Source: Deltaproteobacteria bacterium (lineage in GTDB: Bacteria > Desulfobacterota > Binatia > Binatales > Binataceae). From it: DNA of 64,000 nucleotides. The notes below the pieces were generated by a model, which ran no database searches, was not told the DNA's origin, and worked only from the letters and a program-made list of their open reading frames with translations. Shown here one piece after another: positions 1 through 64,000 of the stretch. Numbering within the stretch: the first letter of the stretch is position 1; every line of letters begins with the position of its first letter. The position numbers and the translations under genes were made by a program. The DNA lies in the NCBI GenBank assembly GCA_021799495.1, contig JAJZAI010000005.1, positions 1-64,000 of the forward strand, read 5' to 3'.

Positions 1-270
1 CGGCGCCGGACGCTGAGCGGATTGCGGCGGCGTTGGTTTGAGCGGCGGCGCCGGCGGCGGCGACATCACGCCGCTGCGCGCGCCGGCTGGCGCATGCCGG
101 GTGACGCTGACACGGGCTGGCCGGGCGCCGAGTCCGAGCACGCCGGAGCGCGGCGCGCTCAGCACTTCGATCGCCACGTCGTCCTGTTCGGCGCCGAGCT
201 GCGCCAGAGCCTGGCTAATCGCCTCGTCGATCGTCGAGGCGGTAATTTCGATAGAGTCGCTGGAGCTCAT
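1..270 (-). CDS. jag: Jag/KhpB RNA-binding protein, N-terminal part (cut by window edge)
   Basis: The first 90 codons of a gene that runs off the left edge. The N-terminus (SIEITASTIDEAISQALAQL, then a conserved GVLGLG segment) matches the Jag_N domain of the SpoIIIJ-associated protein Jag/KhpB, which in full also carries KH and R3H RNA-binding domains. These are not visible here because the gene is truncated by the window. A Pro/Ala-rich linker begins near residue 65. The ATG overlaps the yidC stop codon in an ATGA arrangement, so the two are translationally coupled, and yidC-jag adjacency is conserved across bacteria. Identification is firm from motif plus context. Confidence 0.88.
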   Translation of the reverse strand, partial: MSSSDSIEITASTIDEAISQALAQLGAEQDDVAIEVLSAPRSGVLGLGARPARVSVTRHAPAGARSGVMSPPPAPPLKPTPPQSAQRPAP

Positions 271-1937
271 GTGGTCGGCGGCAATTGTTGAAATTCGCGA
301 TTGAGCACGAACTGCTGGGCGATGCCGAGCAGGTTCGAGGCAAGATAATAGAGCGTTAGTCCAGCCGGCAAGTTGACGAAAATCAGGCTGAACACGATTG
401 GCATATACATCATCATCTTCTGCTGGCCGGGGTCGGGCTGCTTCGGCGCCATCCATTGTTGCAGAAAGCCGGTGACCACCAGCAATCCGACCAGCACCGG
501 TATTCCATGACAATCCAGATACGGCAACCGCGGCATCCACGAAACCGGCATGCAATCCGGGGCCGAAAGATCTTTGATCCAGCCGAAGAACGGAGCGTGC
601 CGCAGTTGAATCGCGTTGAGCAGCGCCTCGTACAACGCGATAAAAACCGGCAACTGCACTCCCATCGGCAGGCATCCGCCGAGCGGATTGACGTGGTTGC
701 GCTTGTAAAGATCGACCATCTCGCGGTTCAGCCGCTCCTGGTCGTCCTTGAATTTTTCGCGAATCCGCTCGACCTGCGGCTGTAGTCGCTGCATCTTCAT
801 CATCGAGCGCTGGCCCTTGATCGACATCGGCAAGGTCGCCAGCCGCACGATGACGGTCAAGAGGATGATAGCAACGCCGTAGTTGGGCGCAAAATGATGA
901 AATAGCTCCAACAATTGCAGAAACGGCAGCGCGATAATCCCCATCCATCCGAAGTCGATCGCCTTGCGCAGAGCCGGATTCGCCGCTTCGAGGATTTGCA
1001 GGTCCTTTGGTCCGAAATAGACGCGCGTGGAGACGTTCGCAGCGCCAGGGAAAACGATATTCGCCTTGCCTTCGTCGCCCGCATAATCCATCGTGAGCGA
1101 CCCCTCGACCGGCTTTACCGGCATCACGACGGACAAAAAGTAACGATCGCCGAAACCGGCGTAAGTGATCGCTCCGCTAATCGGCGCGACGCCTTTTTGC
1201 AGCGCCTTTTGCATCTCGGTGATCGATTTGTTCGCGATATCGGCTTGAATCTCGGGAATATCGCGATAGCCGGCGCCAGCGGCCAATGGACGGCTCATCG
1301 AGACGCCAATGCCTGCGGGTTGCGCTCCGGTCGCGGCGGCGGCGCTGGCGTCGAGATCGAAAACATAGCTGCCGTTGCGGAAGACGAAGGTTTTGCGCAG
1401 CGTCAGGCCGTTGGGAGTGGTTCCGACGAGAGTTAGTTTGATTTCGCCGCCCGCCGTGGCGGAAAGATGGCCGGGAGCGTCGCTCGTATAGATCACGCCG
1501 GCGTCGTCAACCGAAGCGCCGGAACGTTCGACGATCAGTCCGAGCGGATAGCGTTCGGCCTGCGGCATCATCTGATAGGGCGGGCTGTCGGCGGCGCTGG
1601 TCGTAAGGTATTTCTTGAGCAGGAAACTGTCGATGCGGCCGCCGCGCGTGGTGATTTCCGCGCGATAAAGGTCGGTGTCGATAACGATATATCGTGATGG
1701 CGCGGCCGAAATCGCCGTTGCAGGCGCGGATTCTGGCGCCGCCGAAGGCGCCGACGCTGCCGAGGCGCCGCCGCTGGCCGCACCTTCGGGCGTGGCGAGG
1801 GAACTCGGCGGCGGCAGCGCCGTGGTCTTCGGATGAGGGTGGGCAAGTTCCGGATGCCGCCATTCAAGTAGTTGATTATAAAGGAAAATGATCCCCAGCG
1901 AGAGGAACAAGGCGAGTAACAGACGGTAGTTGTCCAA
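267..1937 (-). CDS. yidC: Membrane protein insertase YidC
   Basis: YidC inserts and folds inner-membrane proteins, alone or with SecYEG. The 556-residue product has an N-terminal membrane anchor (LLALFLSLGIIFLYNQLL), a Pro/Ala-rich linker, a large periplasmic beta domain typical of Gram-negative YidC, and the C-terminal 60KD_IMP core (about residues 330-545) with several membrane segments and the QLPVFIALYEAL stretch. The start chosen is TTG at 1937, just after an AAGGAAG ribosome site; the frame stays open 40 codons further upstream, but that stretch overlaps yidD and looks non-coding. It lies between yidD and jag in the conserved rpmH block. Confidence 0.95.
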   Translation of the reverse strand: MDNYRLLLALFLSLGIIFLYNQLLEWRHPELAHPHPKTTALPPPSSLATPEGAASGGASAASAPSAAPESAPATAISAAPSRYIVIDTDLYRAEITTRGGRIDSFLLKKYLTTSAADSPPYQMMPQAERYPLGLIVERSGASVDDAGVIYTSDAPGHLSATAGGEIKLTLVGTTPNGLTLRKTFVFRNGSYVFDLDASAAAATGAQPAGIGVSMSRPLAAGAGYRDIPEIQADIANKSITEMQKALQKGVAPISGAITYAGFGDRYFLSVVMPVKPVEGSLTMDYAGDEGKANIVFPGAANVSTRVYFGPKDLQILEAANPALRKAIDFGWMGIIALPFLQLLELFHHFAPNYGVAIILLTVIVRLATLPMSIKGQRSMMKMQRLQPQVERIREKFKDDQERLNREMVDLYKRNHVNPLGGCLPMGVQLPVFIALYEALLNAIQLRHAPFFGWIKDLSAPDCMPVSWMPRLPYLDCHGIPVLVGLLVVTGFLQQWMAPKQPDPGQQKMMMYMPIVFSLIFVNLPAGLTLYYLASNLLGIAQQFVLNREFQQLPPTT

Positions 1938-1950
1938 GAGCTTCCTTGAG

Positions 1951-2238
1951 TTATGCGCCAGCCGGACGCCGCGGCGCCGGATCGTGGCCAAAGCCGCCCG
2001 CCGGACGGCAGCGGCCGAGCCGCCGCACGGCCATCCATCCGCCGGCGAACACGCCATGTTCGCGAATCGCGTCGCGCGCGTATTCGGAACAGGTGGGCGT
2101 GAAACGGCAGGATGGGCCGCACCAAGCCGTCAGCAGCGGTGAAATCAAAACACGATAAAGATTAATCAGGAATATCACAGCATATCGAGGAGCATTTTGC
2201 GCGATGCCGCCGATTCGCGTTTTCGGTCGAACGTTCAT
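1951..2238 (-). CDS. yidD: Membrane protein insertion efficiency factor YidD
   Basis: A 95-residue YidD-family protein thought to assist YidC-dependent membrane insertion at the inner face of the membrane. It shows the family signature CRFTPTCSEYA with its two cysteines, preceded by an amphipathic hydrophobic helix (YAVIFLINLYRVLISPLL). The ATG overlaps the rnpA stop (ATGA), and yidC begins 13 bases after the yidD stop, so rnpA, yidD and yidC are read as one unit. Size is normal for the family. The C-terminal tail is Arg/Pro-rich. Confidence 0.93.
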   Translation of the reverse strand: MNVRPKTRIGGIAQNAPRYAVIFLINLYRVLISPLLTAWCGPSCRFTPTCSEYARDAIREHGVFAGGWMAVRRLGRCRPAGGFGHDPAPRRPAGA

Positions 2239-2573
2239 TGCACGCCAGTCCCCGTCCGCGCCGCGAGCGATCGCACCGCCGCGAGCAACTCGACGCGGAG
2301 CGACGAATAGGGGATGGCGCCCGCGCCCGGCCGCGCAATCACGACCAGCGAGGTCTCTTCCGGCAGCATCGGTCTGAGTTCCAGCCGGTAACATTCGCGA
2401 ATCCGCCGCTTCACTCGATTCCGTACGACCGCGTTGCCGATTCGGCGTGAAATGGTGGCGCCCATCCGTTTGCGATCGCCGGGCGCGAGCCGACCCGCAT
2501 AGACGATGAAATGGGCGGTTTGATAACGCGCGCCGATTCGCTGCAGGCGGAGAAATTCGCTGCGCCGATGCAA
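2235..2573 (-). CDS. rnpA: Ribonuclease P protein component
   Basis: Protein subunit of RNase P, which matures tRNA 5' ends. The conserved core is complete: RRSEFLRLQ near the N-terminus, RMGATISRRIGNAVVRNRVK and the basic RRIRECYR helix. The start is the real problem. The only initiator codon between the rpmH stop and this domain is the TTG at 2573, which has no obvious ribosome site and gives 112 residues. The frame stays open upstream through all of rpmH to a TTG at 2795 and an ATG at 2828, so a Thermus-like long form nested with rpmH is possible. The coordinates given are the minimal supported form. The stop overlaps the yidD ATG. Confidence 0.85.
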   Translation of the reverse strand: MHRRSEFLRLQRIGARYQTAHFIVYAGRLAPGDRKRMGATISRRIGNAVVRNRVKRRIRECYRLELRPMLPEETSLVVIARPGAGAIPYSSLRVELLAAVRSLAARTGTGVQ

Positions 2574-2623
2574 TCGGTCGGCGGCGCCATACGACTGTCC
2601 AGTCCGGCCCTGCGCGTGCGCGC

Positions 2624-2782
2624 CTAGCCGGGCTGCTTCGGCGGAATGGTTATGGTCAGGCGTGCGCGTCCCTTCGTGCGGCGCCGCTTGAGGACGCGGC
2701 GTCCCCCCGGCGTCGCCATCCGGGCGAGGAAGCCGTGCGTGCGCTTGCGTCGGCGATTGTGCGGTTGATAAGTCCTTTTCAT
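2624..2782 (-). CDS. rpmH: 50S ribosomal protein L34
   Basis: A 52-residue, extremely basic protein that matches L34 along its whole length: it starts [14 protein letters not shown], continues with THGFLARM and [10 protein letters not shown], and ends with a short extra tail ([10 protein letters not shown]). L34 is a component of the large ribosomal subunit. It is the first gene of the rpmH-rnpA-yidD-yidC-jag block. It lies entirely inside the open frame of rnpA in a different phase. No dnaA is found upstream; the next gene is a carbonic anhydrase. No strong Shine-Dalgarno sequence is visible. Confidence 0.96.
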
Positions 2783-3011
2783 CGGTCGCGGCCAACTTTT
2801 CTGAGCTTGCGGCAGTCACCGCGCTCATCACCTGTTCGGATACTCGAAAAAGGCGCGCCGGTCTGGCCGCCCATGAACCACTAATCGAACCATACCGCGC
2901 CGTGCGTCGCAAGTCCGCCGGCGGTTATTCGACTATCCACGGGAGCCAATCGCGCGCGGAGATTTAGCGGAAATTCGGGTGCGGGACGATCATGCGATTC
3001 CGCCCGCACGA

Positions 3012-3803
3012 TTACGAAGTCAGCATCGTCACCGTCTGATTGTCGAGGCTATAGACGCCGGCGGCGATCGCCAGCGCGCCCTGTTTGACAAGGCTGCGGA
3101 ACGGCTGCCTGGAGCCGAGGCGCACCGCGGTCAGCAGGGCATGTTGGTTGATTGCGACCGGCAGCACCAAATCCGGATTGTTGGGATCTCCGCCGCTTTG
3201 CCGAACTATGATTCGCGCCTTTCTGACCGCCGGATAGATGATGCGGACGAAATCCGCCGCCGGGCGGGGGTAGCTCTTTACCGCCTCATTGACCGCGCCG
3301 CACTTCTGATGTCCAAGCACCAGCAGTGCCAGGGCGCCCAGATGGTCCACGCCGTAGGCGAGGCTCTGCACGCCGACCAGAGTGTCGCTGTTTCCCGCGA
3401 CCCGCACGACAAACAGGTCGCCGAGTCCCTGGTCAAAAATCAATTCCGGCGGCACGCGGGAGTCGGAGCAGGACAGAATAGCAGCGAACGGCGTTTGCCC
3501 GTATTGGTCCACGCAACTGCGGCGGGTCGAATCTTCGCCCGGATGCTCCTGCTGGCCGGTCGCCCACAGGTCGTTTCCGGCGGCGAGCGCGGCCAGCGCG
3601 TCGGCGGGCGTGGTCGGGCGATTCGGATTGCAATAGACCGTCGGCGCGGCGGCCGCCAGATGAGCCGGCGTCACCATCCAGCATAATCCAGCCATACCGG
3701 CGAGTCCGCCGAGCCGAAGAAACGCGCGGCGATCGATGGATTGGATTCGCGCGAAGGTTGCGGGCCGAATGAGATCGTCGTTTGCGCTGAGTTCGTTTTT
3801 CAT
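3012..3803 (-). CDS. Beta-class carbonic anhydrase with Tat signal
   Basis: Predicted zinc enzyme interconverting CO2 and bicarbonate. The beta-class metal site is clear: CSDSRVPPE at residues 112-120 (Cys112, with the Asp114-Arg116 dyad), then GHQKCGAV with His165 and Cys168. Residues 24-53 form a twin-arginine signal (DRRAFLRLGG followed by a hydrophobic stretch and AHLAAAA), so the enzyme should fold in the cytoplasm and act in the periplasm. The ATG at 3803 is chosen because the extra 73 codons upstream are AT-rich, Phe/Asn-biased and unlike the gene. It is transcribed towards rpmH, about 230 bases away, and is probably a separate unit. Confidence 0.9.
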   Translation of the reverse strand: MKNELSANDDLIRPATFARIQSIDRRAFLRLGGLAGMAGLCWMVTPAHLAAAAPTVYCNPNRPTTPADALAALAAGNDLWATGQQEHPGEDSTRRSCVDQYGQTPFAAILSCSDSRVPPELIFDQGLGDLFVVRVAGNSDTLVGVQSLAYGVDHLGALALLVLGHQKCGAVNEAVKSYPRPAADFVRIIYPAVRKARIIVRQSGGDPNNPDLVLPVAINQHALLTAVRLGSRQPFRSLVKQGALAIAAGVYSLDNQTVTMLTS

Positions 3804-4036
3804 CGGGCCAATCGCCGAAGCTCGAATGCCGACAAGATATGGATGCAGAGTTAGGCCGGTAGTCCAGTAATTGCAATAAGTTCCAAATTTCCCGATAGAT
3901 AAAATAAAGAAATCATCGAATAACCAAAAATTGCAAAAAATTGATCGGGGATTTGCAAAGTTTCCGGCTGGCCGAATAAAGAAAGCCCAAAGCCGCGCGC
4001 GTCGCCGCACGGGCGACGGCAAGGAGGGAGCGATCG

Positions 4037-4645
4037 ATGGGCAAACGATTACGACCAGTGCCGCGCGCCGAGGCGCCGGCGGAAGTGCGGGAAATTTACA
4101 AGGAATTTTTCGGCGACCGCGATCCGGTGGCGAATCCCGGCACCGCGACCGGCACGCCCGGCGATTACTGGACCACCTACGCGCTGGTGCCGGATATCCT
4201 CAAAATGTCGCGCGCGTCGCTGTTGGCGATGTTGCAGCCGGGCCGGGGCCTTGAGCCGCGCTTTCGCGAACTGGCGATTTTGCGCGCCGCGATCGTTGGC
4301 GATTCGCGCTTCGAGTATTCGCAACACCTGAAAGTCGCGCGCATGGTCGGAATTTCCGAGGACAAGCTCGCGGCGCTCAAAGGCTGGGTCACGAGCGGCG
4401 AGTTCGACCCGGCGGAACGGGCGGTGATGGCGGCAGCGGACGAAATGGTCGGGCGAAATTTAATCGAAGACGCCACTTTCGCCAACCTGAAACGCCATTT
4501 CAGCGACGCGCAGATAATGGAGATTATCTATGTCGTCGCGCTCTGGCGGATGCACGGCATGATCGTCCGCGTGCTCCATCTGGAGTACGACGACGACACG
4601 ACGGCGCGGATGCAGGAAATTCCCGCTCCTCCCGCCAAATCCTGA
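4037..4645 (+). CDS. Carboxymuconolactone decarboxylase-family (AhpD-like) protein
   Basis: A 202-residue all-helical protein of the CMD/AhpD superfamily. The core at about residues 70-140 (RFRELAILRAAIVGDSRFEY, then QHLKVARMVGISEDKLAAL) has the typical helix pattern. The CxxC pair of peroxidase-type AhpD is absent, so disulfide-based alkylhydroperoxidase activity is unlikely, and the substrate cannot be told. A good ribosome site (AAGGAGGG) sits 8 bases before the ATG. It is a single gene divergent from the carbonic anhydrase and followed by a short hairpin. This type is common as a stand-alone gene in soil bacteria. Confidence 0.85.
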   Translation: MGKRLRPVPRAEAPAEVREIYKEFFGDRDPVANPGTATGTPGDYWTTYALVPDILKMSRASLLAMLQPGRGLEPRFRELAILRAAIVGDSRFEYSQHLKVARMVGISEDKLAALKGWVTSGEFDPAERAVMAAADEMVGRNLIEDATFANLKRHFSDAQIMEIIYVVALWRMHGMIVRVLHLEYDDDTTARMQEIPAPPAKS

Positions 4646-4666
4646 AATTTGGGCCTTCTCCGGCTA

Positions 4667-4685
4667 TGACCGCCGGTGGCGGTCA
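4667..4685 (+). terminator. Hairpin after the CMD-family gene
   Basis: TGACCGCC and GGCGGTCA form a perfect 8-bp stem around a 3-base loop, 21 bases after the stop codon. There is no T-tract, so it is at best a weak or Rho-assisted terminator. Confidence 0.35.
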
Positions 4686-4945
4686 GTCGCCATCATTATC
4701 TTCCTTTAATTGCTGAAATATGTATCTATTTCTATCTTTTGAGCGTAGATTATGGCAAATTTTTGCTTACGCTTAATCATTATGGAAAGTTATTCCTAAA
4801 ACAACGTAAAATTCATAAAATATGAGCGATCGTGCGCCGAATTTGCGTCTGATTCATGAATCGTACATGTTGTGATTCGCTAAAACGCAATTCAGGAGCC
4901 TATTAGAGATAATTTGTATGGAAGGCTCGGGAGGAGTGCGCGTCG
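4686..4945. other. AT-rich upstream region of the lipoprotein gene
   Basis: About 260 bases, strikingly AT-rich for this GC-rich window, with no credible ORF. It presumably holds the promoter of the interrupted lipoprotein gene; TATTAG and GATAAT near 4900-4912 resemble -10 elements, but no convincing -35 partner is seen. A GGGAGGAG ribosome site precedes the ATG at 4946. Confidence 0.4.
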
Positions 4946-6319
4946 ATGATTAAAGAGACTGGGTGGAGAGAGAGCCTGGGAGTCGTCACCATGGCGGCTA
5001 TGCTGATGGCGTTGGTTGGCGTCAGCGGATGCGGGCCGGATTCAGGCGGAGGGACGACCCCTCCACCGCCGCCTCCGGTGACTGCGAACGCCTGTCAGCC
5101 GGGCAATGCGATGCAGGTCGCGGTGGATAAGACGCACAAGACCGTCACGGCCTACATTCCAAACAGCGATTGGGGTGGAAGCAATAGCACCGGCATCTAG
5201 GTGGTTCCGGTCGAAGGTTCGAGCCATACCTGCCAGGAAATCCCCACCACGGATGACATCAACTCGTGCGCTTACGACAACACGACGCAGCAGGTCGTAT
5301 GCACGTCGAACGACACGAATATTTACGTGATTTCAGGAACCACGATCACGCAGACGCTGAACAGCGGCGGCGTGTTCGCGTATCCATTTACAGGCGGCGG
5401 CTGCGCAACCTGCAATATCGCGATGGGCAGCGGTTATGCGGCGATCGGAATCGGGATGGGACTCGACATCAACGAACTGCCGATCACAGGCTAAGAGTTG
5501 CTCGATCTGACGAATGACACTTTCAGCACGCCACTGCAGGCGTCGGCCGAAATTTCCGAAGCGCCGTCGTTTGATCCCAAGCGCGAGTTGCTGCTTAGTC
5601 CAAATTACGATAACGAGTCGGACGGCGGCTCCGGCGGATATCAGATCGCCAAGATCAATCCTTCGAGAGGGGCGATTTCGCTCTACAATTACTCAGACAA
5701 TACGACCAATCTTGCCAGCTACGCCCCCGATTCCGCAGGCGAAGATTGCTCGACGGGCGTCGCCCTGAGCACGCTCGAATTCAGCAACCAGATGTTCCTG
5801 GCGAATTTGAACAAGGCGACGTATGCCACCAGCGGCTCGCCGCTGACATGGGACGCGCCCAGCCAGATTCAGACGCTGGCCGGATTCGAAACTTTCACTG
5901 CGGGAACGACCGGCATCGCGGTGGCGCCGGGCTCGCATGTGGCGCTGCTGGAGGACGAATACGGCACGACGGCCTTCGGCGCGATCAAACTGCCTTCGAC
6001 TGCCAGCAACGGCGCGCCCTCGGTAGTGGATTGGGTGGTCGCGAACATGCCGAACGATCCGAGCGGAAACGGATGGCTGATGCCGCGGGATCCGCACGGC
6101 CTGACGGCCTATGTGAGCCCGAATTCCAAAAAACCGATCGGGTTGATCACCAATCTGTCGCGGACGTATCTTGCGGTGGTCGATATCAACGCGCTGCTCG
6201 CGGCCAAGCGGGCCGGCGCAACGGATCCGCAGGACCACGAGGTCGATTCGAGCGTCAATCTGTTGAGCACCGGCATCGTGAAGTTCATCGGGATGTGCGC
6301 GACGCCGCCACCGGCGTAA
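4946..6319 (+). pseudogene. Secreted lipoprotein with two in-frame stop codons
   Basis: One continuous frame of 457 codons broken only by TAG at 5198-5200 (codon 85) and TAA at 5492-5494 (codon 183). Nothing is shifted: all three segments are in phase and read as sensible protein. The N-terminus has a signal peptide with lipobox (LVGVSGC, Cys29) and a Pro-rich linker; the rest is rich in Thr, Ser, Asn and Gly with beta-strand-like repeats, suggesting a beta-propeller-like extracytoplasmic protein. I do not recognise the family. It has a strong ribosome site and a terminator, so the unit looks freshly inactivated, or its stops are read through. Both codons are one C-to-T change from a Gln codon (CAG, CAA). 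Confidence 0.7.
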
Positions 6320-6348
6320 CGACGGCCGCTTTCGACAGATCTGTCATG

Positions 6349-6380
6349 CGGCGCGGGCCATCATGGCTCGCGCCGTTTTT
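6349..6380 (+). terminator. Rho-independent terminator after the lipoprotein gene
   Basis: CGGCGCGGGCCA pairs with TGGCTCGCGCCG (one G-U wobble) around a short loop, directly followed by TTTTT. It lies between the convergent lipoprotein and copB genes. Confidence 0.75.
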
Positions 6381-6397
6381 GGCGGCAGCCGCCCGCC

Positions 6398-7213
6398 TCA
6401 GTACCAGACGCGCGTGCCGAAGACGAAACGGGGATCGACCACAAGACCGCCTTCGTTACGGGTGAAGTCTGCGGTTTCGCCGAATGCGCCGGTGTACGCG
6501 AAGCCGAGGTAGGGCGCGAACTTGCGGCTGATTTCGTAACGGATACGCAGGCCGGCGTCGAGTTCGGAAAAGCCGGTTCCGACCGCGCGCGCGGGATCGG
6601 CCTTGGTATAGAAATTCATCTCGGCCTCGGGCTGCGCGATCAGGCGATTGGTGATCAGGATGTCGTAGCTGCCGACCACGCGCGCGGCGAAGTGGCCGGC
6701 GTTGCGTGCGTAAAGCGTCGCCTCGAAATCGAAGAACTCCGGCGCAAGTCCCTCTATTCCCAGCGCGCCCCAATAGCGCGGCGGGCCGGAATCGCCGTCG
6801 TAACGCAAGCCCGCCTGCCAGTCGAAATAGCGCAGGAACGGAATCGGCCGATCGTAGAGCATCTCATGGATGCCGTCGGTCATGCGGCCGCGCTCGAAAA
6901 ATCCTTCGGACTTGAACCAGAGCTTGTTCCAATCCGTGCCGATCCATCCCTGCCCGTCCCATCGCAGCTCCGTATCCGGGCCGTTGGTGCGTCCTTCAAG
7001 CTGGTCGAAGAGGATGTGCGCGATAATCGGATCGTCCATCACCGGCGGATTCCACGAGCTAGCCGGCTCCGTGGCGCTTTGGGGATTCGGCGGCGTGGTT
7101 TGCGCGCGCGCGGCGCCGCCCGCGAACGCGATCGCGGCGAGCAGGATCGCGGAGCATGCGAATGCGGATACACGGAGCCGAGCCTGCGCGCGCCCGCTGG
7201 CGCGGCGCCTCAC
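6398..7213 (-). CDS. copB: Copper resistance protein B (outer membrane)
   Basis: A CopB-family outer-membrane beta-barrel believed to bind or pass copper in the CopAB periplasmic resistance system. The 271-residue product has a signal peptide (ACSAILLAAIAFAGGAARAQ) and then the family pattern: MDDPIIAHILFDQLEGR, WDGQGWIGTDWNKLWFKSEG, YFDWQAGLRYD, and a barrel ending in an aromatic residue (VFGTRVWY), as expected for an outer-membrane protein. The GTG start at 7213 overlaps the copA stop (GTGA), showing tight coupling. The Met/His-rich N-terminal segment of some CopB proteins is missing here; the Met-rich segment is in CopA instead. Confidence 0.9.
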   Translation of the reverse strand: MRRRASGRAQARLRVSAFACSAILLAAIAFAGGAARAQTTPPNPQSATEPASSWNPPVMDDPIIAHILFDQLEGRTNGPDTELRWDGQGWIGTDWNKLWFKSEGFFERGRMTDGIHEMLYDRPIPFLRYFDWQAGLRYDGDSGPPRYWGALGIEGLAPEFFDFEATLYARNAGHFAARVVGSYDILITNRLIAQPEAEMNFYTKADPARAVGTGFSELDAGLRIRYEISRKFAPYLGFAYTGAFGETADFTRNEGGLVVDPRFVFGTRVWY

Positions 7214-9153
7214 GCTACGATCACCTCGCGGAACATCCCGGCCTCCATGTGATACAGCAGATGGCAGTGATAGGCCCATCGGCCGGGAGTGTCGGCGCTG
7301 ACGAGGTAACTCAGCCGTTCGCCGGGCTTGACGTTGATCGTGTGTTTGTAGGGCCTGCGATCGCCGTGGCCGTTTTCGAGTTCGCTCCAGAGTCCGTGGA
7401 GATGAATCGGATGCGCCATCATGGTGTCGTTGACGAGGATAATCCGCACGCGTTCGCCCAACCTGAGTCTGAGCGGTTCGGCCTCGCTGAATTTATGGCC
7501 GTCGAAGCCCCAGACGAAGCGTTGCATGTTGCCGGTCAGATGGAGTTCGATTTCGCGTTCGGGCGGACGCGGGTCGGCGCCGCGATAGCGGGCGCGCAAG
7601 TCGGCATAGGTGAGCACGCGGCGGCCGTTGTCGTTCAGCCCGACCCCCGGATCGCCGAGGCGTTCGGAAGGCGATTGCGCCACGTTGTCGACTTCCGGTC
7701 CGACCCGCAGCGCGATCGGTTCCAGCGGCGGCAGCGTCGGCGTCGTGATTGCGAGCGCGGTCGCCAATGGAGTGTGCGGGTTGGGTTGGGGAAACGGCGG
7801 CGCGCCGAAATCGCGGCCGGCGCTGGTTTGAGATTCGCTTCGCGGCGCCGCGGGAGTTCGCATCGAGCCGGCTTCGCTTCCCGGCGATTCGTCCATGTCC
7901 ATCCCCGGCATGTCGGTCATACCGGGCATATGCATCGGTGGCGCGGCGGCGGGCGCGGACGCGGTATGACCCTCCATCTTCATGCCGGGCGTTGAATTCA
8001 TCGCGCCCATTCCCATATCGACCATGGTCAATTGCGGCCGCGGATCCATCGGCGGGAGCGGCGCGGTCATGCCCGGCGCGGGCGCCAGCGTGCCGCGCGC
8101 ATAACCGGTGCGGTCTTCGGACTGGACGAAAATGGCGTAGGCGCGGCCGGCTTGCGGCGTGACGACCACGTCGTAGGTTTCGGCGACCGAGATGCGGAAT
8201 TCGTCGATCGTCACCGGTTCAAGGTCGTTGCCGTCAGCTTGCACCACCGTCATCGGCAGTCCGGGAATCCGCACGTCGAAGATCGACATCGAGGAGCCGT
8301 TGATGAAACGCAGCCGCACGCGCTCGCCCGGGTTGAAAAGTCCGGTCCAGTTGGCCGCGGGCGTCGCGCCATTCATCAGATAGGTGTAGGTGGCGCCGCT
8401 CACGTCGAGAATGTCGGTGGGGCTCATGTTCATCGCGCCCCATCTGAGCCGTTCGGCGAGAGTTGAGCGAAGTCCGGTTTTCCTGACGTCGGAAATAAAG
8501 GTTCCCACCGTCCGCTGATGAAAATTGTAGTAGTCGCTTTGCTGCTTGAGGTTGGCGAAGATCGTTTCAGGATTTTCGTCGGTCCAATCCGAAAGCAGGA
8601 CGACGTAATCGCGATCGTACTGAACCGGGTCGGCGCCGGATGGCTCGATGATCAACGGTCCGTAATGGCCGGTCTGTTCCTGAAAGCGGCTGTGGCTGTG
8701 ATACCAGTACGTGCCGCGCAGGAGAACGGGAAAGCGATAGACGAAGGTTTCGCCCGGCGCGATGCCGGGGAAGCTGAGGCCGGGCACGCCGTCCATCGCG
8801 GCGGGCACGCGCACGCCGTGCCAATGGATCGAGGTGGGCGCGCGCAAATGGTTGGTGACGGCGATCGTGACCGTGTCGCCTTCGCGCCAATGGAGCCGCG
8901 GACCGGGCACGGAGCCGTTCACGGCGGTCGCGATGCGCGCGCGGCCAGTATAATTTACGATGACTTCCTCAAGCGCAAGCGCAAAATGATTTCCGCGCAG
9001 GACTTCCTGCCGGCGCAGGGAAGCGTGCGCCAAAGCCGGCCATGAACGAAGATCGAAACCTGCGACGACGCCCGCCGCGACCAGTCCCTGCACGAAGCGG
9101 CGGCGCGTGATGCCGTCTCGCTTGAACGATAGCGCGTCGTCTTTATAACGCAT
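7210..9153 (-). CDS. copA: CopA-type multicopper oxidase, copper resistance
   Basis: A periplasmic multicopper oxidase, likely oxidising Cu(I). The 647-residue product has a twin-arginine signal (ITRRRFVQGL) and the copper-ligand motifs in order: IHWHG, WYHSHS, HPIHLHG and the C-terminal HCHLLYHMEAGM. Between them, about residues 390-440, is a Met-rich stretch (PGMKMEGH, PPMHMPGMTDMPGMDMDE) typical of PcoA/CopA copper binding. The start is ATG at 9153, giving a normal twin-arginine leader; upstream codons lack signal character. It is coupled to copB. No copper sensor gene (CopRS or CueR) is seen nearby. Confidence 0.94.
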   Translation of the reverse strand: MRYKDDALSFKRDGITRRRFVQGLVAAGVVAGFDLRSWPALAHASLRRQEVLRGNHFALALEEVIVNYTGRARIATAVNGSVPGPRLHWREGDTVTIAVTNHLRAPTSIHWHGVRVPAAMDGVPGLSFPGIAPGETFVYRFPVLLRGTYWYHSHSRFQEQTGHYGPLIIEPSGADPVQYDRDYVVLLSDWTDENPETIFANLKQQSDYYNFHQRTVGTFISDVRKTGLRSTLAERLRWGAMNMSPTDILDVSGATYTYLMNGATPAANWTGLFNPGERVRLRFINGSSMSIFDVRIPGLPMTVVQADGNDLEPVTIDEFRISVAETYDVVVTPQAGRAYAIFVQSEDRTGYARGTLAPAPGMTAPLPPMDPRPQLTMVDMGMGAMNSTPGMKMEGHTASAPAAAPPMHMPGMTDMPGMDMDESPGSEAGSMRTPAAPRSESQTSAGRDFGAPPFPQPNPHTPLATALAITTPTLPPLEPIALRVGPEVDNVAQSPSERLGDPGVGLNDNGRRVLTYADLRARYRGADPRPPEREIELHLTGNMQRFVWGFDGHKFSEAEPLRLRLGERVRIILVNDTMMAHPIHLHGLWSELENGHGDRRPYKHTINVKPGERLSYLVSADTPGRWAYHCHLLYHMEAGMFREVIVA

Positions 9154-9326
9154 CGATTGTTGATTCGCGCGAATGAGGCTTGGACAAGATTGGCTCGATG
9201 GGTCGCAGGCGGAGACGTTGCTCAGGAATGAATTATTGGCCTGCCGGCGCCGCATGACGCAAGCCGACGCGCCGCCCGATCGCGGCGATTGCCAACGAAC
9301 CGGGCGTCCAATAAGGTGTTAGCTCA

Positions 9327-9348
9327 TGTAATGTTTGGCATCATTACA
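9327..9348. promoter_or_regulatory. 7-bp inverted repeat upstream of copA
   Basis: TGTAATG and CATTACA form a perfect inverted repeat with an 8-base spacer, in the AT-richer part of the divergent region between copA and the nucleotidyltransferase gene. The symmetry fits a dimeric operator, perhaps copper-responsive. This is inference only; the site is about 175 bases from the copA start. Confidence 0.35.
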
Positions 9349-9449
9349 ATCTGTTTAATTGCACTTTGCCGCTGCGCGGGGACGTTGCGAAGCGATTCCG
9401 GCCGGAGCCGGCGCGAACGACCTGGGGCAAGAAACGAAAGCGATCCGCC

Positions 9450-10664
9450 ATGATTTCGCGTGAGGCCGAGCTCGTCGTAAACCTGGTTTCAGCGTACGTG
9501 CGCGGCGCGGACGGCGAGAGCGTCGCGGCGATGGTAAAGCCGGAAATCGATTGGAACGAGGTCGAACGGATCGCGACGTGGCATGCGGTCGTGCCGATTC
9601 TGTATCAGGTTCTGGCCGCGCGCCCCGATTGCGCGCCGGCCGAGCAGCTCGCGCGGTGGCATGGGACTGTCCGTGCGAACCGCGTGCGCAACGCCTACCT
9701 GGAGAACGCCGTCGTCCGAATCGCGAAGGCGCTGGCCGACCGGGGGGTGACGGCGCTCGCGTTCAAGGGGCCCGTGCTCGCGGCGGCGGCGTACGGCGAC
9801 CCCGGGCTGCGCGAGTTCATCGATCTCGACATCCTCGTGCGGCCCTCCGACCTTGGGCCGTGCCGCGCGACGCTCGCGGCGCTGGGTTACCGATCGGAAT
9901 ATTCCGGCCTGAGCGATGAAGGCAAAGCTTTTTTCCAGTCATATCAGGAGACCTTCAACAGCGACGATTGGCTCGTGCCGCTGGATGTTCACTCGCGCCT
10001 GAATCCGCGCTATTTCGCGTATGCGCCGGAAGGCGAAGCGCTGTTCCGGAGGGCGGTCGAATTCGAGCTTCGGAGCGGCGGTGTGAAGACGCTTTCAAAC
10101 ACCGACCTGGTGATTCATCTGTGCGCGCACGGCGCCAAGCATGGATGGGACTCGCTGGGATGGATACTGGATATAGCGGCGTTCGTGCGGCGGAATCCGG
10201 AGATCGACTGGCGGTCGATGCTGAACGACGCGGCCGCGGCCGGCGGCCGGCGTTTGCTGTTGCTGGGAATTTATTTGATCCGCGATTTGTTGAAGGCGCC
10301 GATTCCGGAGGAAGTGATGGCGCTCGCGTTGGGCGACAGAGTAGTCACGCGCATCGCCGCCGGCGTCAAGCGGGGCCTGTTCAGCAATATCGGGCGGCGC
10401 GGCGGCGTTATCGGCGAATGGTCGGCGCCCGCCCGCGCGATCGAATCGACGCGCGGCCGGATTCGGTATGTCGCCGCGCGGGCGTTGGGACCGACGATTG
10501 AGGATTGGAAGTCGCTGCCGTTGCCGCGCCCGCTCTATCCGCTCTATTACGCCGTTCATCCTTTGCGCATGGCGTTCACGCAGGCGCCGCGGATATTCAG
10601 ATCGCTGGTCGGGATTTCCACGCACGCCGCCAAACCGCGCGATCCGCGCCTCGCCGAGGCCTGA
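9450..10664 (+). CDS. Nucleotidyltransferase family protein (PF14907 type)
   Basis: A 404-residue member of the nucleotidyltransferase-fold family that commonly accompanies lasso-peptide and other RiPP or polysaccharide loci. The signature is at residues 104-130: AFKGPVLAAAAYGDPGLREF, then IDLDILVRP with Asp125 and Asp127 as likely metal ligands, followed by LAALGYRSE. A His-rich segment (HLCAHGAKHGWDSLGWILDIA) is also typical. The specific reaction in RiPP clusters is not established for most members; some are thought to modify the peptide or a kinase product. ATG 9450 is used because the 28 codons upstream look non-coding. The next gene, the exporter, starts 32 bases later. Confidence 0.8.
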   Translation: MISREAELVVNLVSAYVRGADGESVAAMVKPEIDWNEVERIATWHAVVPILYQVLAARPDCAPAEQLARWHGTVRANRVRNAYLENAVVRIAKALADRGVTALAFKGPVLAAAAYGDPGLREFIDLDILVRPSDLGPCRATLAALGYRSEYSGLSDEGKAFFQSYQETFNSDDWLVPLDVHSRLNPRYFAYAPEGEALFRRAVEFELRSGGVKTLSNTDLVIHLCAHGAKHGWDSLGWILDIAAFVRRNPEIDWRSMLNDAAAAGGRRLLLLGIYLIRDLLKAPIPEEVMALALGDRVVTRIAAGVKRGLFSNIGRRGGVIGEWSAPARAIESTRGRIRYVAARALGPTIEDWKSLPLPRPLYPLYYAVHPLRMAFTQAPRIFRSLVGISTHAAKPRDPRLAEA

Positions 10665-10696
10665 CGGAACGCCACCGCTTCGCGAGCATCGCCGCG

Positions 10697-12610
10697 ATGG
10701 AGAAACTATCCGCAGTCGAGCATCGCGTTATGGAGAGCCTCGATCAGGCGGGACCGCTTGAGTCCGCGCAACTCCGCGGCGGGCGGACCGGCGACGGCTT
10801 CGCGGAGCCGCGCGGCGGTTCGCTGGCGGCGCTGGCCGATCTGGTTCGCACGATCGCGCGGATCGCGCCGTGGCGGTTCGCGTGGACGATCGCGTTGATC
10901 ACGCTGTTTTCGCTTACCGAAGGCGCCGGCGTGGCGATGCTTTTCCCGACGCTCCAGTTGGCCGGATACAACCTGGAAAGCCAGGGCAAGGTTGGCCATT
11001 ACGCGCGGATGGTGGGGAACGCGTTCACGGCCGCCGGACTGCATCCGACCCTGCCGCTGATGCTCAGTTTGTATATTTTGGTGATTGCGATGCGATCGCT
11101 GATCGATCGCTTCCGCAATGTATCCGACGCGCAGGTGCATCGGCGCCTCGAGGACGTGATGCGCCGCCGTCTGTATAAAGCGATCAGCGACGCGAATTGG
11201 CAATTCATCAGCCGCAGCCGGTTGTCCGATTTCAATCACGCGCTGACCGCGGAAATGGAGCGAATCACGACCGCGGCCGCTTTTCTTACGGCGCTTGCCG
11301 CCAACCTCGTGATGGGCGCGCTTTACGTGAGCGTCGCGCTGGCGCTGTCCGCGCCGATGACGCTGACGGTGATCCTGCTGGGCGGGCTGATGACCGTGGC
11401 GCTGTCGCGCGGAACGCGCAGAATCGAGGAACTGGGCGCGACCTTGTCCAGACAGACGGGCCGCATGTATGCGGCGGCCGGCGATCATTTGCAGGGACTG
11501 AAGACCGCGAAAACCTACGACGCCGTGACGCGCGATTTCGAGCTTTTTTCCGAGGTAAGCCGGCAAATCGCGGATACATATATAAACGTGGAGCGGGAAC
11601 AGGCGACGATGAGCGCGTGGTTCGAGTTAGGATCGGCCATGGCGCTCGGGGCCGTTCTTTTCGCCGCGCTGGAGCTGTTCGCGGCGCCGCCCGCGATGAT
11701 TCTGATCCTGATTCTGCTCTTCGCGCGGCTGATGCCCCGTTTCCAGTCGAGCCATCAGTATTACCGCACGATCGTTCATGCGCTGCCCTCTTTCACCAAC
11801 GTATGCGCGATGGAGCGGCGTTGCCGCGCGGCCGCGGAAGCGCCCGGGCCGCCGGGCCATAAGCTGCCGCTCGCGAATCAAATCCGATTGAATCGAGTGT
11901 CGTTCATATACGGAGCCGGCCTGAAACCGGCGCTTTCGGCGGTTGACATGACTATTCCGGCCAGCCGGATCACGGCGATAGTCGGTCCTTCAGGCGCTGG
12001 CAAAAGCACGATCGCGGATCTCGTGATGGGATTGCTGGAACCAACACAGGGCGAAATCACGGTGGACGGCGTGCGGCTCGATGCAGCCGCGCGGCGCGGA
12101 TGGCGGTCGCAACTTGGATATGTCGGTCCAGAAACCGCGCTATTTAATTTAAGCATTCGCGACAACCTGCTCTGGGCGCGGCCTGGCGCAAGCGAGTCCG
12201 AGTTAAAGGGAGCGCTCAGGGCTTCACGCGCCGATGAATTTGTGCTGGCGCTGCCGGATGGGTTGGATACGATCATAGGCGACCGCGGAGCGCTGCTGTC
12301 GCAAGGCGAGCGCCAGCGTCTCGCGATTGCGCGCGCATTATTGCGAAATCCGGCGCTGCTGGTTCTCGACGAAGCCACCAACAATCTCGATTTTCAAAAC
12401 GAGGAACAAGTGCTCGGCGGAATTGCCGGCTTCGCCTCCGGAATGACCGTTTTGATTATCGCTCACCGGTTATCGACAATTCGATGGGCCGATCTGATTT
12501 ATGTAATCGAAGATGGCAAAGTCGCTGAATCGGGACGCTGGGCGGATTTGGCGTCGAATGGCGGCGGAAGGTTTCACGCGCTTTGCGTCGCTCAACGGCA
12601 GGTCGCATGA
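10697..12610 (+). CDS. ABC exporter, fused permease and ATPase (lasso D-type)
   Basis: A 637-residue half-transporter likely to export the mature peptide. After a roughly 55-residue polar N-terminus come about six membrane segments (60-340) and then the nucleotide-binding domain from about 395: Walker A GPSGAGKST, signature LSQGERQRLAIARAL, Walker B LLVLDEATNNLD and switch His in IAHRLSTI. All catalytic motifs look intact. There is no C39 peptidase domain at the N-terminus, so it should not cleave a leader. ATG 10697 follows the nucleotidyltransferase stop by 32 bases; the longer frame that overlaps that gene is rejected. Confidence 0.9.
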   Translation: MEKLSAVEHRVMESLDQAGPLESAQLRGGRTGDGFAEPRGGSLAALADLVRTIARIAPWRFAWTIALITLFSLTEGAGVAMLFPTLQLAGYNLESQGKVGHYARMVGNAFTAAGLHPTLPLMLSLYILVIAMRSLIDRFRNVSDAQVHRRLEDVMRRRLYKAISDANWQFISRSRLSDFNHALTAEMERITTAAAFLTALAANLVMGALYVSVALALSAPMTLTVILLGGLMTVALSRGTRRIEELGATLSRQTGRMYAAAGDHLQGLKTAKTYDAVTRDFELFSEVSRQIADTYINVEREQATMSAWFELGSAMALGAVLFAALELFAAPPAMILILILLFARLMPRFQSSHQYYRTIVHALPSFTNVCAMERRCRAAAEAPGPPGHKLPLANQIRLNRVSFIYGAGLKPALSAVDMTIPASRITAIVGPSGAGKSTIADLVMGLLEPTQGEITVDGVRLDAAARRGWRSQLGYVGPETALFNLSIRDNLLWARPGASESELKGALRASRADEFVLALPDGLDTIIGDRGALLSQGERQRLAIARALLRNPALLVLDEATNNLDFQNEEQVLGGIAGFASGMTVLIIAHRLSTIRWADLIYVIEDGKVAESGRWADLASNGGGRFHALCVAQRQVA

Positions 12611-12670
12611 CGCGCGTCAAGGCGGGAAATCGCGGCCGGAACGCCGGCGCGTGAGTAAATCGCGAAATCC

Positions 12671-13639
12671 ATGAGAAAGAACTTCGCACGCAATGAACTG
12701 CTCGCATCGCTTCATCTTGACCGCGAGGAATTCAGCGTTCGCGCTACGCAGGCGATGGACCCGGAATACTGGCGATCCCTGTCTCCCGGAATTCCAGTCG
12801 ATTCATTGAACTATGACTTTCACGAACCCGCGTTCAGCCATGATTTGGTCGAGGAGTCTCTGCGCAGTCTGAGAGACCGTGGCTATTTCCACGCCGGCCC
12901 GCTTATTTCGGAACCGATCGTGAAGCGGATGCGAGGGTGCGTGGAAGCGGTGAAAAACGCGGGTTGGCCGCCTGTTTTCGCCTTCGCGTACGATCCGTTC
13001 TGGGCCGCGGCGCGCGCGTCATTCATATGCGAATTTCTCTCGGCCCTGCTGGGGCCCGGCTTCGACATAATAATGTCGCGGGTTTGGTGTTATTATATCC
13101 GCCCTGTCCGCGGCGCCGGCGGATGGGCGCCGCATGCGGACGCATATCGCGATCATCGGAATCGCATTACTCTCTGGATACCGCTCACCGGCGCGACGCT
13201 TGACAATGGCTGCATGTATGTAATCCCGAGAGACTTCATTGACGGCGATCGGACGCCGGCGGAAGACCGCTTGCGCGCGTCGTCGCTGCCGAGCGAGTAT
13301 TGCCTGCGGCTGCTGCATAGCTGCCGCGCGTTGCCGGCGGCCGCGGGATCGATTCTCGGATGGGATCCCCGGACCATTCACTGGGGTTCGAAATGCCATG
13401 CGCCGGGCGAGCCGCGCATCAGCATAGGATGCGAGTTCGTGAGCAGGGGCGTAACGCCGAAGCCCCACCAAATCGGCGAACTTGCGCCGGGCGATCGCGG
13501 CGCGCCGCTGCCCGGCTTCATGCGGAGGATTCGCAACGTCGCCCTGTCGATTCGAATCCATCACGCCCGCGACCTTAAATCGGCGCGGTTTGCGGATTTA
13601 GCTGAGGAATTGATAAAGCAAACCGCCGATATCGCCTGA
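12671..13639 (+). CDS. PhyH-family Fe(II)/2-oxoglutarate dioxygenase 1
   Basis: Predicted non-haem iron dioxygenase of the phytanoyl-CoA dioxygenase family, probably hydroxylating the peptide or a bound intermediate. The metal triad is visible: His155 and Asp157 in PHADAYRD and His237 in TIHWGS, with Arg249 placed to bind 2-oxoglutarate. The segment ITLWIPLTGATLDNGCMYVIP is typical of PhyH. It is a clear paralogue of the gene at 17163-18149, sharing the same domain order and motifs such as RGYFHA, GWPPVFA and ATLDNGC. It ends the plus-strand module of nucleotidyltransferase and exporter, and converges with the cyclase gene. Confidence 0.85.
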   Translation: MRKNFARNELLASLHLDREEFSVRATQAMDPEYWRSLSPGIPVDSLNYDFHEPAFSHDLVEESLRSLRDRGYFHAGPLISEPIVKRMRGCVEAVKNAGWPPVFAFAYDPFWAAARASFICEFLSALLGPGFDIIMSRVWCYYIRPVRGAGGWAPHADAYRDHRNRITLWIPLTGATLDNGCMYVIPRDFIDGDRTPAEDRLRASSLPSEYCLRLLHSCRALPAAAGSILGWDPRTIHWGSKCHAPGEPRISIGCEFVSRGVTPKPHQIGELAPGDRGAPLPGFMRRIRNVALSIRIHHARDLKSARFADLAEELIKQTADIA

Positions 13640-13687
13640 CCAGGCCGACTCATTCGATCGCATAAGGCGGTGTTCCCGTGTGCGGAG

Positions 13688-15568
13688 TCAGCCGAGAATC
13701 GCGTTGTGCCAAATCTCCATCGCGATCGAGAGCCAGGTCGGCACGCCATAGCCGATCGTCCCGCGTTTGTATTCGTTGATTAATTTGTCTGTGGCGCTCC
13801 TGAGCCTGCCGGCATTAACCCATCCGCGGCGCGCGATCGCGAGCGCGCGCCAGTCAACCTGATTCCGATTGAATTCAACCGAATCGAGAAATGGCTCGGC
13901 GAAATGTCCTTTGGTGGCGCGGTTGCGAATACGCTCCGGCAATATTCCGCGCATCGCATTGCGCACGATAATCCGATTCAGGCCCAGCCGCGTCCGCTGG
14001 TCTTCCGGTATAGCCCAGGCGAATTCGACGATACGCCGATCGGAAAGCGGATGGCGGCCTTCGAGTCCTGACCCGGATAGATAACGCTCGAACCAATCCA
14101 TCGTGACATGCCACTCGCCGCCGTGAAAAAAATTGTAATAGTCGCGGTGGGCGAGCGTGGTTCGCGGAGCGGGCGGAGGCTGCGGATGGAGCCGATCTTC
14201 CAACGAGATCCGCCGCGCGAAATCTGGCTCGATCCAGTGGGGATATGAACGCGCCCGGCCGGTCAATTCGCGCCTCAGTTTATTGACCCAGCCCGGCAGC
14301 AGGGGCAAGAGGGCGTCGGCGATGAAGACTCTTGCCAGTCCGATATTGACATCAGGATCGGCCGGACCTCTCAATTCCCGCAGCAGCGCCGCCAGCCGTC
14401 CGCGTCTGAGCAGGTCCGCGAGACGATACGCGGATGCGCTGAGCCATTCGTCGCCGCCCTCGCCGGTGAGAATCACCCGGCATCCATTCGTGGCGGCCAC
14501 GCGGCGAAGTTCCATGCCGCATGACGTGCTTGGATATTCGGGGAAATCGCGATGTTTCCTCACCGATTCCGCCAGGTCGATTCGATCCGGCGCCAACGGC
14601 TCGAACAGATTTGTTTTGATTCCGTAGTATTCCGCCACATTCCGAATATAACTGGATTCGTCCCATGGTTTGCCGGGAAAGACTATCGAATAGGTTCCGA
14701 AATCAAGATGCGGCAACTCGCCGCCGCGCGCCATCGCCAGCGTCGCACAGACGATCGAGGAGGAATCGATCCCGCCGCTCAATTCCGCGGCGACCGGTCC
14801 GACGGCGCGCAACCGGCATCTCAATGATTCCTTGAACAGCGCCAGGAAATTTTCGGCGTACTCGTCGTCGCTCCGAAACCGGATTTCCTTGTTGAAATTG
14901 AGATCGAAGAAGCGGCGGGAAACGGTTGTCTCGCGGCCGACCCGCAGAATGTGAGCGGGCCACAGACGCATGATCGAGGCGTACAGGGTTTCGTCGCAAC
15001 TCGGGATGCGATTTGACAGGATTTCGCCGATCATTCCTTCATTCAACCGGCCGTCGAACCCCGTGTACGCCAATACTCCGGCGATCTCGGAGGCGCAGAC
15101 GAATACTCTGCCATCGTCGAAGTAATACAACGGCTTGATCCCAATCGCGTCGCGTGCGCACAGCATGGTTTGCGCGCGCGCGTCCCAGAGCGCCAGCGAA
15201 AAATCCCCGAGCAGTTTCTCGACGCACGCTTCGCCCCAGCGCTGGTAGCTTCGCAGCACCGTCTCGGCGTCCGTGGCGTCGCGCGGGCGCAGGCTTTGTT
15301 GGTCGAGCAGCGATCGCAGTTCCGCGCCGTTGTCGATCCGCCCATCTAAAATCAGTACGAGATCGCCTGTCTCGTCGCGATGCGGCTGAATTTCCCGCAG
15401 CGATTCGGGCGTGGTGCGAAACATGCGAAGGCCGAGCGCCACGTCGCCATCTTGCCAGATATGGAATCCGTCGGGTCCGCGATGGGCCATCGCGTCGAGC
15501 ATCCTGGCGAACGATTCGGTCGCGACCGGACGCCCGTCGCGATGGAAGACCGCGGCTAATCCGCTCAT
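13688..15568 (-). CDS. Asparagine-synthetase-like cyclase (lasso C-type)
   Basis: A 626-residue homologue of glutamine-dependent asparagine synthetase. The C-terminal synthetase domain has the PP-loop SGGIDSS (264-270) and GEGGDEW (369-375), so ATP-dependent carboxylate activation should work. The N-terminal glutaminase-like domain keeps RGPDG and LDGRIDN, but residue 2 is Ser where amidotransferases need Cys. Ammonia production from glutamine is therefore unlikely, which fits a lasso cyclase that adenylates an Asp/Glu side chain and lets the peptide N-terminus attack. It starts 31 bases after the PqqD gene in the same operon. A variant asparagine synthetase is the less likely alternative. 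Confidence 0.85.
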   Translation of the reverse strand: MSGLAAVFHRDGRPVATESFARMLDAMAHRGPDGFHIWQDGDVALGLRMFRTTPESLREIQPHRDETGDLVLILDGRIDNGAELRSLLDQQSLRPRDATDAETVLRSYQRWGEACVEKLLGDFSLALWDARAQTMLCARDAIGIKPLYYFDDGRVFVCASEIAGVLAYTGFDGRLNEGMIGEILSNRIPSCDETLYASIMRLWPAHILRVGRETTVSRRFFDLNFNKEIRFRSDDEYAENFLALFKESLRCRLRAVGPVAAELSGGIDSSSIVCATLAMARGGELPHLDFGTYSIVFPGKPWDESSYIRNVAEYYGIKTNLFEPLAPDRIDLAESVRKHRDFPEYPSTSCGMELRRVAATNGCRVILTGEGGDEWLSASAYRLADLLRRGRLAALLRELRGPADPDVNIGLARVFIADALLPLLPGWVNKLRRELTGRARSYPHWIEPDFARRISLEDRLHPQPPPAPRTTLAHRDYYNFFHGGEWHVTMDWFERYLSGSGLEGRHPLSDRRIVEFAWAIPEDQRTRLGLNRIIVRNAMRGILPERIRNRATKGHFAEPFLDSVEFNRNQVDWRALAIARRGWVNAGRLRSATDKLINEYKRGTIGYGVPTWLSIAMEIWHNAILG

Positions 15569-15599
15569 TGCAAAAACTTGAGCGCCAAAGCCGCGCGCC

Positions 15600-15878
15600 T
15601 CAGCCGGATTCGCCGGATGTGACGATGAGCATTCCTTTTGCGGCCAGGTCGCTCACCAGCTTGTCGAAGTCATTGCGCAGAACGGCAGGATCGGCGTCAT
15701 CGTACAACGCCGTCAATTCTTCGAGCACTCTGTCTGACGCGCCATGTTCCGCGATCAAGCGCCAGATATCGCTTCCCGCGCCCGAGAATCCAAAATAATG
15801 ATTGGTCGCAAGATCGAGGACTACGATCTCGCCGCCGAGCTCGCGCCAAATTACGTCTTCAGAAATTGCTATCTTCAT
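15600..15878 (-). CDS. PqqD-family RiPP recognition element (lasso B1-type)
   Basis: A 92-residue PqqD-like winged-helix protein that in RiPP pathways binds the leader peptide and presents it to the tailoring enzymes. The fold pattern is clear: VIWRELGGEIVVLDLATNHY, then FSGAGSDIWRLIAEHG, helix VLEELTALYD and RNDFDKLVSDLAAKGMLIV. In lasso systems this part is called B1. Its ATG lies inside the end of the methyltransferase gene (20-base overlap) and the cyclase follows 31 bases later, so all three are co-translated. No B2 protease domain is fused or adjacent. Confidence 0.9.
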   Translation of the reverse strand: MKIAISEDVIWRELGGEIVVLDLATNHYFGFSGAGSDIWRLIAEHGASDRVLEELTALYDDADPAVLRNDFDKLVSDLAAKGMLIVTSGESG

Positions 15879-17013
15879 AGGCGTACGGAACCATCACTTC
15901 GGCGACGAAAGCCGCCGCCGCGGCGGACGATGGAAAAAGCTCCGCGTGTTGGCGGAGCACCTCGTTTTCAATCTCGCGCAGATTCCGGCGGCCATCGCAT
16001 AGCGCGAACACCGTGCGGCGCGCCGCGCCCCAATCGTTCAGCGTGGGCACGAAATCCGGCGCCGCCTTGCGCAGATCTTCGGGGCACAGCAGCATGCCGC
16101 GAAAAGTCGAATGGCTGAAGCGCGCGCGCGGAATCGCGTCATCGCCGATGATTTCGACGGTCCACGAAATCAACGATTCACGCGGAACGATCGTAAGCGC
16201 AACCTCGAAGCGCTCATTGGCGCGCACCGCCGTCCGCGGATCGAGCGGAAGAAAGAAGGCGGGCCGCCGAATCGCTTTTTCCGCAAACGGCGAATTCGTC
16301 ATTCTCGCCGACGGCGACAATTCCGCGTCGAACCATCCCGCTAATCCGTGCAGCGTAGCGTCGCGGGCGAAGGCGGCGCTCGCTTTGCCGGAGATGCGCG
16401 ACTCGGAATCGCGCGCGAGATCCATCGATAAGATGATTTGTGGCGCCGCGATCGCCTGATTCGATCCGAATTTTCTCGCGTAGCCGGTGTTCACCGCCGC
16501 CGCGTAGGCCGGCGTCAAATCGAAACCGGCGCACTGCCGCTTCCAAAACTCGCAGTCCGCCCATATTTCCGGCGCTTCCACGGGCGCGACGCATAAATCG
16601 AAGCGCGCGGGAATAATTTTGCCGCCCGGTTTGAGCAGCCGGCGGCGCGCGTCGCTCAGGAATTCGACGATACCCGCATTGAAGCCAAAGTAGCCAAGCT
16701 GGTCGCATACGACCACGTCGGCTGGTTCGGGCAATGAGACCCGCGTGGAAAAACCCTTGATGCACACGACCCGGTCGGCGAAGCCGTTGGCGGCGAAAAT
16801 TTCCCGCTCCAACTGGGTGAGGCCGGAATTGTCGATGGCATAGACGCGTCTTGCGCCCGCGCGGCAGGCGAGCAATCCAAGAATTCCCGAACCGGAGCCA
16901 AGATCGACGACCACGTCGCCCGGCTTCACGATCTCCGCGATCGCCCGGCTGAACGCCTCAATCCGAGTCGGATCGCTGAGGTATTCGCGATGTTCGTCGA
17001 GTATTTGAAACAA
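15859..17013 (-). CDS. PRMT-like SAM methyltransferase with C-terminal PqqD-like domain
   Basis: A 384-residue protein. Residues 10-60 hold a class I SAM site (VVDLGSGSGILG at 35-46, acidic Asp61 after strand 2) preceded by HREYLSDPTRIEAFSRAI, the arrangement of protein arginine methyltransferases. The PRMT double-Glu loop is altered: CDQLGYFG at 103-110 lacks the first Glu, while Glu117 may be the second. A beta-rich middle follows, and the last 60 residues (RRTVFALCDGRRNLREIENE and beyond) resemble a PqqD/RRE domain. I infer a leader-guided peptide methyltransferase. The start is TTG 17013; no ATG is available and the ribosome site is poor. First gene of the MT-PqqD-cyclase operon. Confidence 0.78.
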   Translation of the reverse strand: MFQILDEHREYLSDPTRIEAFSRAIAEIVKPGDVVVDLGSGSGILGLLACRAGARRVYAIDNSGLTQLEREIFAANGFADRVVCIKGFSTRVSLPEPADVVVCDQLGYFGFNAGIVEFLSDARRRLLKPGGKIIPARFDLCVAPVEAPEIWADCEFWKRQCAGFDLTPAYAAAVNTGYARKFGSNQAIAAPQIILSMDLARDSESRISGKASAAFARDATLHGLAGWFDAELSPSARMTNSPFAEKAIRRPAFFLPLDPRTAVRANERFEVALTIVPRESLISWTVEIIGDDAIPRARFSHSTFRGMLLCPEDLRKAAPDFVPTLNDWGAARRTVFALCDGRRNLREIENEVLRQHAELFPSSAAAAAFVAEVMVPYAYEDSNF

Positions 17014-17162
17014 AATATTTTTCTGCCCGCGCCGCCGCAGGAGCGCTTACGAACGCCCGCGTTTGCTATATTCTATGCATGGATCGCGGGACGTTGAAGT
17101 GCGATTTCGATCGCGAGGCCGCCTTTTCAAGAGGCGGCAAGAATGAATAAAACGGCTGATCC
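17014..17162. promoter_or_regulatory. Divergent promoter region between methyltransferase and PhyH 2
   Basis: A 149-base region from which the minus operon and the plus PhyH gene diverge. TATATT at 17067-17072 is a -10-like hexamer. A 7-bp hairpin (GCCGCCT and AGGCGGC with a 7-base loop, about 17119-17139) lies in the leader of the plus gene. Two 23-codon frames (17075-17146 and 17079-17150) occur here, but neither has a leader motif or a good ribosome site. Confidence 0.35.
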
Positions 17163-18149
17163 ATGGAACGTGATAGCGCAACGCCGCCGGCCCAAGCCGC
17201 ACGCAAGTTGCTCGCGCGGCTGGATTTAAGCCGCGCCGAAATTGACGCTCGCCTCGCCTTGGCGCTGGACCCCGGTTACTGGAAGTCGCTTTATCCCGCG
17301 TTTTCAGTCGGTGACGAATCCAGCGCGCCGCCGCACGCGGACGCCCTCACCGCATCGCAGTACGAACGGCTGGCGGACAATCTCGCCAGTCGCGGCTATT
17401 TTCACGCCGACTCAGTGCTCGAATCCCTGACGATCGACGCCATGCGCGGCTGCATCGAAACCATCCGAAGCGCCGGATGGCCGCCGGTCTTCGCCTATGT
17501 TTACGATCAGTTTTGGACGATTTGGCGCCTGGCGCCGATCAAGCAGATGGTGAAGGCCGGGCTAGGCGGAGGGTATCGGCTGATTTCGCATCCGTGGTGC
17601 CATTATGTTAGTCCGGTCGTCGGCGCCAGCGGATGGCCGCCGCACGTGGACGGTAATCTTCCGAATCGAATCTCGATTTGGATTCCGCTCACCGACGCCA
17701 CTCTTGACAACGGATGCATCTACGTGGTGCCCGGCGATCAGAATTTCGCCCGCATCGGCGAACTCCGCGAACTGAAATCCGCGACCAATCTTCAATTGAG
17801 GGAATTAATGCAGCGTGGCCGCGCGTTGCCGGCGTCCGCGGGCGCGATCATGGGCTGGTATTTCCGGATTCTGCATTGGGGTTCCGTCGCCAGCGGCGCG
17901 GGCCATCCCCGCATCAGCACCGTGATGGAGTTCATCAAAGCGGAAGAGGCGGCTTTGCCGAGCGAATTGCCGCTTTTTGATCCGGATCGCGAATTGCCGC
18001 CGCTGCTCCAGCGATTGTTCGCGATTGGAAGGTCGATTGATTATTATAAGCGTTTTGAGCTCAGGATGCGGCGTTACGCGGGACTGGGGCGGACCTTGAT
18101 GCGCGCCGGCGATGCGGCCAATCGGAAATCGGCCACAACCGCGACCTAA
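17163..18149 (+). CDS. PhyH-family Fe(II)/2-oxoglutarate dioxygenase 2
   Basis: A 328-residue paralogue of the dioxygenase at 12671-13639. The iron ligands are His161 and Asp163 (PPHVDGN) and His238 (RILHWGS), with Arg250 for 2-oxoglutarate; ISIWIPLTDATLDNGCIYVVP is the family core. The two copies flank the methyltransferase-PqqD-cyclase operon in the same orientation. Keeping two full-length, apparently active paralogues suggests two different hydroxylation sites or substrates. Its 3' end overlaps the convergent kinase gene by 4 bases. Confidence 0.85.
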   Translation: MERDSATPPAQAARKLLARLDLSRAEIDARLALALDPGYWKSLYPAFSVGDESSAPPHADALTASQYERLADNLASRGYFHADSVLESLTIDAMRGCIETIRSAGWPPVFAYVYDQFWTIWRLAPIKQMVKAGLGGGYRLISHPWCHYVSPVVGASGWPPHVDGNLPNRISIWIPLTDATLDNGCIYVVPGDQNFARIGELRELKSATNLQLRELMQRGRALPASAGAIMGWYFRILHWGSVASGAGHPRISTVMEFIKAEEAALPSELPLFDPDRELPPLLQRLFAIGRSIDYYKRFELRMRRYAGLGRTLMRAGDAANRKSATTAT

Positions 18150-19153
18150 TCGCGCAATTCGTCTTCAATCATCTCGCGGACGGCGTCCAGCGCGCGCAGA
18201 TCGTTGGGCAGCCAAAGCCGCTTTATTGGAATATGGTTCGCGGCATATTGAGCAAAATCGAACTCGCGCGCCAATAATCCTGGATCCGTGCTGTCCAGCC
18301 GGATTCCGTAATTGACCAATTCCATACACGCATCGCGCGGCGACAGAGCTTCCATTCGCGGCTTCGCACTCGAAGCCGCGCCGGATGTTTCAATCCGCGA
18401 CAAGAAGAAAATCCGGCTCAACGGATGCGATTGGATGGCCGATCCCCATTTCGGCAGGTCCAGGCGCAAGCGCCGTTTCGTGGTGTAATCCGCCACTGGC
18501 GCGGCGTTTGTCGCGCCAGGTAAAAGCGCCCCTAACGAATCTTCGCGCAACTTGACGTGCGGATGCGACGGCGACGCGATTACGGTCTCGCGGCGCTCAA
18601 GGATCAGGAAGTCGTCGGTCAGAACGGCAAATCCGGCCAACGACAGGCTTGTGGCAAGCGTCGATTTGCCGATTCCGGAATCGCCCGCGAACGCGCACGC
18701 TCCCCGTTCAGTCGCGACCGCCGACGCATGAAGCACGCATTTGCCGCGCAACGTCAGAATCAGGGGCAGGACGTGGTCAACCAGCAAGGCGCGAAGCGTC
18801 AGATCGGACACGTCGTCCGACCGGCTCTGGCAGACGAGCTCCCGGCCGGCGCGATCCACTTCGAAATCGGCCAGACCGTGGTAGCGAAGCAGATACCCGT
18901 TGGCCGTTTTCCCGCGCGCCGCCCACGGCGTTCCGTCAGCCAAGTCCAGGTTGATGAACCAACTCGGCGGCGATGTTTCACGCTTCGCCGCGGCATCCCG
19001 CAGGCGGATCACCAGCGGCTCGCCTCCATCGGGCAACGCTGTAGCGCAAGGCGTGAGCTCCGGAAGCGAGGTGTCGCTTAAAATACTGAGATCGCCGAGC
19101 CGATACGCGTAGCGTGCGCTGCCTGCGAAAACTCCTTTGTGCGGAGAAACCAC
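18146..19153 (-). CDS. HPr-kinase-like protein (lasso peptide kinase type)
   Basis: A 335-residue P-loop protein of the HPr kinase/phosphorylase-like group found in many lasso clusters, where characterised members phosphorylate a C-terminal Ser of the precursor. The ATP site is GDSGIGKST (157-165), preceded by CVLHASAVATERGACAFAG and followed by LTDDFLIL (178-184), the acidic motif. A lineage-specific N-terminal half (about 1-130) precedes it. The start is GTG 19153 without a clear ribosome site, so it may be translated from the precursor transcript, which begins 129 bases upstream on the same strand. Its target is inferred to be Ser48 or Ser52 of the precursor. Confidence 0.82.
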   Translation of the reverse strand: MVSPHKGVFAGSARYAYRLGDLSILSDTSLPELTPCATALPDGGEPLVIRLRDAAAKRETSPPSWFINLDLADGTPWAARGKTANGYLLRYHGLADFEVDRAGRELVCQSRSDDVSDLTLRALLVDHVLPLILTLRGKCVLHASAVATERGACAFAGDSGIGKSTLATSLSLAGFAVLTDDFLILERRETVIASPSHPHVKLREDSLGALLPGATNAAPVADYTTKRRLRLDLPKWGSAIQSHPLSRIFFLSRIETSGAASSAKPRMEALSPRDACMELVNYGIRLDSTDPGLLAREFDFAQYAANHIPIKRLWLPNDLRALDAVREMIEDELRD

Positions 19154-19282
19154 AAATCAAAACTATACGGCGTGGCTGGCTTTAGCGCTTTCCAGCCCGC
19201 ACCGTGTTACAGCTATACCGGCGCGCCGAATGAATTTCTTCCGCGCCCGCTCGAAAATACAAGGCAATCAGGAAAAGCCGAA

Positions 19283-19444
19283 TCAGCCGCTTCCCTTCAT
19301 TGACCCATGGTCAGGTAGACTGACCCCTTTTGGAGTGGCTGTAATCTTTGTCACGCTCCCGTAATCGACCAGAGCAGGCGATACGTACGCCTTTTTCTTC
19401 TTGGCAGGCTTCGTCTCGGGTTCTGTGGACGGTTGTTTTCGCAT
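19283..19444 (-). CDS. Lasso-type RiPP precursor peptide
   Basis: A 53-residue peptide below the usual gene-size cut-off. A strong ribosome site (CAGGAG) lies 7 bases before the ATG. After a Lys/Pro/Glu-rich start comes the lasso leader signature YVSPALVDYGSVTKIT (Tyr20, Pro23, Leu25, Gly29), the pattern bound by B1 proteins. If Thr35 is the conserved Thr at -2, the core is TPKGVSLPDHGSMKGSG (37-53), with Asp45 at core position 9, allowing a 9-residue macrolactam. The tail is short, Gly/Ser-rich and without bulky plugs apart from His46, Met49 and Lys50, so a threaded lasso is uncertain. Ser48 and Ser52 are possible kinase targets. Confidence 0.82.
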   Translation of the reverse strand: MRKQPSTEPETKPAKKKKAYVSPALVDYGSVTKITATPKGVSLPDHGSMKGSG

Positions 19445-19571
19445 TGGCCAACTCCTGATTGCTGACTGTTTAGCCCGCTTTAGTCTAATTTGATACTGTT
19501 TATTGCCACTTACGCGAGTTTAACAGCTTGCCAACAACGCCGGGTAGCGCTTCGCCGTTTGGCAGCGTGAA

Positions 19572-19599
19572 CTATTACATCGTTTATTAACCCGGTCAA
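19572..19599 (-). promoter_or_regulatory. Possible promoter of the precursor gene
   Basis: On the minus strand TTGACC (19594-19599) is followed after 16 bases by TAATAG (19572-19577), about 128 bases before the precursor ATG and downstream of tRNA-Leu. The -35 is good, the -10 poor. Confidence 0.3.
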
Positions 19600-19684
19600 G
19601 CCGGAAAAGAGCCTCAACAAGCCAAAGCATTTCCGGCGCTAAATGGCTTATGGAAAGAAACCTTGGCAATCGCCAGCAGAAAAT

Positions 19685-19770
19685 TGGTGCCGAGGGCGGG
19701 ACTTGAACCCGCATGTGGTTGCCCACGGTGGATTTTGAGTCCACTGCGTCTGCCGTTTCGCCACCTCGGC
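19685..19770 (-). tRNA. tRNA-Leu (anticodon CAA)
   Basis: An 86-nt class II tRNA with a long variable arm and CCA encoded in the DNA. The acceptor GCCGAGG pairs with CCTCGGC; the anticodon stem GTGGA/TCCAC encloses CTCAAAA, giving anticodon CAA (reads UUG); the T-arm contains GTTCAAGTC. It marks the upstream side of the RiPP precursor region on the same strand. Confidence 0.95.
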
Positions 19771-20006
19771 ATTCGTTACTTGTGCGGCGTCTATCCGGAG
19801 GTTCGGATTCTCTTAGCCAATAGTGCCAGAGGAAACCTCACCTTCCAAGCGTTCCAGAAAGACGGGAGTGATCAAGGAAATCGAATTCAGACTCGCGAGT
19901 CCGGCTGTCCGCAACCCCTCGACCGCTCCCACTTACGACAACCCAGCGATTCGCGCGAAGCCGCTGAACTGGCCGCCTGGAGCAATCGATCGCTTCAGTC
20001 AGGACA

Positions 20007-20447
20007 TTATTTCTTATCCGGCTCCCACAGGCGCTGCCACGCGCGCAGTCCGTCCTGAAGAGTTTTCTGCACGGCTTCGGCTTGTTTCCGCGCCTCGTCG
20101 CCCCATCCGCCGACGTTGCCGAACGCTTCCGTGGCGCGTCGCCAATTTTCGGCCCAAACATCGGCGGGGTTCGATGGTCGTTCGCCCGCAGCGCTTCGAG
20201 TCATCGCCGCGGTCCGGCGAATTTCGCGCTCCCATAGCTCGAAGCCCTGCTCGAGCGCGGTAATCACGCCATCTTTGCTCATCCGGGCGACGCGAAGCCA
20301 ATTTTCGACCAAACGATCGCGATCGACGCCGGCGGCCGAACCGGCGACATCCTGCAATGCCTTGCCGACCGCGGAGAGCGCGTCGGCGTATGCCGCCGCG
20401 GCTTTGCGGATCGCTTCGCCAATTCCTGCGAGGGTGTCATTCGCCAT
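20007..20447 (-). CDS. Phasin-like helical protein, unknown function
   Basis: A 146-residue, almost entirely alpha-helical protein rich in Ala, Glu, Arg and Trp, without signal peptide or membrane segment. The composition and Trp-spaced helices (VENWLRVARMSKDGVI, FELWEREIRR, AENWRRATEAFGNVGGW) resemble phasins or PhaE-like proteins that coat polyhydroxyalkanoate granules, but no diagnostic motif is seen, so this is only a suggestion. ATG 20447 is fixed by a perfect AGGAGG 7 bases upstream. It stands alone between tRNA-Leu and the GST gene; no PHA genes occur in the window. Confidence 0.7.
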   Translation of the reverse strand: MANDTLAGIGEAIRKAAAAYADALSAVGKALQDVAGSAAGVDRDRLVENWLRVARMSKDGVITALEQGFELWEREIRRTAAMTRSAAGERPSNPADVWAENWRRATEAFGNVGGWGDEARKQAEAVQKTLQDGLRAWQRLWEPDKK

Positions 20448-20536
20448 GAGATTGCCTCCTGTCGGGAGCGCCACAAAACGCGCGAGATTTTTAGCCTAAC
20501 CGGCGCGTTCCGAATCCGATCGAATACGTTATCGCC

Positions 20537-21316
20537 TTACATGTCGAGCGGCAGCTCCAGGTGCTCATGATAAATGAAATCGCGATGGGCGAGCAGATGC
20601 GGCGACATCGCGGCCCGCACCGTCGGGTCGGTGCAGACGTACATCTTTCGGAACCCCGGCGAGATTGGGCACAGCTCCTGCGGCAGGGGTTCGAATAACG
20701 CCGCGAACGCCGCCCAATAGATATCCAGCGCGCTCAATCGATCGCCAATCATGTAACGCGAGCCACGTTCCCGCTGAGCCGCGAGCTGGCGATCGAGCGC
20801 CGCGACGATTTCGGCGACGCGGCGTGGCGCCGCCTCCGCCAGCGCCGGTTCGTAACCGTACTTCGCGCCCATGAAGCGCGCGCCGCCCTTCGCGTCTTCT
20901 TTGGCTGACGGATTCGAAAGCGTGCCATGCAGCATCATCAGCCGCCGCGCCCATCCAAAGCCGGTTTCGCCGCAAATCTCGTTGGCGAAGCCGAACATCT
21001 GGACGCGATCCTCGATGGCCGACGGTATGAGCGACGGTTCAGGCTGGAGGCGTTCGGCAAGGAAAAGCTGATCGTTCCACAGAGAGCGCGGCCGTTCATC
21101 GTTATAGATAAAGACCGGCGCCGTCGTCTGGCGGGTCCATTCGAGAAGCGGGAGATTCGCGCCGCCGAGTTCCTGACGCACCCTGGTATAGGGAATGCGC
21201 TTTACGTGCAGGATTCCGCGGGCGGCTTCGGTCCACGGTCCGGGGACGGAAGGCGTTAGAACCACTCTCAGCCCGCTCATGGATTTCGCGTCTTCGACTT
21301 CAACGTACTCGGCCAT
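20537..21316 (-). CDS. Glutathione S-transferase-like protein
   Basis: A 259-residue cytoplasmic protein with the two-domain GST layout: a thioredoxin-like N-terminal part (VVLTPSVPGPWTEAARGILHVKRIPYTRV, then TTAPVFIYNDE and LWNDQLFLAERL) and an all-helical C-terminal part with ASP-type N-capping (GDRLSALDIYWAAF), the most diagnostic segment of the fold. The usual Ser-x-x-Cys or Tyr glutathione-activating residue is not obvious, so catalytic type cannot be assigned. Start ATG 21316 has GGAGG 10 bases upstream. It is read in the same direction as the phasin-like gene. Confidence 0.75.
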   Translation of the reverse strand: MAEYVEVEDAKSMSGLRVVLTPSVPGPWTEAARGILHVKRIPYTRVRQELGGANLPLLEWTRQTTAPVFIYNDERPRSLWNDQLFLAERLQPEPSLIPSAIEDRVQMFGFANEICGETGFGWARRLMMLHGTLSNPSAKEDAKGGARFMGAKYGYEPALAEAAPRRVAEIVAALDRQLAAQRERGSRYMIGDRLSALDIYWAAFAALFEPLPQELCPISPGFRKMYVCTDPTVRAAMSPHLLAHRDFIYHEHLELPLDM

Positions 21317-21481
21317 CGCTGATGTTCCTCCGGATTTGCAGGCTCCCGCTCGAATCGAAATTCGCCGCACTCGTAAATGCTCTTTACTGGATTAGTTGTC
21401 GTTGGCGCCAGCGTCGCGAGAAACTTCGGAGAATGACCGCCCGGAGAGCCGAATCCGAGTTTTGATGTCATGGAAATCCGA

Positions 21482-21562
21482 TGCGAGAGGGGGGACTTGA
21501 ACCCCCACGCCTTGCGGCACCGGATCCTAAGTCCGGCGCGTCTGCCATTCCGCCACTCTCGC
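21482..21562 (-). tRNA. tRNA-Leu (anticodon TAG)
   Basis: An 81-nt class II tRNA. The acceptor GCGAGAG pairs with CTCTCGC, with A as discriminator and no encoded CCA. The anticodon loop CTTAGGA gives TAG (reads CUA, CUG), so this is a normal leucine tRNA and not an amber suppressor. The T-arm has GTTCAAGTC and the variable arm TGCCGCAAGGCG. Confidence 0.95.
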
Positions 21563-21641
21563 GCATCAAGACGAGTTGCCGGGCGGGAGATAACGGCTAA
21601 ATACCGTCCGGCGTTCGGGCGTTTCGCCGGCCCGTTTGGAG

Positions 21642-21733
<92 letters not shown>

Positions 21734-21798
21734 GCAACCCTGTCAGCATTTACGTTTGGCCAGATGCAGTCAAGCAAGGCTTCCCGGCTCCGATTCAG

Positions 21799-24318
21799 TC
21801 ATCGCTGCCACGCGATATGGGCCGCTTCGAGCGGGATCGAGGCGTCGGGAGCGCTGGGCACGATACGCGCGGTGAAATGCCCGGCGGGGCGATCGGCGGC
21901 GACCTCGGCCAGGTAATTCCAGCCGCGGGCGGCGCCGACCAATTCATCGCCGCGCGTCATCGCGACGCGCACGGCGGGACGACCGTCGGAAGCTTCGGCG
22001 AATAGTTCAACCGCGACGGCGTCGGGCGGGAGTTCGTCGAGATAGGCGTGAACGCGAAACAGATGATGGCCGTCGCGGGTTTCCACCTTGACGTTGCCGA
22101 AGTGAAGCTCGTTCCAATGGCGATCGAGTTCGGTGCGCCATGCGAGCAGGCGCTCGGCGGGCGCGCCGCCGTCGGTCGCGCGGTCGCGATAGCGGGCGGC
22201 CATCGGCAAATAATACTTCTCGACGTATTCGCGCACGGACCGGTTCGCGGAGAATTGCGGGGTCAGCCGGGCCATGCTTTCGCGAACCATCGCGATCCAT
22301 CGCCGCGGCAGGCCCGCGCTGTCGCGCTCGTAAAACTGCGGCGCGATCTCCTGTTCCAACAGGTTGTAGAGTTGAGCCGCTTCGATGGCGTCCCAGGCCG
22401 GGTCGGCGTCGTGTTCCCGGCCGTCGCCGAGCGCCCATCCAACCTCGGGCGTGAAGGCCTCCGCCCACCATCCGTCGAGCTCAGACAGATTCAGCCCGCC
22501 GTTGACCAGAACCTTCATTCCGCTCGTGCCGCAGGCTTCCCATGGGCGGCGGGGCGTATTGATCCAGACGTCGACGCCGCGGACCAGCGTTTCCGCCAGG
22601 GCCAAATCGTAATCGCTGAGGAAAACCGCGTGACTGCGAACGTCCGTCCGCCGCACGAAGCCGAGCCATTCACGGATCATCGCCTGCCCGGCGAGATCCG
22701 CCGGATGAGCTTTCCCGGCGACGACGATCTGCACCGGACGGTCCGCGCGCGCCAGCAGCCGCGCGAGGCGATCTTGATCATGAAGCAGCAGATTCGGCCG
22801 CTTGTAGGCGGCGAAACGCCGTGCGAAACCGAGCGTCAGCGCGTTGGGATCGAACACGCCGGCATGAATTGTCGCCGCCTCTCCGCGCGTGGCGAGTTCG
22901 AGCGCGAGGCGCGCGCGCACGAAGTGGACGAGGTCGATTCGGTTCTTCGCACGCATGCTCCAGATCGCTTCGTCCGACATGCATCGCAGTTGCGCCGGCG
23001 TCTCTTCCATGGTTCCGCGCCAGCGGTGGCGGCCGCACGCGCCCGTCCAAAATTCATCGGCGGCCGCGGAATCCCAGCTTGGCGTGTGGACGCCGTTCGT
23101 GACGTGACCGATGGGTATTTCGTCGCCGGGCCATCGCGGAAACAGCGGCTGGAAAATCGTGCGGCTGACCTGAGCGTGGAGGCGGCTCACGGCATTGATC
23201 GCGCCGCTGCCACGAACCGCCAGCCATGCCATGTTGAATGGTTCGCTCGAATCGGACGGATTTACGCGGCCAAGCGCCAGCAGTTCGTCGATTCCGATAT
23301 GCAGGCGGCGATCCGCATAGAGTTGGAGATACTGGGCGATTAACTCTGGAGAAAAGCGATCGAAACCCGCCGGGACCGGCGTATGCGTGGTAAAAAGATT
23401 GCCGGCGCGCGTAGCCGTTAGCGCTACGGCGAATGATTTGCCGGTGGTTTCCATGAAATCGGCCGCCCGTTCCAGAACCGCCATCGCGGCGTGGCCTTCG
23501 TTGAGATGGCATACCGAGACGCGCGCGCCGAGTGCGCGCAGCAGGCGCCATCCGCCGAGTCCGAGCGCCAGTTCCTGTTGCAGCCGCAGTTCCGGGCCGC
23601 CGCCGTAAAGCTCACTCGCGATACCGCGATAGAGGGGAGGATTGGCGGGATCGTTCGAGTCGAGCAGATAGAGCGGCACTCGGCCGACCCGCGCCTGCCA
23701 TACGCGAATCCACAGTTTCTGACCCGGCAACTGAACCGGCAAGCGGAACCATTCGCCCTCCCGGTCGCGCACCGGAGAAATCGGCAACTGGCCGGGATCG
23801 TTGTACGGATAGAGCGCGGTTTGATTGCCGGCGCGGTCAAGAAACTGGCGGAAGTAGCCTTGCTGATAGAGCAGGCCGACGCCGACGACCGGCACTCCAA
23901 GGTCGCTCGCAGCCTTGAGTTGGTCGCCGGCCACGTTGCCCAATCCGCCGGAATAGATCGGGAGCGCCTCGCTCAGGCCGAATTCCATGCTGAAATAGGC
24001 GACCGCGCCGAGGTTGGCGTCTGGATGCGCGCGCTCGAACCAGTTGACCGATTCGTCGCGCTGGCGCTCGTTTGTCAGGGCCTGTTCCAGACGAGCGCGA
24101 AAATTCGCGTCACTCGTGGCCTGTTCGAGACGCTTGCGCGAAACGGTTTGCAGCACAACCCAAGGATTGTGGGTAAGCCGCCACAAGTCGTGATCGAGAT
24201 AATCCCAGATGTAATCGGCGCCGTGATCCCAGCAGTTGCGCAAGTCCAGCGCGAGATCGGCCAATTGATCGACGCCTTCGATATCCCGCGGCAGAAAACC
24301 GTAATCGACATTGTACAT
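21799..24318 (-). CDS. glgP: Alpha-glucan (glycogen) phosphorylase
   Basis: Releases glucose 1-phosphate from glycogen or maltodextrin using pyridoxal phosphate. At 839 residues it is the GT35 alpha-glucan phosphorylase subtype. Visible motifs are YFSMEFGL and YSGGLGNVAGDQLKAASDLG near the N-terminus, CHLNEGHAA, FTTHTPVPAGFDRF, GHVTNGVHTPSW, RRFAAYKRPNLLL and the cofactor-loop motif EACGTSGMK. The extra C-terminal beta domain (about 740-839) fits the subtype. It is third in an xfp-pgm-glgP operon (66-base gap to pgm), so its product feeds directly to the mutase. Confidence 0.95.
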   Translation of the reverse strand: MYNVDYGFLPRDIEGVDQLADLALDLRNCWDHGADYIWDYLDHDLWRLTHNPWVVLQTVSRKRLEQATSDANFRARLEQALTNERQRDESVNWFERAHPDANLGAVAYFSMEFGLSEALPIYSGGLGNVAGDQLKAASDLGVPVVGVGLLYQQGYFRQFLDRAGNQTALYPYNDPGQLPISPVRDREGEWFRLPVQLPGQKLWIRVWQARVGRVPLYLLDSNDPANPPLYRGIASELYGGGPELRLQQELALGLGGWRLLRALGARVSVCHLNEGHAAMAVLERAADFMETTGKSFAVALTATRAGNLFTTHTPVPAGFDRFSPELIAQYLQLYADRRLHIGIDELLALGRVNPSDSSEPFNMAWLAVRGSGAINAVSRLHAQVSRTIFQPLFPRWPGDEIPIGHVTNGVHTPSWDSAAADEFWTGACGRHRWRGTMEETPAQLRCMSDEAIWSMRAKNRIDLVHFVRARLALELATRGEAATIHAGVFDPNALTLGFARRFAAYKRPNLLLHDQDRLARLLARADRPVQIVVAGKAHPADLAGQAMIREWLGFVRRTDVRSHAVFLSDYDLALAETLVRGVDVWINTPRRPWEACGTSGMKVLVNGGLNLSELDGWWAEAFTPEVGWALGDGREHDADPAWDAIEAAQLYNLLEQEIAPQFYERDSAGLPRRWIAMVRESMARLTPQFSANRSVREYVEKYYLPMAARYRDRATDGGAPAERLLAWRTELDRHWNELHFGNVKVETRDGHHLFRVHAYLDELPPDAVAVELFAEASDGRPAVRVAMTRGDELVGAARGWNYLAEVAADRPAGHFTARIVPSAPDASIPLEAAHIAWQR

Positions 24319-24384
24319 CGGATGCTCCGGTTGATGCGGCGTGCGCGGCTGTGCCGCGCCTTTACAGGAGCCGTCGCCGGCGCT

Positions 24385-26046
24385 TCAGGACGTCGCGAGG
24401 CCGCTCCGCGCGAGGACGCGCGCAACCAGCTCCTGTGCTTCTTCCTGTATGCGCTTGAGATGGTCGGGGCCGAGAAAACTCTCCGCGTAAATTTTGTAAA
24501 CTTCTTCGGTGCCCGACGGGCGCGCCGCAAACCATCCGTTGTCGGTTACAACCTTCAGTCCGCCGAGCGCGGCCTTGTTTCCGGGCGCGGTCGTGAACGT
24601 CGCGCGAATCGCTTCGCCCGCCAGTTCGCCCGCTTCGATTTGATCGGGCGAGAGCCGCGCGAGCGCTTCTTTCTGGGCGCGATTCGCGGGCGCGTCGATT
24701 CGCGCGTAAACCGGAGCGCCAAGCTCGCGCGTCAATTCTTTATAGAGTTCCCCCGGGTCGCGGCCGGAACAGGCGGTTATTTCGGCGGCCAGCAGACCCA
24801 TCACGATGCCGTCTTTGTCGGTCGTCCAGACCGAACCGTCGCGCCGCAGGAACGAGGCTCCCGCGCTTTCCTCTCCGGCGAAACCCAGCGACCCGCCGCT
24901 CAATCCTTCGACGAACCATTTGAATCCGACCGGAACCTCGATCAGCCGCCTCCCGATCTTCGCCGCAAGGCGATCGATGATCGCGCTGCTGACGGCGGTC
25001 TTGCCGATCGCCGCGCCCGCCGGCCATTCCTTGCGCCGGCCGAAAAGCCAAGAGATTGCCGCAGCCAGAAAATGATTCGGATTCATCAGGCCGGCCGAGC
25101 GCGTCACGATGCCGTGGCGATCGTTATCGGTGTCATTCGCGAAAGCGACGTCGAAACGATCGCGCATCGCTACCAGCCCCGCCATCGCGTAGGGCGACGA
25201 GCAGTCCATCCGGATTTTCCCGTCCCAATCGACCGGGACGAAGCGGAAGGTTGGATCGACGGCGTCGTTGACGACGGTCGCATTGATGCCGTAGCGCTCG
25301 ATGATCCGCGGCCAGTAATGAACCCCGGCGCCGCCGAGCGGATCGACGCCGAGTTTCACGCGGGCGTCGCGGATCGCGGCCATATCGACGACGTTCACGA
25401 GGTCGGCGGTGTACGCGGCGATAAAATCGTGCCGATGCGTCGTCGGCGCGGCGAGCGCTCTGGCGAACGGAATCCGCGCAATCTCGCCGCGCCCCGCCAC
25501 GAGAATCGCATTGGCGCGATCTTCGATCCACCGCGTGGCGTTGGCGTCGGCGGGACCGCCGTGAGGAGGATTGTATTTGAAGCCGCCGTCGGCTGGAGGA
25601 TTATGCGACGGCGTCACCACGACGCCGTCGGCGAACCCGCTCTTGCGCCCGCGATTGTAAGTCAGGATTGCGTGGGATACGGCCGGCGTGGGCGTGTAGC
25701 CGCGTCCTTCGTCGATCATCGTTTCGACGCGATTCGCCGCCAACACTTCGAGCGCGCTGGCGAACGCCGGCTCGGAAAGCGCGTGGGTGTCGATGCCGAG
25801 AAACAGCGGGCCGCGCACGCCCTGTTGGGCGCGGTACTCGCAAATCGCCTGAGCGATGGCGAGGATGTGCCACTCGTTGAAAGAGCCGTCGAGCGCCGAT
25901 CCGCGATGGCCCGAAGTGCCGAACGCAACGCGCTGCGCCGGATTCTTCAGGTCGGGCCGCTCCGCATAATAGGCAGTCACGAGCCGTGGAATGTTGGTGA
26001 GCATCGATGCGGGCGCGGTTTTTCCCGCGAGCGGACTGATTGACAT
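24385..26046 (-). CDS. pgm: Phosphoglucomutase, alpha-D-glucose specific
   Basis: Interconverts glucose 1-phosphate and glucose 6-phosphate. The 553-residue protein has the four-domain alpha-phosphohexomutase layout: FGTSGHRGS at the N-terminus, phosphoserine loop TPSHNPP (Ser is the active residue), metal loop DTDNDRHG, sugar loop EESAGAS and the C-terminal phosphate-binding [15 protein letters not shown]. All catalytic elements are intact. It sits between xfp (19-base gap) and glgP, which fits conversion of glycogen-derived glucose 1-phosphate to glucose 6-phosphate. Confidence 0.95.
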
Positions 26047-26065
26047 AGGCTTCCTCAGGCGGCGT

Positions 26066-28468
26066 TCAGAACGGCCATTTCCACTCGGTGATTTCCGGTT
26101 TGTCGATACCCTGATCGGCGGCGTAGGCGAGATGCTCGCAGATCTGATCTTTCAGCCAGTCTTTGACGTGCGCGCCGATCGTTTTCAGGCGTGGTACGCG
26201 ATCGATCACGTCGATCGCGAGGTTGAAGCGATCGGTCTGATTGTTTATCGCCAACTGCATCGGCGTGTTGATGTTGCCGCGTTCCTTGTAGCCGCGCACA
26301 TGCATATTTTCGTGGTTCGTGCGGCGGTATGCGAGTTTGTGGATCAGCCACGGATAGCCGTGAAAGTTGAAGATAATCGGCTTATCGCGCGTGAACAGGC
26401 TGTCGAAGTCCGCGTCGGACAGGCCGTGCGGATGTTCGCTTGAGGGCTGCAGCCGAAACAAATCGACCACGTTGACGAAGCGGATTTTCAAATCGGGGAA
26501 TTTCTCGCGCAGAATCGCCGTCGCCGCCAAGGCTTCGATGGTCGCGACATCGCCCGCGCTCGCCATCACCACGTCCGGTTCCGCGCCCTGATCGTTCGAC
26601 GCCCATTCCCACAGCCCTGCGCCTTTCGTGCAGTGACTGATCGCCGCGTCAATCGTGAGGAATTGCGGGTGCGGTTGTTTGTCGGCGACGATCACGTTGA
26701 CGTAATCGAGGCTGCGCAGGCAATGATCGACCACGCTCAGCAGGCAATTCGCATCGGGAGGCAGATAAATGCGAGTGACGCTGGGGCTTTTGTTGGTGAC
26801 GACGTCGATGAAGCCGGGATCCTGATGCGTAAAGCCGTTGTGGTCTTGGCGCCATACGGTCGAGCTGATCAGGATGTTCAGCGAAGAGATCGGCGCCCGC
26901 CATGCGACCTCATTGCGGCATTTTTCCAGCCATTTGGCGTGCTGGTTGAACATCGAATCGATGATGTGGGCGAAGGCCTCGTAGGTCGAGAAGAGGCCGT
27001 GCCGGCCGGTCAGAAGATAGCCTTCGAGCCATCCTTCAAGCGTGTGTTCGCTCAGCATCTCCATCACGCGGCCGTTGCGCGCAAGCTCGCCGCCATCCCG
27101 GTCCTCGGGCAGATATTCGCCGAGCCAGGTTTTCTTCGACGCTTCATAGATCGCCTGGAGACGGTTGGACGCGGTTTCGTCGGGGCCGAATACGCGGAAG
27201 CTGTTCATGTTCGCGCGCATCACGTCGCGCAGAAACTCGCCCGCGATATAGGTGTTCGATTTCTGATCGGATGCGGGCCGCGCGACTTCGACCGCGTACG
27301 CGCGGAAATCCGGCATCCGCAGCGGAACGCGGAGCAAGCCGCCGTTGGCGTGGGGATTCGCGCTGATGCGGCGATTGCCCGTCGGGGCGAGCGCCTTCAG
27401 ATCGGCGGCGAGCGCGCCGGTTTCGCCGAAAAGCTCTTCGGGCCGGTAGCTCCGGAGCCATTTTTCGAGGATTTTCATATGTTCGGCGTTTGCGGGAACG
27501 TCGGCGATCGGCACCTGATGCGCGCGCCAGAAGCCCTCGATTCGCTCGCCGTCGATCTCCTTGGGCGCGGTCCATCCTTTGGGCGTGCGCAGGATGATCA
27601 TCGGCCAGCGCGGCCGCTCGGCGTTCGCTTCGCCGGCGCGGCGTGCGGATTCCTGGATCGAGCGGATTTCGCTGACGCAGCGCTCCAGCGTCGCGGCCAT
27701 CAGTTGATGCATCTTCGGCGGATCGTCGCCGGCGACGACGTAAGGCTCGTAGCCGTAGCCGCGGAACAGCTGCTCCAATTCTTCGCCGGTGATTCGCGCC
27801 AGAATCGTGGGATTCGCGATTTTGTAACCGTTCAGATGAAGAATCGGCAGCACCGCGCCGTCGCGCGCGGGATTGAGAAATTTGTTGGAATGCCACGACG
27901 TCGCGAGCGGTCCCGTTTCCGACTCGCCGTCGCCCACGACGGCCGCCGCAATCAATCCCGGATTATCGAAGACCGCTCCATAAGCGTGCGAGATGCTGTA
28001 GCCGAGTTCGCCGCCTTCGTGGATCGAGCCGGGCGTTTCAGGCGTGCAATGGCTGCCGATTCCGCCGGGAAACGAAAACATCTTGAAGAAATGGCGCATC
28101 CCTTCGAGGTCTTCACTGCGGTCGGGATAAACCTCGGAATAGACGCCTTCGAGATAGCTGTTCGCCAACGTCGCGGGTGCGCCGTGGCCGGGGCCGGAGA
28201 TATAGAGCAAATCCAGATCGTATTTTTTTATCAGCCGGTTCAGATGCACCCACACGAAGGTCTGGCCCGGATCCGAACCCCAATGGCCGAGCAGCCGGCG
28301 CTTGACGTGTTCCGGACGCAACGGTTCGCGCAAGAGCGGATTGTCCCGCAGATAGAGCATCCCGAGGCACAGGTAATTGCAGGCGCGCCAGTAGGCGTCG
28401 GTCTTGCGCAGTTCATCGGAATTGAGCGGCTTCGCGGTGAGCAGGTCGTTTCTATCGAAGGTTGACAT
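26066..28468 (-). CDS. xfp: Xylulose-5-phosphate/fructose-6-phosphate phosphoketolase
   Basis: A thiamine-diphosphate enzyme splitting xylulose 5-phosphate or fructose 6-phosphate to acetyl phosphate and an aldose phosphate. The 800-residue length is standard. Family motifs are [52 protein letters not shown] (read in parts), the TPP-binding [20 protein letters not shown] and [14 protein letters not shown] 28468 is used, with AAGGAT just upstream; the longer frame adds 66 residues without family similarity. It is first in the operon with pgm and glgP. No acetate kinase or phosphotransacetylase gene lies in the window. Confidence 0.95.
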
Positions 28469-28746
28469 TTGATCCTTTCCCGAATCGCAAGCTCTCGGGC
28501 CGCCCGGCGTTGCGCGAGTGCGGAACCAAAGCTGGCGCGCTTCCGATCGATGCCGGCCGGCTCGAACGGTCCTCGGTGCGCCGATTGACGCCGGGCGCAA
28601 AATCGATCGAGCGCGGAATTGTATCGTCGATAAAATGCTGACCGCGTGGAATGCGGGATGCAACAAGGACGCCGCGCGCCAATAATTGCGCCGCGGTTAA
28701 ATTTCGATTTCGCGCGCTAAATGAGAACTTGCGACGCCATGCGCCG

Positions 28747-29886
28747 CTATTTTTCTCTCCATACCTCGCGCGCGACCTCGACCACGAGCCTGAGCTTCGC
28801 TTCCTGTTGCGCGGGCGTGATTCGATTTCCCGGCGCGGTGCTGGCGAATCCGCATTGGGGACTAATCGCCATACGATCGGGATCGATATGCTTCGCCGCT
28901 TCGTCGATACGCCGCTTCAGCGCGTCCTTCGTTTCCATTTCGGGAAATTTGCTCGACACCAATCCCAGCACCACCGATTTATTGCGCGGAACGAGTCGCA
29001 GCGGCTCGAACGATCCGGCGCGCGGCGTGTCGTATTCGAGAAAATATGAATCAACGTCGATTTGATTGAAAAGGGTGTCGGCGATCAAATCGTAGCCGCC
29101 TTCGGCGCTCCAGTGGCTTTGATTGTTGCCGCGGCATAGATGCATCGCCAGATGGATCGAGCGCGGCCGCCCGGCGAACGCGCGATTCATGATTTGCGGA
29201 TAGGTTTCGAACAAAAGCTTGCGGCCGTCGTCGCCCCGCTTGCGCATCGGCTCCCAACTGCACTGGTCGCTGAGCGACGCCAGCGTCGTCTCGTCAATCT
29301 GGACGTAGCGGCATCCGGCGGCCGCCAACGCGGCGAACTCTTTGTGGAATGCGTCGACAATGTCCTCCCAGAAGAGGTCGAGATCGGGATACGCATCCTT
29401 GCTGATATTGGCGCGGCCGGCGCGGAAATGAATGATCGTCGGCGACGGCATGGTCAATTTCGGCGTATGCTTGGCGAGGCCGCTCAGGAACGTGAAATCG
29501 CTGACATGGATCGGCTGCCGCCAGCGCATCCGTTCCCGCACCCGCGGAACGATGATCGGCAGTTTGTGCCCCTCGCGGTCAATAAAGTATTGCTCGTCCA
29601 CCGCCGCGGGATCGTACGCGATCGTAACGCCGCCGAGTCCGCGGCAATAGAAATCCGCATAAAACACGTCGCGCCGATATTCGCCATCCGTGATCGACCG
29701 CAATCCGACGCTTTCCTGAAAGGCGACGGTGTGACGGATCGATTCGTCCTCGATGCGTTTCAGATCGGCTGGCGCGATCGTTCCGGCGGCGGCATCGTTG
29801 CGCGCCTTCAGCAATTCCGGCGGACGCAGCAGGCTGCCGACGTGTTCGGCGCGGAATGGCGGATCATGCGGCGCGATTGCGGCCAT
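28747..29886 (-). CDS. MetE-like cobalamin-independent methyltransferase family protein
   Basis: A 379-residue single-domain relative of the C-terminal half of cobalamin-independent methionine synthase, like the stand-alone YxjG/YxjH group. The barrel signature is visible: RAEHVGSLLRP at the N-terminus, SITDGEYRR, YVQIDETTLASL, MHLCRGNN (His and Cys zinc ligands) and the C-terminal SPQCGFAST with the second zinc Cys. Such proteins transfer a methyl group from an uncertain donor to homocysteine or another thiol; the N-terminal folate-binding half of MetE is absent. It is separated by 77 bases from the transglutaminase gene and is probably its own unit. Confidence 0.82.
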   Translation of the reverse strand: MAAIAPHDPPFRAEHVGSLLRPPELLKARNDAAAGTIAPADLKRIEDESIRHTVAFQESVGLRSITDGEYRRDVFYADFYCRGLGGVTIAYDPAAVDEQYFIDREGHKLPIIVPRVRERMRWRQPIHVSDFTFLSGLAKHTPKLTMPSPTIIHFRAGRANISKDAYPDLDLFWEDIVDAFHKEFAALAAAGCRYVQIDETTLASLSDQCSWEPMRKRGDDGRKLLFETYPQIMNRAFAGRPRSIHLAMHLCRGNNQSHWSAEGGYDLIADTLFNQIDVDSYFLEYDTPRAGSFEPLRLVPRNKSVVLGLVSSKFPEMETKDALKRRIDEAAKHIDPDRMAISPQCGFASTAPGNRITPAQQEAKLRLVVEVAREVWREK

Positions 29887-29963
29887 GGCGGCGTGACCTC
29901 CACTGGAGTTGCCGCCGCGATACTAGCGCAACTCGCGATGCGCCGGTTAGCCGCCCGCCGCGG

Positions 29964-30869
29964 CTATTGCTGCGACTGGCACGCGCCTGGGCCGCCCGAA
30001 GATTCTGGCTCGGAGCGCTCGACGCTCAATTTGATGGTCATCTTTGATGATTTGCCCGCGCTGCGGAACACGCCGCGAAGCGGCGGCACGTCCGCATAAT
30101 CCCGCCCGACCGCGACGCCGATCTGGCGGCCGTCGATCGCGCATCGATGCGTCGGGTCGAAGCCGCGCCATCCCTGGCCGGGCAGCCACGCCTCCAGCCA
30201 TGCATGGCTTGCCTGGGCGGTTACGTCCGTTGGGTCGCTGCCAGCGGGCGGCGGCGCAAGATACCCGGAGACGTAGCGCGTCGGCACTCCCGCCAGCCGC
30301 AGGATGCCGATCGTGAGATGCGCGAAATCCTGGCAGACGCCGCCGCCGCTCGCCAGGATGTCGTTCAGGCTCGAATGCACGTGCGTCGTTCCGGATTCGT
30401 ATTCGAATTGATCCCGCACGTAGCGCGCCATGCGGACCACGTAATCCGCCACGTCTTCGTTTTCCTCCGGATGCGCCATCCAGAAAAACCGGCGCAACCG
30501 TTCGCTGAACGGGACATAACGGCTCTCGGCGAGAAATTCGAAATAGGCGCGGCCGCGAAATGAGTCGTCCTTGAGAAACTCGCCGAACGTGACGCCGCAC
30601 GGACCAGGTTCGACCGGCGGATCGAGTTCGACGATCGAGCGCGCCACGATTTCCAGCTCGCGATGCGATTCGGATACGGAAAGCGAATGCGCCTGATTGC
30701 CGAAAAAGTCCTCGAACGGCTGAATCGACGCCGGCGCGCTCGCGCTTAATGAAAATTCCACGCACCGCTGGCCGTCGCGATCCCACGGCCGCAGGCGCAA
30801 TTCGTTTTGCGAGTCGTAGGCGGGCGCGTCATACGCGAACCGCGTGGAGTGGATTATCCGGTATTTCAT
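29964..30869 (-). CDS. Transglutaminase-like cysteine protease family protein
   Basis: A 301-residue protein with the bacterial transglutaminase N-terminal beta domain (MKYRIIHSTRFAYDAP, ELRLRPWDRDGQRC) followed by the transglutaminase core. The catalytic triad is present: Cys in GGGVCQDFAHL, His in ASHAWLEAWLPG and Asp in GFDPTHR. It forms the third gene of the conserved CP-ATP-grasp / alpha-E / transglutaminase set, predicted by comparative genomics to make and trim or cross-link a peptide-like product. It is of a different family from the lasso B2 protease, and 10 kb from the RiPP locus. Confidence 0.9.
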   Translation of the reverse strand: MKYRIIHSTRFAYDAPAYDSQNELRLRPWDRDGQRCVEFSLSASAPASIQPFEDFFGNQAHSLSVSESHRELEIVARSIVELDPPVEPGPCGVTFGEFLKDDSFRGRAYFEFLAESRYVPFSERLRRFFWMAHPEENEDVADYVVRMARYVRDQFEYESGTTHVHSSLNDILASGGGVCQDFAHLTIGILRLAGVPTRYVSGYLAPPPAGSDPTDVTAQASHAWLEAWLPGQGWRGFDPTHRCAIDGRQIGVAVGRDYADVPPLRGVFRSAGKSSKMTIKLSVERSEPESSGGPGACQSQQ

Positions 30870-30876
30870 CGCCTGC

Positions 30877-31815
30877 TTAATCGACCGTCATGTACTCGGC
30901 GTACGCCGCGTCGGAAAGCGCGGCGCATTCACGCTCCACCGCCAGCAGATATTCGTGCAATCCCGTGACGATAACGTCGCCGGCGCCGCTGGTCCGCAGC
31001 ATCGACAGCAACCGATCGCTCGCGAGCGCTGGCGCCGATACGCCGCCACCCGCCGCCACGCGGTCGAGCGCCGCGCTCAATCGTTCCACGCTGAAGCGCG
31101 CCGAGCGTGGAAAATTCGGATCGAACAGCAATATCTCCACGACCCGATCCAGCCGAATCGAATTGCCATACAGCTTGCGGAACGCCTCGAGTGCCGACGC
31201 GCTGCGCAACACCGCCGCCCATTGGCGATTGTCCGCCGGCCCGCCGATATCTCCCGGCCGCGGCATCAGATAGTGGTATTTGACGTCGAGCAGCCGCGCG
31301 ACGTTGTCGGCGCGCTCGAGCATCGTGCCAATCTCCAGAAAGTCGTACGACATGTCGCGCGGCATCGTGCTCCGCACGATTCCGGTAATCGCGTAGAAAT
31401 GATTCCGCAGTTGCGTGAAGAAGGCGGAGAAGCCCATGCGCGCAAGCGTGTCCGGCGTCCATTCGCGCGATTCCAGGTACAATTCGTTCATCTCCAGCCA
31501 CATTTCGGAGGAGATCATGTGCCGGAGCGAGCTCAGGTTGGTGCGCGCCGCCTCGATACACGAGCCAATCGAAGACGGGTTGTCGCGATCGAACGTGAAA
31601 AAATTCGCGACCGACGCTTCGTCCGCGCGCGCGTAACGCTGCGCGAACGGCTCCCTTTCTCCGGTGATTCCGAGCAGCGGCTCCCACGGATCGGCGGCGC
31701 GCGGTGGAACCTCCAGAATCAGATGGTAGTTCACGTCGACCAGGCGCGCCCGCCATTGCGCGCGTTCCAGATAGCGCGCCGCCCAGTACAGATGCCCCGC
31801 GACTCTTCGCAGCAC
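30877..31815 (-). CDS. Alpha-E domain protein (DUF403)
   Basis: A 312-residue all-helical alpha-E domain protein. It opens MLRRVAGHLYWAARYLERAQWRARLVD, the family hallmark, and includes DFLEIGTMLERADNVARLLDVKYHYL. Its biochemical role is unknown; it is nearly always encoded between a circularly permuted ATP-grasp ligase and a transglutaminase, as here. The GTG start overlaps the ligase stop (TAGTG) and the transglutaminase starts 7 bases after its stop, so the three are translationally coupled. Confidence 0.92.
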   Translation of the reverse strand: MLRRVAGHLYWAARYLERAQWRARLVDVNYHLILEVPPRAADPWEPLLGITGEREPFAQRYARADEASVANFFTFDRDNPSSIGSCIEAARTNLSSLRHMISSEMWLEMNELYLESREWTPDTLARMGFSAFFTQLRNHFYAITGIVRSTMPRDMSYDFLEIGTMLERADNVARLLDVKYHYLMPRPGDIGGPADNRQWAAVLRSASALEAFRKLYGNSIRLDRVVEILLFDPNFPRSARFSVERLSAALDRVAAGGGVSAPALASDRLLSMLRTSGAGDVIVTGLHEYLLAVERECAALSDAAYAEYMTVD

Positions 31816-33290
31816 TAGTTTTCCAGCACCCAGGTGTCTTTGCTGCCGCCGCCTTGAGACGAATTGACGATCAGCGAACCTTCGCGCAGCGCCACCCGCG
31901 TCAGGCCGCCCGGCAGCACGCGCGGCTTCGCCCCGAGCAGCACGAACGGCCGCAAATCGACGTGCCGCGGCGCCAGCGTCGCGCCGCCCGCTCCCGCCAG
32001 CGTCGGATGCACCGAGAGCTGCACGACCGGCTGCGCGATGAATCCGGCCGGATCGCGCTCGATCCGCCGCCGCGTTTCTTCCAGTTCGGCCTCGTCCGCG
32101 CGCGGCCCGATCACCACGCCGTAGCCGCCCGACGCGCCGGTCGGCTTGACCACGTAGCGATCGAGGTCTTTCAGCACCATCGCGCAGACTTCCGGATCGC
32201 GCAGCAGATGGGTCTCGACGATCGGGATTATCGGCTCTTCGCCAAGATAGTATTTGATCATCTTCGGCGTGTACGCGAAGACCGCCTTGTCGTCCGCGAT
32301 GCCGGTGCCGATCGCGTTCGCCACCACGGCGTTGCCGGCCCGCAACACCGCCGTCAGGCCGGGCGATCCCAGCAGCGAATCCGGACGGAACGCGACCGGA
32401 TCCATAAAATCGTCGTCAACCCTCCGGTACAGCACATGGATTCGCTTGAGGCCGTGGACGGTCTTCATGAACAGCTTGTGATCCACGCAGGCCAGGTCCT
32501 GGCCCTCGACCAGTTCGACGCCCATCTGTTGCGACAGGAAAACGTGCTCGAAGAACGCGGAGTTGAACGGCCCCGGCGTGAGAATCGCGACTGTGGGATC
32601 GGAGCCGCCGCCGGGCGCGAGCTCGCGCAGGCTCGCCAGCAAGTCCGCCGGATAATGCTCCACCGACCGCACTTTCAGCGCGCGCATCAATTCCGGCATG
32701 ATCCGCGTCATGATCACGCGGTTTTCAATCAGGTACGACACTCCCGACGGGGTCCGCACATTATCTTCGAGAATCTGAAAGCGCCCGTCGGCGGCCCGCA
32801 CCAGATCGATGCCCGCGACCGTCACGAACGAATCGTGCGGCGGCCGGATTCCGACCACGGCGTGCCGGAATTGCGGCGAGCCCACGATCAGATCGCGGGG
32901 AATCACGTCGTCCTTCAGAATTTCGCCGGGGCCATAAACGTCTGCCAGAAACGCATTGAGCGCGCGCACGCGCTGGATCAGGCCCGCTTCGAGGTTCGCC
33001 CAGACGTCGCCCGAAATAATCCGGGGCACGGGATCGAACGGAAATATTCGTTCCGCTCCCGATTCGTTGCCGTAAACGTTGAACGTGACCCCCATCCGCA
33101 GGAACATCCGATGCGCCTGTTCGCTCAGTTCGGCGAGCCGTCCTGCCTCCATCGCGAGCAGATAATTCGCCACCCGCGCGCACTCCGGCCGCGCCCGTCC
33201 CTCGTCGTCGAACATCTCGTTCATCGGCCGCTCAAGCGCCGTCAATGCCTGCGTAACCGGCATGCCGCTGCCCACGTGCTGTGCATCCAT
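31815..33290 (-). CDS. Circularly permuted ATP-grasp type 2 ligase-like protein
   Basis: A 491-residue protein of the circularly permuted ATP-grasp family (formerly DUF404/DUF407), predicted to activate a carboxylate with ATP and form an amide bond. Typical segments are FPFDPVPRIISGDVWANLEAGLIQRVRAL (in parts), LEDNVRTPSGVSYLIENR, ILTPGPFNSAFFEHVFLSQQMG, EGQDL and the permuted ATP-binding part RYVVKPTGASGGYGVVIGP. ATG 33290 gives the normal N-terminus; the frame extends 26 codons further. First gene of the trio with alpha-E and transglutaminase. Confidence 0.92.
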   Translation of the reverse strand: MDAQHVGSGMPVTQALTALERPMNEMFDDEGRARPECARVANYLLAMEAGRLAELSEQAHRMFLRMGVTFNVYGNESGAERIFPFDPVPRIISGDVWANLEAGLIQRVRALNAFLADVYGPGEILKDDVIPRDLIVGSPQFRHAVVGIRPPHDSFVTVAGIDLVRAADGRFQILEDNVRTPSGVSYLIENRVIMTRIMPELMRALKVRSVEHYPADLLASLRELAPGGGSDPTVAILTPGPFNSAFFEHVFLSQQMGVELVEGQDLACVDHKLFMKTVHGLKRIHVLYRRVDDDFMDPVAFRPDSLLGSPGLTAVLRAGNAVVANAIGTGIADDKAVFAYTPKMIKYYLGEEPIIPIVETHLLRDPEVCAMVLKDLDRYVVKPTGASGGYGVVIGPRADEAELEETRRRIERDPAGFIAQPVVQLSVHPTLAGAGGATLAPRHVDLRPFVLLGAKPRVLPGGLTRVALREGSLIVNSSQGGGSKDTWVLEN

Positions 33291-33500
33291 CGATAATCCA
33301 TCCCGAGAGCGGACCGGCATTTCGCGCCGATGCCGTATCGGCCCGCTTTCAGCGTGACGGATCAGCAAGTCGTGTGCCCTCGCTGCGGATGCGGCATCGC
33401 CCAGGCGGAACGGGCCGGCCCAACGGGCGCGGCAGCGCGCCCTGGCTTCGCGGCGGAGAGTTATTCGCGGGAATCTGCGCGGCTGAAGCGCCGCAAGGAA

Positions 33501-33944
33501 CTACAATTCGACCCAGAAGGTATCCTTGAGGCCCGCCGCATATGAGATGCGCCGCGGCGTGATACGCATCATTCTGAGCGTGTCCGATCCGAAGAAAGGC
33601 GCTTCGAAGGAATTCTTCTTCAGGAAGATCGCCTTGTAGCGCTCCCAGTCGGCGCTGTCGCGCGGCACCTCGGCCGCTTCGCCCTGAATCGAGGCGCGCG
33701 TGATCTCGAAGGTCGGAACGTTCCCGACGTCTCGCGTATCCACCAGCACCGTGGCCTTCGGATGGTTTACCAGGTTCTGATATTTCTCGACGCCATGACG
33801 CATGATGAACAGCAGGTCGAGTTCCTCGGTTTCAGCGAACGCCTGCACTGTTCCGGTCGGCCACTGATCGCCCTGCGTGATCAGCACGGCGACGTGCTCC
33901 TGTCCGAGCAACTCCAGCATCTTGCGCTTCTGTTCAGCGTTCAT
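33501..33944 (-). CDS. PPOX-class pyridoxamine 5'-phosphate oxidase family protein
   Basis: A 147-residue split-beta-barrel flavin/F420-type protein. The N-terminus (KRKMLELLGQEHVAVLITQGDQWPTGT) and the central LLFIMRHGVEKYQNLVNHPKATVLVD are typical of the PPOX class, whose members bind FMN, F420 or haem; the substrate cannot be deduced. ATG 33944 is preceded by AAAGGA at a normal distance. It is followed upstream on the same strand by the TusA-like and FrnE-like genes (79-base gap), so the three may share a redox-related unit. Confidence 0.82.
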   Translation of the reverse strand: MNAEQKRKMLELLGQEHVAVLITQGDQWPTGTVQAFAETEELDLLFIMRHGVEKYQNLVNHPKATVLVDTRDVGNVPTFEITRASIQGEAAEVPRDSADWERYKAIFLKKNSFEAPFFGSDTLRMMRITPRRISYAAGLKDTFWVEL

Positions 33945-34022
33945 CGTCCGCAATCCTTTACGGTTTCGCCTGATTTCCGGGAGCCTGATTATTTCGCCGC
34001 CGCGCGCGAATCCAGTCGCGGT

Positions 34023-34241
34023 TTATTTTTCGATCGCCACGCGCCAGCCTCCGGCGCACGCTTCGACCACGACCACCGCGTGGCCTTCGGCTTCGGCGGC
34101 GCGCGGTATATCGCGCACGCCGCGCGGATCGTCGATCAGCAACTCCAGGATTTCGCGGCGCGCCATCGTCTCCAGCCGCACCTTGGCATGCGCCCAATTC
34201 AGCGGGCATTTGACGCCGCGCAAATCCAGCCGCTGCGCCAT
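34023..34241 (-). CDS. TusA/SirA-family sulfurtransferase-like protein
   Basis: A 72-residue two-layer alpha/beta protein of the TusA family. LDLRGVKCPLNWAHAKVRLE is the family start, with the sulfur-carrying Cys12. The usual Cys-Pro-x-Pro motif is here Cys-Pro-Leu-Asn, so the second Pro is missing. The rest (ELLIDDPRGVRDIPRAAEAEGH) is standard. TusA proteins pass persulfide sulfur in tRNA thiolation, cofactor synthesis or sulfur oxidation. It starts 6 bases after the FrnE-like gene, probably coupled. Confidence 0.85.
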   Translation of the reverse strand: MAQRLDLRGVKCPLNWAHAKVRLETMARREILELLIDDPRGVRDIPRAAEAEGHAVVVVEACAGGWRVAIEK

Positions 34242-34247
34242 CTCCGG

Positions 34248-34871
34248 CTATTTCGGCGCGCCGAACCGTTCGCTGGCGCGCTTGAGCAGCATCCGCATCA
34301 CCTCTTCGCTTTGCGCCCCGACCATCGGGAACTCGCCCGCGAAAAACGTCGGCACGCCGCTTACGCCCCGCTGATGCGCCGCGATCGTGGTTTCTTTCAG
34401 CGCCGCCTGATAGCGCTCCGACTCGAGCGCTTCGCTCATCGCCGCCGCGTCGATTCCGGCGTCCGCCGCCAATTCCCTAAGCACGCCGATCCGGCCGATA
34501 TTCAGCCCCTCGCTGAAATAGGCGCGATAAATCCGCTCCTCGAAAGCTTCGGCCCGCCCGGTCGATTTCGCGAACTCGGCCGCTTCCAGCGCGAGCCGGG
34601 AATTCGTGTACGTCTCCGGCGGCTTCATCGCGATTCCCGCGGCTTCGCCCATGCCCACGATTCGCGTCCAGATCGCCTTGCGCGTCTCCGGATCCATCCC
34701 GCTGCGCCATTGCGTCGCCGGCATGCCTTCGGCCGGCCACTCCGGATGAATCTGAAAGCCCTTCCATTCGAGTTCGAAATCAAATTCCGGTTTGAGCTTG
34801 CGCACGACTTCAAAGCCGATGTAACAGAAGGGGCAAATGAAGTCCGAAAACATTTCGAGCTTTAACGGCAT
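34248..34871 (-). CDS. DsbA-family (FrnE-like) thiol oxidoreductase
   Basis: A 207-residue thioredoxin-fold protein with an inserted helical domain. The active site CPFC lies at the end of the first strand (LEMFSDFICPFCYIG), and the cis-Pro loop GVSGVPTFFAGEF is near the C-terminus. There is no signal peptide, so it is cytoplasmic, like FrnE or 2-hydroxychromene-2-carboxylate isomerase relatives. It precedes the TusA-like gene by 6 bases. ATG 34871 starts immediately before the first strand; a few alternative upstream codons exist. Confidence 0.88.
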   Translation of the reverse strand: MPLKLEMFSDFICPFCYIGFEVVRKLKPEFDFELEWKGFQIHPEWPAEGMPATQWRSGMDPETRKAIWTRIVGMGEAAGIAMKPPETYTNSRLALEAAEFAKSTGRAEAFEERIYRAYFSEGLNIGRIGVLRELAADAGIDAAAMSEALESERYQAALKETTIAAHQRGVSGVPTFFAGEFPMVGAQSEEVMRMLLKRASERFGAPK

Positions 34872-35034
34872 GGCCACCGATGACCTCAATTGAACGATAT
34901 AACGGCCCTGGCGGCGGCGTCAAAAGTCTTCTCGCCGCTGCGGCCGGAATTGCCCGGCGTTCCGCATTCTTCGCCAACTGGCTAAGTTTGAATCTGATGC
35001 GGGCCGAAAGGTTCGCCCGCCGCGCGGAGGTCCC

Positions 35035-35829
35035 ATGATACTCGACCGCTTCAAACTCGACGGCAAGGTCGCCATCATCACCGGCGGCGGCCGCGGCCTC
35101 GGCCGCGCGATGGCCGTGCGCTTCGCCAATTGCGGCGCCGACATCGTCGCCGCGGCGCGCACGCTCGATCAGCTCAACGAAACCAGGGCGCTGGTCGAAG
35201 CGGCCGGACGCAGATGCCTGGTCGTGCCGACCGACGTCGGCCGCTCCGATGACGTGAACGCGATGGTCGCGGCGGCGGTAAAGGAGTTCGGCCGGGTTGA
35301 CGTGATGGTCAACAATGCCGGCATCGGCGAGGACTCCTTCGGCAAGCCGATCGATCAAATCACCGACAACGAATGGCGCCGCGGCATCGACGTGAATCTC
35401 TCCAGCCAGTTTTTCTGCGCGCGCGCCGTAATCCCCCATATGCTCAGGGCGGGCCGCGGCAAAATCATCAACGTCGCTTCCGGATACGGCCTGCGCGGCG
35501 GCAAGCACAATTACATGTACGCCTGCTCCAAGGGCGCCGTCCTGCAGCTCACGCGTTCGCTGGCGCTGACCTATGCGGACAATCATATCCAGACGAACTG
35601 CATCGTCCCCGGCATCTTTCCGCACAACGAAGCGATGATGAAATTCTTCAAGGGCGGCAAATTCATCCCCATAGGCCGTCCCGGCAACGACGAGGACGTC
35701 GGGCCGCTTGCGGTGTTTCTCGCTTCCGACGCGTCCGACCATATCAACGGCGAGTTGATCATCATCGACGGCGGCGGCTTGGCCGGCGGCGTCGTGCCGA
35801 CCGGCGTGGCGCCCGGCAATCCCGCCTGA
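35035..35829 (+). CDS. Short-chain dehydrogenase/reductase (classical)
   Basis: A 264-residue NAD(P)-dependent oxidoreductase. Cofactor motif TGGGRGLG, the structural NNAG, and catalytic residues Ser in NVASGYG and Tyr-x-x-x-Lys in YACSK are all present, and IIIDGGGLAGG closes the fold. The substrate is unknown. A GGAGG ribosome site precedes the ATG. It lies 30 bases before a second, divergent SDR with which it probably forms an operon, suggesting two steps of one pathway or a heteromeric enzyme. Confidence 0.92.
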   Translation: MILDRFKLDGKVAIITGGGRGLGRAMAVRFANCGADIVAAARTLDQLNETRALVEAAGRRCLVVPTDVGRSDDVNAMVAAAVKEFGRVDVMVNNAGIGEDSFGKPIDQITDNEWRRGIDVNLSSQFFCARAVIPHMLRAGRGKIINVASGYGLRGGKHNYMYACSKGAVLQLTRSLALTYADNHIQTNCIVPGIFPHNEAMMKFFKGGKFIPIGRPGNDEDVGPLAVFLASDASDHINGELIIIDGGGLAGGVVPTGVAPGNPA

Positions 35830-35859
35830 CCCGCCCGCCGCGCATCATCGAGGTCGCCC

Positions 35860-36657
35860 ATGGCTGATCAAAAAAACCTTCCATCCGGTTTGCGGGATTA
35901 TTCGCTCGCGGGCAAAGCGGCGCTGATCGTCGGCGCGGAGCATCCGGTCGGCCGCGTCGCCGCGCTCACCCTGGCCGAGGCGGGCGCGAACGTGATGCTT
36001 GCGTCGCAGGACGTCGGCGCCGACGAGTCTCTGAAGCAGGCCGCCAGGGCCGCGCAGGCGCTCGGCGTCAAGGCGGCGGCGCGCACCCAGCGCGCCTCGA
36101 TCCGCGCCGATTTGGCAGCGACCGCCGACGGCGCCGTCACCGCGCTCGGCGGTCTCGACATCCTTGTCACCGCGCTCGATGCGCCCCTCTACGCGCCGGT
36201 CGAAACGATCGACGATTCCGCCTACGACCGCGTGATGGATGAAAACTTCAAAGCGGTCTGGATGGCGCTTCAGGAAATTGGCCGCGTGATGCTTCAGCGC
36301 GGCGGCGGATCGATCGTTGCGATTACCAACGTAATGGCGGAGCGGGGCGTTCCCAACGCTTCGCTTTATTGCGCCGCCAAGGGCGCCGTTCGCAATCTGG
36401 TGCGCGCGCTCGCGCTCGAATGGGCGCGGCGGAAGGTGCGAATCAATCTGCTCGAATGCGGCTGGACCGAGGAGCCCGGCAGTCCGGCGCTGGAAGCGGG
36501 TGAATTCAGCGAGCGGCTGATTAAATATCTGCCCTATCGCCGCCTGCTCAAACCCGAAGAGATTTCGGGCGCGCTGCTCTATCTGGTTTCGCCCGCCTCC
36601 AGTTTCGTGACCGGCGAGGCGATCGCGGTTGACGGCGGCCTGCTCTGCCGCGTCTAG
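35860..36657 (+). CDS. SDR-family protein with altered cofactor and Ser motifs
   Basis: A 265-residue SDR-fold protein following the classical SDR by 30 bases. The glycine-rich motif is degenerate (VGAEHPVGR in place of TGxxxGIG), the NNAG motif reads TALDAP, and the catalytic Ser position (AITNVMAERG) is not Ser, but Tyr-x-x-x-Lys survives (YCAAK). The C-terminal substrate end (AIAVDGGLLCRV) is normal. It may be a non-catalytic partner of the upstream SDR or an enzyme with changed chemistry. Comparable active/inactive SDR pairs exist in lipid metabolism. Confidence 0.85.
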   Translation: MADQKNLPSGLRDYSLAGKAALIVGAEHPVGRVAALTLAEAGANVMLASQDVGADESLKQAARAAQALGVKAAARTQRASIRADLAATADGAVTALGGLDILVTALDAPLYAPVETIDDSAYDRVMDENFKAVWMALQEIGRVMLQRGGGSIVAITNVMAERGVPNASLYCAAKGAVRNLVRALALEWARRKVRINLLECGWTEEPGSPALEAGEFSERLIKYLPYRRLLKPEEISGALLYLVSPASSFVTGEAIAVDGGLLCRV

Positions 36658-36667
36658 TTCGCCCGGT

Positions 36668-37033
36668 CTATCCGAGCGCGGCCGTCAACAGCAGCGCGCT
36701 TTCCTCGAGCGCCTCGACCGCGTGCGGAATCTCGCGATCGATTACCGCGACGTCGCCGGCCGCGTAATCCACGCCGTTGAGCCGGATCGCGCCGGCCAGA
36801 ACCGTCACCGCGACCGTGCCGCGTGCGTGATGCTCCTTTAGCGCGGCGCCGCGCTTCAGCGCCATCAGCGTCACGCTCAATTCGCCGTTTTTCGCCAGAC
36901 TCTCGGCGGCGCGATCGCCGTTGGCCCATTGCGCGCTTTGCTTCAGCCGCGCGATTTCGCCGCCGGTCTTGAGATGAGCGACGCCGTTGACGGGCGCGCC
37001 CGCCGTCCATGCAGGTCGATTTTCGTTCGCCAT
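36668..37033 (-). CDS. Small cupin-domain protein
   Basis: A 121-residue single cupin barrel. Conserved parts are the ALKRGAALKEHHARGTVAVTVLAGAIRL segment (with the His pair of cupin motif 1) and GDVAVIDREIPHAVEAL (motif 2 His), so metal binding is likely. It could be a small-molecule sensor, isomerase or dioxygenase; sequence does not tell. It converges with the SDR pair, and an SDR gene lies 50 bases upstream on the same strand. Confidence 0.82.
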   Translation of the reverse strand: MANENRPAWTAGAPVNGVAHLKTGGEIARLKQSAQWANGDRAAESLAKNGELSVTLMALKRGAALKEHHARGTVAVTVLAGAIRLNGVDYAAGDVAVIDREIPHAVEALEESALLLTAALG

Positions 37034-37083
37034 GCGAAAACTCCATCCCGACGCGTCGCCGGCCGCCGCAATCCGGATTTTGG

Positions 37084-37854
37084 TCAGCGCGCCAGCGGCG
37101 ACGCCAGCGTCAGCCCGCCGTCAACCATCAGCGTCTGCGCCGTCAGATAGCGCGCCTCGGGCGTGCACAGCAGCGCGGCCACCGCGGCGATTTCATCCAG
37201 TTCGGGCAGCCGGCCCAGCGCGGTGCGGGCCGCGGTCACGTCGAGCGCGCGCTGGAAATCGTCGCCGAAATAGATTCGCGACGAATCGCTGTCGATCATC
37301 CCGAAGTTCACGCCGTTGACGGTGATCGCGCGGCGGCCCAGCTCGAACGCGAAGTCGCGCACCATCGCTTCCATCGCGGCTTTGGCCGCGCCAAGCACGC
37401 CGTGTCCCGGCAGATGGCGAATCGAATCGATTCCGGAAATCATTATGATTCGTCCGCCTTCGCCCATGAATTTGCCGGCTTCCTGCACCGCGGCGACGAA
37501 ACCTCCCACGCTCAGATTGAAGGTGCGCGTCAGGTTGTGCGGTTTCACTTCGAGCAGCGGCTTGAACGCGGTCGCCGCCGCGTTGACGACCAGAAAGTCG
37601 AGCCTGCCGAATTCCTGCGCCGCCGCCGCGACCATCGCGCGCACTTCCGCGTCGTGCTCCATGTCGGCGCGGATCAGAATCGATCGCGGCGCATGGGCGC
37701 GCACTTCGGCGAGCGTGCGCTTGGCGCTTTCCTCGTCGCGCCGGTAATTGAGCGCGATCGTCGCGCCGCCCCTGGCCAGTTGCATCGCGATCGCGCGACC
37801 GAGTCCGCGCGTTCCGCCGGTGATCAGCGCGACTTTGCCTTTGAAATCGAACAT
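37084..37854 (-). CDS. SDR-family protein, FabL-like, catalytic Tyr replaced
   Basis: A 256-residue SDR. TGGTRGLG binds the cofactor and MVDGGLTLASPL ends the fold. The active-site region (ISGIDSIRHLPGHGVLGAAKAAMEAM) matches the enoyl-ACP reductase FabL arrangement, in which Tyr and Lys are separated by six residues. The Lys is present (GAAKAAM), but the Tyr position appears to hold His. Either His does the job or the protein is not an ordinary reductase. The NNAG motif is also modified (VNAAATA). Confidence 0.82.
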   Translation of the reverse strand: MFDFKGKVALITGGTRGLGRAIAMQLARGGATIALNYRRDEESAKRTLAEVRAHAPRSILIRADMEHDAEVRAMVAAAAQEFGRLDFLVVNAAATAFKPLLEVKPHNLTRTFNLSVGGFVAAVQEAGKFMGEGGRIIMISGIDSIRHLPGHGVLGAAKAAMEAMVRDFAFELGRRAITVNGVNFGMIDSDSSRIYFGDDFQRALDVTAARTALGRLPELDEIAAVAALLCTPEARYLTAQTLMVDGGLTLASPLAR

Positions 37855-37979
37855 TCAGCTCTTCCGTAAATTAATTTGATGCGCACCCGCGCGTTGCCCA
37901 AGGATTGAAAATAATTCGCTTCCGCCCGCGAATTCAATTCGCCCCGGCGGCGCGACCGCAATCGTCGGCAGATCGAATC

Positions 37980-38399
37980 CTACGGCGACATCGGCAGGGC
38001 GACGATCGACATGATCCTGATCCAACCGCCCGGTTTGACCTCGATCGGTTTGCTTCCGCCCGGACCGCGCACGACATAACGGCCGGGCTTCAGCCGGACG
38101 CGGAATTTTCCCGGCGCGCTCTCGATACAGTCGCCTTTGGCGACCTGATTGTGGTTGTCGGCGTCGTATATCCAGATACATTCGCCGATAACCCCCTGCG
38201 GATCGCCGTCCGGAACTCTTGCTCCAGAAAAGCCATAAACGCCTGAATCTCCGGACGCGCTCCCGGGCGGCGCCGGCGCGGCCATCGAGGAACTGGTATT
38301 CCCCGGCGCATTCGCCGGCCTGCGCGTACATCCAACGCCGCCGATCGCCGCCGCGCCGATCAGCATCGCGATCAATCCCGTCAACCAGCCGCGATTCAT
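37980..38399 (-). CDS. Hypothetical lipoprotein
   Basis: A 139-residue secreted protein with a clear lipoprotein signal (LTGLIAMLIGAAAIGGVGC, lipobox Cys24). A Pro/Ala/Ser linker follows, then a compact beta-rich domain with ECIWIYDADNHNQVAKGDC and RLKPGRYVVRGPGGSKPIEV, which looks like a small carboxypeptidase-regulatory or Ig-like fold. The two Cys residues bracketing the first of these could form a disulfide. ATG 38399 has GAGG about 8 bases upstream. Divergent from the bactofilin gene. Function unknown. Confidence 0.75.
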   Translation of the reverse strand: MNRGWLTGLIAMLIGAAAIGGVGCTRRPANAPGNTSSSMAAPAPPGSASGDSGVYGFSGARVPDGDPQGVIGECIWIYDADNHNQVAKGDCIESAPGKFRVRLKPGRYVVRGPGGSKPIEVKPGGWIRIMSIVALPMSP

Positions 38400-38564
38400 T
38401 CGGAAAACCTCTAAAATCGCCATTAAAGAGCGGTATCACGCAGCATAACACAGGTCCGCATCCGCGGTATCGTGAATTATTCCGCAGGCGGCCGATTTCG
38501 ATTGCCCCGCTTAGCCATTCCCGGCATCATTTCGGTTCAGTCGCGAAAAGGGGGACCGACTCGG

Positions 38565-38912
38565 ATGGCTGTGCTCGACGAAACCGCTTTCAATTCACGC
38601 ATCGGCAAGGGCGCCAAGGTTTCCGGCAAACTGATCTTCAAGGCGCCGGCCAAAATCGAAGGCGAAGTCGAAGGCGAGATCAGCGCCGACGACCTCGTTA
38701 TCGCGCAGGGCGCGATCGTGACCGCGCGCATCGCGGCCAACCGGATCACCATCGCCGGAACCTTGAGCGGCGAGATTATCGCGCGCGAGCGCGTCGAAGC
38801 GTTGCCCACGGCGCGTTTGCGATGCACCATCAGCACGCCGCGATTGGTGCTCAACGAGGGCGCGATCTTCGACGGCGATTGCAAGATGCCGGTGGAAAAA
38901 GCCGCCGCCTGA
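38565..38912 (+). CDS. Bactofilin
   Basis: A 115-residue polymer-forming cytoskeletal protein (bactofilin, DUF583). The right-handed beta-helix repeats are visible as periodic Ile/Val/Gly: GKGAKVSGKLIFKAPAKIEG, GEISADDLVIAQGAIVTAR, IAANRITIAGTLSGEIIARE and EALPTARLRCTISTPRLVL (read separately). Bactofilins form membrane-associated filaments that place enzymes in cell-wall shaping or polarity. It has no membrane anchor. ATG 38565 lies after a GGGGGA ribosome site; the frame extends 31 codons upstream with no domain. Confidence 0.93.
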   Translation: MAVLDETAFNSRIGKGAKVSGKLIFKAPAKIEGEVEGEISADDLVIAQGAIVTARIAANRITIAGTLSGEIIARERVEALPTARLRCTISTPRLVLNEGAIFDGDCKMPVEKAAA

Positions 38913-38915
38913 GCC

Positions 38916-39518
38916 TCAGCGCGGCGCGGCGGGCGCGAATTTCGCCAGACGGGCCTCGCCTCCCCACTCATCGCGAATCCGCGCGATCCGGCCGTCGGCG
39001 TCGAGTTCGATCGTTTCGCTTTCGCCCATCCGCGCCTCTCGACGCCATCGCAGGCCCGCGTCATCCACCTGACTGTAGGTTTGCTTGTAGGATGCGGCCA
39101 CGAGCGTATTCGGATCAATGACCGCCACTCTTCCCGTCAAACGACGCTGGCCGCGCGCGCGCGTCCGCGCGATGATCAGCGCCCGGCATATCACCAGGTC
39201 CGCATCGAGCTCGCGGAAACGCCCCAGCTTGACAATGACTTCGTTGCGCCCGGCCACCGCGCTCACACTGCCCCGCAAGGTTTCGTCCACAGCCTCGTAA
39301 ACGGCGTCGCGTTTGAACATCCCGCGTTGATAGCGCAGCGCAATCCGCATGATCGCACCGTCCGCCGCCAGCGTCGCCTCGACCGCGTGCAGATTGGCGC
39401 CCTCGGCCGTGCGCCGCTCGCCGCGCAGATACCCCGGCGCGATCAAAGCTTCTTCGACGGCGGCCAGCGCGCCAGCGCGCCAGATTTCGTAGCGATAGGT
39501 TCCGTACGGTATCGGCAT
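38916..39518 (-). CDS. Conserved-looking hypothetical protein
   Basis: A 200-residue soluble protein without signal peptide or membrane segments. It is beta-rich and charged, with alternating strands (YGTYRYEIWRAG, IMRIALRYQRGMFKRDAVYEAVD, EVIVKLGRFRELDADLVICRALII) and the C-terminal ETIELDADGRIARIRDEW, giving a lipocalin- or SRPBCC-like impression. I do not recognise the family. It is convergent with bactofilin, only 3 bases from its stop. Start ATG 39518 is chosen over 39545 because the extra residues add nothing. Confidence 0.6.
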   Translation of the reverse strand: MPIPYGTYRYEIWRAGALAAVEEALIAPGYLRGERRTAEGANLHAVEATLAADGAIMRIALRYQRGMFKRDAVYEAVDETLRGSVSAVAGRNEVIVKLGRFRELDADLVICRALIIARTRARGQRRLTGRVAVIDPNTLVAASYKQTYSQVDDAGLRWRREARMGESETIELDADGRIARIRDEWGGEARLAKFAPAAPR

Positions 39519-40056
39519 CGCGAGTTTCGGCCATTCTCGCGGCAACCCGTATCACGCCGCAAGCGAGGTCGGACCGCTATCAGCAATCTTTATCGCGCAA
39601 TTCACGCCGAAAAGATTTTTGTAACCGAACCGGAGAATGCGCGTCTTATAAGGCGTAAGCATTTCGATTAGGCCATTGAATCGAACCCAAGCTTTCCGGG
39701 CAAGTTCAGGAGAGCGAAATCTGTACCAGTAAAGCATCAATTGACGCTATAAAATGGATGATACATCCTGAAAAATCGCCAAATGATAGCTTGACCGTGA
39801 CCTGCGGATATTTTAATCCAATTGTGTATAACCGCGTCGATAAAATGCCGAAAACGGGATTCAGAAGACGGTACGGTTTTTAGTTCGGGCTGTCAGCGTC
39901 GCGCGGCGGTCGCGACGCATGGGACTGATCGAAGCGGACGGTTTGACAATGCGAAATTCGAGGCAAAACAGCGTCCCGCGCCCAAATCCCCCCCTCCAGC
40001 GGAATGACGAGGTGGATGGTGCGCGGCAAGAGCGCCAAAAAAGGAAGAAATCTGCG
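39519..40056. other. Long AT-richer intergenic region
   Basis: About 540 bases with lower GC than its surroundings. A 62-codon minus-strand frame (39552-39740) has no ribosome site or known motif and is probably chance. A small hairpin (GGATG-ATA-CATCC, 39756-39768) and a TTGACC hexamer at 39791 are seen, but no convincing promoter. It presumably carries the leader of the HTH gene at 40057. Confidence 0.35.
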
Positions 40057-40263
40057 ATGTTAGCCGATGCAAAAGTTCTGACTGTCAGTGAGCTCTCCGA
40101 CTACCTGCGCGTTCATCGCTCGACGATCTACCGGTTGCTGAAGAAAGGGCAGTTGCCCGGCTTCAAAATCGGCAGCGACTGGCGCTTCAACGTCGAAGCG
40201 ATCGACGAGTGGCGGATGCATCAAGGCGCCGCGCAACTCGAAGAACTGCGCAATCTCGGATGA
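40057..40263 (+). CDS. Excisionase-family helix-turn-helix DNA-binding protein (copy 1)
   Basis: A 68-residue MerR-like winged-helix DNA-binding protein of the excisionase group. KVLTVSELSDYLRVHRSTIYRLLKKG is the HTH, followed by the wing LPGFKIGSDWRFNVEAIDEW, both nearly the same as in the protein at 62602-62853. Such small proteins act as transcription or architectural factors even where no phage is present; no integrase or att site is nearby. AAGGAAG lies about 9 bases before ATG 40057. Confidence 0.88.
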   Translation: MLADAKVLTVSELSDYLRVHRSTIYRLLKKGQLPGFKIGSDWRFNVEAIDEWRMHQGAAQLEELRNLG

Positions 40264-40474
40264 GCTGGCTCCTCCGCGACGCCGTAAAGCGCGCTCGCGG
40301 ACGGCCGCTCAAGCGATCTTCGTAACCGGAAACCTGGGGCGGATCGGGATTTGCCTCCGCCCTGCGTCGCGGTCCGGCGTTTTACTAACCCGCCACGCCG
40401 TTATTTTGGATTTTGACGCGTTTGTTTTGTCGCAAGTGCGCCAAGTCGGGCGATTCCAGGATTGCTCGCGCCGA

Positions 40475-43060
40475 CTAATCGCCGATCATCCGCCGCCGCA
40501 CAAACACGTCGCCCAGCATCAGCAGGATCGCCAGCGGCAGCAAAATCGGCGCGAGCGAGCGGTAACCGGCCACGGTCGCGCCCGAACGGCGCACTAGGCT
40601 GGAAATTGACGGCGCGAACACCCCTCCCGATTCGCTTGCGATCGCGCGCAGCAGCCGCCGGTTTGCCGGCTTGATCCGCATCTCCGCCGCGTCCGACGGT
40701 TCCGAACCCGCCACCGCGATCGGCCTTTCGAGCAGCGCCTTCTCGGTGTCGCCCACTTTCAACATCAGCGTGACGGCGTACTTGCCGCGCGGCAGCGGCG
40801 CCGACTCGCCGCGATAGCGGGCGGGTCCGACTTCCGTCATCGCGATATCCGTGGCGTGGCCGCCGCCGGCGATCCGCGCATAGAGGTTCGGCGCCGGCGA
40901 CGCGTCCGCGGTATCCGCTTCGATCGTCAGGGCGCCGTTGGCGGCGGGCCGCACCCGCACCGTGAACAATCCCGAATCGCCCGGCCGCGCCACCCAATCC
41001 ACCAGTTGCGACCAGAACTCGGCGTAACGATCCCAGCGCAGCCACGCCAGCGAACCGATCGAATCCGGATCCGCCGCGAACACGGCGCTGCGGCCAAGCT
41101 GGTATTGCCAGGTCACCAGCAGCGGCGTGCTCCGGTTCGGACTGTGGATCAGCAGGGGAACTTCGGCGCCTTCCTTGGGCTCCATGGCGGCGAAGAACTC
41201 CATCGTCGGCACTTCGCGCGGCGCGATTCCGTTCAGAATCGCGCTGGCCGAGGCCATCTCGACCGTGGTGCGCTCGTGATGCTTGAAGTTCTGCGCTTCG
41301 TGCGTCAGATGCACCAGCAGTTGCGGGAGCTTCGTAATATCCTCGACGCGGTAGAAAATTCCGCCGGTCGCGTGCGCGAAATCCTGCAGCAGGCGCAGAT
41401 TCTCCAGGTCCGGGCCAATCCGGATGGTCGAGACCGGGATGCCCTCCTTGGCGTAATCGGCCATCAACTGGTCGTGGTCGTGATACTGGCGGTTGGTGTC
41501 GCCGTCGGTCAGCAGAATCACTTCGCGCACCGGCAATCCGGTCGCCAGGATTTCGCGCTGGGCGATCTCCAGCGCCTCCTTGAAGTCGGTGCCGCCGCCG
41601 GGTTCCAGCCGGTCGACCCGGCCGATCAATTCCGAACGGTCTTCTCCAAGGGGCTTCATATGGCCCAGCACGTAGGGTTCCGAATCGAAGGCGATAACGC
41701 CCGCGTAATCGGTGTCGTCGAGCTGGTTGAGCAGGGCGATCGCCGCTTCTTTCGCATAGCGGATCCGCTCGCCGTCGCGCACCGCCGGAAAACGGGAGTT
41801 GTAGCTCATCGAATTCGATCGATCGATCAGCAGATAGACCGCGATCGGCTCACGGGTGGGCGGCGGCGGTTGCGGCTCGAATTTAATCGGCAGCACCTTT
41901 TCCAGCGGCGTGCCGTGAAAGCGCGCATCGCGCAGCGTATCGCCCGTAACGATCAACCCGCCGCCGTAATCGGCGACGTAGCGGCTCAGCGCCGTCTCGG
42001 CCTCCGGTGAAATCGCGTCGGCGGCCACATTCGCGATAATCACCGCCTGGTAGGCCAGATAGGCGCGCGGATCGGCGGGCAAGCCGCGCGGCGCCGCGTT
42101 CGCGACGTCGTAATGGCGCAGGCTGAGTGCGCGGAGCACGCTTTCCGGCGGCGTGGTCGCAATCATCAGGACGCGCGGCGGCGCGATTACCGAGACTGCC
42201 GCCGTGGCTGTTGGATTCACGCTGATCTCGGGAGCATCCACCGCGACCGACGCCGTCATCAGATAAGCGCCCGGCCGATCGATCTGGTAGGGAAGTTTGA
42301 AGCGGTTGATGCCGGGCTTGAGCGCCACATTTTGATCGCCAAGCCGTTCGCCGTCCGCCGCCAGCGCGACCCGCGCGGCGACCGGATGCGGCGCTTCGCT
42401 GTCGAGTTCCAGATCGAGCGCGAAGCTTTCGCCCGCGTGAACCGCGGCCGGCGCGGCGAATTTGACCAGCGCGACCCGCGCGTTGGCCGAGGGCGGCGGC
42501 GCCGCCGTGAAGATCCGGATGCCGGTTTCCGCCAGACTGGCGGCGGCCGAGCGCGCGCCGCCGACCGTCTGATTGCCGTCGGTCAACAGGTACACGCGTT
42601 TTTCCGCATTCGGCGCGAACAGGCCGGCGGCCATCGTCAGCGCGCCGCCGATATCGGTCGCGCCCGGGTCGGCGCTGGCGTGCGCTAGCGCCAGCAGCCG
42701 CGGGTCCCGCAGCGGCGCGAGCAGGCGGGCGTCGCGTCCGAAGCCGACCACGCCGAGCCGATCGTGCGGATCCATCGCCGCGCGCAGGCTCGCGATTTGA
42801 CGCGCCATCCACGCCGCCTGATCGGGAGCGATCGACGCCGACTGGTCGAGCGCCGCCACTACCGCCATGTGGCGCGTTCGGGTCGTGACCGGCCGCTGCG
42901 CGCCCGCCAGCATCATGACCAGCGCGGCAAGCGCGCCCAGCCGCATCGCGAGCGAAAGCGCTCCGGCCAGCCGCGCGCCCGCCCGATACGCCAGCACCGC
43001 GGGCGCGGCGATCAGCGGCGCGCCCGCCAGCAGCCAAAGATATTCGGGCCGCTCAAACAT
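40475..43060 (-). CDS. Large membrane protein with two VWA-like domains
   Basis: An 861-residue protein ending the MoxR operon. Two N-terminal membrane helices (LWLLAGAPLIAAPAVLAY, ALAALVMMLAG) precede a first VWA-like domain (VAALDQSASI, ending near residue 200), a beta-rich region, a glutamine-amidotransferase-like segment (VLMIATTPPESVLRAL) and a second VWA domain with a canonical metal site (LLIDRSNSM, then GGGTDFKEAL and LLTDGDTN). A last membrane helix (LAPILLPLAILLMLGDVF) lies at the C-terminus. VWA proteins of this type work with MoxR ATPases, probably in assembly of an envelope complex. It overlaps the BatA-like gene by 8 bases. Confidence 0.85.
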   Translation of the reverse strand: MFERPEYLWLLAGAPLIAAPAVLAYRAGARLAGALSLAMRLGALAALVMMLAGAQRPVTTRTRHMAVVAALDQSASIAPDQAAWMARQIASLRAAMDPHDRLGVVGFGRDARLLAPLRDPRLLALAHASADPGATDIGGALTMAAGLFAPNAEKRVYLLTDGNQTVGGARSAAASLAETGIRIFTAAPPPSANARVALVKFAAPAAVHAGESFALDLELDSEAPHPVAARVALAADGERLGDQNVALKPGINRFKLPYQIDRPGAYLMTASVAVDAPEISVNPTATAAVSVIAPPRVLMIATTPPESVLRALSLRHYDVANAAPRGLPADPRAYLAYQAVIIANVAADAISPEAETALSRYVADYGGGLIVTGDTLRDARFHGTPLEKVLPIKFEPQPPPPTREPIAVYLLIDRSNSMSYNSRFPAVRDGERIRYAKEAAIALLNQLDDTDYAGVIAFDSEPYVLGHMKPLGEDRSELIGRVDRLEPGGGTDFKEALEIAQREILATGLPVREVILLTDGDTNRQYHDHDQLMADYAKEGIPVSTIRIGPDLENLRLLQDFAHATGGIFYRVEDITKLPQLLVHLTHEAQNFKHHERTTVEMASASAILNGIAPREVPTMEFFAAMEPKEGAEVPLLIHSPNRSTPLLVTWQYQLGRSAVFAADPDSIGSLAWLRWDRYAEFWSQLVDWVARPGDSGLFTVRVRPAANGALTIEADTADASPAPNLYARIAGGGHATDIAMTEVGPARYRGESAPLPRGKYAVTLMLKVGDTEKALLERPIAVAGSEPSDAAEMRIKPANRRLLRAIASESGGVFAPSISSLVRRSGATVAGYRSLAPILLPLAILLMLGDVFVRRRMIGD

Positions 43061-44933
43061 GACGCGCGCTCCAGCGCGCCGCGCGCCGCGTCAGCACGAT
43101 CGATTCGAGCAGGAAGAGCATCAGCGCGGCCGCGGCCAGCAGGGTCCCGATCGTGCGCGCATGGTAATGGCGCGCGCCGGCCGCCGGCGCCGGGGCCGCG
43201 CGCGGCGGACTGGATGATACGGCCGCTGGCGGCGCCGCGCCGCTCAAATCGGATTCGCCGGCGTCGTAATAATTGGCGTAGATGGAAATCGTTTGGCCGC
43301 CGCCGGCAAGAGTGTAGCGCCCCGCCAGCAGCGGCTGGAAGCGCACGCGGCCCCAGCGATCCGGCGTCAGCATGCGCCGGCCGCCGTCGGGCGCGAGCAG
43401 CGCGGCGCGCGCGAAAACCGGCGCCGTCACGATTGCGCCGGTCGGCTCGATCATCACGTCCGGCGGAGCGATCAGGCGCCGAATCGTGCCGATCGCCGCG
43501 AGCAGCGCGTCGAGCCGGTCGGGATCGAGCAGCAGATGATTGCGCACGTCGAACGCGATCATTCCGACCGCGCCGTCGCGCGCGCGTCCCGCCGCGGTCA
43601 GCGCGAATTCGTCGCGCTCGCCGGCGCCGCCGCCCTCCGACGTCGCCTCCATCCATCCCGGCAGCTTCACGATGCGCGCCGGACCGAGCAGCACCGGCGT
43701 CGCCAATTCGCCCACGCCCGCGCGCCGTCGCATCTCCGCCGCCGCGACCGAGCCGGTCACCGGCAGGATCGGCGGCTGTTTGGTGCCGATCAGCAGCGGT
43801 TCGGGAAAAATGTACAGCCGCGCGTCCGCGGCGACGCCGGCGTCGCCGCAATCGTGCAGCATCGCGAGCGCGAAGCGCTGCCGGCGGTCGAAGGCGTTGG
43901 TGAGGTTCGGATCCGCCGCCGTGACCAGGAAGTTCGGATTGATCGCCAGCAGGATCCGCGCGAGGTCGTCGCGAACTCCCGGATCGGGCGACAACACCAG
44001 CGCGCGCATCTGCGCGATCGAGGGCGCGAGCGCGTAACGGACGTTGTCGGCCGCCAGTCCGTCGCGGGTCAGGATTTGCGCCTCGACCAGCCCGCCGTCA
44101 TGCACCGGTCCGAACGGCACGACCAGCTCCGCGCGCGGCTCGATGATAAAGCCCGAATGAAACACGGTGCGCCCGCCGGCGGTGATTTCAAGCTCGCAGG
44201 TCTGGGGATGGTACGAGAAATTGCGAATCAGCGCGCGGCCGAGGCTCGATCGCGGCACGCCCGGATCGAGCGAGACGATCGCCAGATTCGCGGCGTTCGC
44301 GCCGACGCGATGGAACCGCGGCGGCGCGGTCAGGCCCGCGTCTTCGACGATCACCGGCGGTGCCGGCCGGTTTGCGAACAGGTCGATCGTGTCGGCCGCG
44401 CGGGCGTCAACCAGCGCCGCCCGCAGCGCCGCCGGATTCGCGGCGACGTCCGTCGGTTTGAGGCCGTCAAGGACGCGGTTCAGTTCGGCGCGGCCGGCGG
44501 TGGGCGCACCGGCGGCGCCGGCCGCGAGCGCGTACGTGACGATCGCGAAGGAATCGCCCTCGGGCGCGTTCGCGATCACGCGCCGGGCCGCCGCGCGGGC
44601 GGCGTCGAACGCCGTGCCGTCGTCGCCCCGCGCGTTCATCGCGGCGCCCAGATCGAAAACCAGGGCGTGCGTGCGATGGCCGCCGGCGGCGCCGTAAACC
44701 CGGAAATAGAAGCCGGCGAGCGCCAGCGAGAGCGCGCCCAGCGCCAGCGCCTCGAGCCAGAACGGCAAATCAAGCCGCAGCACGCGGCTGTTGGCGACGG
44801 GCGCGGGCGCCTCTTCGAAGATAATCAGGCTCGAGACTTCGATCGTCGGCCGCGAACGCGCGCGCAGGTAGATGGCGATCAGCGCGGCGACGCTGAGCGC
44901 GTAAAGCAGATTGGCGGGATTGAGCAGGCCCAT
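43053..44933 (-). CDS. BatA-type N-terminal domain / VWA membrane protein
   Basis: A 626-residue protein. The start (LLNPANLLYALSVAALIAIYLRAR) is the BatA-like N-terminal double membrane segment, followed by a VWA-like fold (ALVFDLGAAMNARGDDGTAF, in which the DxSxS metal motif is degraded to DLGAAM) and a long beta-rich periplasmic part, closing with a membrane helix (TLLAAAALMLFLLESIVL). It begins 2 bases after the DUF58 gene stops. The lost metal motif suggests a structural instead of a metal-dependent adhesion role for this copy. Confidence 0.85.
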   Translation of the reverse strand: MGLLNPANLLYALSVAALIAIYLRARSRPTIEVSSLIIFEEAPAPVANSRVLRLDLPFWLEALALGALSLALAGFYFRVYGAAGGHRTHALVFDLGAAMNARGDDGTAFDAARAAARRVIANAPEGDSFAIVTYALAAGAAGAPTAGRAELNRVLDGLKPTDVAANPAALRAALVDARAADTIDLFANRPAPPVIVEDAGLTAPPRFHRVGANAANLAIVSLDPGVPRSSLGRALIRNFSYHPQTCELEITAGGRTVFHSGFIIEPRAELVVPFGPVHDGGLVEAQILTRDGLAADNVRYALAPSIAQMRALVLSPDPGVRDDLARILLAINPNFLVTAADPNLTNAFDRRQRFALAMLHDCGDAGVAADARLYIFPEPLLIGTKQPPILPVTGSVAAAEMRRRAGVGELATPVLLGPARIVKLPGWMEATSEGGGAGERDEFALTAAGRARDGAVGMIAFDVRNHLLLDPDRLDALLAAIGTIRRLIAPPDVMIEPTGAIVTAPVFARAALLAPDGGRRMLTPDRWGRVRFQPLLAGRYTLAGGGQTISIYANYYDAGESDLSGAAPPAAVSSSPPRAAPAPAAGARHYHARTIGTLLAAAALMLFLLESIVLTRRAARWSARHV

Positions 44934-44935
44934 CG

Positions 44936-45841
44936 TCAGGCCATCACTCCCAGCCGCGGAAATTCATTGACCACGACCTCGTCGAGCTTCGACGCGCCGA
45001 AGGCCCGCGCATACATCACGCCGCGCCGCTTGCAGAAGTCCGCGAGCGCCTCGGCGTGCGCCGCGATCCGCCGCCGGCACTCCTCCATTTCGCGCGGCCC
45101 GAAACTCACGTCGCGCACCACGCCGGTTTCGCAATCGCGCACCCGATAATTGCCCGGCGGGTAGTCCACCGCGCTCTCGCGATCGCCCATCACGTGCACG
45201 GCCTTGGCCTCGAAGCCCGCCGCGAGCAGGTCGTTGAAGGCGGTTTCGTAGTCGCCCGGACCGACCAGGAAATCGGAAACGATCATCGCGACTCCGGGCG
45301 CGCGCCGCTGGCCCAGAAGCAGGCCCGCGGCCTCGCTCAACCGGGTTTCGCCGCCGCCCCGCACCGCGCCGAAGAACGGACGGAATTCGGCGTAGCTTTC
45401 GCGGCGGCGGAAAAAGGGCGTCGCCGCGAAGCGGGCGGCCGGCCCGTGACCCGAAAAAACCGCGATCCGCACGGGATCGTTCTCGCTCATTCCGATATAC
45501 GCGAGTCCCGCCGCGAGCGTCAGCGCGAAGCCGAGCTTGTCGTCGTCCGCCGGCAGGCCCATCGAGGCGCTCGCGTCCACCATGATCGTCACTTCGATTT
45601 GCCGTTCGGGGCGAAAGGTGCGGATTTTCAGGTCGTCAAGACGGGCGAGCGCGTTCCAGTCGAGGAAGCGCAAATCGTCGCCCGGCGCGTACTCGCGGAA
45701 ATCCTCCAGTTCGATTCCGGCGCCCTGGCTGCGGCCGAGGACGCGCCGGCCGGCGCGCGGCGCGCGGATGCGCCGCGCCTGCATCATCAGGCCGTCGAGG
45801 CGGCGGAGAAAATCGGGCTCGAACGCGCGCGCGGCGAGCAT
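44936..45841 (-). CDS. DUF58 domain protein
   Basis: A 301-residue DUF58 protein. The hallmark is RRVLGRSQGAGIELEDFREYAPGDDLRFLDWNALARLDDLKIRTF (read in parts), followed by a VWA-like region with an intact motif VDASASM. No membrane helices are present, so it is cytoplasmic or peripheral. DUF58 proteins are encoded beside MoxR ATPases and are believed to be their substrate-side partner. It lies 15 bases after the MoxR gene. Confidence 0.92.
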   Translation of the reverse strand: MLAARAFEPDFLRRLDGLMMQARRIRAPRAGRRVLGRSQGAGIELEDFREYAPGDDLRFLDWNALARLDDLKIRTFRPERQIEVTIMVDASASMGLPADDDKLGFALTLAAGLAYIGMSENDPVRIAVFSGHGPAARFAATPFFRRRESYAEFRPFFGAVRGGGETRLSEAAGLLLGQRRAPGVAMIVSDFLVGPGDYETAFNDLLAAGFEAKAVHVMGDRESAVDYPPGNYRVRDCETGVVRDVSFGPREMEECRRRIAAHAEALADFCKRRGVMYARAFGASKLDEVVVNEFPRLGVMA

Positions 45842-45856
45842 GGTTGCACGACCTGA

Positions 45857-46903
45857 TTACGCGCGTGCGGCGCGTATGGCCTTGACCACCTGATCGACGA
45901 TCTGGGCGGCGTCGACATTGTCCGAATGGGCGGCGTAGTTGAGCATGATGCGATGTTCCAGGGCGGCGTGGGCGAGCCGATCGATATCGTCGTAGGCGAC
46001 GTTGGCGCGCCCGTCGAGCATCGCGCGCACTTTCGCGCCCATGATCAGCGCGAGCGCGCCGCGCGGACTCGAGCCGAACGACACGTAGCGATCGACCGCG
46101 TCGATTCTGACGCGGTTGTGCAGATCGCCGAGCGCGCGGGAATTGTGCGGCTGCGTCGCGCGGACCATCCGCGCCGCGTACTGCTCGATTTGCGGCGCCA
46201 CCAGCACCTCGCGCACGAGCCGCTTGAGGCCCTCGATTTTCGCCGCCGCCTCGCCGGCCGCGAACACCGGCTCGACGCCGGCCGCCTCCGGCCCGGTGGT
46301 CGCGGTGATGATGCGGACCAGCTCTTCCTCGCCCGGATAGGCGAGCCGCACCTTGAACAGGAAGCGATCAAGCTGCGCCTCGGGCAGCGGATAGGTGCCC
46401 TCCATCTCGATCGGATTCAGCGTCGCCATCACGAAGTACGGCGGCGCGAGCGGGTAGGTGGTCGAGCCGACCGTCACCTGCAATTCCGCCATCGCTTCGA
46501 GCAATGCGGATTGGGTCTTGGGCGTGGCGCGGTTGATTTCGTCGCCGAGCAGGATATGGCAGAAGATCGGGCCCGGCTGAAAACTGAACTCGCGATGGCC
46601 GTCGCCGGCGGAAAGAATCACGCGGGTGCCGGTGATATCCGCCGGCATCAGATCGACGGTGAACTGGATCCGCCCGAAGCTCAGGTTGAGCGCGAGCCCC
46701 AGCGTTTTGACCAGCGTGGTCTTGCCGGTGCCGGGCACGCCTTCGATCAAAACGTGGCCGCCCGCGAACAGCGCGCCGAGCAGTTCCTCGACGGCCTCCT
46801 CATGGCCGATAATCGCCTTGTGAATTTCCGCCTGAACCCGGCGGAAGGTGCGGGCGAAGTCCGAAATCGTGGGCTGGGCAATCGCCGCCTGGGCTTCGCT
46901 CAT
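45857..46903 (-). CDS. MoxR-family AAA+ ATPase
   Basis: A 348-residue AAA+ ATPase acting as a chaperone for assembly or activation of protein complexes. Walker A is GVPGTGKTT, Walker B HILLGDEINRATPKTQSALLEAM (in parts: LLGDEINR), sensor 1 ATLNPIEMEGTYPLPEAQLDRF in parts, with Arg finger; the C-terminal lid has the MoxR helix bundle. Its ATG overlaps the stop of the upstream membrane-protein gene (ATGA). Followed by DUF58, BatA-like and VWA genes: the standard MoxR set. Confidence 0.94.
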   Translation of the reverse strand: MSEAQAAIAQPTISDFARTFRRVQAEIHKAIIGHEEAVEELLGALFAGGHVLIEGVPGTGKTTLVKTLGLALNLSFGRIQFTVDLMPADITGTRVILSAGDGHREFSFQPGPIFCHILLGDEINRATPKTQSALLEAMAELQVTVGSTTYPLAPPYFVMATLNPIEMEGTYPLPEAQLDRFLFKVRLAYPGEEELVRIITATTGPEAAGVEPVFAAGEAAAKIEGLKRLVREVLVAPQIEQYAARMVRATQPHNSRALGDLHNRVRIDAVDRYVSFGSSPRGALALIMGAKVRAMLDGRANVAYDDIDRLAHAALEHRIMLNYAAHSDNVDAAQIVDQVVKAIRAARA

Positions 46904-48267
46904 CGGTCGAACACTCGCTTGATAATCGTTTGCTCGGTGGCCGGCACCGCGGCGCGCGCGATCGGCTCGTCGGGCAACTGGTTCGGGTTGAGCGGCACGC
47001 GCACCTTGGGCGGCAGATAGGCCGGACTGCCGGGCGCGCTGGCTTCGTCCGAGGGTTCGGCGTCGATCGCAATCTTGAAGCTGTCGCTGCCGAACGGCTG
47101 CGGCGCGGGCGGGCCGAACAGATGTCCGGGGTCGGCGCCGATGCCGTGATTGGCGCCGCCGCCGAAATCGTTCGCGGCGTCCTGCTCGGGCGGATTCGCG
47201 TTGTTATTGGCGCCGGCCTGACTGGAGTTCGAATTCTGATCCGGTTGCGAAGTCGCGCCAGCGCTGTTTTTCGCCATTTGATCGGCCTGCGAGCCCGGAA
47301 TCGCAGCCGGCGGAGACGCGCCTGGCCGACTCGCGCGACGGCCGTTGGAGGCCGCCCCGGCGGCGCCGCGATGGGCGTTCGCGTTGGCGGAGTTTTGGGC
47401 CATTTGCCGCGATTGGCCGCCGCCGTTGGGTCCGCCGGACGCGCGGCCCGGATTGCGATCGGTCAGGCGGAGATTGAGCGGCGCGCCGGCTTCCGGATTG
47501 CGTCCGGTCAATTGATGTTGAAAGGCGTCGGCGAAATGCCGCGCTTTATCCATCAGCCCGCCGAGGCCCTTGCGCTGATGCGGCGAACCTTCGGCCTCGA
47601 GCTTCTGTTGCAGGCGGCGGAGGGTTTCGGGATCGGCATAGATTTGAGCGTTGGGCTGTAGCGCGGGGTCGGCGGGCTGGATCTGGAGCTGGCTCAAATC
47701 GGCCGTGACCTGGCCGCCCGCGGCGCCGCCGGACGCGATTTGGCGGGCCGCGGCGCCGCCGCGATTCAGGTTGGGCAGCGCCATCACGGCGAGCAAAAGA
47801 GCCGCCATGAGCGCGCCTAGCGAGCGCGAAACCAGGCGTGGCTCGATACGCCGGGGCTCGAAATCATCGCGCATCGCGTAGGTGTCTTCGACCAGAAACG
47901 GCCACAATTGAGCTTGTTTAGCCGACTCGGAAAGGGCGAGAACGGTCGTCAGGCGGCCCTTGAGATCGGCGCGCCGATCGGCCAATCCGGCCGCGCTGGC
48001 GGCGTCAACCCGCGCCGCCCATCCGCGCCGCGCGGCGGCGAAGATGCCGCTCGCGGCGATGAGCAGTACGGCGGCGGATACGCCCAAAAAGCCAAACGGG
48101 CCTAATTTAGCAGCGGCGATCAGAATCAACGCCGCGCCGCCAATCATCAGCGCGAGCGTCGTAAACAGCCACTGCTGGGTGGCAAGCAGATTCAGGCGCG
48201 ACCGTACGCTTCTGATCTGGAAAAGGATCAGCCAGAGTTTCTGCTCGTCGCGGCGGGATTCTGGCAC
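46900..48267 (-). CDS. DUF4175-like membrane protein with low-complexity region
   Basis: A 455-residue protein with three membrane segments (WLFTTLALMIGGAALILIAA, FLGVSAAVLLIAASGIF, LGALMAALLLAVMALP) in the first 170 residues, then a long region rich in Asn, Gly, Gln and Ala (about 250-390), probably disordered. The N-terminal part resembles DUF4175-type proteins found at the head of MoxR operons. No enzymatic motif is visible. First gene of the five-gene operon; the next gene overlaps by 4 bases. Confidence 0.7.
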   Translation of the reverse strand: MPESRRDEQKLWLILFQIRSVRSRLNLLATQQWLFTTLALMIGGAALILIAAAKLGPFGFLGVSAAVLLIAASGIFAAARRGWAARVDAASAAGLADRRADLKGRLTTVLALSESAKQAQLWPFLVEDTYAMRDDFEPRRIEPRLVSRSLGALMAALLLAVMALPNLNRGGAAARQIASGGAAGGQVTADLSQLQIQPADPALQPNAQIYADPETLRRLQQKLEAEGSPHQRKGLGGLMDKARHFADAFQHQLTGRNPEAGAPLNLRLTDRNPGRASGGPNGGGQSRQMAQNSANANAHRGAAGAASNGRRASRPGASPPAAIPGSQADQMAKNSAGATSQPDQNSNSSQAGANNNANPPEQDAANDFGGGANHGIGADPGHLFGPPAPQPFGSDSFKIAIDAEPSDEASAPGSPAYLPPKVRVPLNPNQLPDEPIARAAVPATEQTIIKRVFDR

Positions 48268-48496
48268 GTGAATTGACTAAAGGCGCGATCGCCGATGGGA
48301 ATCTTGCCTCAACAGTAATTTAGCCTAATTCGTTTCGCAATCAAATTGTTTCCGGCTGAAGATTGCGCGGCGGCGCTTGCTGTTGGATATACGGACTATC
48401 CGACGATTCGGATTCGGGCGCGACGCGAATCCTTCTGACGCGGCCGGGTCTCCACACGCGGAGTTCCCCGGACGATTCGACGATTTTCGATTCGAT

Positions 48497-49384
48497 TCAT
48501 TCGATTCCCGCGTCGTCGAGCACGCCGAGCGCCAGGGCGGACCAGTCCATCCCGGCCCGGCCATGCGCGAGCGCCGCGATCAGCCGGTCGCGGACGAGCG
48601 ACGCAATGGGCATCGGCACGTTCGCCTCCCGGCCGGTCTGGAGCACCAGCTCAACGTCTTTCAGGCCCAGCGGCAGCGCGAAGCCGGCGGGGAGATGTTG
48701 CTTTTTCGCGACCGCTTCGCCGTAGCGCTGATAGACCGGGCACGCGAAGAGCGTTTTGCCCAGCATCTCGGCGACTTTGGTTCGCTCGACGCCGTTGCGT
48801 TCGGCCATCGTGAACGCTTCGCCCATCGCTTCGAGCGCCGCCGCGATCAGGAAATTGCCGGTCAGTTTGGCGACGTTGGCGGCGCCGGCGTCCTCTCCGT
48901 AATCGAAGACGGCGCAGCCGACCGCGTCGAGCAATGGCCGTACTCGCTGTTTGGCCGCCGCCGGCCCGGAGACGCATACGACAAGCTGGCGGGCGGCGGC
49001 GTTGTCGGGACGGCCGAATACCGGCGCCGCCAGGTAAAAACCGCCATGCGCCTGATGAATCCGCGCGAGGCGGCGCGCCGTGGCCGGAGCGATCGTGCTC
49101 ATCGACACGTGCACGCCCCCGGCGCCGAGCCGCGCGGCGATTCCGCCGGGCCCGCCGACCACGCTTTCCACCGCGCCGTCGTCGGCCAGCATCGTCATCA
49201 CGATGCCGCCCGGCTGCGCGGCGTCGCCGGCGGCCGGCGCGATGATCGCGCCTTGCGCGCGCAGCGGTTCGGCCCTGGCGGCGGTGCGGTTGTGGACCGT
49301 CAGCTTGACGCCGGCGGCGAGCAGATTCGCCGCCATCGGCGCGCCCATCGCTCCCAATCCGATAAATCCTGCTTCGATCGCCAT
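48497..49384 (-). CDS. 3-hydroxyisobutyrate dehydrogenase-family oxidoreductase
   Basis: A 295-residue beta-hydroxyacid dehydrogenase. The N-terminal Rossmann motif is FIGLGAMGAPMAANLLAAG, with HNRT placing an Arg for NADP preference. The substrate segment HVSMSTIAPATARRL and the catalytic Lys in NVAKLTGNFLIAAALEAMGEA are intact. The substrate may be 3-hydroxyisobutyrate, glyoxylate/succinic semialdehyde (GLYR type) or tartronate semialdehyde; the sequence does not decide. Same strand as nth, 48 bases downstream. Confidence 0.9.
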   Translation of the reverse strand: MAIEAGFIGLGAMGAPMAANLLAAGVKLTVHNRTAARAEPLRAQGAIIAPAAGDAAQPGGIVMTMLADDGAVESVVGGPGGIAARLGAGGVHVSMSTIAPATARRLARIHQAHGGFYLAAPVFGRPDNAAARQLVVCVSGPAAAKQRVRPLLDAVGCAVFDYGEDAGAANVAKLTGNFLIAAALEAMGEAFTMAERNGVERTKVAEMLGKTLFACPVYQRYGEAVAKKQHLPAGFALPLGLKDVELVLQTGREANVPMPIASLVRDRLIAALAHGRAGMDWSALALGVLDDAGIE

Positions 49385-49432
49385 GACTGGACTCCTGAAT
49401 GTCTATTTTCCGAAAATTGCCGCCGCCTGGTT

Positions 49433-50164
49433 TCAGCGCGATCGGGTCACGCCGATACGCGGACAGATTTGCGCAACCGGACACTGCGTGCATCGCGGCG
49501 ACGTCGGATGGCAAATCGTCTGTCCCAGCGCCACCAGCAGCGGATTGATCTCGAGCCAATGGCGGCGCGGCAGGACCGCGCGCAATGCCTGCTCGGTATG
49601 GTCGGGAGTTTTCGTGCGCGCCAAGCCCCAGCGGTTCGAGATGCGATGGACATGGGTATCGACGCAGATGCCGGGTTTGCGGAACGATTCGGTGATCACG
49701 AGATTCGCCGTCTTGCGGCCGACGCCCTTGAGCGTGATCAGCGCGTCGAGGTCGTCGGGCACGCGTCCGCCGAAACGCTCGAGCAGGTCGCGGCAGATGC
49801 CGAGAATCACCCGCGCCTTGGTGCGGTAAAAGCCGACCGGAAAGATCAGCCGCTCGATCTCTTCGGCCGTCAGCTCCAGCATCGCGTGCGGCGTGCGCGC
49901 GCGCTCGAACAGTCGCGGCGCGGCGACCGCCGTCGTTTCGTCCTTGGTGCGGAGACTGAGTATGCAGCCGATCAGCGTCAGGAAAGGATCGTGCTTCTCC
50001 GCCGCCATCAGGGTAAGCACGGGAGCGTTCCAGTTGCGCGATTCGCGGCGCAGGATCCGGAGCGCGCGGCCGGCCGCCGCGGCGTCGAGCGGAGGGGGTC
50101 GCCGCGGCGCGCGGGCGTGCGAACGCGCCCGAACTTCATCGGATACGGTCGTTTCCGGAGCCAT
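49433..50164 (-). CDS. nth: Endonuclease III (DNA glycosylase/AP lyase)
   Basis: A 243-residue base-excision repair enzyme removing oxidised pyrimidines. The helix-hairpin-helix [12 protein letters not shown] has the catalytic Lys, and the catalytic Asp is in [12 protein letters not shown]. The 4Fe-4S ligands at the C-terminus follow the Cys-x6-Cys-x2-Cys-x5-Cys spacing ([11 protein letters not shown] then CPVAQIC). A 30-residue Arg/Pro-rich N-terminal extension is unusual but harmless. It diverges from the 2-oxoacid dehydrogenase operon. Confidence 0.95.
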
Positions 50165-50283
50165 CGCCGATGTTCTAGCGCGGCGCGCCGCGCGATCAAA
50201 CCACGGCCGAAGCCGGTTTGACCGGGGCCGCCGGATCGGCGCAAAGTAGCCGCGAAGTTCCGCCGCCAGCGAGGTGACGATCG

Positions 50284-51261
50284 ATGGATCTCGGCAAAGA
50301 CAAGATGCTCGAGATGTACCGCATGATGACGCGGATACGGCTGTTCGAGACGCAGGTGCGGGATTTGGCGACGGCCAGCGAAATACCCGGCTTCGTGCAC
50401 GTTTCGATCGGCGAGGAGGCGAGCGCGACCGGCGTCTGCGCGGCCTTGCGCCCGGCCGACCGCATCACTTCGACCCATCGCGGCCACGGCCATCTGATCG
50501 CCAAGGGCGGCCGGCTCGACCGCATGATGGCCGAGATTTTCGGCAAGCGCACGGGCTACTGCAAAGGCAAGGGCGGCTCGATGCACATCGTTGATTTCTC
50601 GCTCGGGATTCTCGGCGCCAACGGCATCGTCGGCGGCGGCATCCCGATCGCGACCGGCTCGGCGCTGGCCGCAGTAGTCACGCAGCGCGACGAGGTGACG
50701 GCCTGCTTTTTCGGCGACGGCGCGTCGAACGAGGGCACCTTTCACGAATCGCTCAATCTTGCCGCGGTGTGGAAGCTGCCGGTCATCTATGTGTGCGAGA
50801 ACAACGGCTTCGGCGAATTCACGCCGATGCAGACGGTGACTTCGGTCACCGATATCGCGGTGCGCGCGCAGGCCTACGGAATTCCAGGAATCGTGATCGA
50901 CGGCAACGACGTGCTGGAGGTCTATCGCTGCGCCAGCGAGGCGATCGCGCGGGCGCGCGCCGGCGAGGGACCGACGCTGATCGAGTGCAAGACGTATCGA
51001 TGGGAAGGGCACGTGGTCGGCGAGCAGGCGTTTCTCGGCAAGGCTTCGTATCGCAGCGAAGAGGAAGTCGCGGAATGGAAGGCGCGATGTCCGCTGATTC
51101 GCTTCGAGAAGTTCGCCGCGGAATCCGGCATGATAAGCGCCGCGGAACTCAAGAAAATCCGCGCGGAGACCGAGGTGGAACTGGAAGCCGCGGTCAAATT
51201 CGCGCGCGAAAGTCCGCTGCCCGATCCGGCGGAAGTGACCGACGACGTTTTTTCCGGCTGA
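50284..51261 (+). CDS. 2-oxoacid (pyruvate/acetoin) dehydrogenase E1 alpha subunit
   Basis: Alpha subunit of a thiamine-diphosphate E1 decarboxylase. The 325-residue protein has the TPP/Mg motif [20 protein letters not shown] ending near ENNGFGEF, the substrate-site [12 protein letters not shown] and [10 protein letters not shown]. It looks most like the pyruvate/acetoin type. First gene of an E1alpha-E1beta-E2 operon; no E3 lipoamide dehydrogenase is in the window, so E3 must come from elsewhere. A GAGGTG ribosome site precedes the ATG. Confidence 0.92.
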
Positions 51262-51303
51262 ATTCGCAACTTCACGAATCAGGCGCGGCGGAGGCGATTG
51301 GCG

Positions 51304-52272
51304 ATGCCGACAACATTCATTCAGGCGATCAACCAGGCGCTCAGCGAAGAGATGGAGCGCGATCCGCTGACCTTCGTGATGGGCGAGGACGTGGTGCTGA
51401 GCGCCTTCGGTGCGACCAAGGGTTTGATTGATAAATTCGGTCCGCGCCGTGTGCGCAATACGCCGATCGCGGAGGCCGGATTCGTCGGCGCGGCGGTGGG
51501 CGCTGCGATGGCCGGCGCGCGGCCCATCTGCGAAGTCGAATTCGCCAGTTTCTTCTATTGCGCGATGGATCAGGTCTGCAATCAGGCCGCCAAGCTGCGC
51601 TACATGTCGGGCGGGCAGGCGCGGATGCCGATCACGTTCCGTTGCGTTTACGGCGCGATGGGCGGCGCGGCCGCGCAGCATTCGGAGACCGTTTACGCGC
51701 AGTTCCTGAGCGTGCCGGGAATCAAGCTGGTCGTGCCGTCGAATCCTTCCGACATGAAGGGGCTGCTCAAAAGCGCGATTCGCGACGACAATCCGGTGAT
51801 CGTTTTCGAGCATGGCGCCCTCGGTGGCCAGCGCGAGGAAATTCCCGCCGGCGACCATCTGGTGCCGCTCGGGCAGGCCGCTATCAAGCGCACGGGCGAG
51901 CACGCGACGGTCGTCGCGATCGGCGCGATGGTTCCGCGCACGCTCCGCGTCGCCGAGAAACTCGCCAGGGAGGACATCAGCGTCGAGGTGATCGATCCGC
52001 GCACGCTGGTCCCGCTCGACGAAGCGGCGATCCTCGCGTCGGTGGAGAAGACCAATCGCGCGGTGGTGGTTGACGAAGGCCACTGGCGCGGTGGCGCCGC
52101 GGCCGATATCGCCGCGATTATCGGCGAGAAAGCGTTCGATTTCCTCGACGGTCCCGTCCGCCGCGTCACCACGCTCGACGTGCCGATTCCGTTCAGCCCG
52201 CCGCTGGAAAAAGCCGCGCTGGCCAACGAGGCGAAAATCGAAGCGGCGATCCGCGCTGCGGTCGGCCGCTAA
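51304..52272 (+). CDS. 2-oxoacid (pyruvate/acetoin) dehydrogenase E1 beta subunit
   Basis: A 322-residue transketolase-like beta subunit pairing with the upstream alpha subunit. Typical motifs are FVMGEDV, RVRNTPIAEAGFVGAAVGAAM (in parts), FASFFYCAMDQVCNQAAKLRYMSGGQ and the C-terminal EVIDPRTLVPLDEAAILASV. ATG 51304 is chosen because GGAGG lies 8 bases upstream, the TTG 6 bases earlier being too close. It is 42 bases after the alpha gene and 45 bases before E2. Confidence 0.93.
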   Translation: MPTTFIQAINQALSEEMERDPLTFVMGEDVVLSAFGATKGLIDKFGPRRVRNTPIAEAGFVGAAVGAAMAGARPICEVEFASFFYCAMDQVCNQAAKLRYMSGGQARMPITFRCVYGAMGGAAAQHSETVYAQFLSVPGIKLVVPSNPSDMKGLLKSAIRDDNPVIVFEHGALGGQREEIPAGDHLVPLGQAAIKRTGEHATVVAIGAMVPRTLRVAEKLAREDISVEVIDPRTLVPLDEAAILASVEKTNRAVVVDEGHWRGGAAADIAAIIGEKAFDFLDGPVRRVTTLDVPIPFSPPLEKAALANEAKIEAAIRAAVGR

Positions 52273-52317
52273 AGGTACGAGTCGCGCCGCGCGCCGCTTG
52301 CACCGGATACACCTGTC

Positions 52318-53562
52318 ATGGCGGTCGAAGTCACGATGCCCAAGTTCGGCCTCACGATGCATGAGGGGACGATCCAGCGTTTCTTCAAGCATCCGGGAGA
52401 GCCGGTCGCGGCGGGCGAGCCGCTATACGAGGTCGAGACCGAAAAGGTGCTCTACGTCGTCGAAGCGCCCGCGGCCGGTACGCTTGCGGCGTGGCTCTAT
52501 CCGGAGGGCGCGGTGGTGGCGTGCGGCCTTGCGGTCGCGCTGCTCGCCGCTCCGGGCGAGGACGTATCGGCGATCGCCGCGCGCGTGGGCAACGGCGCGC
52601 CAGCGGCGCGGTCCGCGCAAGAATCAGCGGCGAACGGCGGCGCCGAACGATCGGCCGCGGCGGCTGCCGAGCAGTCGGCGGCGACCGGGGCGCGCCGCGC
52701 GATCACTCCGATCGCCCGCAAGCGCGCCGCCGAATTGGGCGTGAACCTCGATTTGGTCGCCGGCAGCGGCCCCGGCGGACGGGTCACGCGCGAAGACGTG
52801 GAACGCGCGGCGACGGCAAAGGGCGCCGAACCGCCGGCCGCTCCGGCGCCGATGAGATCGCCGGCGACGCCAGCCGCGCCATCCGCCGCCGGAAAGCCGA
52901 CGGTTCGCACGCTGCCGCTCACCGCGATGCGCCGCACGATCGCGCAGCGGATGCATGCGAGCTTGAGCGCTTCGGCGCAGCTTACGATTACGACCGAGGC
53001 CGACGTGAGCGCGGCGGTGGAACTGCGCGAACGGCTGAAGACGCAGTTTGATTTCACCTACAGCGATTTGATGATTCACGCGGTCGCGCGCGCCCTGACG
53101 CGCCATCCGCGGATGAACGCGCGCTTCGGCGACGGCGCGATCCTGCTCAACGACGAGGTGAACGTCGGGCTGGCGGTGGCGCTCGATGACGGTTTGATCG
53201 TGCCTGTGATCGCGGGCGCGAATCGGATGGCGCTCAAGGAGATCGCGGCGCGCACCCGGGAGCTGGGCGAACGCGCGCGCGCCGGCAAACTCACGCTTGA
53301 AGAGGTCGGCGGCGGCACTTTCACGATCACCAACCTGGGCAACTACGGAATCGACGCTTTCACGCCGATTCTCAACGCCGGCGAGACCGGGATTCTCGGC
53401 GTCGGCCGGATCGTCGAGAAGCCGGCGGTGTGGCGCGGCGAAATCACGCGGCGCTCGATGATGACGCTCAGCCTGACCTTCGACCATCGCGCGATCGACG
53501 GCGCGCCGTCCGCGGCGTTTCTGCGCACGGTGGTCGAGATCTTCAATTACGGCGAGCGTTAA
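52318..53562 (+). CDS. 2-oxoacid dehydrogenase E2 (dihydrolipoamide acyltransferase)
   Basis: A 414-residue E2 core. Domain order: one lipoyl domain (residues 1-80, lipoyl Lys43 in VETEKVLYV), an Ala-rich linker, a peripheral subunit-binding domain (about 125-160, ITPIARKRAAELGVNLDLVAGSGPGGRVTREDV in parts), a second Ala/Pro linker and the acyltransferase domain (about 190-414) with catalytic DHRAIDGAPSA. It transfers the acyl group from E1 to CoA. Third gene of the operon. The single lipoyl domain suits a compact pyruvate or acetoin complex. Confidence 0.93.
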   Translation: MAVEVTMPKFGLTMHEGTIQRFFKHPGEPVAAGEPLYEVETEKVLYVVEAPAAGTLAAWLYPEGAVVACGLAVALLAAPGEDVSAIAARVGNGAPAARSAQESAANGGAERSAAAAAEQSAATGARRAITPIARKRAAELGVNLDLVAGSGPGGRVTREDVERAATAKGAEPPAAPAPMRSPATPAAPSAAGKPTVRTLPLTAMRRTIAQRMHASLSASAQLTITTEADVSAAVELRERLKTQFDFTYSDLMIHAVARALTRHPRMNARFGDGAILLNDEVNVGLAVALDDGLIVPVIAGANRMALKEIAARTRELGERARAGKLTLEEVGGGTFTITNLGNYGIDAFTPILNAGETGILGVGRIVEKPAVWRGEITRRSMMTLSLTFDHRAIDGAPSAAFLRTVVEIFNYGER

Positions 53563-53602
53563 CCCCGTGCGAAGCCGCCTTGTCATCCGCCGCGCGGGCC
53601 GC

Positions 53603-55084
53603 ATGGCCAGGTTTACGCCGGCTCGAATCGCGCGCGCATTCGCGCTAATCGTGCTCGCCGCCGGCGTCGTCTGGCCGGCGCGGCCGGCCGCCGCCGCGCA
53701 TAATAGTGATCATCGGCTGGTCGAACCGGCGCCGCCGCCGCGGCCGATCGATTACGCGCAGCTTACGCGCGAAGCGACCGCGCTGCTGCAGAACTACATC
53801 AGGATCGACACCACGAATCCGCCCGGCGACGAGCTGGGCGCGGCGCGGATGCTGAAAGAGAAGTTTCTTTCCGATGGCGTGCCGGCCACGGTATGGGAAC
53901 CGGCGCCGGGGCGCGGCGTGATCGCGGCGCGCCTGCACGGAATCGGCCGTCATGCGAAGTCGATCGTTCTGCTGAGCCATATGGACGTCGTGCCGGCGAA
54001 CCCGAAAGAATGGGAAGTTCCGCCTTTTTCAGGCGAGATCAAGAACGGCGAGATCTGGGGGCGCGGCTCGCTCGACGACAAAGGTCCGGGCGTGATCGAG
54101 CTGATGGCGATGCTGGCGATCAAGCGCGCCGGAATTTTGCTCGACCGCGACGTGATTTTCATCGCCACCGGCGACGAGGAAGAGGGCGGCAAGATGGGCG
54201 CGGGATGGACCGTCGCGCACGAGAGCGACCTTTTCGCCGACGCCGGCTACCTGCTGAACGAAGGCGGCGCGATCGAGAAGCGGCCCAACGGAAAAGAATA
54301 TTTCGCCGTTTCGATCGCCGAAAAGACTCCGCTCTGGATTCGCGTCACCGCGGCCGGACCGGCCGACCATGCCGCGATGCCGCCCGACGAAACGGCGGTG
54401 ACGCGGCTCGCTCGCGCGCTCGATCGGCTCGACAACTGGCGCGCGCCGATCCGCTTGATCGATCCGGTGCGCGACTACTTCCGCGAGATAGCCGCGCTCG
54501 ACGGCGGGCCGCCGCAATATCGCAGCTTGGCGCGCGCGCTGCGCGACCCCGCGTTCGCGCGCAAATTCACCGCCGACCCGCATCACGACGCCCTCGTCCG
54601 CGACACCTTCACGCCCACCGTGCTGCGCGCCGGCGACAAGACCAACGTCATTCCGTCGCTCGCCGAGGCCGAAATTGACGGGCGCCTGCTGCCGGGCGAG
54701 AATCCGATCACGGCGATGGCGGACGTGAGCAAGGCGATGGGCGACGCCAATCTGAAGACCGAGGTGCTGCTGAATTTTCCGTCGGTCTCGTCGCCGCGCG
54801 ACTCCCGGATGATGACGGCGATTCAGGAGCTGGCGGCGCGCGAGCATGCCGCCGTCGTGCCGACGATGATCGCCGGCTTCACCGACAGCCATTATTTCCG
54901 CGAGAAAAATATCGACTGCTACGGCTTCATTCCGATCGAACTGACGCCGGGCGAAATGAAGGGCGTGCATGGCGTCAATGAGCGGATGTCCGTGAAGAAA
55001 CTCGGCGCGGGAATTCGCCGGATGGTCGAGCTGCTGGAGCTGGCTGGCGGGCGCGCGCGCGCCACGCGGGAGCGGCGTCGATGA
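53603..55084 (+). CDS. Secreted M20-family metallopeptidase
   Basis: A 493-residue zinc amidohydrolase/carboxypeptidase. A signal peptide (ARAFALIVLAAGVVWPARPAAA) sends it to the periplasm. The M20 motifs are intact: SHMDVVP (zinc His and Asp), GRGSLDDKG (bridging Asp), ATGDEEEGG (catalytic and zinc Glu), and HGVNERMSV with the last zinc His. ATG 53603 gives the signal peptide directly; GTG 53567 is an alternative. The stop overlaps the FIST gene start (ATGA). It may be cotranscribed with the E1/E2 genes, but no functional link is evident. Confidence 0.9.
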   Translation: MARFTPARIARAFALIVLAAGVVWPARPAAAAHNSDHRLVEPAPPPRPIDYAQLTREATALLQNYIRIDTTNPPGDELGAARMLKEKFLSDGVPATVWEPAPGRGVIAARLHGIGRHAKSIVLLSHMDVVPANPKEWEVPPFSGEIKNGEIWGRGSLDDKGPGVIELMAMLAIKRAGILLDRDVIFIATGDEEEGGKMGAGWTVAHESDLFADAGYLLNEGGAIEKRPNGKEYFAVSIAEKTPLWIRVTAAGPADHAAMPPDETAVTRLARALDRLDNWRAPIRLIDPVRDYFREIAALDGGPPQYRSLARALRDPAFARKFTADPHHDALVRDTFTPTVLRAGDKTNVIPSLAEAEIDGRLLPGENPITAMADVSKAMGDANLKTEVLLNFPSVSSPRDSRMMTAIQELAAREHAAVVPTMIAGFTDSHYFREKNIDCYGFIPIELTPGEMKGVHGVNERMSVKKLGAGIRRMVELLELAGGRARATRERRR

Positions 55085-56268
55085 TCCGCGCGGGCGTGGG
55101 ATATTCGACCGCCGCGAATCCGCGCGCGGCGGCGCTCGAGGCGACCGGCGCCGCGCTCGCGCAGGCCGGTCTCAGGGCCGCCGAGGGCGCGCTCTGCTTT
55201 GCCGCGAGCGCCTACGGTGGAGCCTTTCCGATGATTACGCGGGCGGTCGCGGAGGCCGCCGGCACGCGCGAGGTGGCGGGATGCGGCGCGCTGGGCGCGA
55301 TCGCCAACGGACGCGAATTCGAGTCGAGCAGATCGCTCGCGGTGATGGTCTTTGGCGGCGACAGCCTGAAGGCGGCGCGGATGTTCACGGCGCCGGCGCG
55401 CGGACGCGCCGCCGAGGCCGCGGCCGAGCTGGCCGCCGCCGCGCGGCCCCATCTCGGCCCGAACAATCTCCTCTGCCTGTTTCCCGACAGCTACAACCTC
55501 GAAGCCGAGCCGTTTCTGGCGGCGCTGGAGCGCGAACTGCCGGGCGTCGCGATCGTCGGCGGCGGCGCCACCGAAGACGGGGCGGCTGGCGAGACGTTTC
55601 AGTTCTGCGGCGACGTCGTGAGCTCCAACTCGGTCGCCGGGATGCTGCTGAGCGGGAATTTCGAGGTCACGATCGGCGCGGCCAGCGCGTGCGCGCCACT
55701 CGGCCCGCTCCATCGCGTGACCGCCGTGCGCGACAACGTGATTTTCGAACTCGACGAGCGCCGCGCGTGGGAGGTGTTCGCCGCCGCGGCCGGCCCGCTG
55801 GCCGACGATTTGCCGCGCGCGCTCGCCTACGTTTTCGCCGCGATCCCGCTCGACCCCGAGGCGCGGGAGCTGGAGCGCAACCGCTTTTTCATTCGCAACG
55901 TCGTCGGCGCGAGTCCCGAGCACGGTGCGATCGCGGTCGCGCACCGTCCGCGCGCGGGCGATTTGATCGGTTTCGCTCTGCGCGACGGCGAGCGCTCGCG
56001 CGCGGAGCTCAAGGCCGAACTCGAACGGCTTGGGCAGGCCGTCGCCGGCGCGCCGCCCGCGCTCGGACTTTACTTCGATTGCGTCTCGCGCGGCGCCGGC
56101 CTCTACGGAATTCCGGACCACGATTCCGCCTATATCGGCCGGCAATTTCCGAATCTTCCGCTGGCGGGATTTTTCACCGGCTTCGAAATCGGCCCGCTCG
56201 CGGACCGCGCCGGACTGCTGCAATACTGCGGCGTGCTCGCGCTGCTTTCGCCGCGCCGCCTGCATTGA
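55081..56268 (+). CDS. FIST-domain protein
   Basis: A 395-residue protein with FIST N-terminal and C-terminal domains, proposed small-molecule (possibly amino-acid) sensing modules. Visible family traits are GVGYSTAANPRAAALEATGAAL, AGCGALGAIANG, NNLLCLFPDSYN, VGGGATEDGAAGETFQF, and the C-terminal YFDCVSRGAGLYG with LPLAGFFTGFEIGPL. There is no attached signalling domain, so it is a stand-alone FIST protein. It overlaps the M20 gene by 4 bases and is followed by a short hairpin. Confidence 0.88.
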   Translation: MIRAGVGYSTAANPRAAALEATGAALAQAGLRAAEGALCFAASAYGGAFPMITRAVAEAAGTREVAGCGALGAIANGREFESSRSLAVMVFGGDSLKAARMFTAPARGRAAEAAAELAAAARPHLGPNNLLCLFPDSYNLEAEPFLAALERELPGVAIVGGGATEDGAAGETFQFCGDVVSSNSVAGMLLSGNFEVTIGAASACAPLGPLHRVTAVRDNVIFELDERRAWEVFAAAAGPLADDLPRALAYVFAAIPLDPEARELERNRFFIRNVVGASPEHGAIAVAHRPRAGDLIGFALRDGERSRAELKAELERLGQAVAGAPPALGLYFDCVSRGAGLYGIPDHDSAYIGRQFPNLPLAGFFTGFEIGPLADRAGLLQYCGVLALLSPRRLH

Positions 56269-56285
56269 GCGGCGCGAAGCGCCGC
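56269..56285. terminator. Hairpin between convergent FIST and methyltransferase genes
   Basis: GCGGCGC and GCGCCGC form a perfect 7-bp stem with a GAA loop in a 21-base convergent gap. There is no T-tract, so termination is only suggested. Confidence 0.35.
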
Positions 56286-56289
56286 CCGC

Positions 56290-57084
56290 TCAGAGCTTGC
56301 GGCAGATCACGGCCAGCGTGCGCTGGATGAACGTGAGCTGGCCGTTTTCGATCTTCGGCCGCGCGCCGCTGAGATCGCGCAGCGCGTCTTCGTTGAGCAG
56401 GCGCCGCACTTCCTGAGCCTTTTCGGGCGGGGTTTGCGACGCCGCCATCCAGGGCTCGGCCTCGACCCTGCCGCCGAGCGAATAAAGCCGCTCGATTTCC
56501 AGTCCCGCGCGCGCCGTCATCGCGATCAACTCCGAGGGCGCCAGGGCCCGCGTATGCGAACTGTCACGCAGGCGCTCGACGTGGTTGTAGCGGCGCGCCC
56601 GTTCGGGATGCTCGCTGGCGAAAAGGTCCTCGACCGCGATCGTTCCGCCGGGCGCGCATACCCGGCGCATCTCGCCGAGAATCGCCTCGGGATTTTCGAA
56701 ATGATGGAACGCGAAGCGGCAGACGACGAGCTGAAATTCACCGTCGGCGAAACGGAGCCGGTCGGCCTCGCCGAGTTCGAAGCTGATGTTGGAAATGCCG
56801 CGCTCGCGGCTCAGGCGCCGCGCGATTTCCAGCGGCGCCGGCGTGAGATCGACGCCCACCACTTCGCCGCATCGCGCCGCCAGCGCCATCGCGACATGCC
56901 CCGGTCCGGTCGCGACTTCAAGCGCGCGGCCGTCCGGCCGCGGATCGATCGCCTCGACCAGCCGCGCCAGCCGCTGCGCGTCGGTAATCACCGCCGCGGT
57001 CGCATAGGCCGGGGCCTGGCGCGTGAATTCGTCGCGCACCGCCGCCTTGTGTTGTTCGGTTTCGCCCGCTGTCACGTCCGCCAT
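56290..57084 (-). CDS. Class I SAM-dependent methyltransferase
   Basis: A 264-residue UbiE/Methyltransf_11-type enzyme. SAM motif I is ALEVATGPGHVA, the acidic residue of motif II is in VVGVDLTPAPLEIAR, and VVCRFAFHHFENPEAILGEMRRVCAPGG is the characteristic post-motif region. No substrate-specific element is seen. It is transcribed alone, convergent with the FIST gene and divergent from the acyl-CoA dehydrogenase. Confidence 0.9.
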   Translation of the reverse strand: MADVTAGETEQHKAAVRDEFTRQAPAYATAAVITDAQRLARLVEAIDPRPDGRALEVATGPGHVAMALAARCGEVVGVDLTPAPLEIARRLSRERGISNISFELGEADRLRFADGEFQLVVCRFAFHHFENPEAILGEMRRVCAPGGTIAVEDLFASEHPERARRYNHVERLRDSSHTRALAPSELIAMTARAGLEIERLYSLGGRVEAEPWMAASQTPPEKAQEVRRLLNEDALRDLSGARPKIENGQLTFIQRTLAVICRKL

Positions 57085-57232
57085 CGAGAGGCTCCTTTCC
57101 CGTCCGGCGCGTTCCGCGCCGCCGAGTTTTCGCTTGCGACAGCGCGCACGATAATGCTACCCCAAATCGTGAAAAATTAAGCGCTGATCGCGGCCGGACG
57201 CCGGTGCGCTCCGGACCCAGAAGGAGATCGCC

Positions 57233-58360
57233 TTGGACTTCGGGTTTTCAGAAGAGCAGGAGATGCTGCGGGACGCCGCCAAGCGGTTCCTGACCGACAA
57301 CTGTTCCACCAAGTTCGTGCGTCAGATGATGGCGCATGAAACCGCGCATGACGGGGCGTTTTGGGAAAAGCTGGTCGGACTCGGATGGCCCGGACTGATT
57401 ATTCCCGAGAACTACGGCGGGCAGGGCGGTTCGTTCCTCGACCTCACCGTAATCGCGGAAGAGGCGGGCAAGGCGATCGTTCCGGGACCGTTCTTCGCCG
57501 CGACGATGCTCGGCGGGCCGGCGATCATGGAAGGCGGATCGGAAGCGCAGAAAAAAGACCTGCTGCCGAAGATCGCGGCCGGCAAATTTATCGCGACGGT
57601 CGCGATCGCGGAAGCCTCGGGCCGTTTCGACGCCGCCGGAATCGAGCTCAAGGCGGCGAAGAAAGGCTCCGGCTACACGCTTACGGGCGAGAAATTCTTC
57701 GTCCCTGACGCGCAGGTCGCCGACGCCATTATCGTCGCCGCGCGCACCGGCGGCGCCGGCGAGAACGGAATCACGCTGCTCTGCGTCCCGGCGAAGGAAA
57801 AAGGCGTCACGGTCACGCAGCTAAAAACCGTCGATATGACGCGGCGGATGTGCCACGTGAAGTTCGACAACGTCGCGGCCAGCGAGGTGATCGGCGCGGC
57901 GGACGGCGGATGGCCGATTCTGCGGCGCACGCTCGATATCGCGACGGCGGGGCTGTCAGCCGAGATGGTCGGCACGGCGCAGAAGGCGCTCGATATCGCG
58001 GTCGATTACGCCAAGACCCGCGTGCAATTCGGCAAGCCGATCGGCTCCTTTCAGGCCGTCAAGCACAAGTGCGTCGATATGATGGTCGCGGTCGAGAACG
58101 CCCGCTCGCTTACCTACTACGCCTGCTGGACGGTGGACGAACGCGTCGCCGAGGCGGCTTCGTCCGTGCCGATGGCCAAGGCGTACGCGTCGGACATGGC
58201 CAAGAACGTCACGTCCGAGGCGATTCAGGTCCACGGCGGCATCGGCTTCACCTGGGAGCACGACATGCATCTGTACCATCGCCGGGCGCTGGCGGGAGAG
58301 GCGAATCTCGGCAATGCGCCGGTTCATCGCGAGACGGTGGCCAAATCCCTGCTCGGCTGA
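57233..58360 (+). CDS. Acyl-CoA dehydrogenase
   Basis: A 375-residue FAD enzyme oxidising acyl-CoA to enoyl-CoA. Typical features are MDFGFSEEQEMLRDAAKRFL, GWPGLIIPENYGGQGGSFLDL, ATVAIAEASG for substrate, TRVQFGKPIGSFQAVKHKCVDM and the C-terminal SEAIQVHGGIGFTWEHDMHLYHRRA. The start is TTG 57233, supported by an AAGGAG ribosome site 6 bases upstream. It is a single gene closed by a strong terminator, possibly for CoA esters from steroid, terpene or aromatic catabolism, judging only from family habits. Confidence 0.93.
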   Translation: MDFGFSEEQEMLRDAAKRFLTDNCSTKFVRQMMAHETAHDGAFWEKLVGLGWPGLIIPENYGGQGGSFLDLTVIAEEAGKAIVPGPFFAATMLGGPAIMEGGSEAQKKDLLPKIAAGKFIATVAIAEASGRFDAAGIELKAAKKGSGYTLTGEKFFVPDAQVADAIIVAARTGGAGENGITLLCVPAKEKGVTVTQLKTVDMTRRMCHVKFDNVAASEVIGAADGGWPILRRTLDIATAGLSAEMVGTAQKALDIAVDYAKTRVQFGKPIGSFQAVKHKCVDMMVAVENARSLTYYACWTVDERVAEAASSVPMAKAYASDMAKNVTSEAIQVHGGIGFTWEHDMHLYHRRALAGEANLGNAPVHRETVAKSLLG

Positions 58361-58392
58361 CCAACCCAGTATCTAAGGTTTTAACGAACGAA

Positions 58393-58428
58393 GGCCGCCG
58401 ATCTGCCGATCGGCGGCCTTTTTCTTAT
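58393..58428 (+). terminator. Strong Rho-independent terminator
   Basis: AAGGCCGCCGATC and GATCGGCGGCCTT form a perfect 13-bp stem with a TGCC loop; the T-run overlaps the stem end and continues as TTTTTCTT. It is 32 bases after the acyl-CoA dehydrogenase stop. Confidence 0.93.
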
Positions 58429-58486
58429 CGAGCTAGCCGATCCGCGCGAAGTTAATTTATCGTCGCCCGAACGCCGAGAACGTTTA

Positions 58487-58945
58487 TTACTCGCCCCAAA
58501 TTGGCTGAAGAACGCTGAGTAATCGATGCTCGGCCCAAATCAGAAGGTTATTGTCGTCAGGAATCTCGAACCAATTGATACAACAGTGTTCTTCCATCCA
58601 ATGCCGCGCCTCTCTTCGGGTATGGGCATAATTTCGATCAAGCACGTTTTGAATCAGGTCGCTACGCGCTTTAATGCCACCTCCACCGCGATGTTGGTCG
58701 AAGATTCGCTTTCGTAAATTTCCTTCATGTCCATGGCGCATTAAACCGGCCGAGCCAGCTCGAAGACAACGCCCGCGCACCATTTCTTCATGATCTGGAA
58801 TATCGTCCCTCAAAAAGATTGCGTAGATACCGCGAGACTGGGGAATTTCATGGGCTTGCTGCTTATCAGCGGGAAACTGATGGCATGGTGATGAAATTAG
58901 CGTCTTAACGATCTCGTCCAATCTCGCCGCATCTATGATAAGCAT
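58487..58945 (-). CDS. GIY-YIG-like domain protein, orphan
   Basis: A 152-residue protein of lower GC than its neighbours. RGIYAIFLRDD resembles the GIY strand, CLRAGSAGLMRHG the YIG strand and following turn, LRKRIFDQH the Arg helix, and AEHRLLSVLQPIWGE the Glu-bearing helix with the terminal Pro/Asn-type turn. The spacing matches the GIY-YIG nuclease superfamily, though the second Tyr is replaced (Leu-Arg), so activity is uncertain. No adjacent partner gene. It may have been acquired horizontally. Confidence 0.6.
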   Translation of the reverse strand: MLIIDAARLDEIVKTLISSPCHQFPADKQQAHEIPQSRGIYAIFLRDDIPDHEEMVRGRCLRAGSAGLMRHGHEGNLRKRIFDQHRGGGGIKARSDLIQNVLDRNYAHTRREARHWMEEHCCINWFEIPDDNNLLIWAEHRLLSVLQPIWGE

Positions 58946-58960
58946 GCGATGATCCGTGAG

Positions 58961-58995
58961 AGAAAGATTGAGGACGCGACCTTCGTCGCGTCCTC
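58961..58995 (-). terminator. Terminator after the SDR gene
   Basis: GAGGACGCGAC and GTCGCGTCCTC form a perfect 11-bp stem with a 4-base loop (58970-58995); on the minus strand it is followed by AATCTTTCT. It lies 33 bases after the SDR stop. Confidence 0.65.
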
Positions 58996-59027
58996 AGTTC
59001 GACCGCCAATCGAGAATGATGGCTAAG

Positions 59028-59792
59028 CTATTGCGCCATGAAGCCGCCGTCCACCGGCATCGGCAGGCCGTGCACATATGACGCGCGATCCGAACAGAGC
59101 CACGCCACCGCCTCGCCGATCTCCGAGGGTTCGCCGAGCCGCTTGAGCGGTTCCGACCGCGCCATTTTCGATTCCGCTTCGGGACGCGCGTTGAGCAGCC
59201 GGCCGAGCATCGGCGTGCGGATCGGCCCCGGACAGACCGCGTTGACGCGGATATTGTGCCGTCCGTATTCGATCGCGGCCGCCTTGGTCAGTCCTGCGAC
59301 GCCGTGCTTCGCCGCGACGTAGGCCGGCAATCCGGCGACGCCGATCAGGCCGGCGTCCGAAGAGGTGTTGACGATCGCGCCGCCCTTGCCCTGCTTCAGC
59401 ATCTGCGCGATTTCGGCCTTCATGCAGAGCCATACGCCGGTCAGATTGATCGACATCACGCGGTTCCAGTTCTCTTCGGTGCATTCATGCACGCGGCCGC
59501 CCCTGCCGTCGATTCCGGCGTTGTTGAACGCGCAATCGAGCTTGCCGTAGGTCGCGACCGCCTTGGCGACCATCGCTTCGGTTTCCGCCGCTTTGGACAC
59601 GTCAACCTTGAAGAAGATCGCGTCGCCGCCGGCCGCCTTGACCATTTTGAGCGTTTCGGCGCCGCCCTCTTCCTGCAGGTCGGCGAGCAGCAGCTTCGCG
59701 CCCTCGCGCGCGAAAATCAGTGAAGTCGCGCGTCCGATTCCAGACGCGGCGCCGGTGATGATCGCCACTTTGCCGTCGAGTATGCCGGCCAT
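59028..59792 (-). CDS. Short-chain dehydrogenase/reductase (classical)
   Basis: A 254-residue classical SDR with every motif intact: TGAASGIG (cofactor), Asp in LLLADLQ suggesting NAD preference, NNAGIDG, catalytic Ser in NTSSDAG, Tyr-x-x-x-Lys in YVAAK and the C-terminal MPVDGGFMAQ. It resembles the glucose/cyclopentanol dehydrogenase-like group, but the substrate is unknown. Single gene with its own terminator. Confidence 0.93.
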   Translation of the reverse strand: MAGILDGKVAIITGAASGIGRATSLIFAREGAKLLLADLQEEGGAETLKMVKAAGGDAIFFKVDVSKAAETEAMVAKAVATYGKLDCAFNNAGIDGRGGRVHECTEENWNRVMSINLTGVWLCMKAEIAQMLKQGKGGAIVNTSSDAGLIGVAGLPAYVAAKHGVAGLTKAAAIEYGRHNIRVNAVCPGPIRTPMLGRLLNARPEAESKMARSEPLKRLGEPSEIGEAVAWLCSDRASYVHGLPMPVDGGFMAQ

Positions 59793-60214
59793 ATTCCAAA
59801 TTCCTCCACGTGATAGATAATTTGCGCGCGTCAGCGAATGGCTTGGCGCGGCTTGTCGATGTCCCGATGCGGTTCCCTACCGGGGTGGCCGCGTTTTGGA
59901 ACTCGGACCAACCGGTCGCGCACGCGCCGCGCCTCCCTTTCATAGGCGATCAGACTGATTGCCGACAAGCGCGGCCATCGCCGCCCGATTTTTCAATACG
60001 CGCGATTGGCTGAAACGACGCCGGCCGGCAGCCGCGACGGACCTGGCAGGGTATTCCGTCCTCGGCGCGCCGGCCGGCGTTTGCTGATTCTTTGGATCAG
60101 TTCGCGATGGTTGCGGGGTGCGGGCGCCGTAACTTCCAGAAAGTGGCGCTCAGCTTCGGTGGTCGGGGCGATGCGTCAGAGTCCCCCTCTTGCCCCACCC
60201 GCCACTCTGACGGC
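59793..60214. other. Intergenic region without recognised genes
   Basis: About 420 bases upstream of the SDR. The short plus-strand frames here have no ribosome sites or motifs. I see no repeats or promoters that I would defend. Confidence 0.4.
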
Positions 60215-60418
60215 TTATCCGAGCCCCAAAAATTTGACGACGGAAAGGAAATCGGAGCGGGTCGCAAAAGCCGCGTCCGAGACCTGTCGGAACATTTCTG
60301 TCTCATTCGCAATCACTGGACGGCCCTGAGACACATCGAAAAACAAAGGATCGTCAGGCCCGGGATCGCGTCCAAAGCGCTCGCGGAAAATCTGATAGCG
60401 TAACCGGGCTATGCGCAA
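60215..60418 (-). CDS. Small hypothetical protein, possibly a gene remnant
   Basis: The 67 residues from a TTG at 60418 (RIARLRYQIFRERFGRDPGP, then DDPLFFDVSQGRPVIANETE, ending SVVKFLGLG) read like a real, soluble protein. Upstream in the same frame the sequence becomes Arg-rich and unnatural, while an overlapping minus frame (60409-60642, with WGEHQWQFGAPKSNIEDQHM) looks better, so the two may be halves of one frameshifted gene. The function is unknown. The stretch between 60643 and 60699 holds nothing else. Confidence 0.35.
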   Translation of the reverse strand: MRIARLRYQIFRERFGRDPGPDDPLFFDVSQGRPVIANETEMFRQVSDAAFATRSDFLSVVKFLGLG

Positions 60419-60699
60419 AATTGCGCTGCCGACATCCGTGGTCTGGCGCCGAGGTGAGCGAAATAGCCGACCAGTCGCATGTGCTGGTCCTCGATGTTCG
60501 ATTTTGGCGCGCCGAATTGCCATTGGTGTTCTCCCCACTGCTGGAAAACCAACATGAGCAATTCAGATGCCAGCCGTTTGATCGCCACAGATATTTTATA
60601 AGTGATTGAATTTATTGAGTTGTATTGACCAGCCAGCGCCATGCGCTTGGCGTTATCGGCGCGGGCGTCAAGTTATCTTTCCAGTCGCTGCCGGAAAAC

Positions 60700-62307
60700 T
60701 TATCGGAGATGGTAGGTTTTTATCTTTTCCTGCAGCGCGGGGCGCGAAATCCCCAGCGCCTGCGCCGCGCGCGAAACGTTGCCGTGATGGCGCGCGAGGG
60801 CCTCGGTGATAAAAGCGGCCTCGAACTCCGCGCGCGCTTCGCGCAGCGACTGGGCGCGGCCGTCGCGATCTCCCACGGCGTCGGCGGGAGCCGCAGTCGT
60901 AACCGGCGCGGACGCCGTCGCGGCGCCGGCCTTGATTGGCGTGGAGCGGTTTGCGGCGGCGCGCAAATCCGGGGAGAGCTGCGCAACGCCAATCGTGTCG
61001 CCATCGCGCGCCATCGCGACCGCGCGGTCGATTTCGTTGCGCAACTGCCGCACATTTCCCGGCCAATCGTAGTTCGCAAAGATTGCGAGCACGGCGGGAT
61101 CGAAACCGGACACGCGCTTGTGATGGCGCTCGGCGGAGACGGTCAGGAAACGGCTCGCCAGCGACTCGATATCTTCGCGCCGGGCGCGCAGCCGCGGCAG
61201 ATCGATCGGGAAGGCCGCGAGCCGATAATATAGGTCCTCGCGAAACGCGTTGGCCGCGACCTCGGCCTTCAAATCGCGATTGGTGGCCGAGATGATTCGC
61301 ACGTCAACGCGCACCGGAAAGGTTTCGCCGACCGGAATCACCTCCTCCTGCTCGAGCACCCGCAACAGCTTGGCCTGCATCCGAAGCGGCATCTCCGTCA
61401 CTTCGTCGAGAAAGACCACGCCGCCCGATGCGGCGCGGAAGACCCCCGGGCTGTCGCGGATCGCGCCGGTGAAGGAGCCTTTGCGATGGCCGAACAATTC
61501 GCTTTCGAGCAGCGCCTCCGGCATCGCCGCGCAATTGACCGCGACGAACGGCGCTTCGCAGCGCGCGCTCGCGCGATGGATTCCGCGCGCGACCAGTTCT
61601 TTGCCGGTTCCGGTGTCGCCCTGAATCATCACCGCGATCGACGACGCGGCCGCCGCTTCCATGAGCTGGAAAACTTCGAGCATCGGCGCGCTCGAGCCGA
61701 TGATTTCCGTGAAGAGATTGTTTTTGGCCAGATCGCGCCGTAAGGCGCCGACCTGCGTGCGCAGGATCGCTTCGGAATCGCGAAGCTGCGCGTACAGGCT
61801 GGCGTTTTCGATCGCGATCGCGATGCTTTCGGAAACCGCTTCGAGAAACGCGACGTCGCTGCCGTCGAACACGCCGTCGCGCCGGTTGAGAACTTCAAGC
61901 ACGCCGATTGCGCCGTTGCGGCCTTGCAGCGGCGTGGCGACGAGATTGCGCGTCACGGCGCCGGTCTGGCGATCGATCGCGCGGTACAGGCGCGGGTCAT
62001 TCTGAGCGTCGTTAACAACGATGGTTTGACGGTCGCTCAGCGCCGCGCCGGCGATCCCTTTGTCGGCCGGCAGACGCAGGCTGCGCAGCGCGTTCGCCAC
62101 GTTTTCGTTCAAGTCGGCGACGTACGGAAAATACAATTCGCGGCGGTCGCGATCGAGCAGCAGCACCGACGCCGCTTCGGCGTTCAGCGTCTCGCGGCAT
62201 TTTTCGATGACGTACGGAATCAGATCGGCGAGTTCAGTCTTGGCGGAAAAAGCGCAGCCGAGCTCGTAGAGGGTGCGGAAGCGTTCGGCTTCAGGTGAGG
62301 AGGTCAT
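60700..62307 (-). CDS. Sigma-54-dependent regulator with GAF domain (NifA-like layout)
   Basis: A 535-residue bacterial enhancer-binding protein. Domain order: GAF (about 10-165; [30 protein letters not shown]), AAA+ (about 190-425; Walker [20 protein letters not shown], Walker [18 protein letters not shown]) and a C-terminal Fis-type HTH ([21 protein letters not shown]). The sigma-54 contact loop reads GSFTGA in place of GAFTGA, a known tolerated variant. It activates sigma-54 promoters in response to a signal at the GAF domain. No sensor kinase or obvious target operon is adjacent. Confidence 0.92.
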
Positions 62308-62601
62308 CGCGCCGTCAGTTTTGATCAACTACGACCAACCGGCAACTCGTAAGAGTCCCTGGCGCACCTACGCGCCGGCGCAAATCTCCAAGATTGCGTC
62401 AAAACGTTCCTGGCGATGCGGAGGATCGCCAAGCCGGCAGGATAAAACTCGATAAGGCGCGACGACGACGCGCCTGGCGGATTATCAGGACAACGCTAAA
62501 AGAGCCGGCATTGCAAACTTGCGGATTCTCGTTCGCGCTTCCGTGCTGGTATCGCCGTTTTGACGCGATTCGATCGGGGGATTCTCTCGGCCGCCGTACG
62601 A

Positions 62602-62853
62602 TCAGCCAGCTCGCTTGCCGCGTCGCGCCTTAATCTCGATCGACGACTGTTCTTCCTCGGAACGCCAGCGCTCGATCATATCGATGCTGAAACGCCATTC
62701 GCTGCCGACCCGAAATCCCGGCAGTTGCCGCGCGCGAAGCAGCCGATAGACGGTTGTCGGATGAACCCTAAGGTACTCCGACAATTCACGAACGGTGAGG
62801 ACTTTTGGCGGTAAACCGTGAGCCCCATGTTTCTTTGTGCGATTTTCTTCCAC
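62602..62853 (-). CDS. Excisionase-family helix-turn-helix DNA-binding protein (copy 2)
   Basis: An 83-residue MerR-like HTH protein. KVLTVRELSEYLRVHPTTVYRLLRAR and LPGFRVGSEWRFSIDMIERW match the protein at 40057-40263 almost residue for residue. The GTG start at 62853 is fixed by AAGGAGAT immediately upstream at ideal spacing; the longer frame is rejected. A good sigma-70 promoter lies about 180 bases upstream, giving a long, AT-rich leader. A short charged C-terminal tail (IKARRGKRAG) differs from copy 1. Confidence 0.88.
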   Translation of the reverse strand: MEENRTKKHGAHGLPPKVLTVRELSEYLRVHPTTVYRLLRARQLPGFRVGSEWRFSIDMIERWRSEEEQSSIEIKARRGKRAG

Positions 62854-62960
62854 GATATCTCCTTTTATTCTCGGCTTTGCCTTAAAAAATATTAACAACG
62901 CCTCATTTTAACGTCCATGTTATGAAAATTGCTAGAAACCCTAGCTCATTTCACCTGATT

Positions 62961-62969
62961 TTATCCACA
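62961..62969. promoter_or_regulatory. Perfect DnaA-box sequence
   Basis: TTATCCACA, the DnaA-box consensus, in an AT-rich leader region. It is single; no cluster of boxes or dnaA gene is nearby, so it is not evidence of an origin. It may be a chance or regulatory DnaA site. Confidence 0.3.
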
Positions 62970-63036
62970 ATCCACGAAACACAGCGAAACTTTAGCAACT
63001 TCCATCAATTTTTCCGAATCAACTGTTATTTAGCCT

Positions 63037-63065
63037 TTATAGACCGATTTTGTAGCAGTTTCAAG
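63037..63065 (-). promoter_or_regulatory. Sigma-70 promoter of HTH copy 2
   Basis: On the minus strand TTGAAA (63060-63065), a 17-base spacer and TATAAA (63037-63042): a near-consensus promoter pointing at the HTH gene. The predicted leader is about 175 bases long and includes the DnaA-box-like site. The remaining bases up to 63273 hold nothing I recognise. Confidence 0.6.
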
Positions 63066-63273
63066 CTCTATTAATGTTTTCTGCCGCAAGCTCCATGAAA
63101 GCGAAACCAGCATCATCTTGAATCTGGCCTTGAGGCGCTTCGTAGCGTTCATAGAGTATGACGATCTTGGCTCATAATTGTTTCAAGTTGATTCAGATTA
63201 AGTTGGACCGGTATCCAAAGTTTAAGCTTGGCCAAAATCGGCGTCGAACCAGCGCAGCCCCTTTGCTTGCTGT

Positions 63274-63711
63274 TCAGCGGTGAACGGAGGGAAGCGTGCT
63301 CGGATCTGGCTGTGGTTCGGATACCGCGCAAAATCCACGGATATAGCCCACCAATCCGGCGATTTCATCGTTGGTCAGGCGGTCGCCGAACGCCGGCATC
63401 GACGCGCGGATGCCGATTGCGCCGCCGCCTTGTTGAATCGCGAGAAACAGCGTCGCATTCGACATCAAGCTCATCCAGGAGCAATCGCGCAAACTATGCG
63501 ATGGCGATGCGCTGTTATCGGTCGAGCCGTCGTCGGCGGCTCCATCCGCGCCATGACATCGCGCGCAGTGCTGTCGGTAAAGGGCCGCAGGGGCGTCCGC
63601 GCTTTTCGCGGGAGACGAAAACGCGGCGATTGCGATCAACGATGCGGCCATCGCCAGCCCGCGCGGTAATAATCGCCGCTTCAAACGAACCGCCGGAACC
63701 GTCCGCGACAC
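63274..63711 (-). CDS. Monohaem c-type cytochrome
   Basis: A 145-residue periplasmic class I cytochrome c. The signal peptide is ALAMAASLIAIAAFSSPAKSADA-like (read from about residue 19 to 40), the haem motif is CARCH in YRQHCARCHGADG, and the distal Met is in SMPAFGDRLTNDEIAGLVGYI. It likely carries electrons to an oxidase or oxidoreductase. The start is GTG 63711; a later Met at residue 21 would shorten the signal too far. Stand-alone, divergent from the stress-protein gene. Confidence 0.88.
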   Translation of the reverse strand: MSRTVPAVRLKRRLLPRGLAMAASLIAIAAFSSPAKSADAPAALYRQHCARCHGADGAADDGSTDNSASPSHSLRDCSWMSLMSNATLFLAIQQGGGAIGIRASMPAFGDRLTNDEIAGLVGYIRGFCAVSEPQPDPSTLPSVHR

Positions 63712-63880
63712 GACGCCCGGCCGCTGCCGCCCGTCACCGGCGTAGCGGCTGAACCTGTCGGCCAGACGTTTCGCTCAAAAACGAATCGGGCCGAAGCATA
63801 GACCGTTTTTACTTCCATTTTCGCACGCTGACGGCGATCTTGATTCATAGAGGCGCGATCATTATCGCGGAAGAAGGCGA

Positions 63881-64000
63881 TGTTCCAGAATATTCTGTGT
63901 CCTGTCGATTTTGACCCAGTATCGCTTAGCGTGATCGACGCGGCGGCCGATCTCGCTCGCGCCAACCATGGCAAGCTGCATTTGCTTTACGTGGTGCCGA
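63881..64000 (+). CDS. Universal stress protein family, N-terminal part (cut by window edge)
   Basis: The first 40 codons: MFQNILCPVDFDPVSLSVID, then AAADLARANHGKLHLLYVVP. This is the typical start of a UspA-fold protein (first strand with the VDFD phosphate-side Asp, helix, second strand). The rest is beyond the window. Confidence 0.8.

Follow-up and report, generated by a model that had tools for sequence, protein, structure and literature searches.

A lasso peptide gene cluster of Binataceae whose leader peptidase is probably encoded elsewhere in the genome

The precursor and its neighbouring genes

The window, i.e., the whole stretch of DNA analysed here (positions 1 to 64,000 of contig JAJZAI010000005.1 from a bacterium of the Binataceae, genome G000), carries an open reading frame of 53 codons at 19283..19444, which runs on the minus strand from an ATG at 19444 to a stop codon ending at 19283 and is translated as MRKQPSTEPETKPAKKKKAYVSPALVDYGSVTKITATPKGVSLPDHGSMKGSG. 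At this length, the frame exceeds the usual minimum of common gene callers. A first-pass annotation had proposed a precursor peptide at this place, and the frame is real, on the minus strand. The ribosome-binding sequence CAGGAG, placed by the same annotation 7 bases ahead of the ATG, is found there and belongs to an upstream stretch at 19445..19626 (minus strand) that is conserved in sister species. The leader comprises residues 1–36 with the motif YVSPALVDYGSVTKIT and Thr35 at position −2, and the predicted core, TPKGVSLPDHGSMKGSG, starts with Thr37 (core 1), places Asp45 at core 9, giving a predicted nine-residue ring from Thr37 to Asp45, and ends in GSG; the motif and the numbering of the three residues agree with the earlier reading. 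Both the YxxPxL leader pattern and the threonine at −2, by which lasso precursors are recognised, are thus found in the same peptide.

The assignment of a lasso-type leader is borne out by profile searches. The NCBIfam models lasso_cyano (5e-5) and lasso_leader_L3 (0.0015) match the peptide, with both scores lying under the curated cut-offs, and a precursor model built without its own genus gives 42.7 bits, compared with 7.9 for the runner-up among 1,432 open reading frames of the window and a maximum of 10.6 over 20 shuffled windows. The frame is kept at 87% and 83% identity in G003 and G006, respectively, the two sister species of the window genome, and their loci match the public records JADBKU01 and JAJXZF01. 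In a comparison of the window with G003, one amino-acid change and four silent changes fall in the first 36 codons (leader dN 0.025, dS 0.22), and six amino-acid changes and one silent change in the 17 core codons. The frame is short, as a frame open by chance might be; such an origin is exceedingly improbable in view of the leave-genus-out score, the conservation, and the predominance of silent substitutions within the leader. The frame almost certainly encodes a genuine lasso-class RiPP precursor.

The remaining genes of the cluster occupy lower coordinates of the window. Briefly, an HprK-related kinase (K; 18146..19153, minus strand) with His, P-loop Lys, and Asp-Asp motifs (LHASA, GDSGIGKS, and TDDFL) is followed by a PhyH-family Fe/2-oxoglutarate oxygenase (oxygenase 2; 17163..18149, plus strand) with an HVD motif and a distal His, a PRMT-fold SAM methyltransferase (15859..17013, minus strand) with a helical C-terminal domain at residues 311–377, and a stand-alone RRE protein of the PqqD family (B1; 15600..15878, minus strand), which matches PqqD in Pfam (1.2e-13) and whose closest solved structure is TbiB1 (3e-7 over residues 4–83). 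The asparagine-synthetase-like lasso cyclase (C; 13688..15568, minus strand) starts with MSGL, lacks Cys2, and has an intact SGGIDSSS ATP motif; it scores 448.7 bits with the lasso model NF033535, below the curated cut-off of 525. Beyond it lie a second PhyH-family Fe/2-oxoglutarate oxygenase (oxygenase 1; 12671..13639, plus strand) with an HAD motif and a distal His, an ABC exporter (D; 10505..12610, plus strand, as the listed frame, the true start of which is probably later), and an NTP_transf_5 protein (N; 9366..10664, plus strand) of a kind known from pseudomycoidin and paeninodin clusters. A multicopper oxidase gene adjoins N at 7210–9255 and is retained next to the cluster in both sister species.

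The gene order of the window is repeated in both sister species. Furthermore, the methyltransferase, the kinase, and the precursor, mostly together with the cyclase, are also clustered in other genera of the family, in Erythrobacteraceae, in Cyanobium, and in a betaproteobacterial MAG. The window cluster is rich in tailoring genes and has no leader peptidase inside it. Several local features accompany these loci. Likeness to both sister species ends at 19622–19626, shortly before a tRNA-Leu gene (19685–19770); the tRNA-Leu region lies on contigs other than that of the cluster in G003 and G006, and the left flank is syntenic. Two Erythrobacter loci (L015 and L018, around 9700–11119) carry a precursor and methyltransferase pair, and no cyclase was found within about 10 kb of it. 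In G015, a methyltransferase cluster with its cyclase split over two contigs (L079 with L033) has apparently two B1 genes, in the order B1-B2-B1′-C-PRMT-A-K.

Ring, tail, and core residues

The check proposed by the first-pass annotation, an alignment of homologues for conservation of the leader residues and variation of the tail, was run on 16 precursors, and both patterns were seen: Tyr20, Pro23, Leu25, and Gly29 are invariant, Thr35 is nearly so, and the tails vary. All 16 have an acidic residue at core 8 or 9 (Asp at core 9 in the window). A motif scan over all loci, further family members included, places an acid at core 7–9 in 29 of 32 matches; among the three exceptions, L023 looks like a chance match, L113 is a parsing slip (Asp at 8 when counted from DLT), and the third, a variant fused to B1, has no such acid. 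A single frame in which a B1 RRE is fused with a lasso-type leader and a core lacking an acid at 8/9 is located at L087:8295-8804 on the minus strand (the same as L116, G013:C32). Two possible precursors in G002 (L115 and L118, on C15 and C6), reading YGKVADLT-K-KPGTRGD... with Asp at core 7, stand far from the lasso cluster of that genome. In addition, lasso-like precursors in methyltransferase clusters of Cyanobium (L011:9549-9968) and Erythrobacter (L014:8621-8977) bear a C-terminal Peptidase_S74 (endosialidase chaperone) domain (Pfam matches of 5e-8 and 2.5e-9, respectively), which suggests a self-cleaving C-terminal follower.

The kinase, the NTP transferase, the RRE, and the MsbA-like exporter of the window cluster constitute the core set of linear polyphosphorylated peptide (LPP) clusters (PMC13381572), and an LPP-like product formed by these proteins with no macrocyclisation was considered. 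In contrast to the LPP systems, the cluster includes a lasso-type macrolactam cyclase in all three sister species (the species of the window included), its precursors have the acid at core 8/9, and no SpI-type peptidase occurs among the cluster genes examined, so that a linear product is very unlikely. The product of the window cluster is very probably a lasso peptide.

Position 1 of the core in the motif scan is Gly, Thr, Ser, Ala, Val, Pro, Lys, or His. A threonine start had been called unusual for a lasso peptide; it is not a single case, as Thr1 is also predicted in further genera of the family (G015, G022, G052, and G041). According to PMC12670498, the position-1 residues of lasso peptides are Gly, Cys, Ser, and Ala, to which Asn has been added, and in the literature searched, no experimentally confirmed Thr1 was found. 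With Thr, Val, Ala, Ser, and Gly predicted at position 1, the family would extend the set of residues known to form the ring. The tail had likewise been described as a Gly/Ser stretch with no bulky plug, a description that overlooks Met49 and Lys/Arg50, which are kept in all three species and could serve as the plug. An unthreaded tail on the same macrolactam, i.e., the branched-cyclic peptide offered as an alternative in the first-pass annotation, would fit a tail that is short and contains no Trp, Phe, or Tyr; nevertheless, the machinery and the ring position match those of lasso relatives, and with the Met49-Lys/Arg50 pair conserved in three species, this structure appears improbable compared with the threaded lasso form.

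The leader peptidase and an orphan B1-B2 pair

No B2 leader peptidase is present in the window cluster. The sole PF13471 protein of the genome is encoded on another contig (C44), directly after a B1 gene of its own, in a stretch flanked by an RND transporter and DegP. The corresponding stretch of G004 has the order RND-B1-B2-C-K-N-D-DegP, with G002 and G005 beginning alike, and that of the window genome and G003 has the order RND-B1-B2-MetE-like-IPPase-DegP. The orphan B2 is 54–70% identical to B2 proteins of the same genus and 32–44% identical to other B2 proteins and retains the catalytic Cys, His, and Asp; dN/dS between the window genome and G003 is about 0.23 for the orphan B1 and about 0.30 for the orphan B2. 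Both genes of the orphan pair are intact and evolve under purifying selection. The possibility that the same-genus lasso cluster had moved into the window was considered and is ruled out by the trees of C, K, and N, in which each window protein falls in a clade apart from that of the same-genus cluster; the window cluster is therefore a second cluster rather than the first one relocated. We infer that the C44 pair is what remains of another lasso cluster, distinct from that of the window, after the loss of its C, K, N, and D genes.

The pairing of a methyltransferase cluster with B2 differs among relatives. Elsewhere in the family, such clusters have their own B1-B2 in G007 and, judged by contig ends, also in G015 and G022, and in G008, B2 is likewise apart from its cyclase. 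G006 has the full cluster, yet no PF13471 protein was found in that genome; since orthologues of the RND and MetE-like proteins were not found there either, the missing B2 may reflect either incomplete assembly or true gene loss. A search of the window genome with P0001 or with the 16-row model found no second lasso precursor, and no precursors adjoining C were found in the same-genus canonical clusters.

The persistence of an intact B1-B2 pair under purifying selection, with the rest of its cluster gone, suggests that its B2 works in trans, and we lean towards the view that the only B2 of the genome serves the window cluster in this manner. A competing explanation is that a general or unrelated peptidase, or non-specific processing, precedes cyclisation and the orphan pair serves something else. 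The absence of B2 from the window cluster and the failure to detect it in G006, which retains the cluster, agree with this explanation, as does a paper cited in PMC9266682 that concerns, by its title, pseudomycoidin synthesis without a leader peptidase; on that precedent, as far as a title conveys it, B2 might be dispensable. However, the pair is intact under purifying selection with every other gene of the ancestral cluster lost, and the 16-row model found no further lasso precursor in the genome that the pair could serve, so that processing by another peptidase is the less favoured and an unlikely explanation. The cluster is probably a lasso cluster with its leader peptidase encoded elsewhere. 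Cluster-based genome mining expects B2 next to C, and if B2 is supplied from a remnant cluster, clusters of this kind would be scored as broken and overlooked.

A pathway can be proposed from the sequences with B2 acting in trans. B1 would bind the YxxPxL leader, in keeping with the observed motif and the homology to TbiB1; the leader would be cut after Ala36 by the sole B2 of the genome; and C would link the amino group of Thr37 to the side chain of Asp45, yielding a nine-residue macrolactam. The eight-residue tail would be threaded through the ring and probably held in place by Met49 and Lys50 as plugs, given the conservation of these positions. The kinase and the NTP_transf_5 protein would modify a side chain, both PhyH oxygenases would hydroxylate the peptide, the PRMT-fold enzyme would methylate a group other than arginine, and the ABC transporter would export the product. 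The C44 pair may have been retained because the window cluster requires its B2.

Tailoring enzymes and comparison with known systems

The AlphaFold2 model of the methyltransferase has a pLDDT of 90.8, and its core superposes on PRMT1 with a Z score of 33.9 (298 residues, rmsd 2.3); furthermore, the family profile matches PRMT6 with an E value of about 5e-54. The double-E and THW loops have roles in PRMTs. In the window enzyme aligned to PRMT6, the first Glu of the double-E loop is replaced by Asp and the second by Ala, and THW is replaced by IRR. The clamp residues vary among other lasso-cluster methyltransferases, and three relatives near which no lasso cyclase was found (L012, L013, and L019) retain both Glu residues and a T/SHW loop. 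Because the arginine-clamp residues are lost and the precursor cores contain no conserved Arg, the target of the enzyme is likely a group other than arginine. The window core has no Arg at all, so that any methylation of this core would fall on another residue. A C-terminal PqqD-like RRE on the methyltransferase was considered and rejected (33% probability over 39 columns against B1 profiles; no call by Pfam). In the literature searched, nothing relevant was found on lasso clusters with PRMT or PhyH proteins, and lasso clusters from several phyla include a PRMT-fold enzyme without the arginine clamp, pointing to a lasso modification yet to be described. That a non-arginine target of the PRMT-fold enzyme, a Thr-start ring, and dependence of leader removal on a B1-B2 pair left over from a decayed second lasso cluster at a distant locus should all hold together is a tentative and somewhat doubtful proposition.

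The H, K, D, and D residues named for PadeK-type kinases (PMC9266682) are present in K (LHASA, GKS, and TDD). None of the 16 aligned precursors has a C-terminal Ser (that of the window ends in GSG), and the rule of paeninodin, in which the kinase targets the C-terminal Ser, is thus not transferable. Both PhyH proteins have the HxD motif and the distal His, a combination that in the PhyH family denotes hydroxylases rather than halogenases. Among the loci examined, oxygenase 2 is confined to the window cluster and its two sister species.

The cluster resembles several characterised systems in part. Like TbiB1 (PDB 5v1u and 5v1v), the window B1 is a stand-alone RRE, although its gene lies near the cyclase with no adjoining B2 gene. 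Metanodin (PMC12670498) is likewise metagenomic and has an unusual first ring residue, Asn, whereas the residue predicted at position 1 here is Thr. SAM methyltransferases also occur in the lasso clusters of LasF/StspM and of the PIMT-like LihM, in contrast to which the window enzyme has a PRMT fold (Z about 34). Canucin is made by a cluster with an Fe/2-oxoglutarate oxygenase, the hydroxylase CanE, whereas two PhyH-family enzymes are present here. The paeninodin and pseudomycoidin clusters (PadeK, PsmK, and PsmN) have in common with the window cluster a stand-alone B1, a cyclase, an HprK-like kinase, an NTP_transf_5 protein, and an ABC exporter; the window cluster differs from them in precursors without a C-terminal Ser, in a B2 located outside the cluster, and in the additional PRMT-fold methyltransferase and two PhyH oxygenases.
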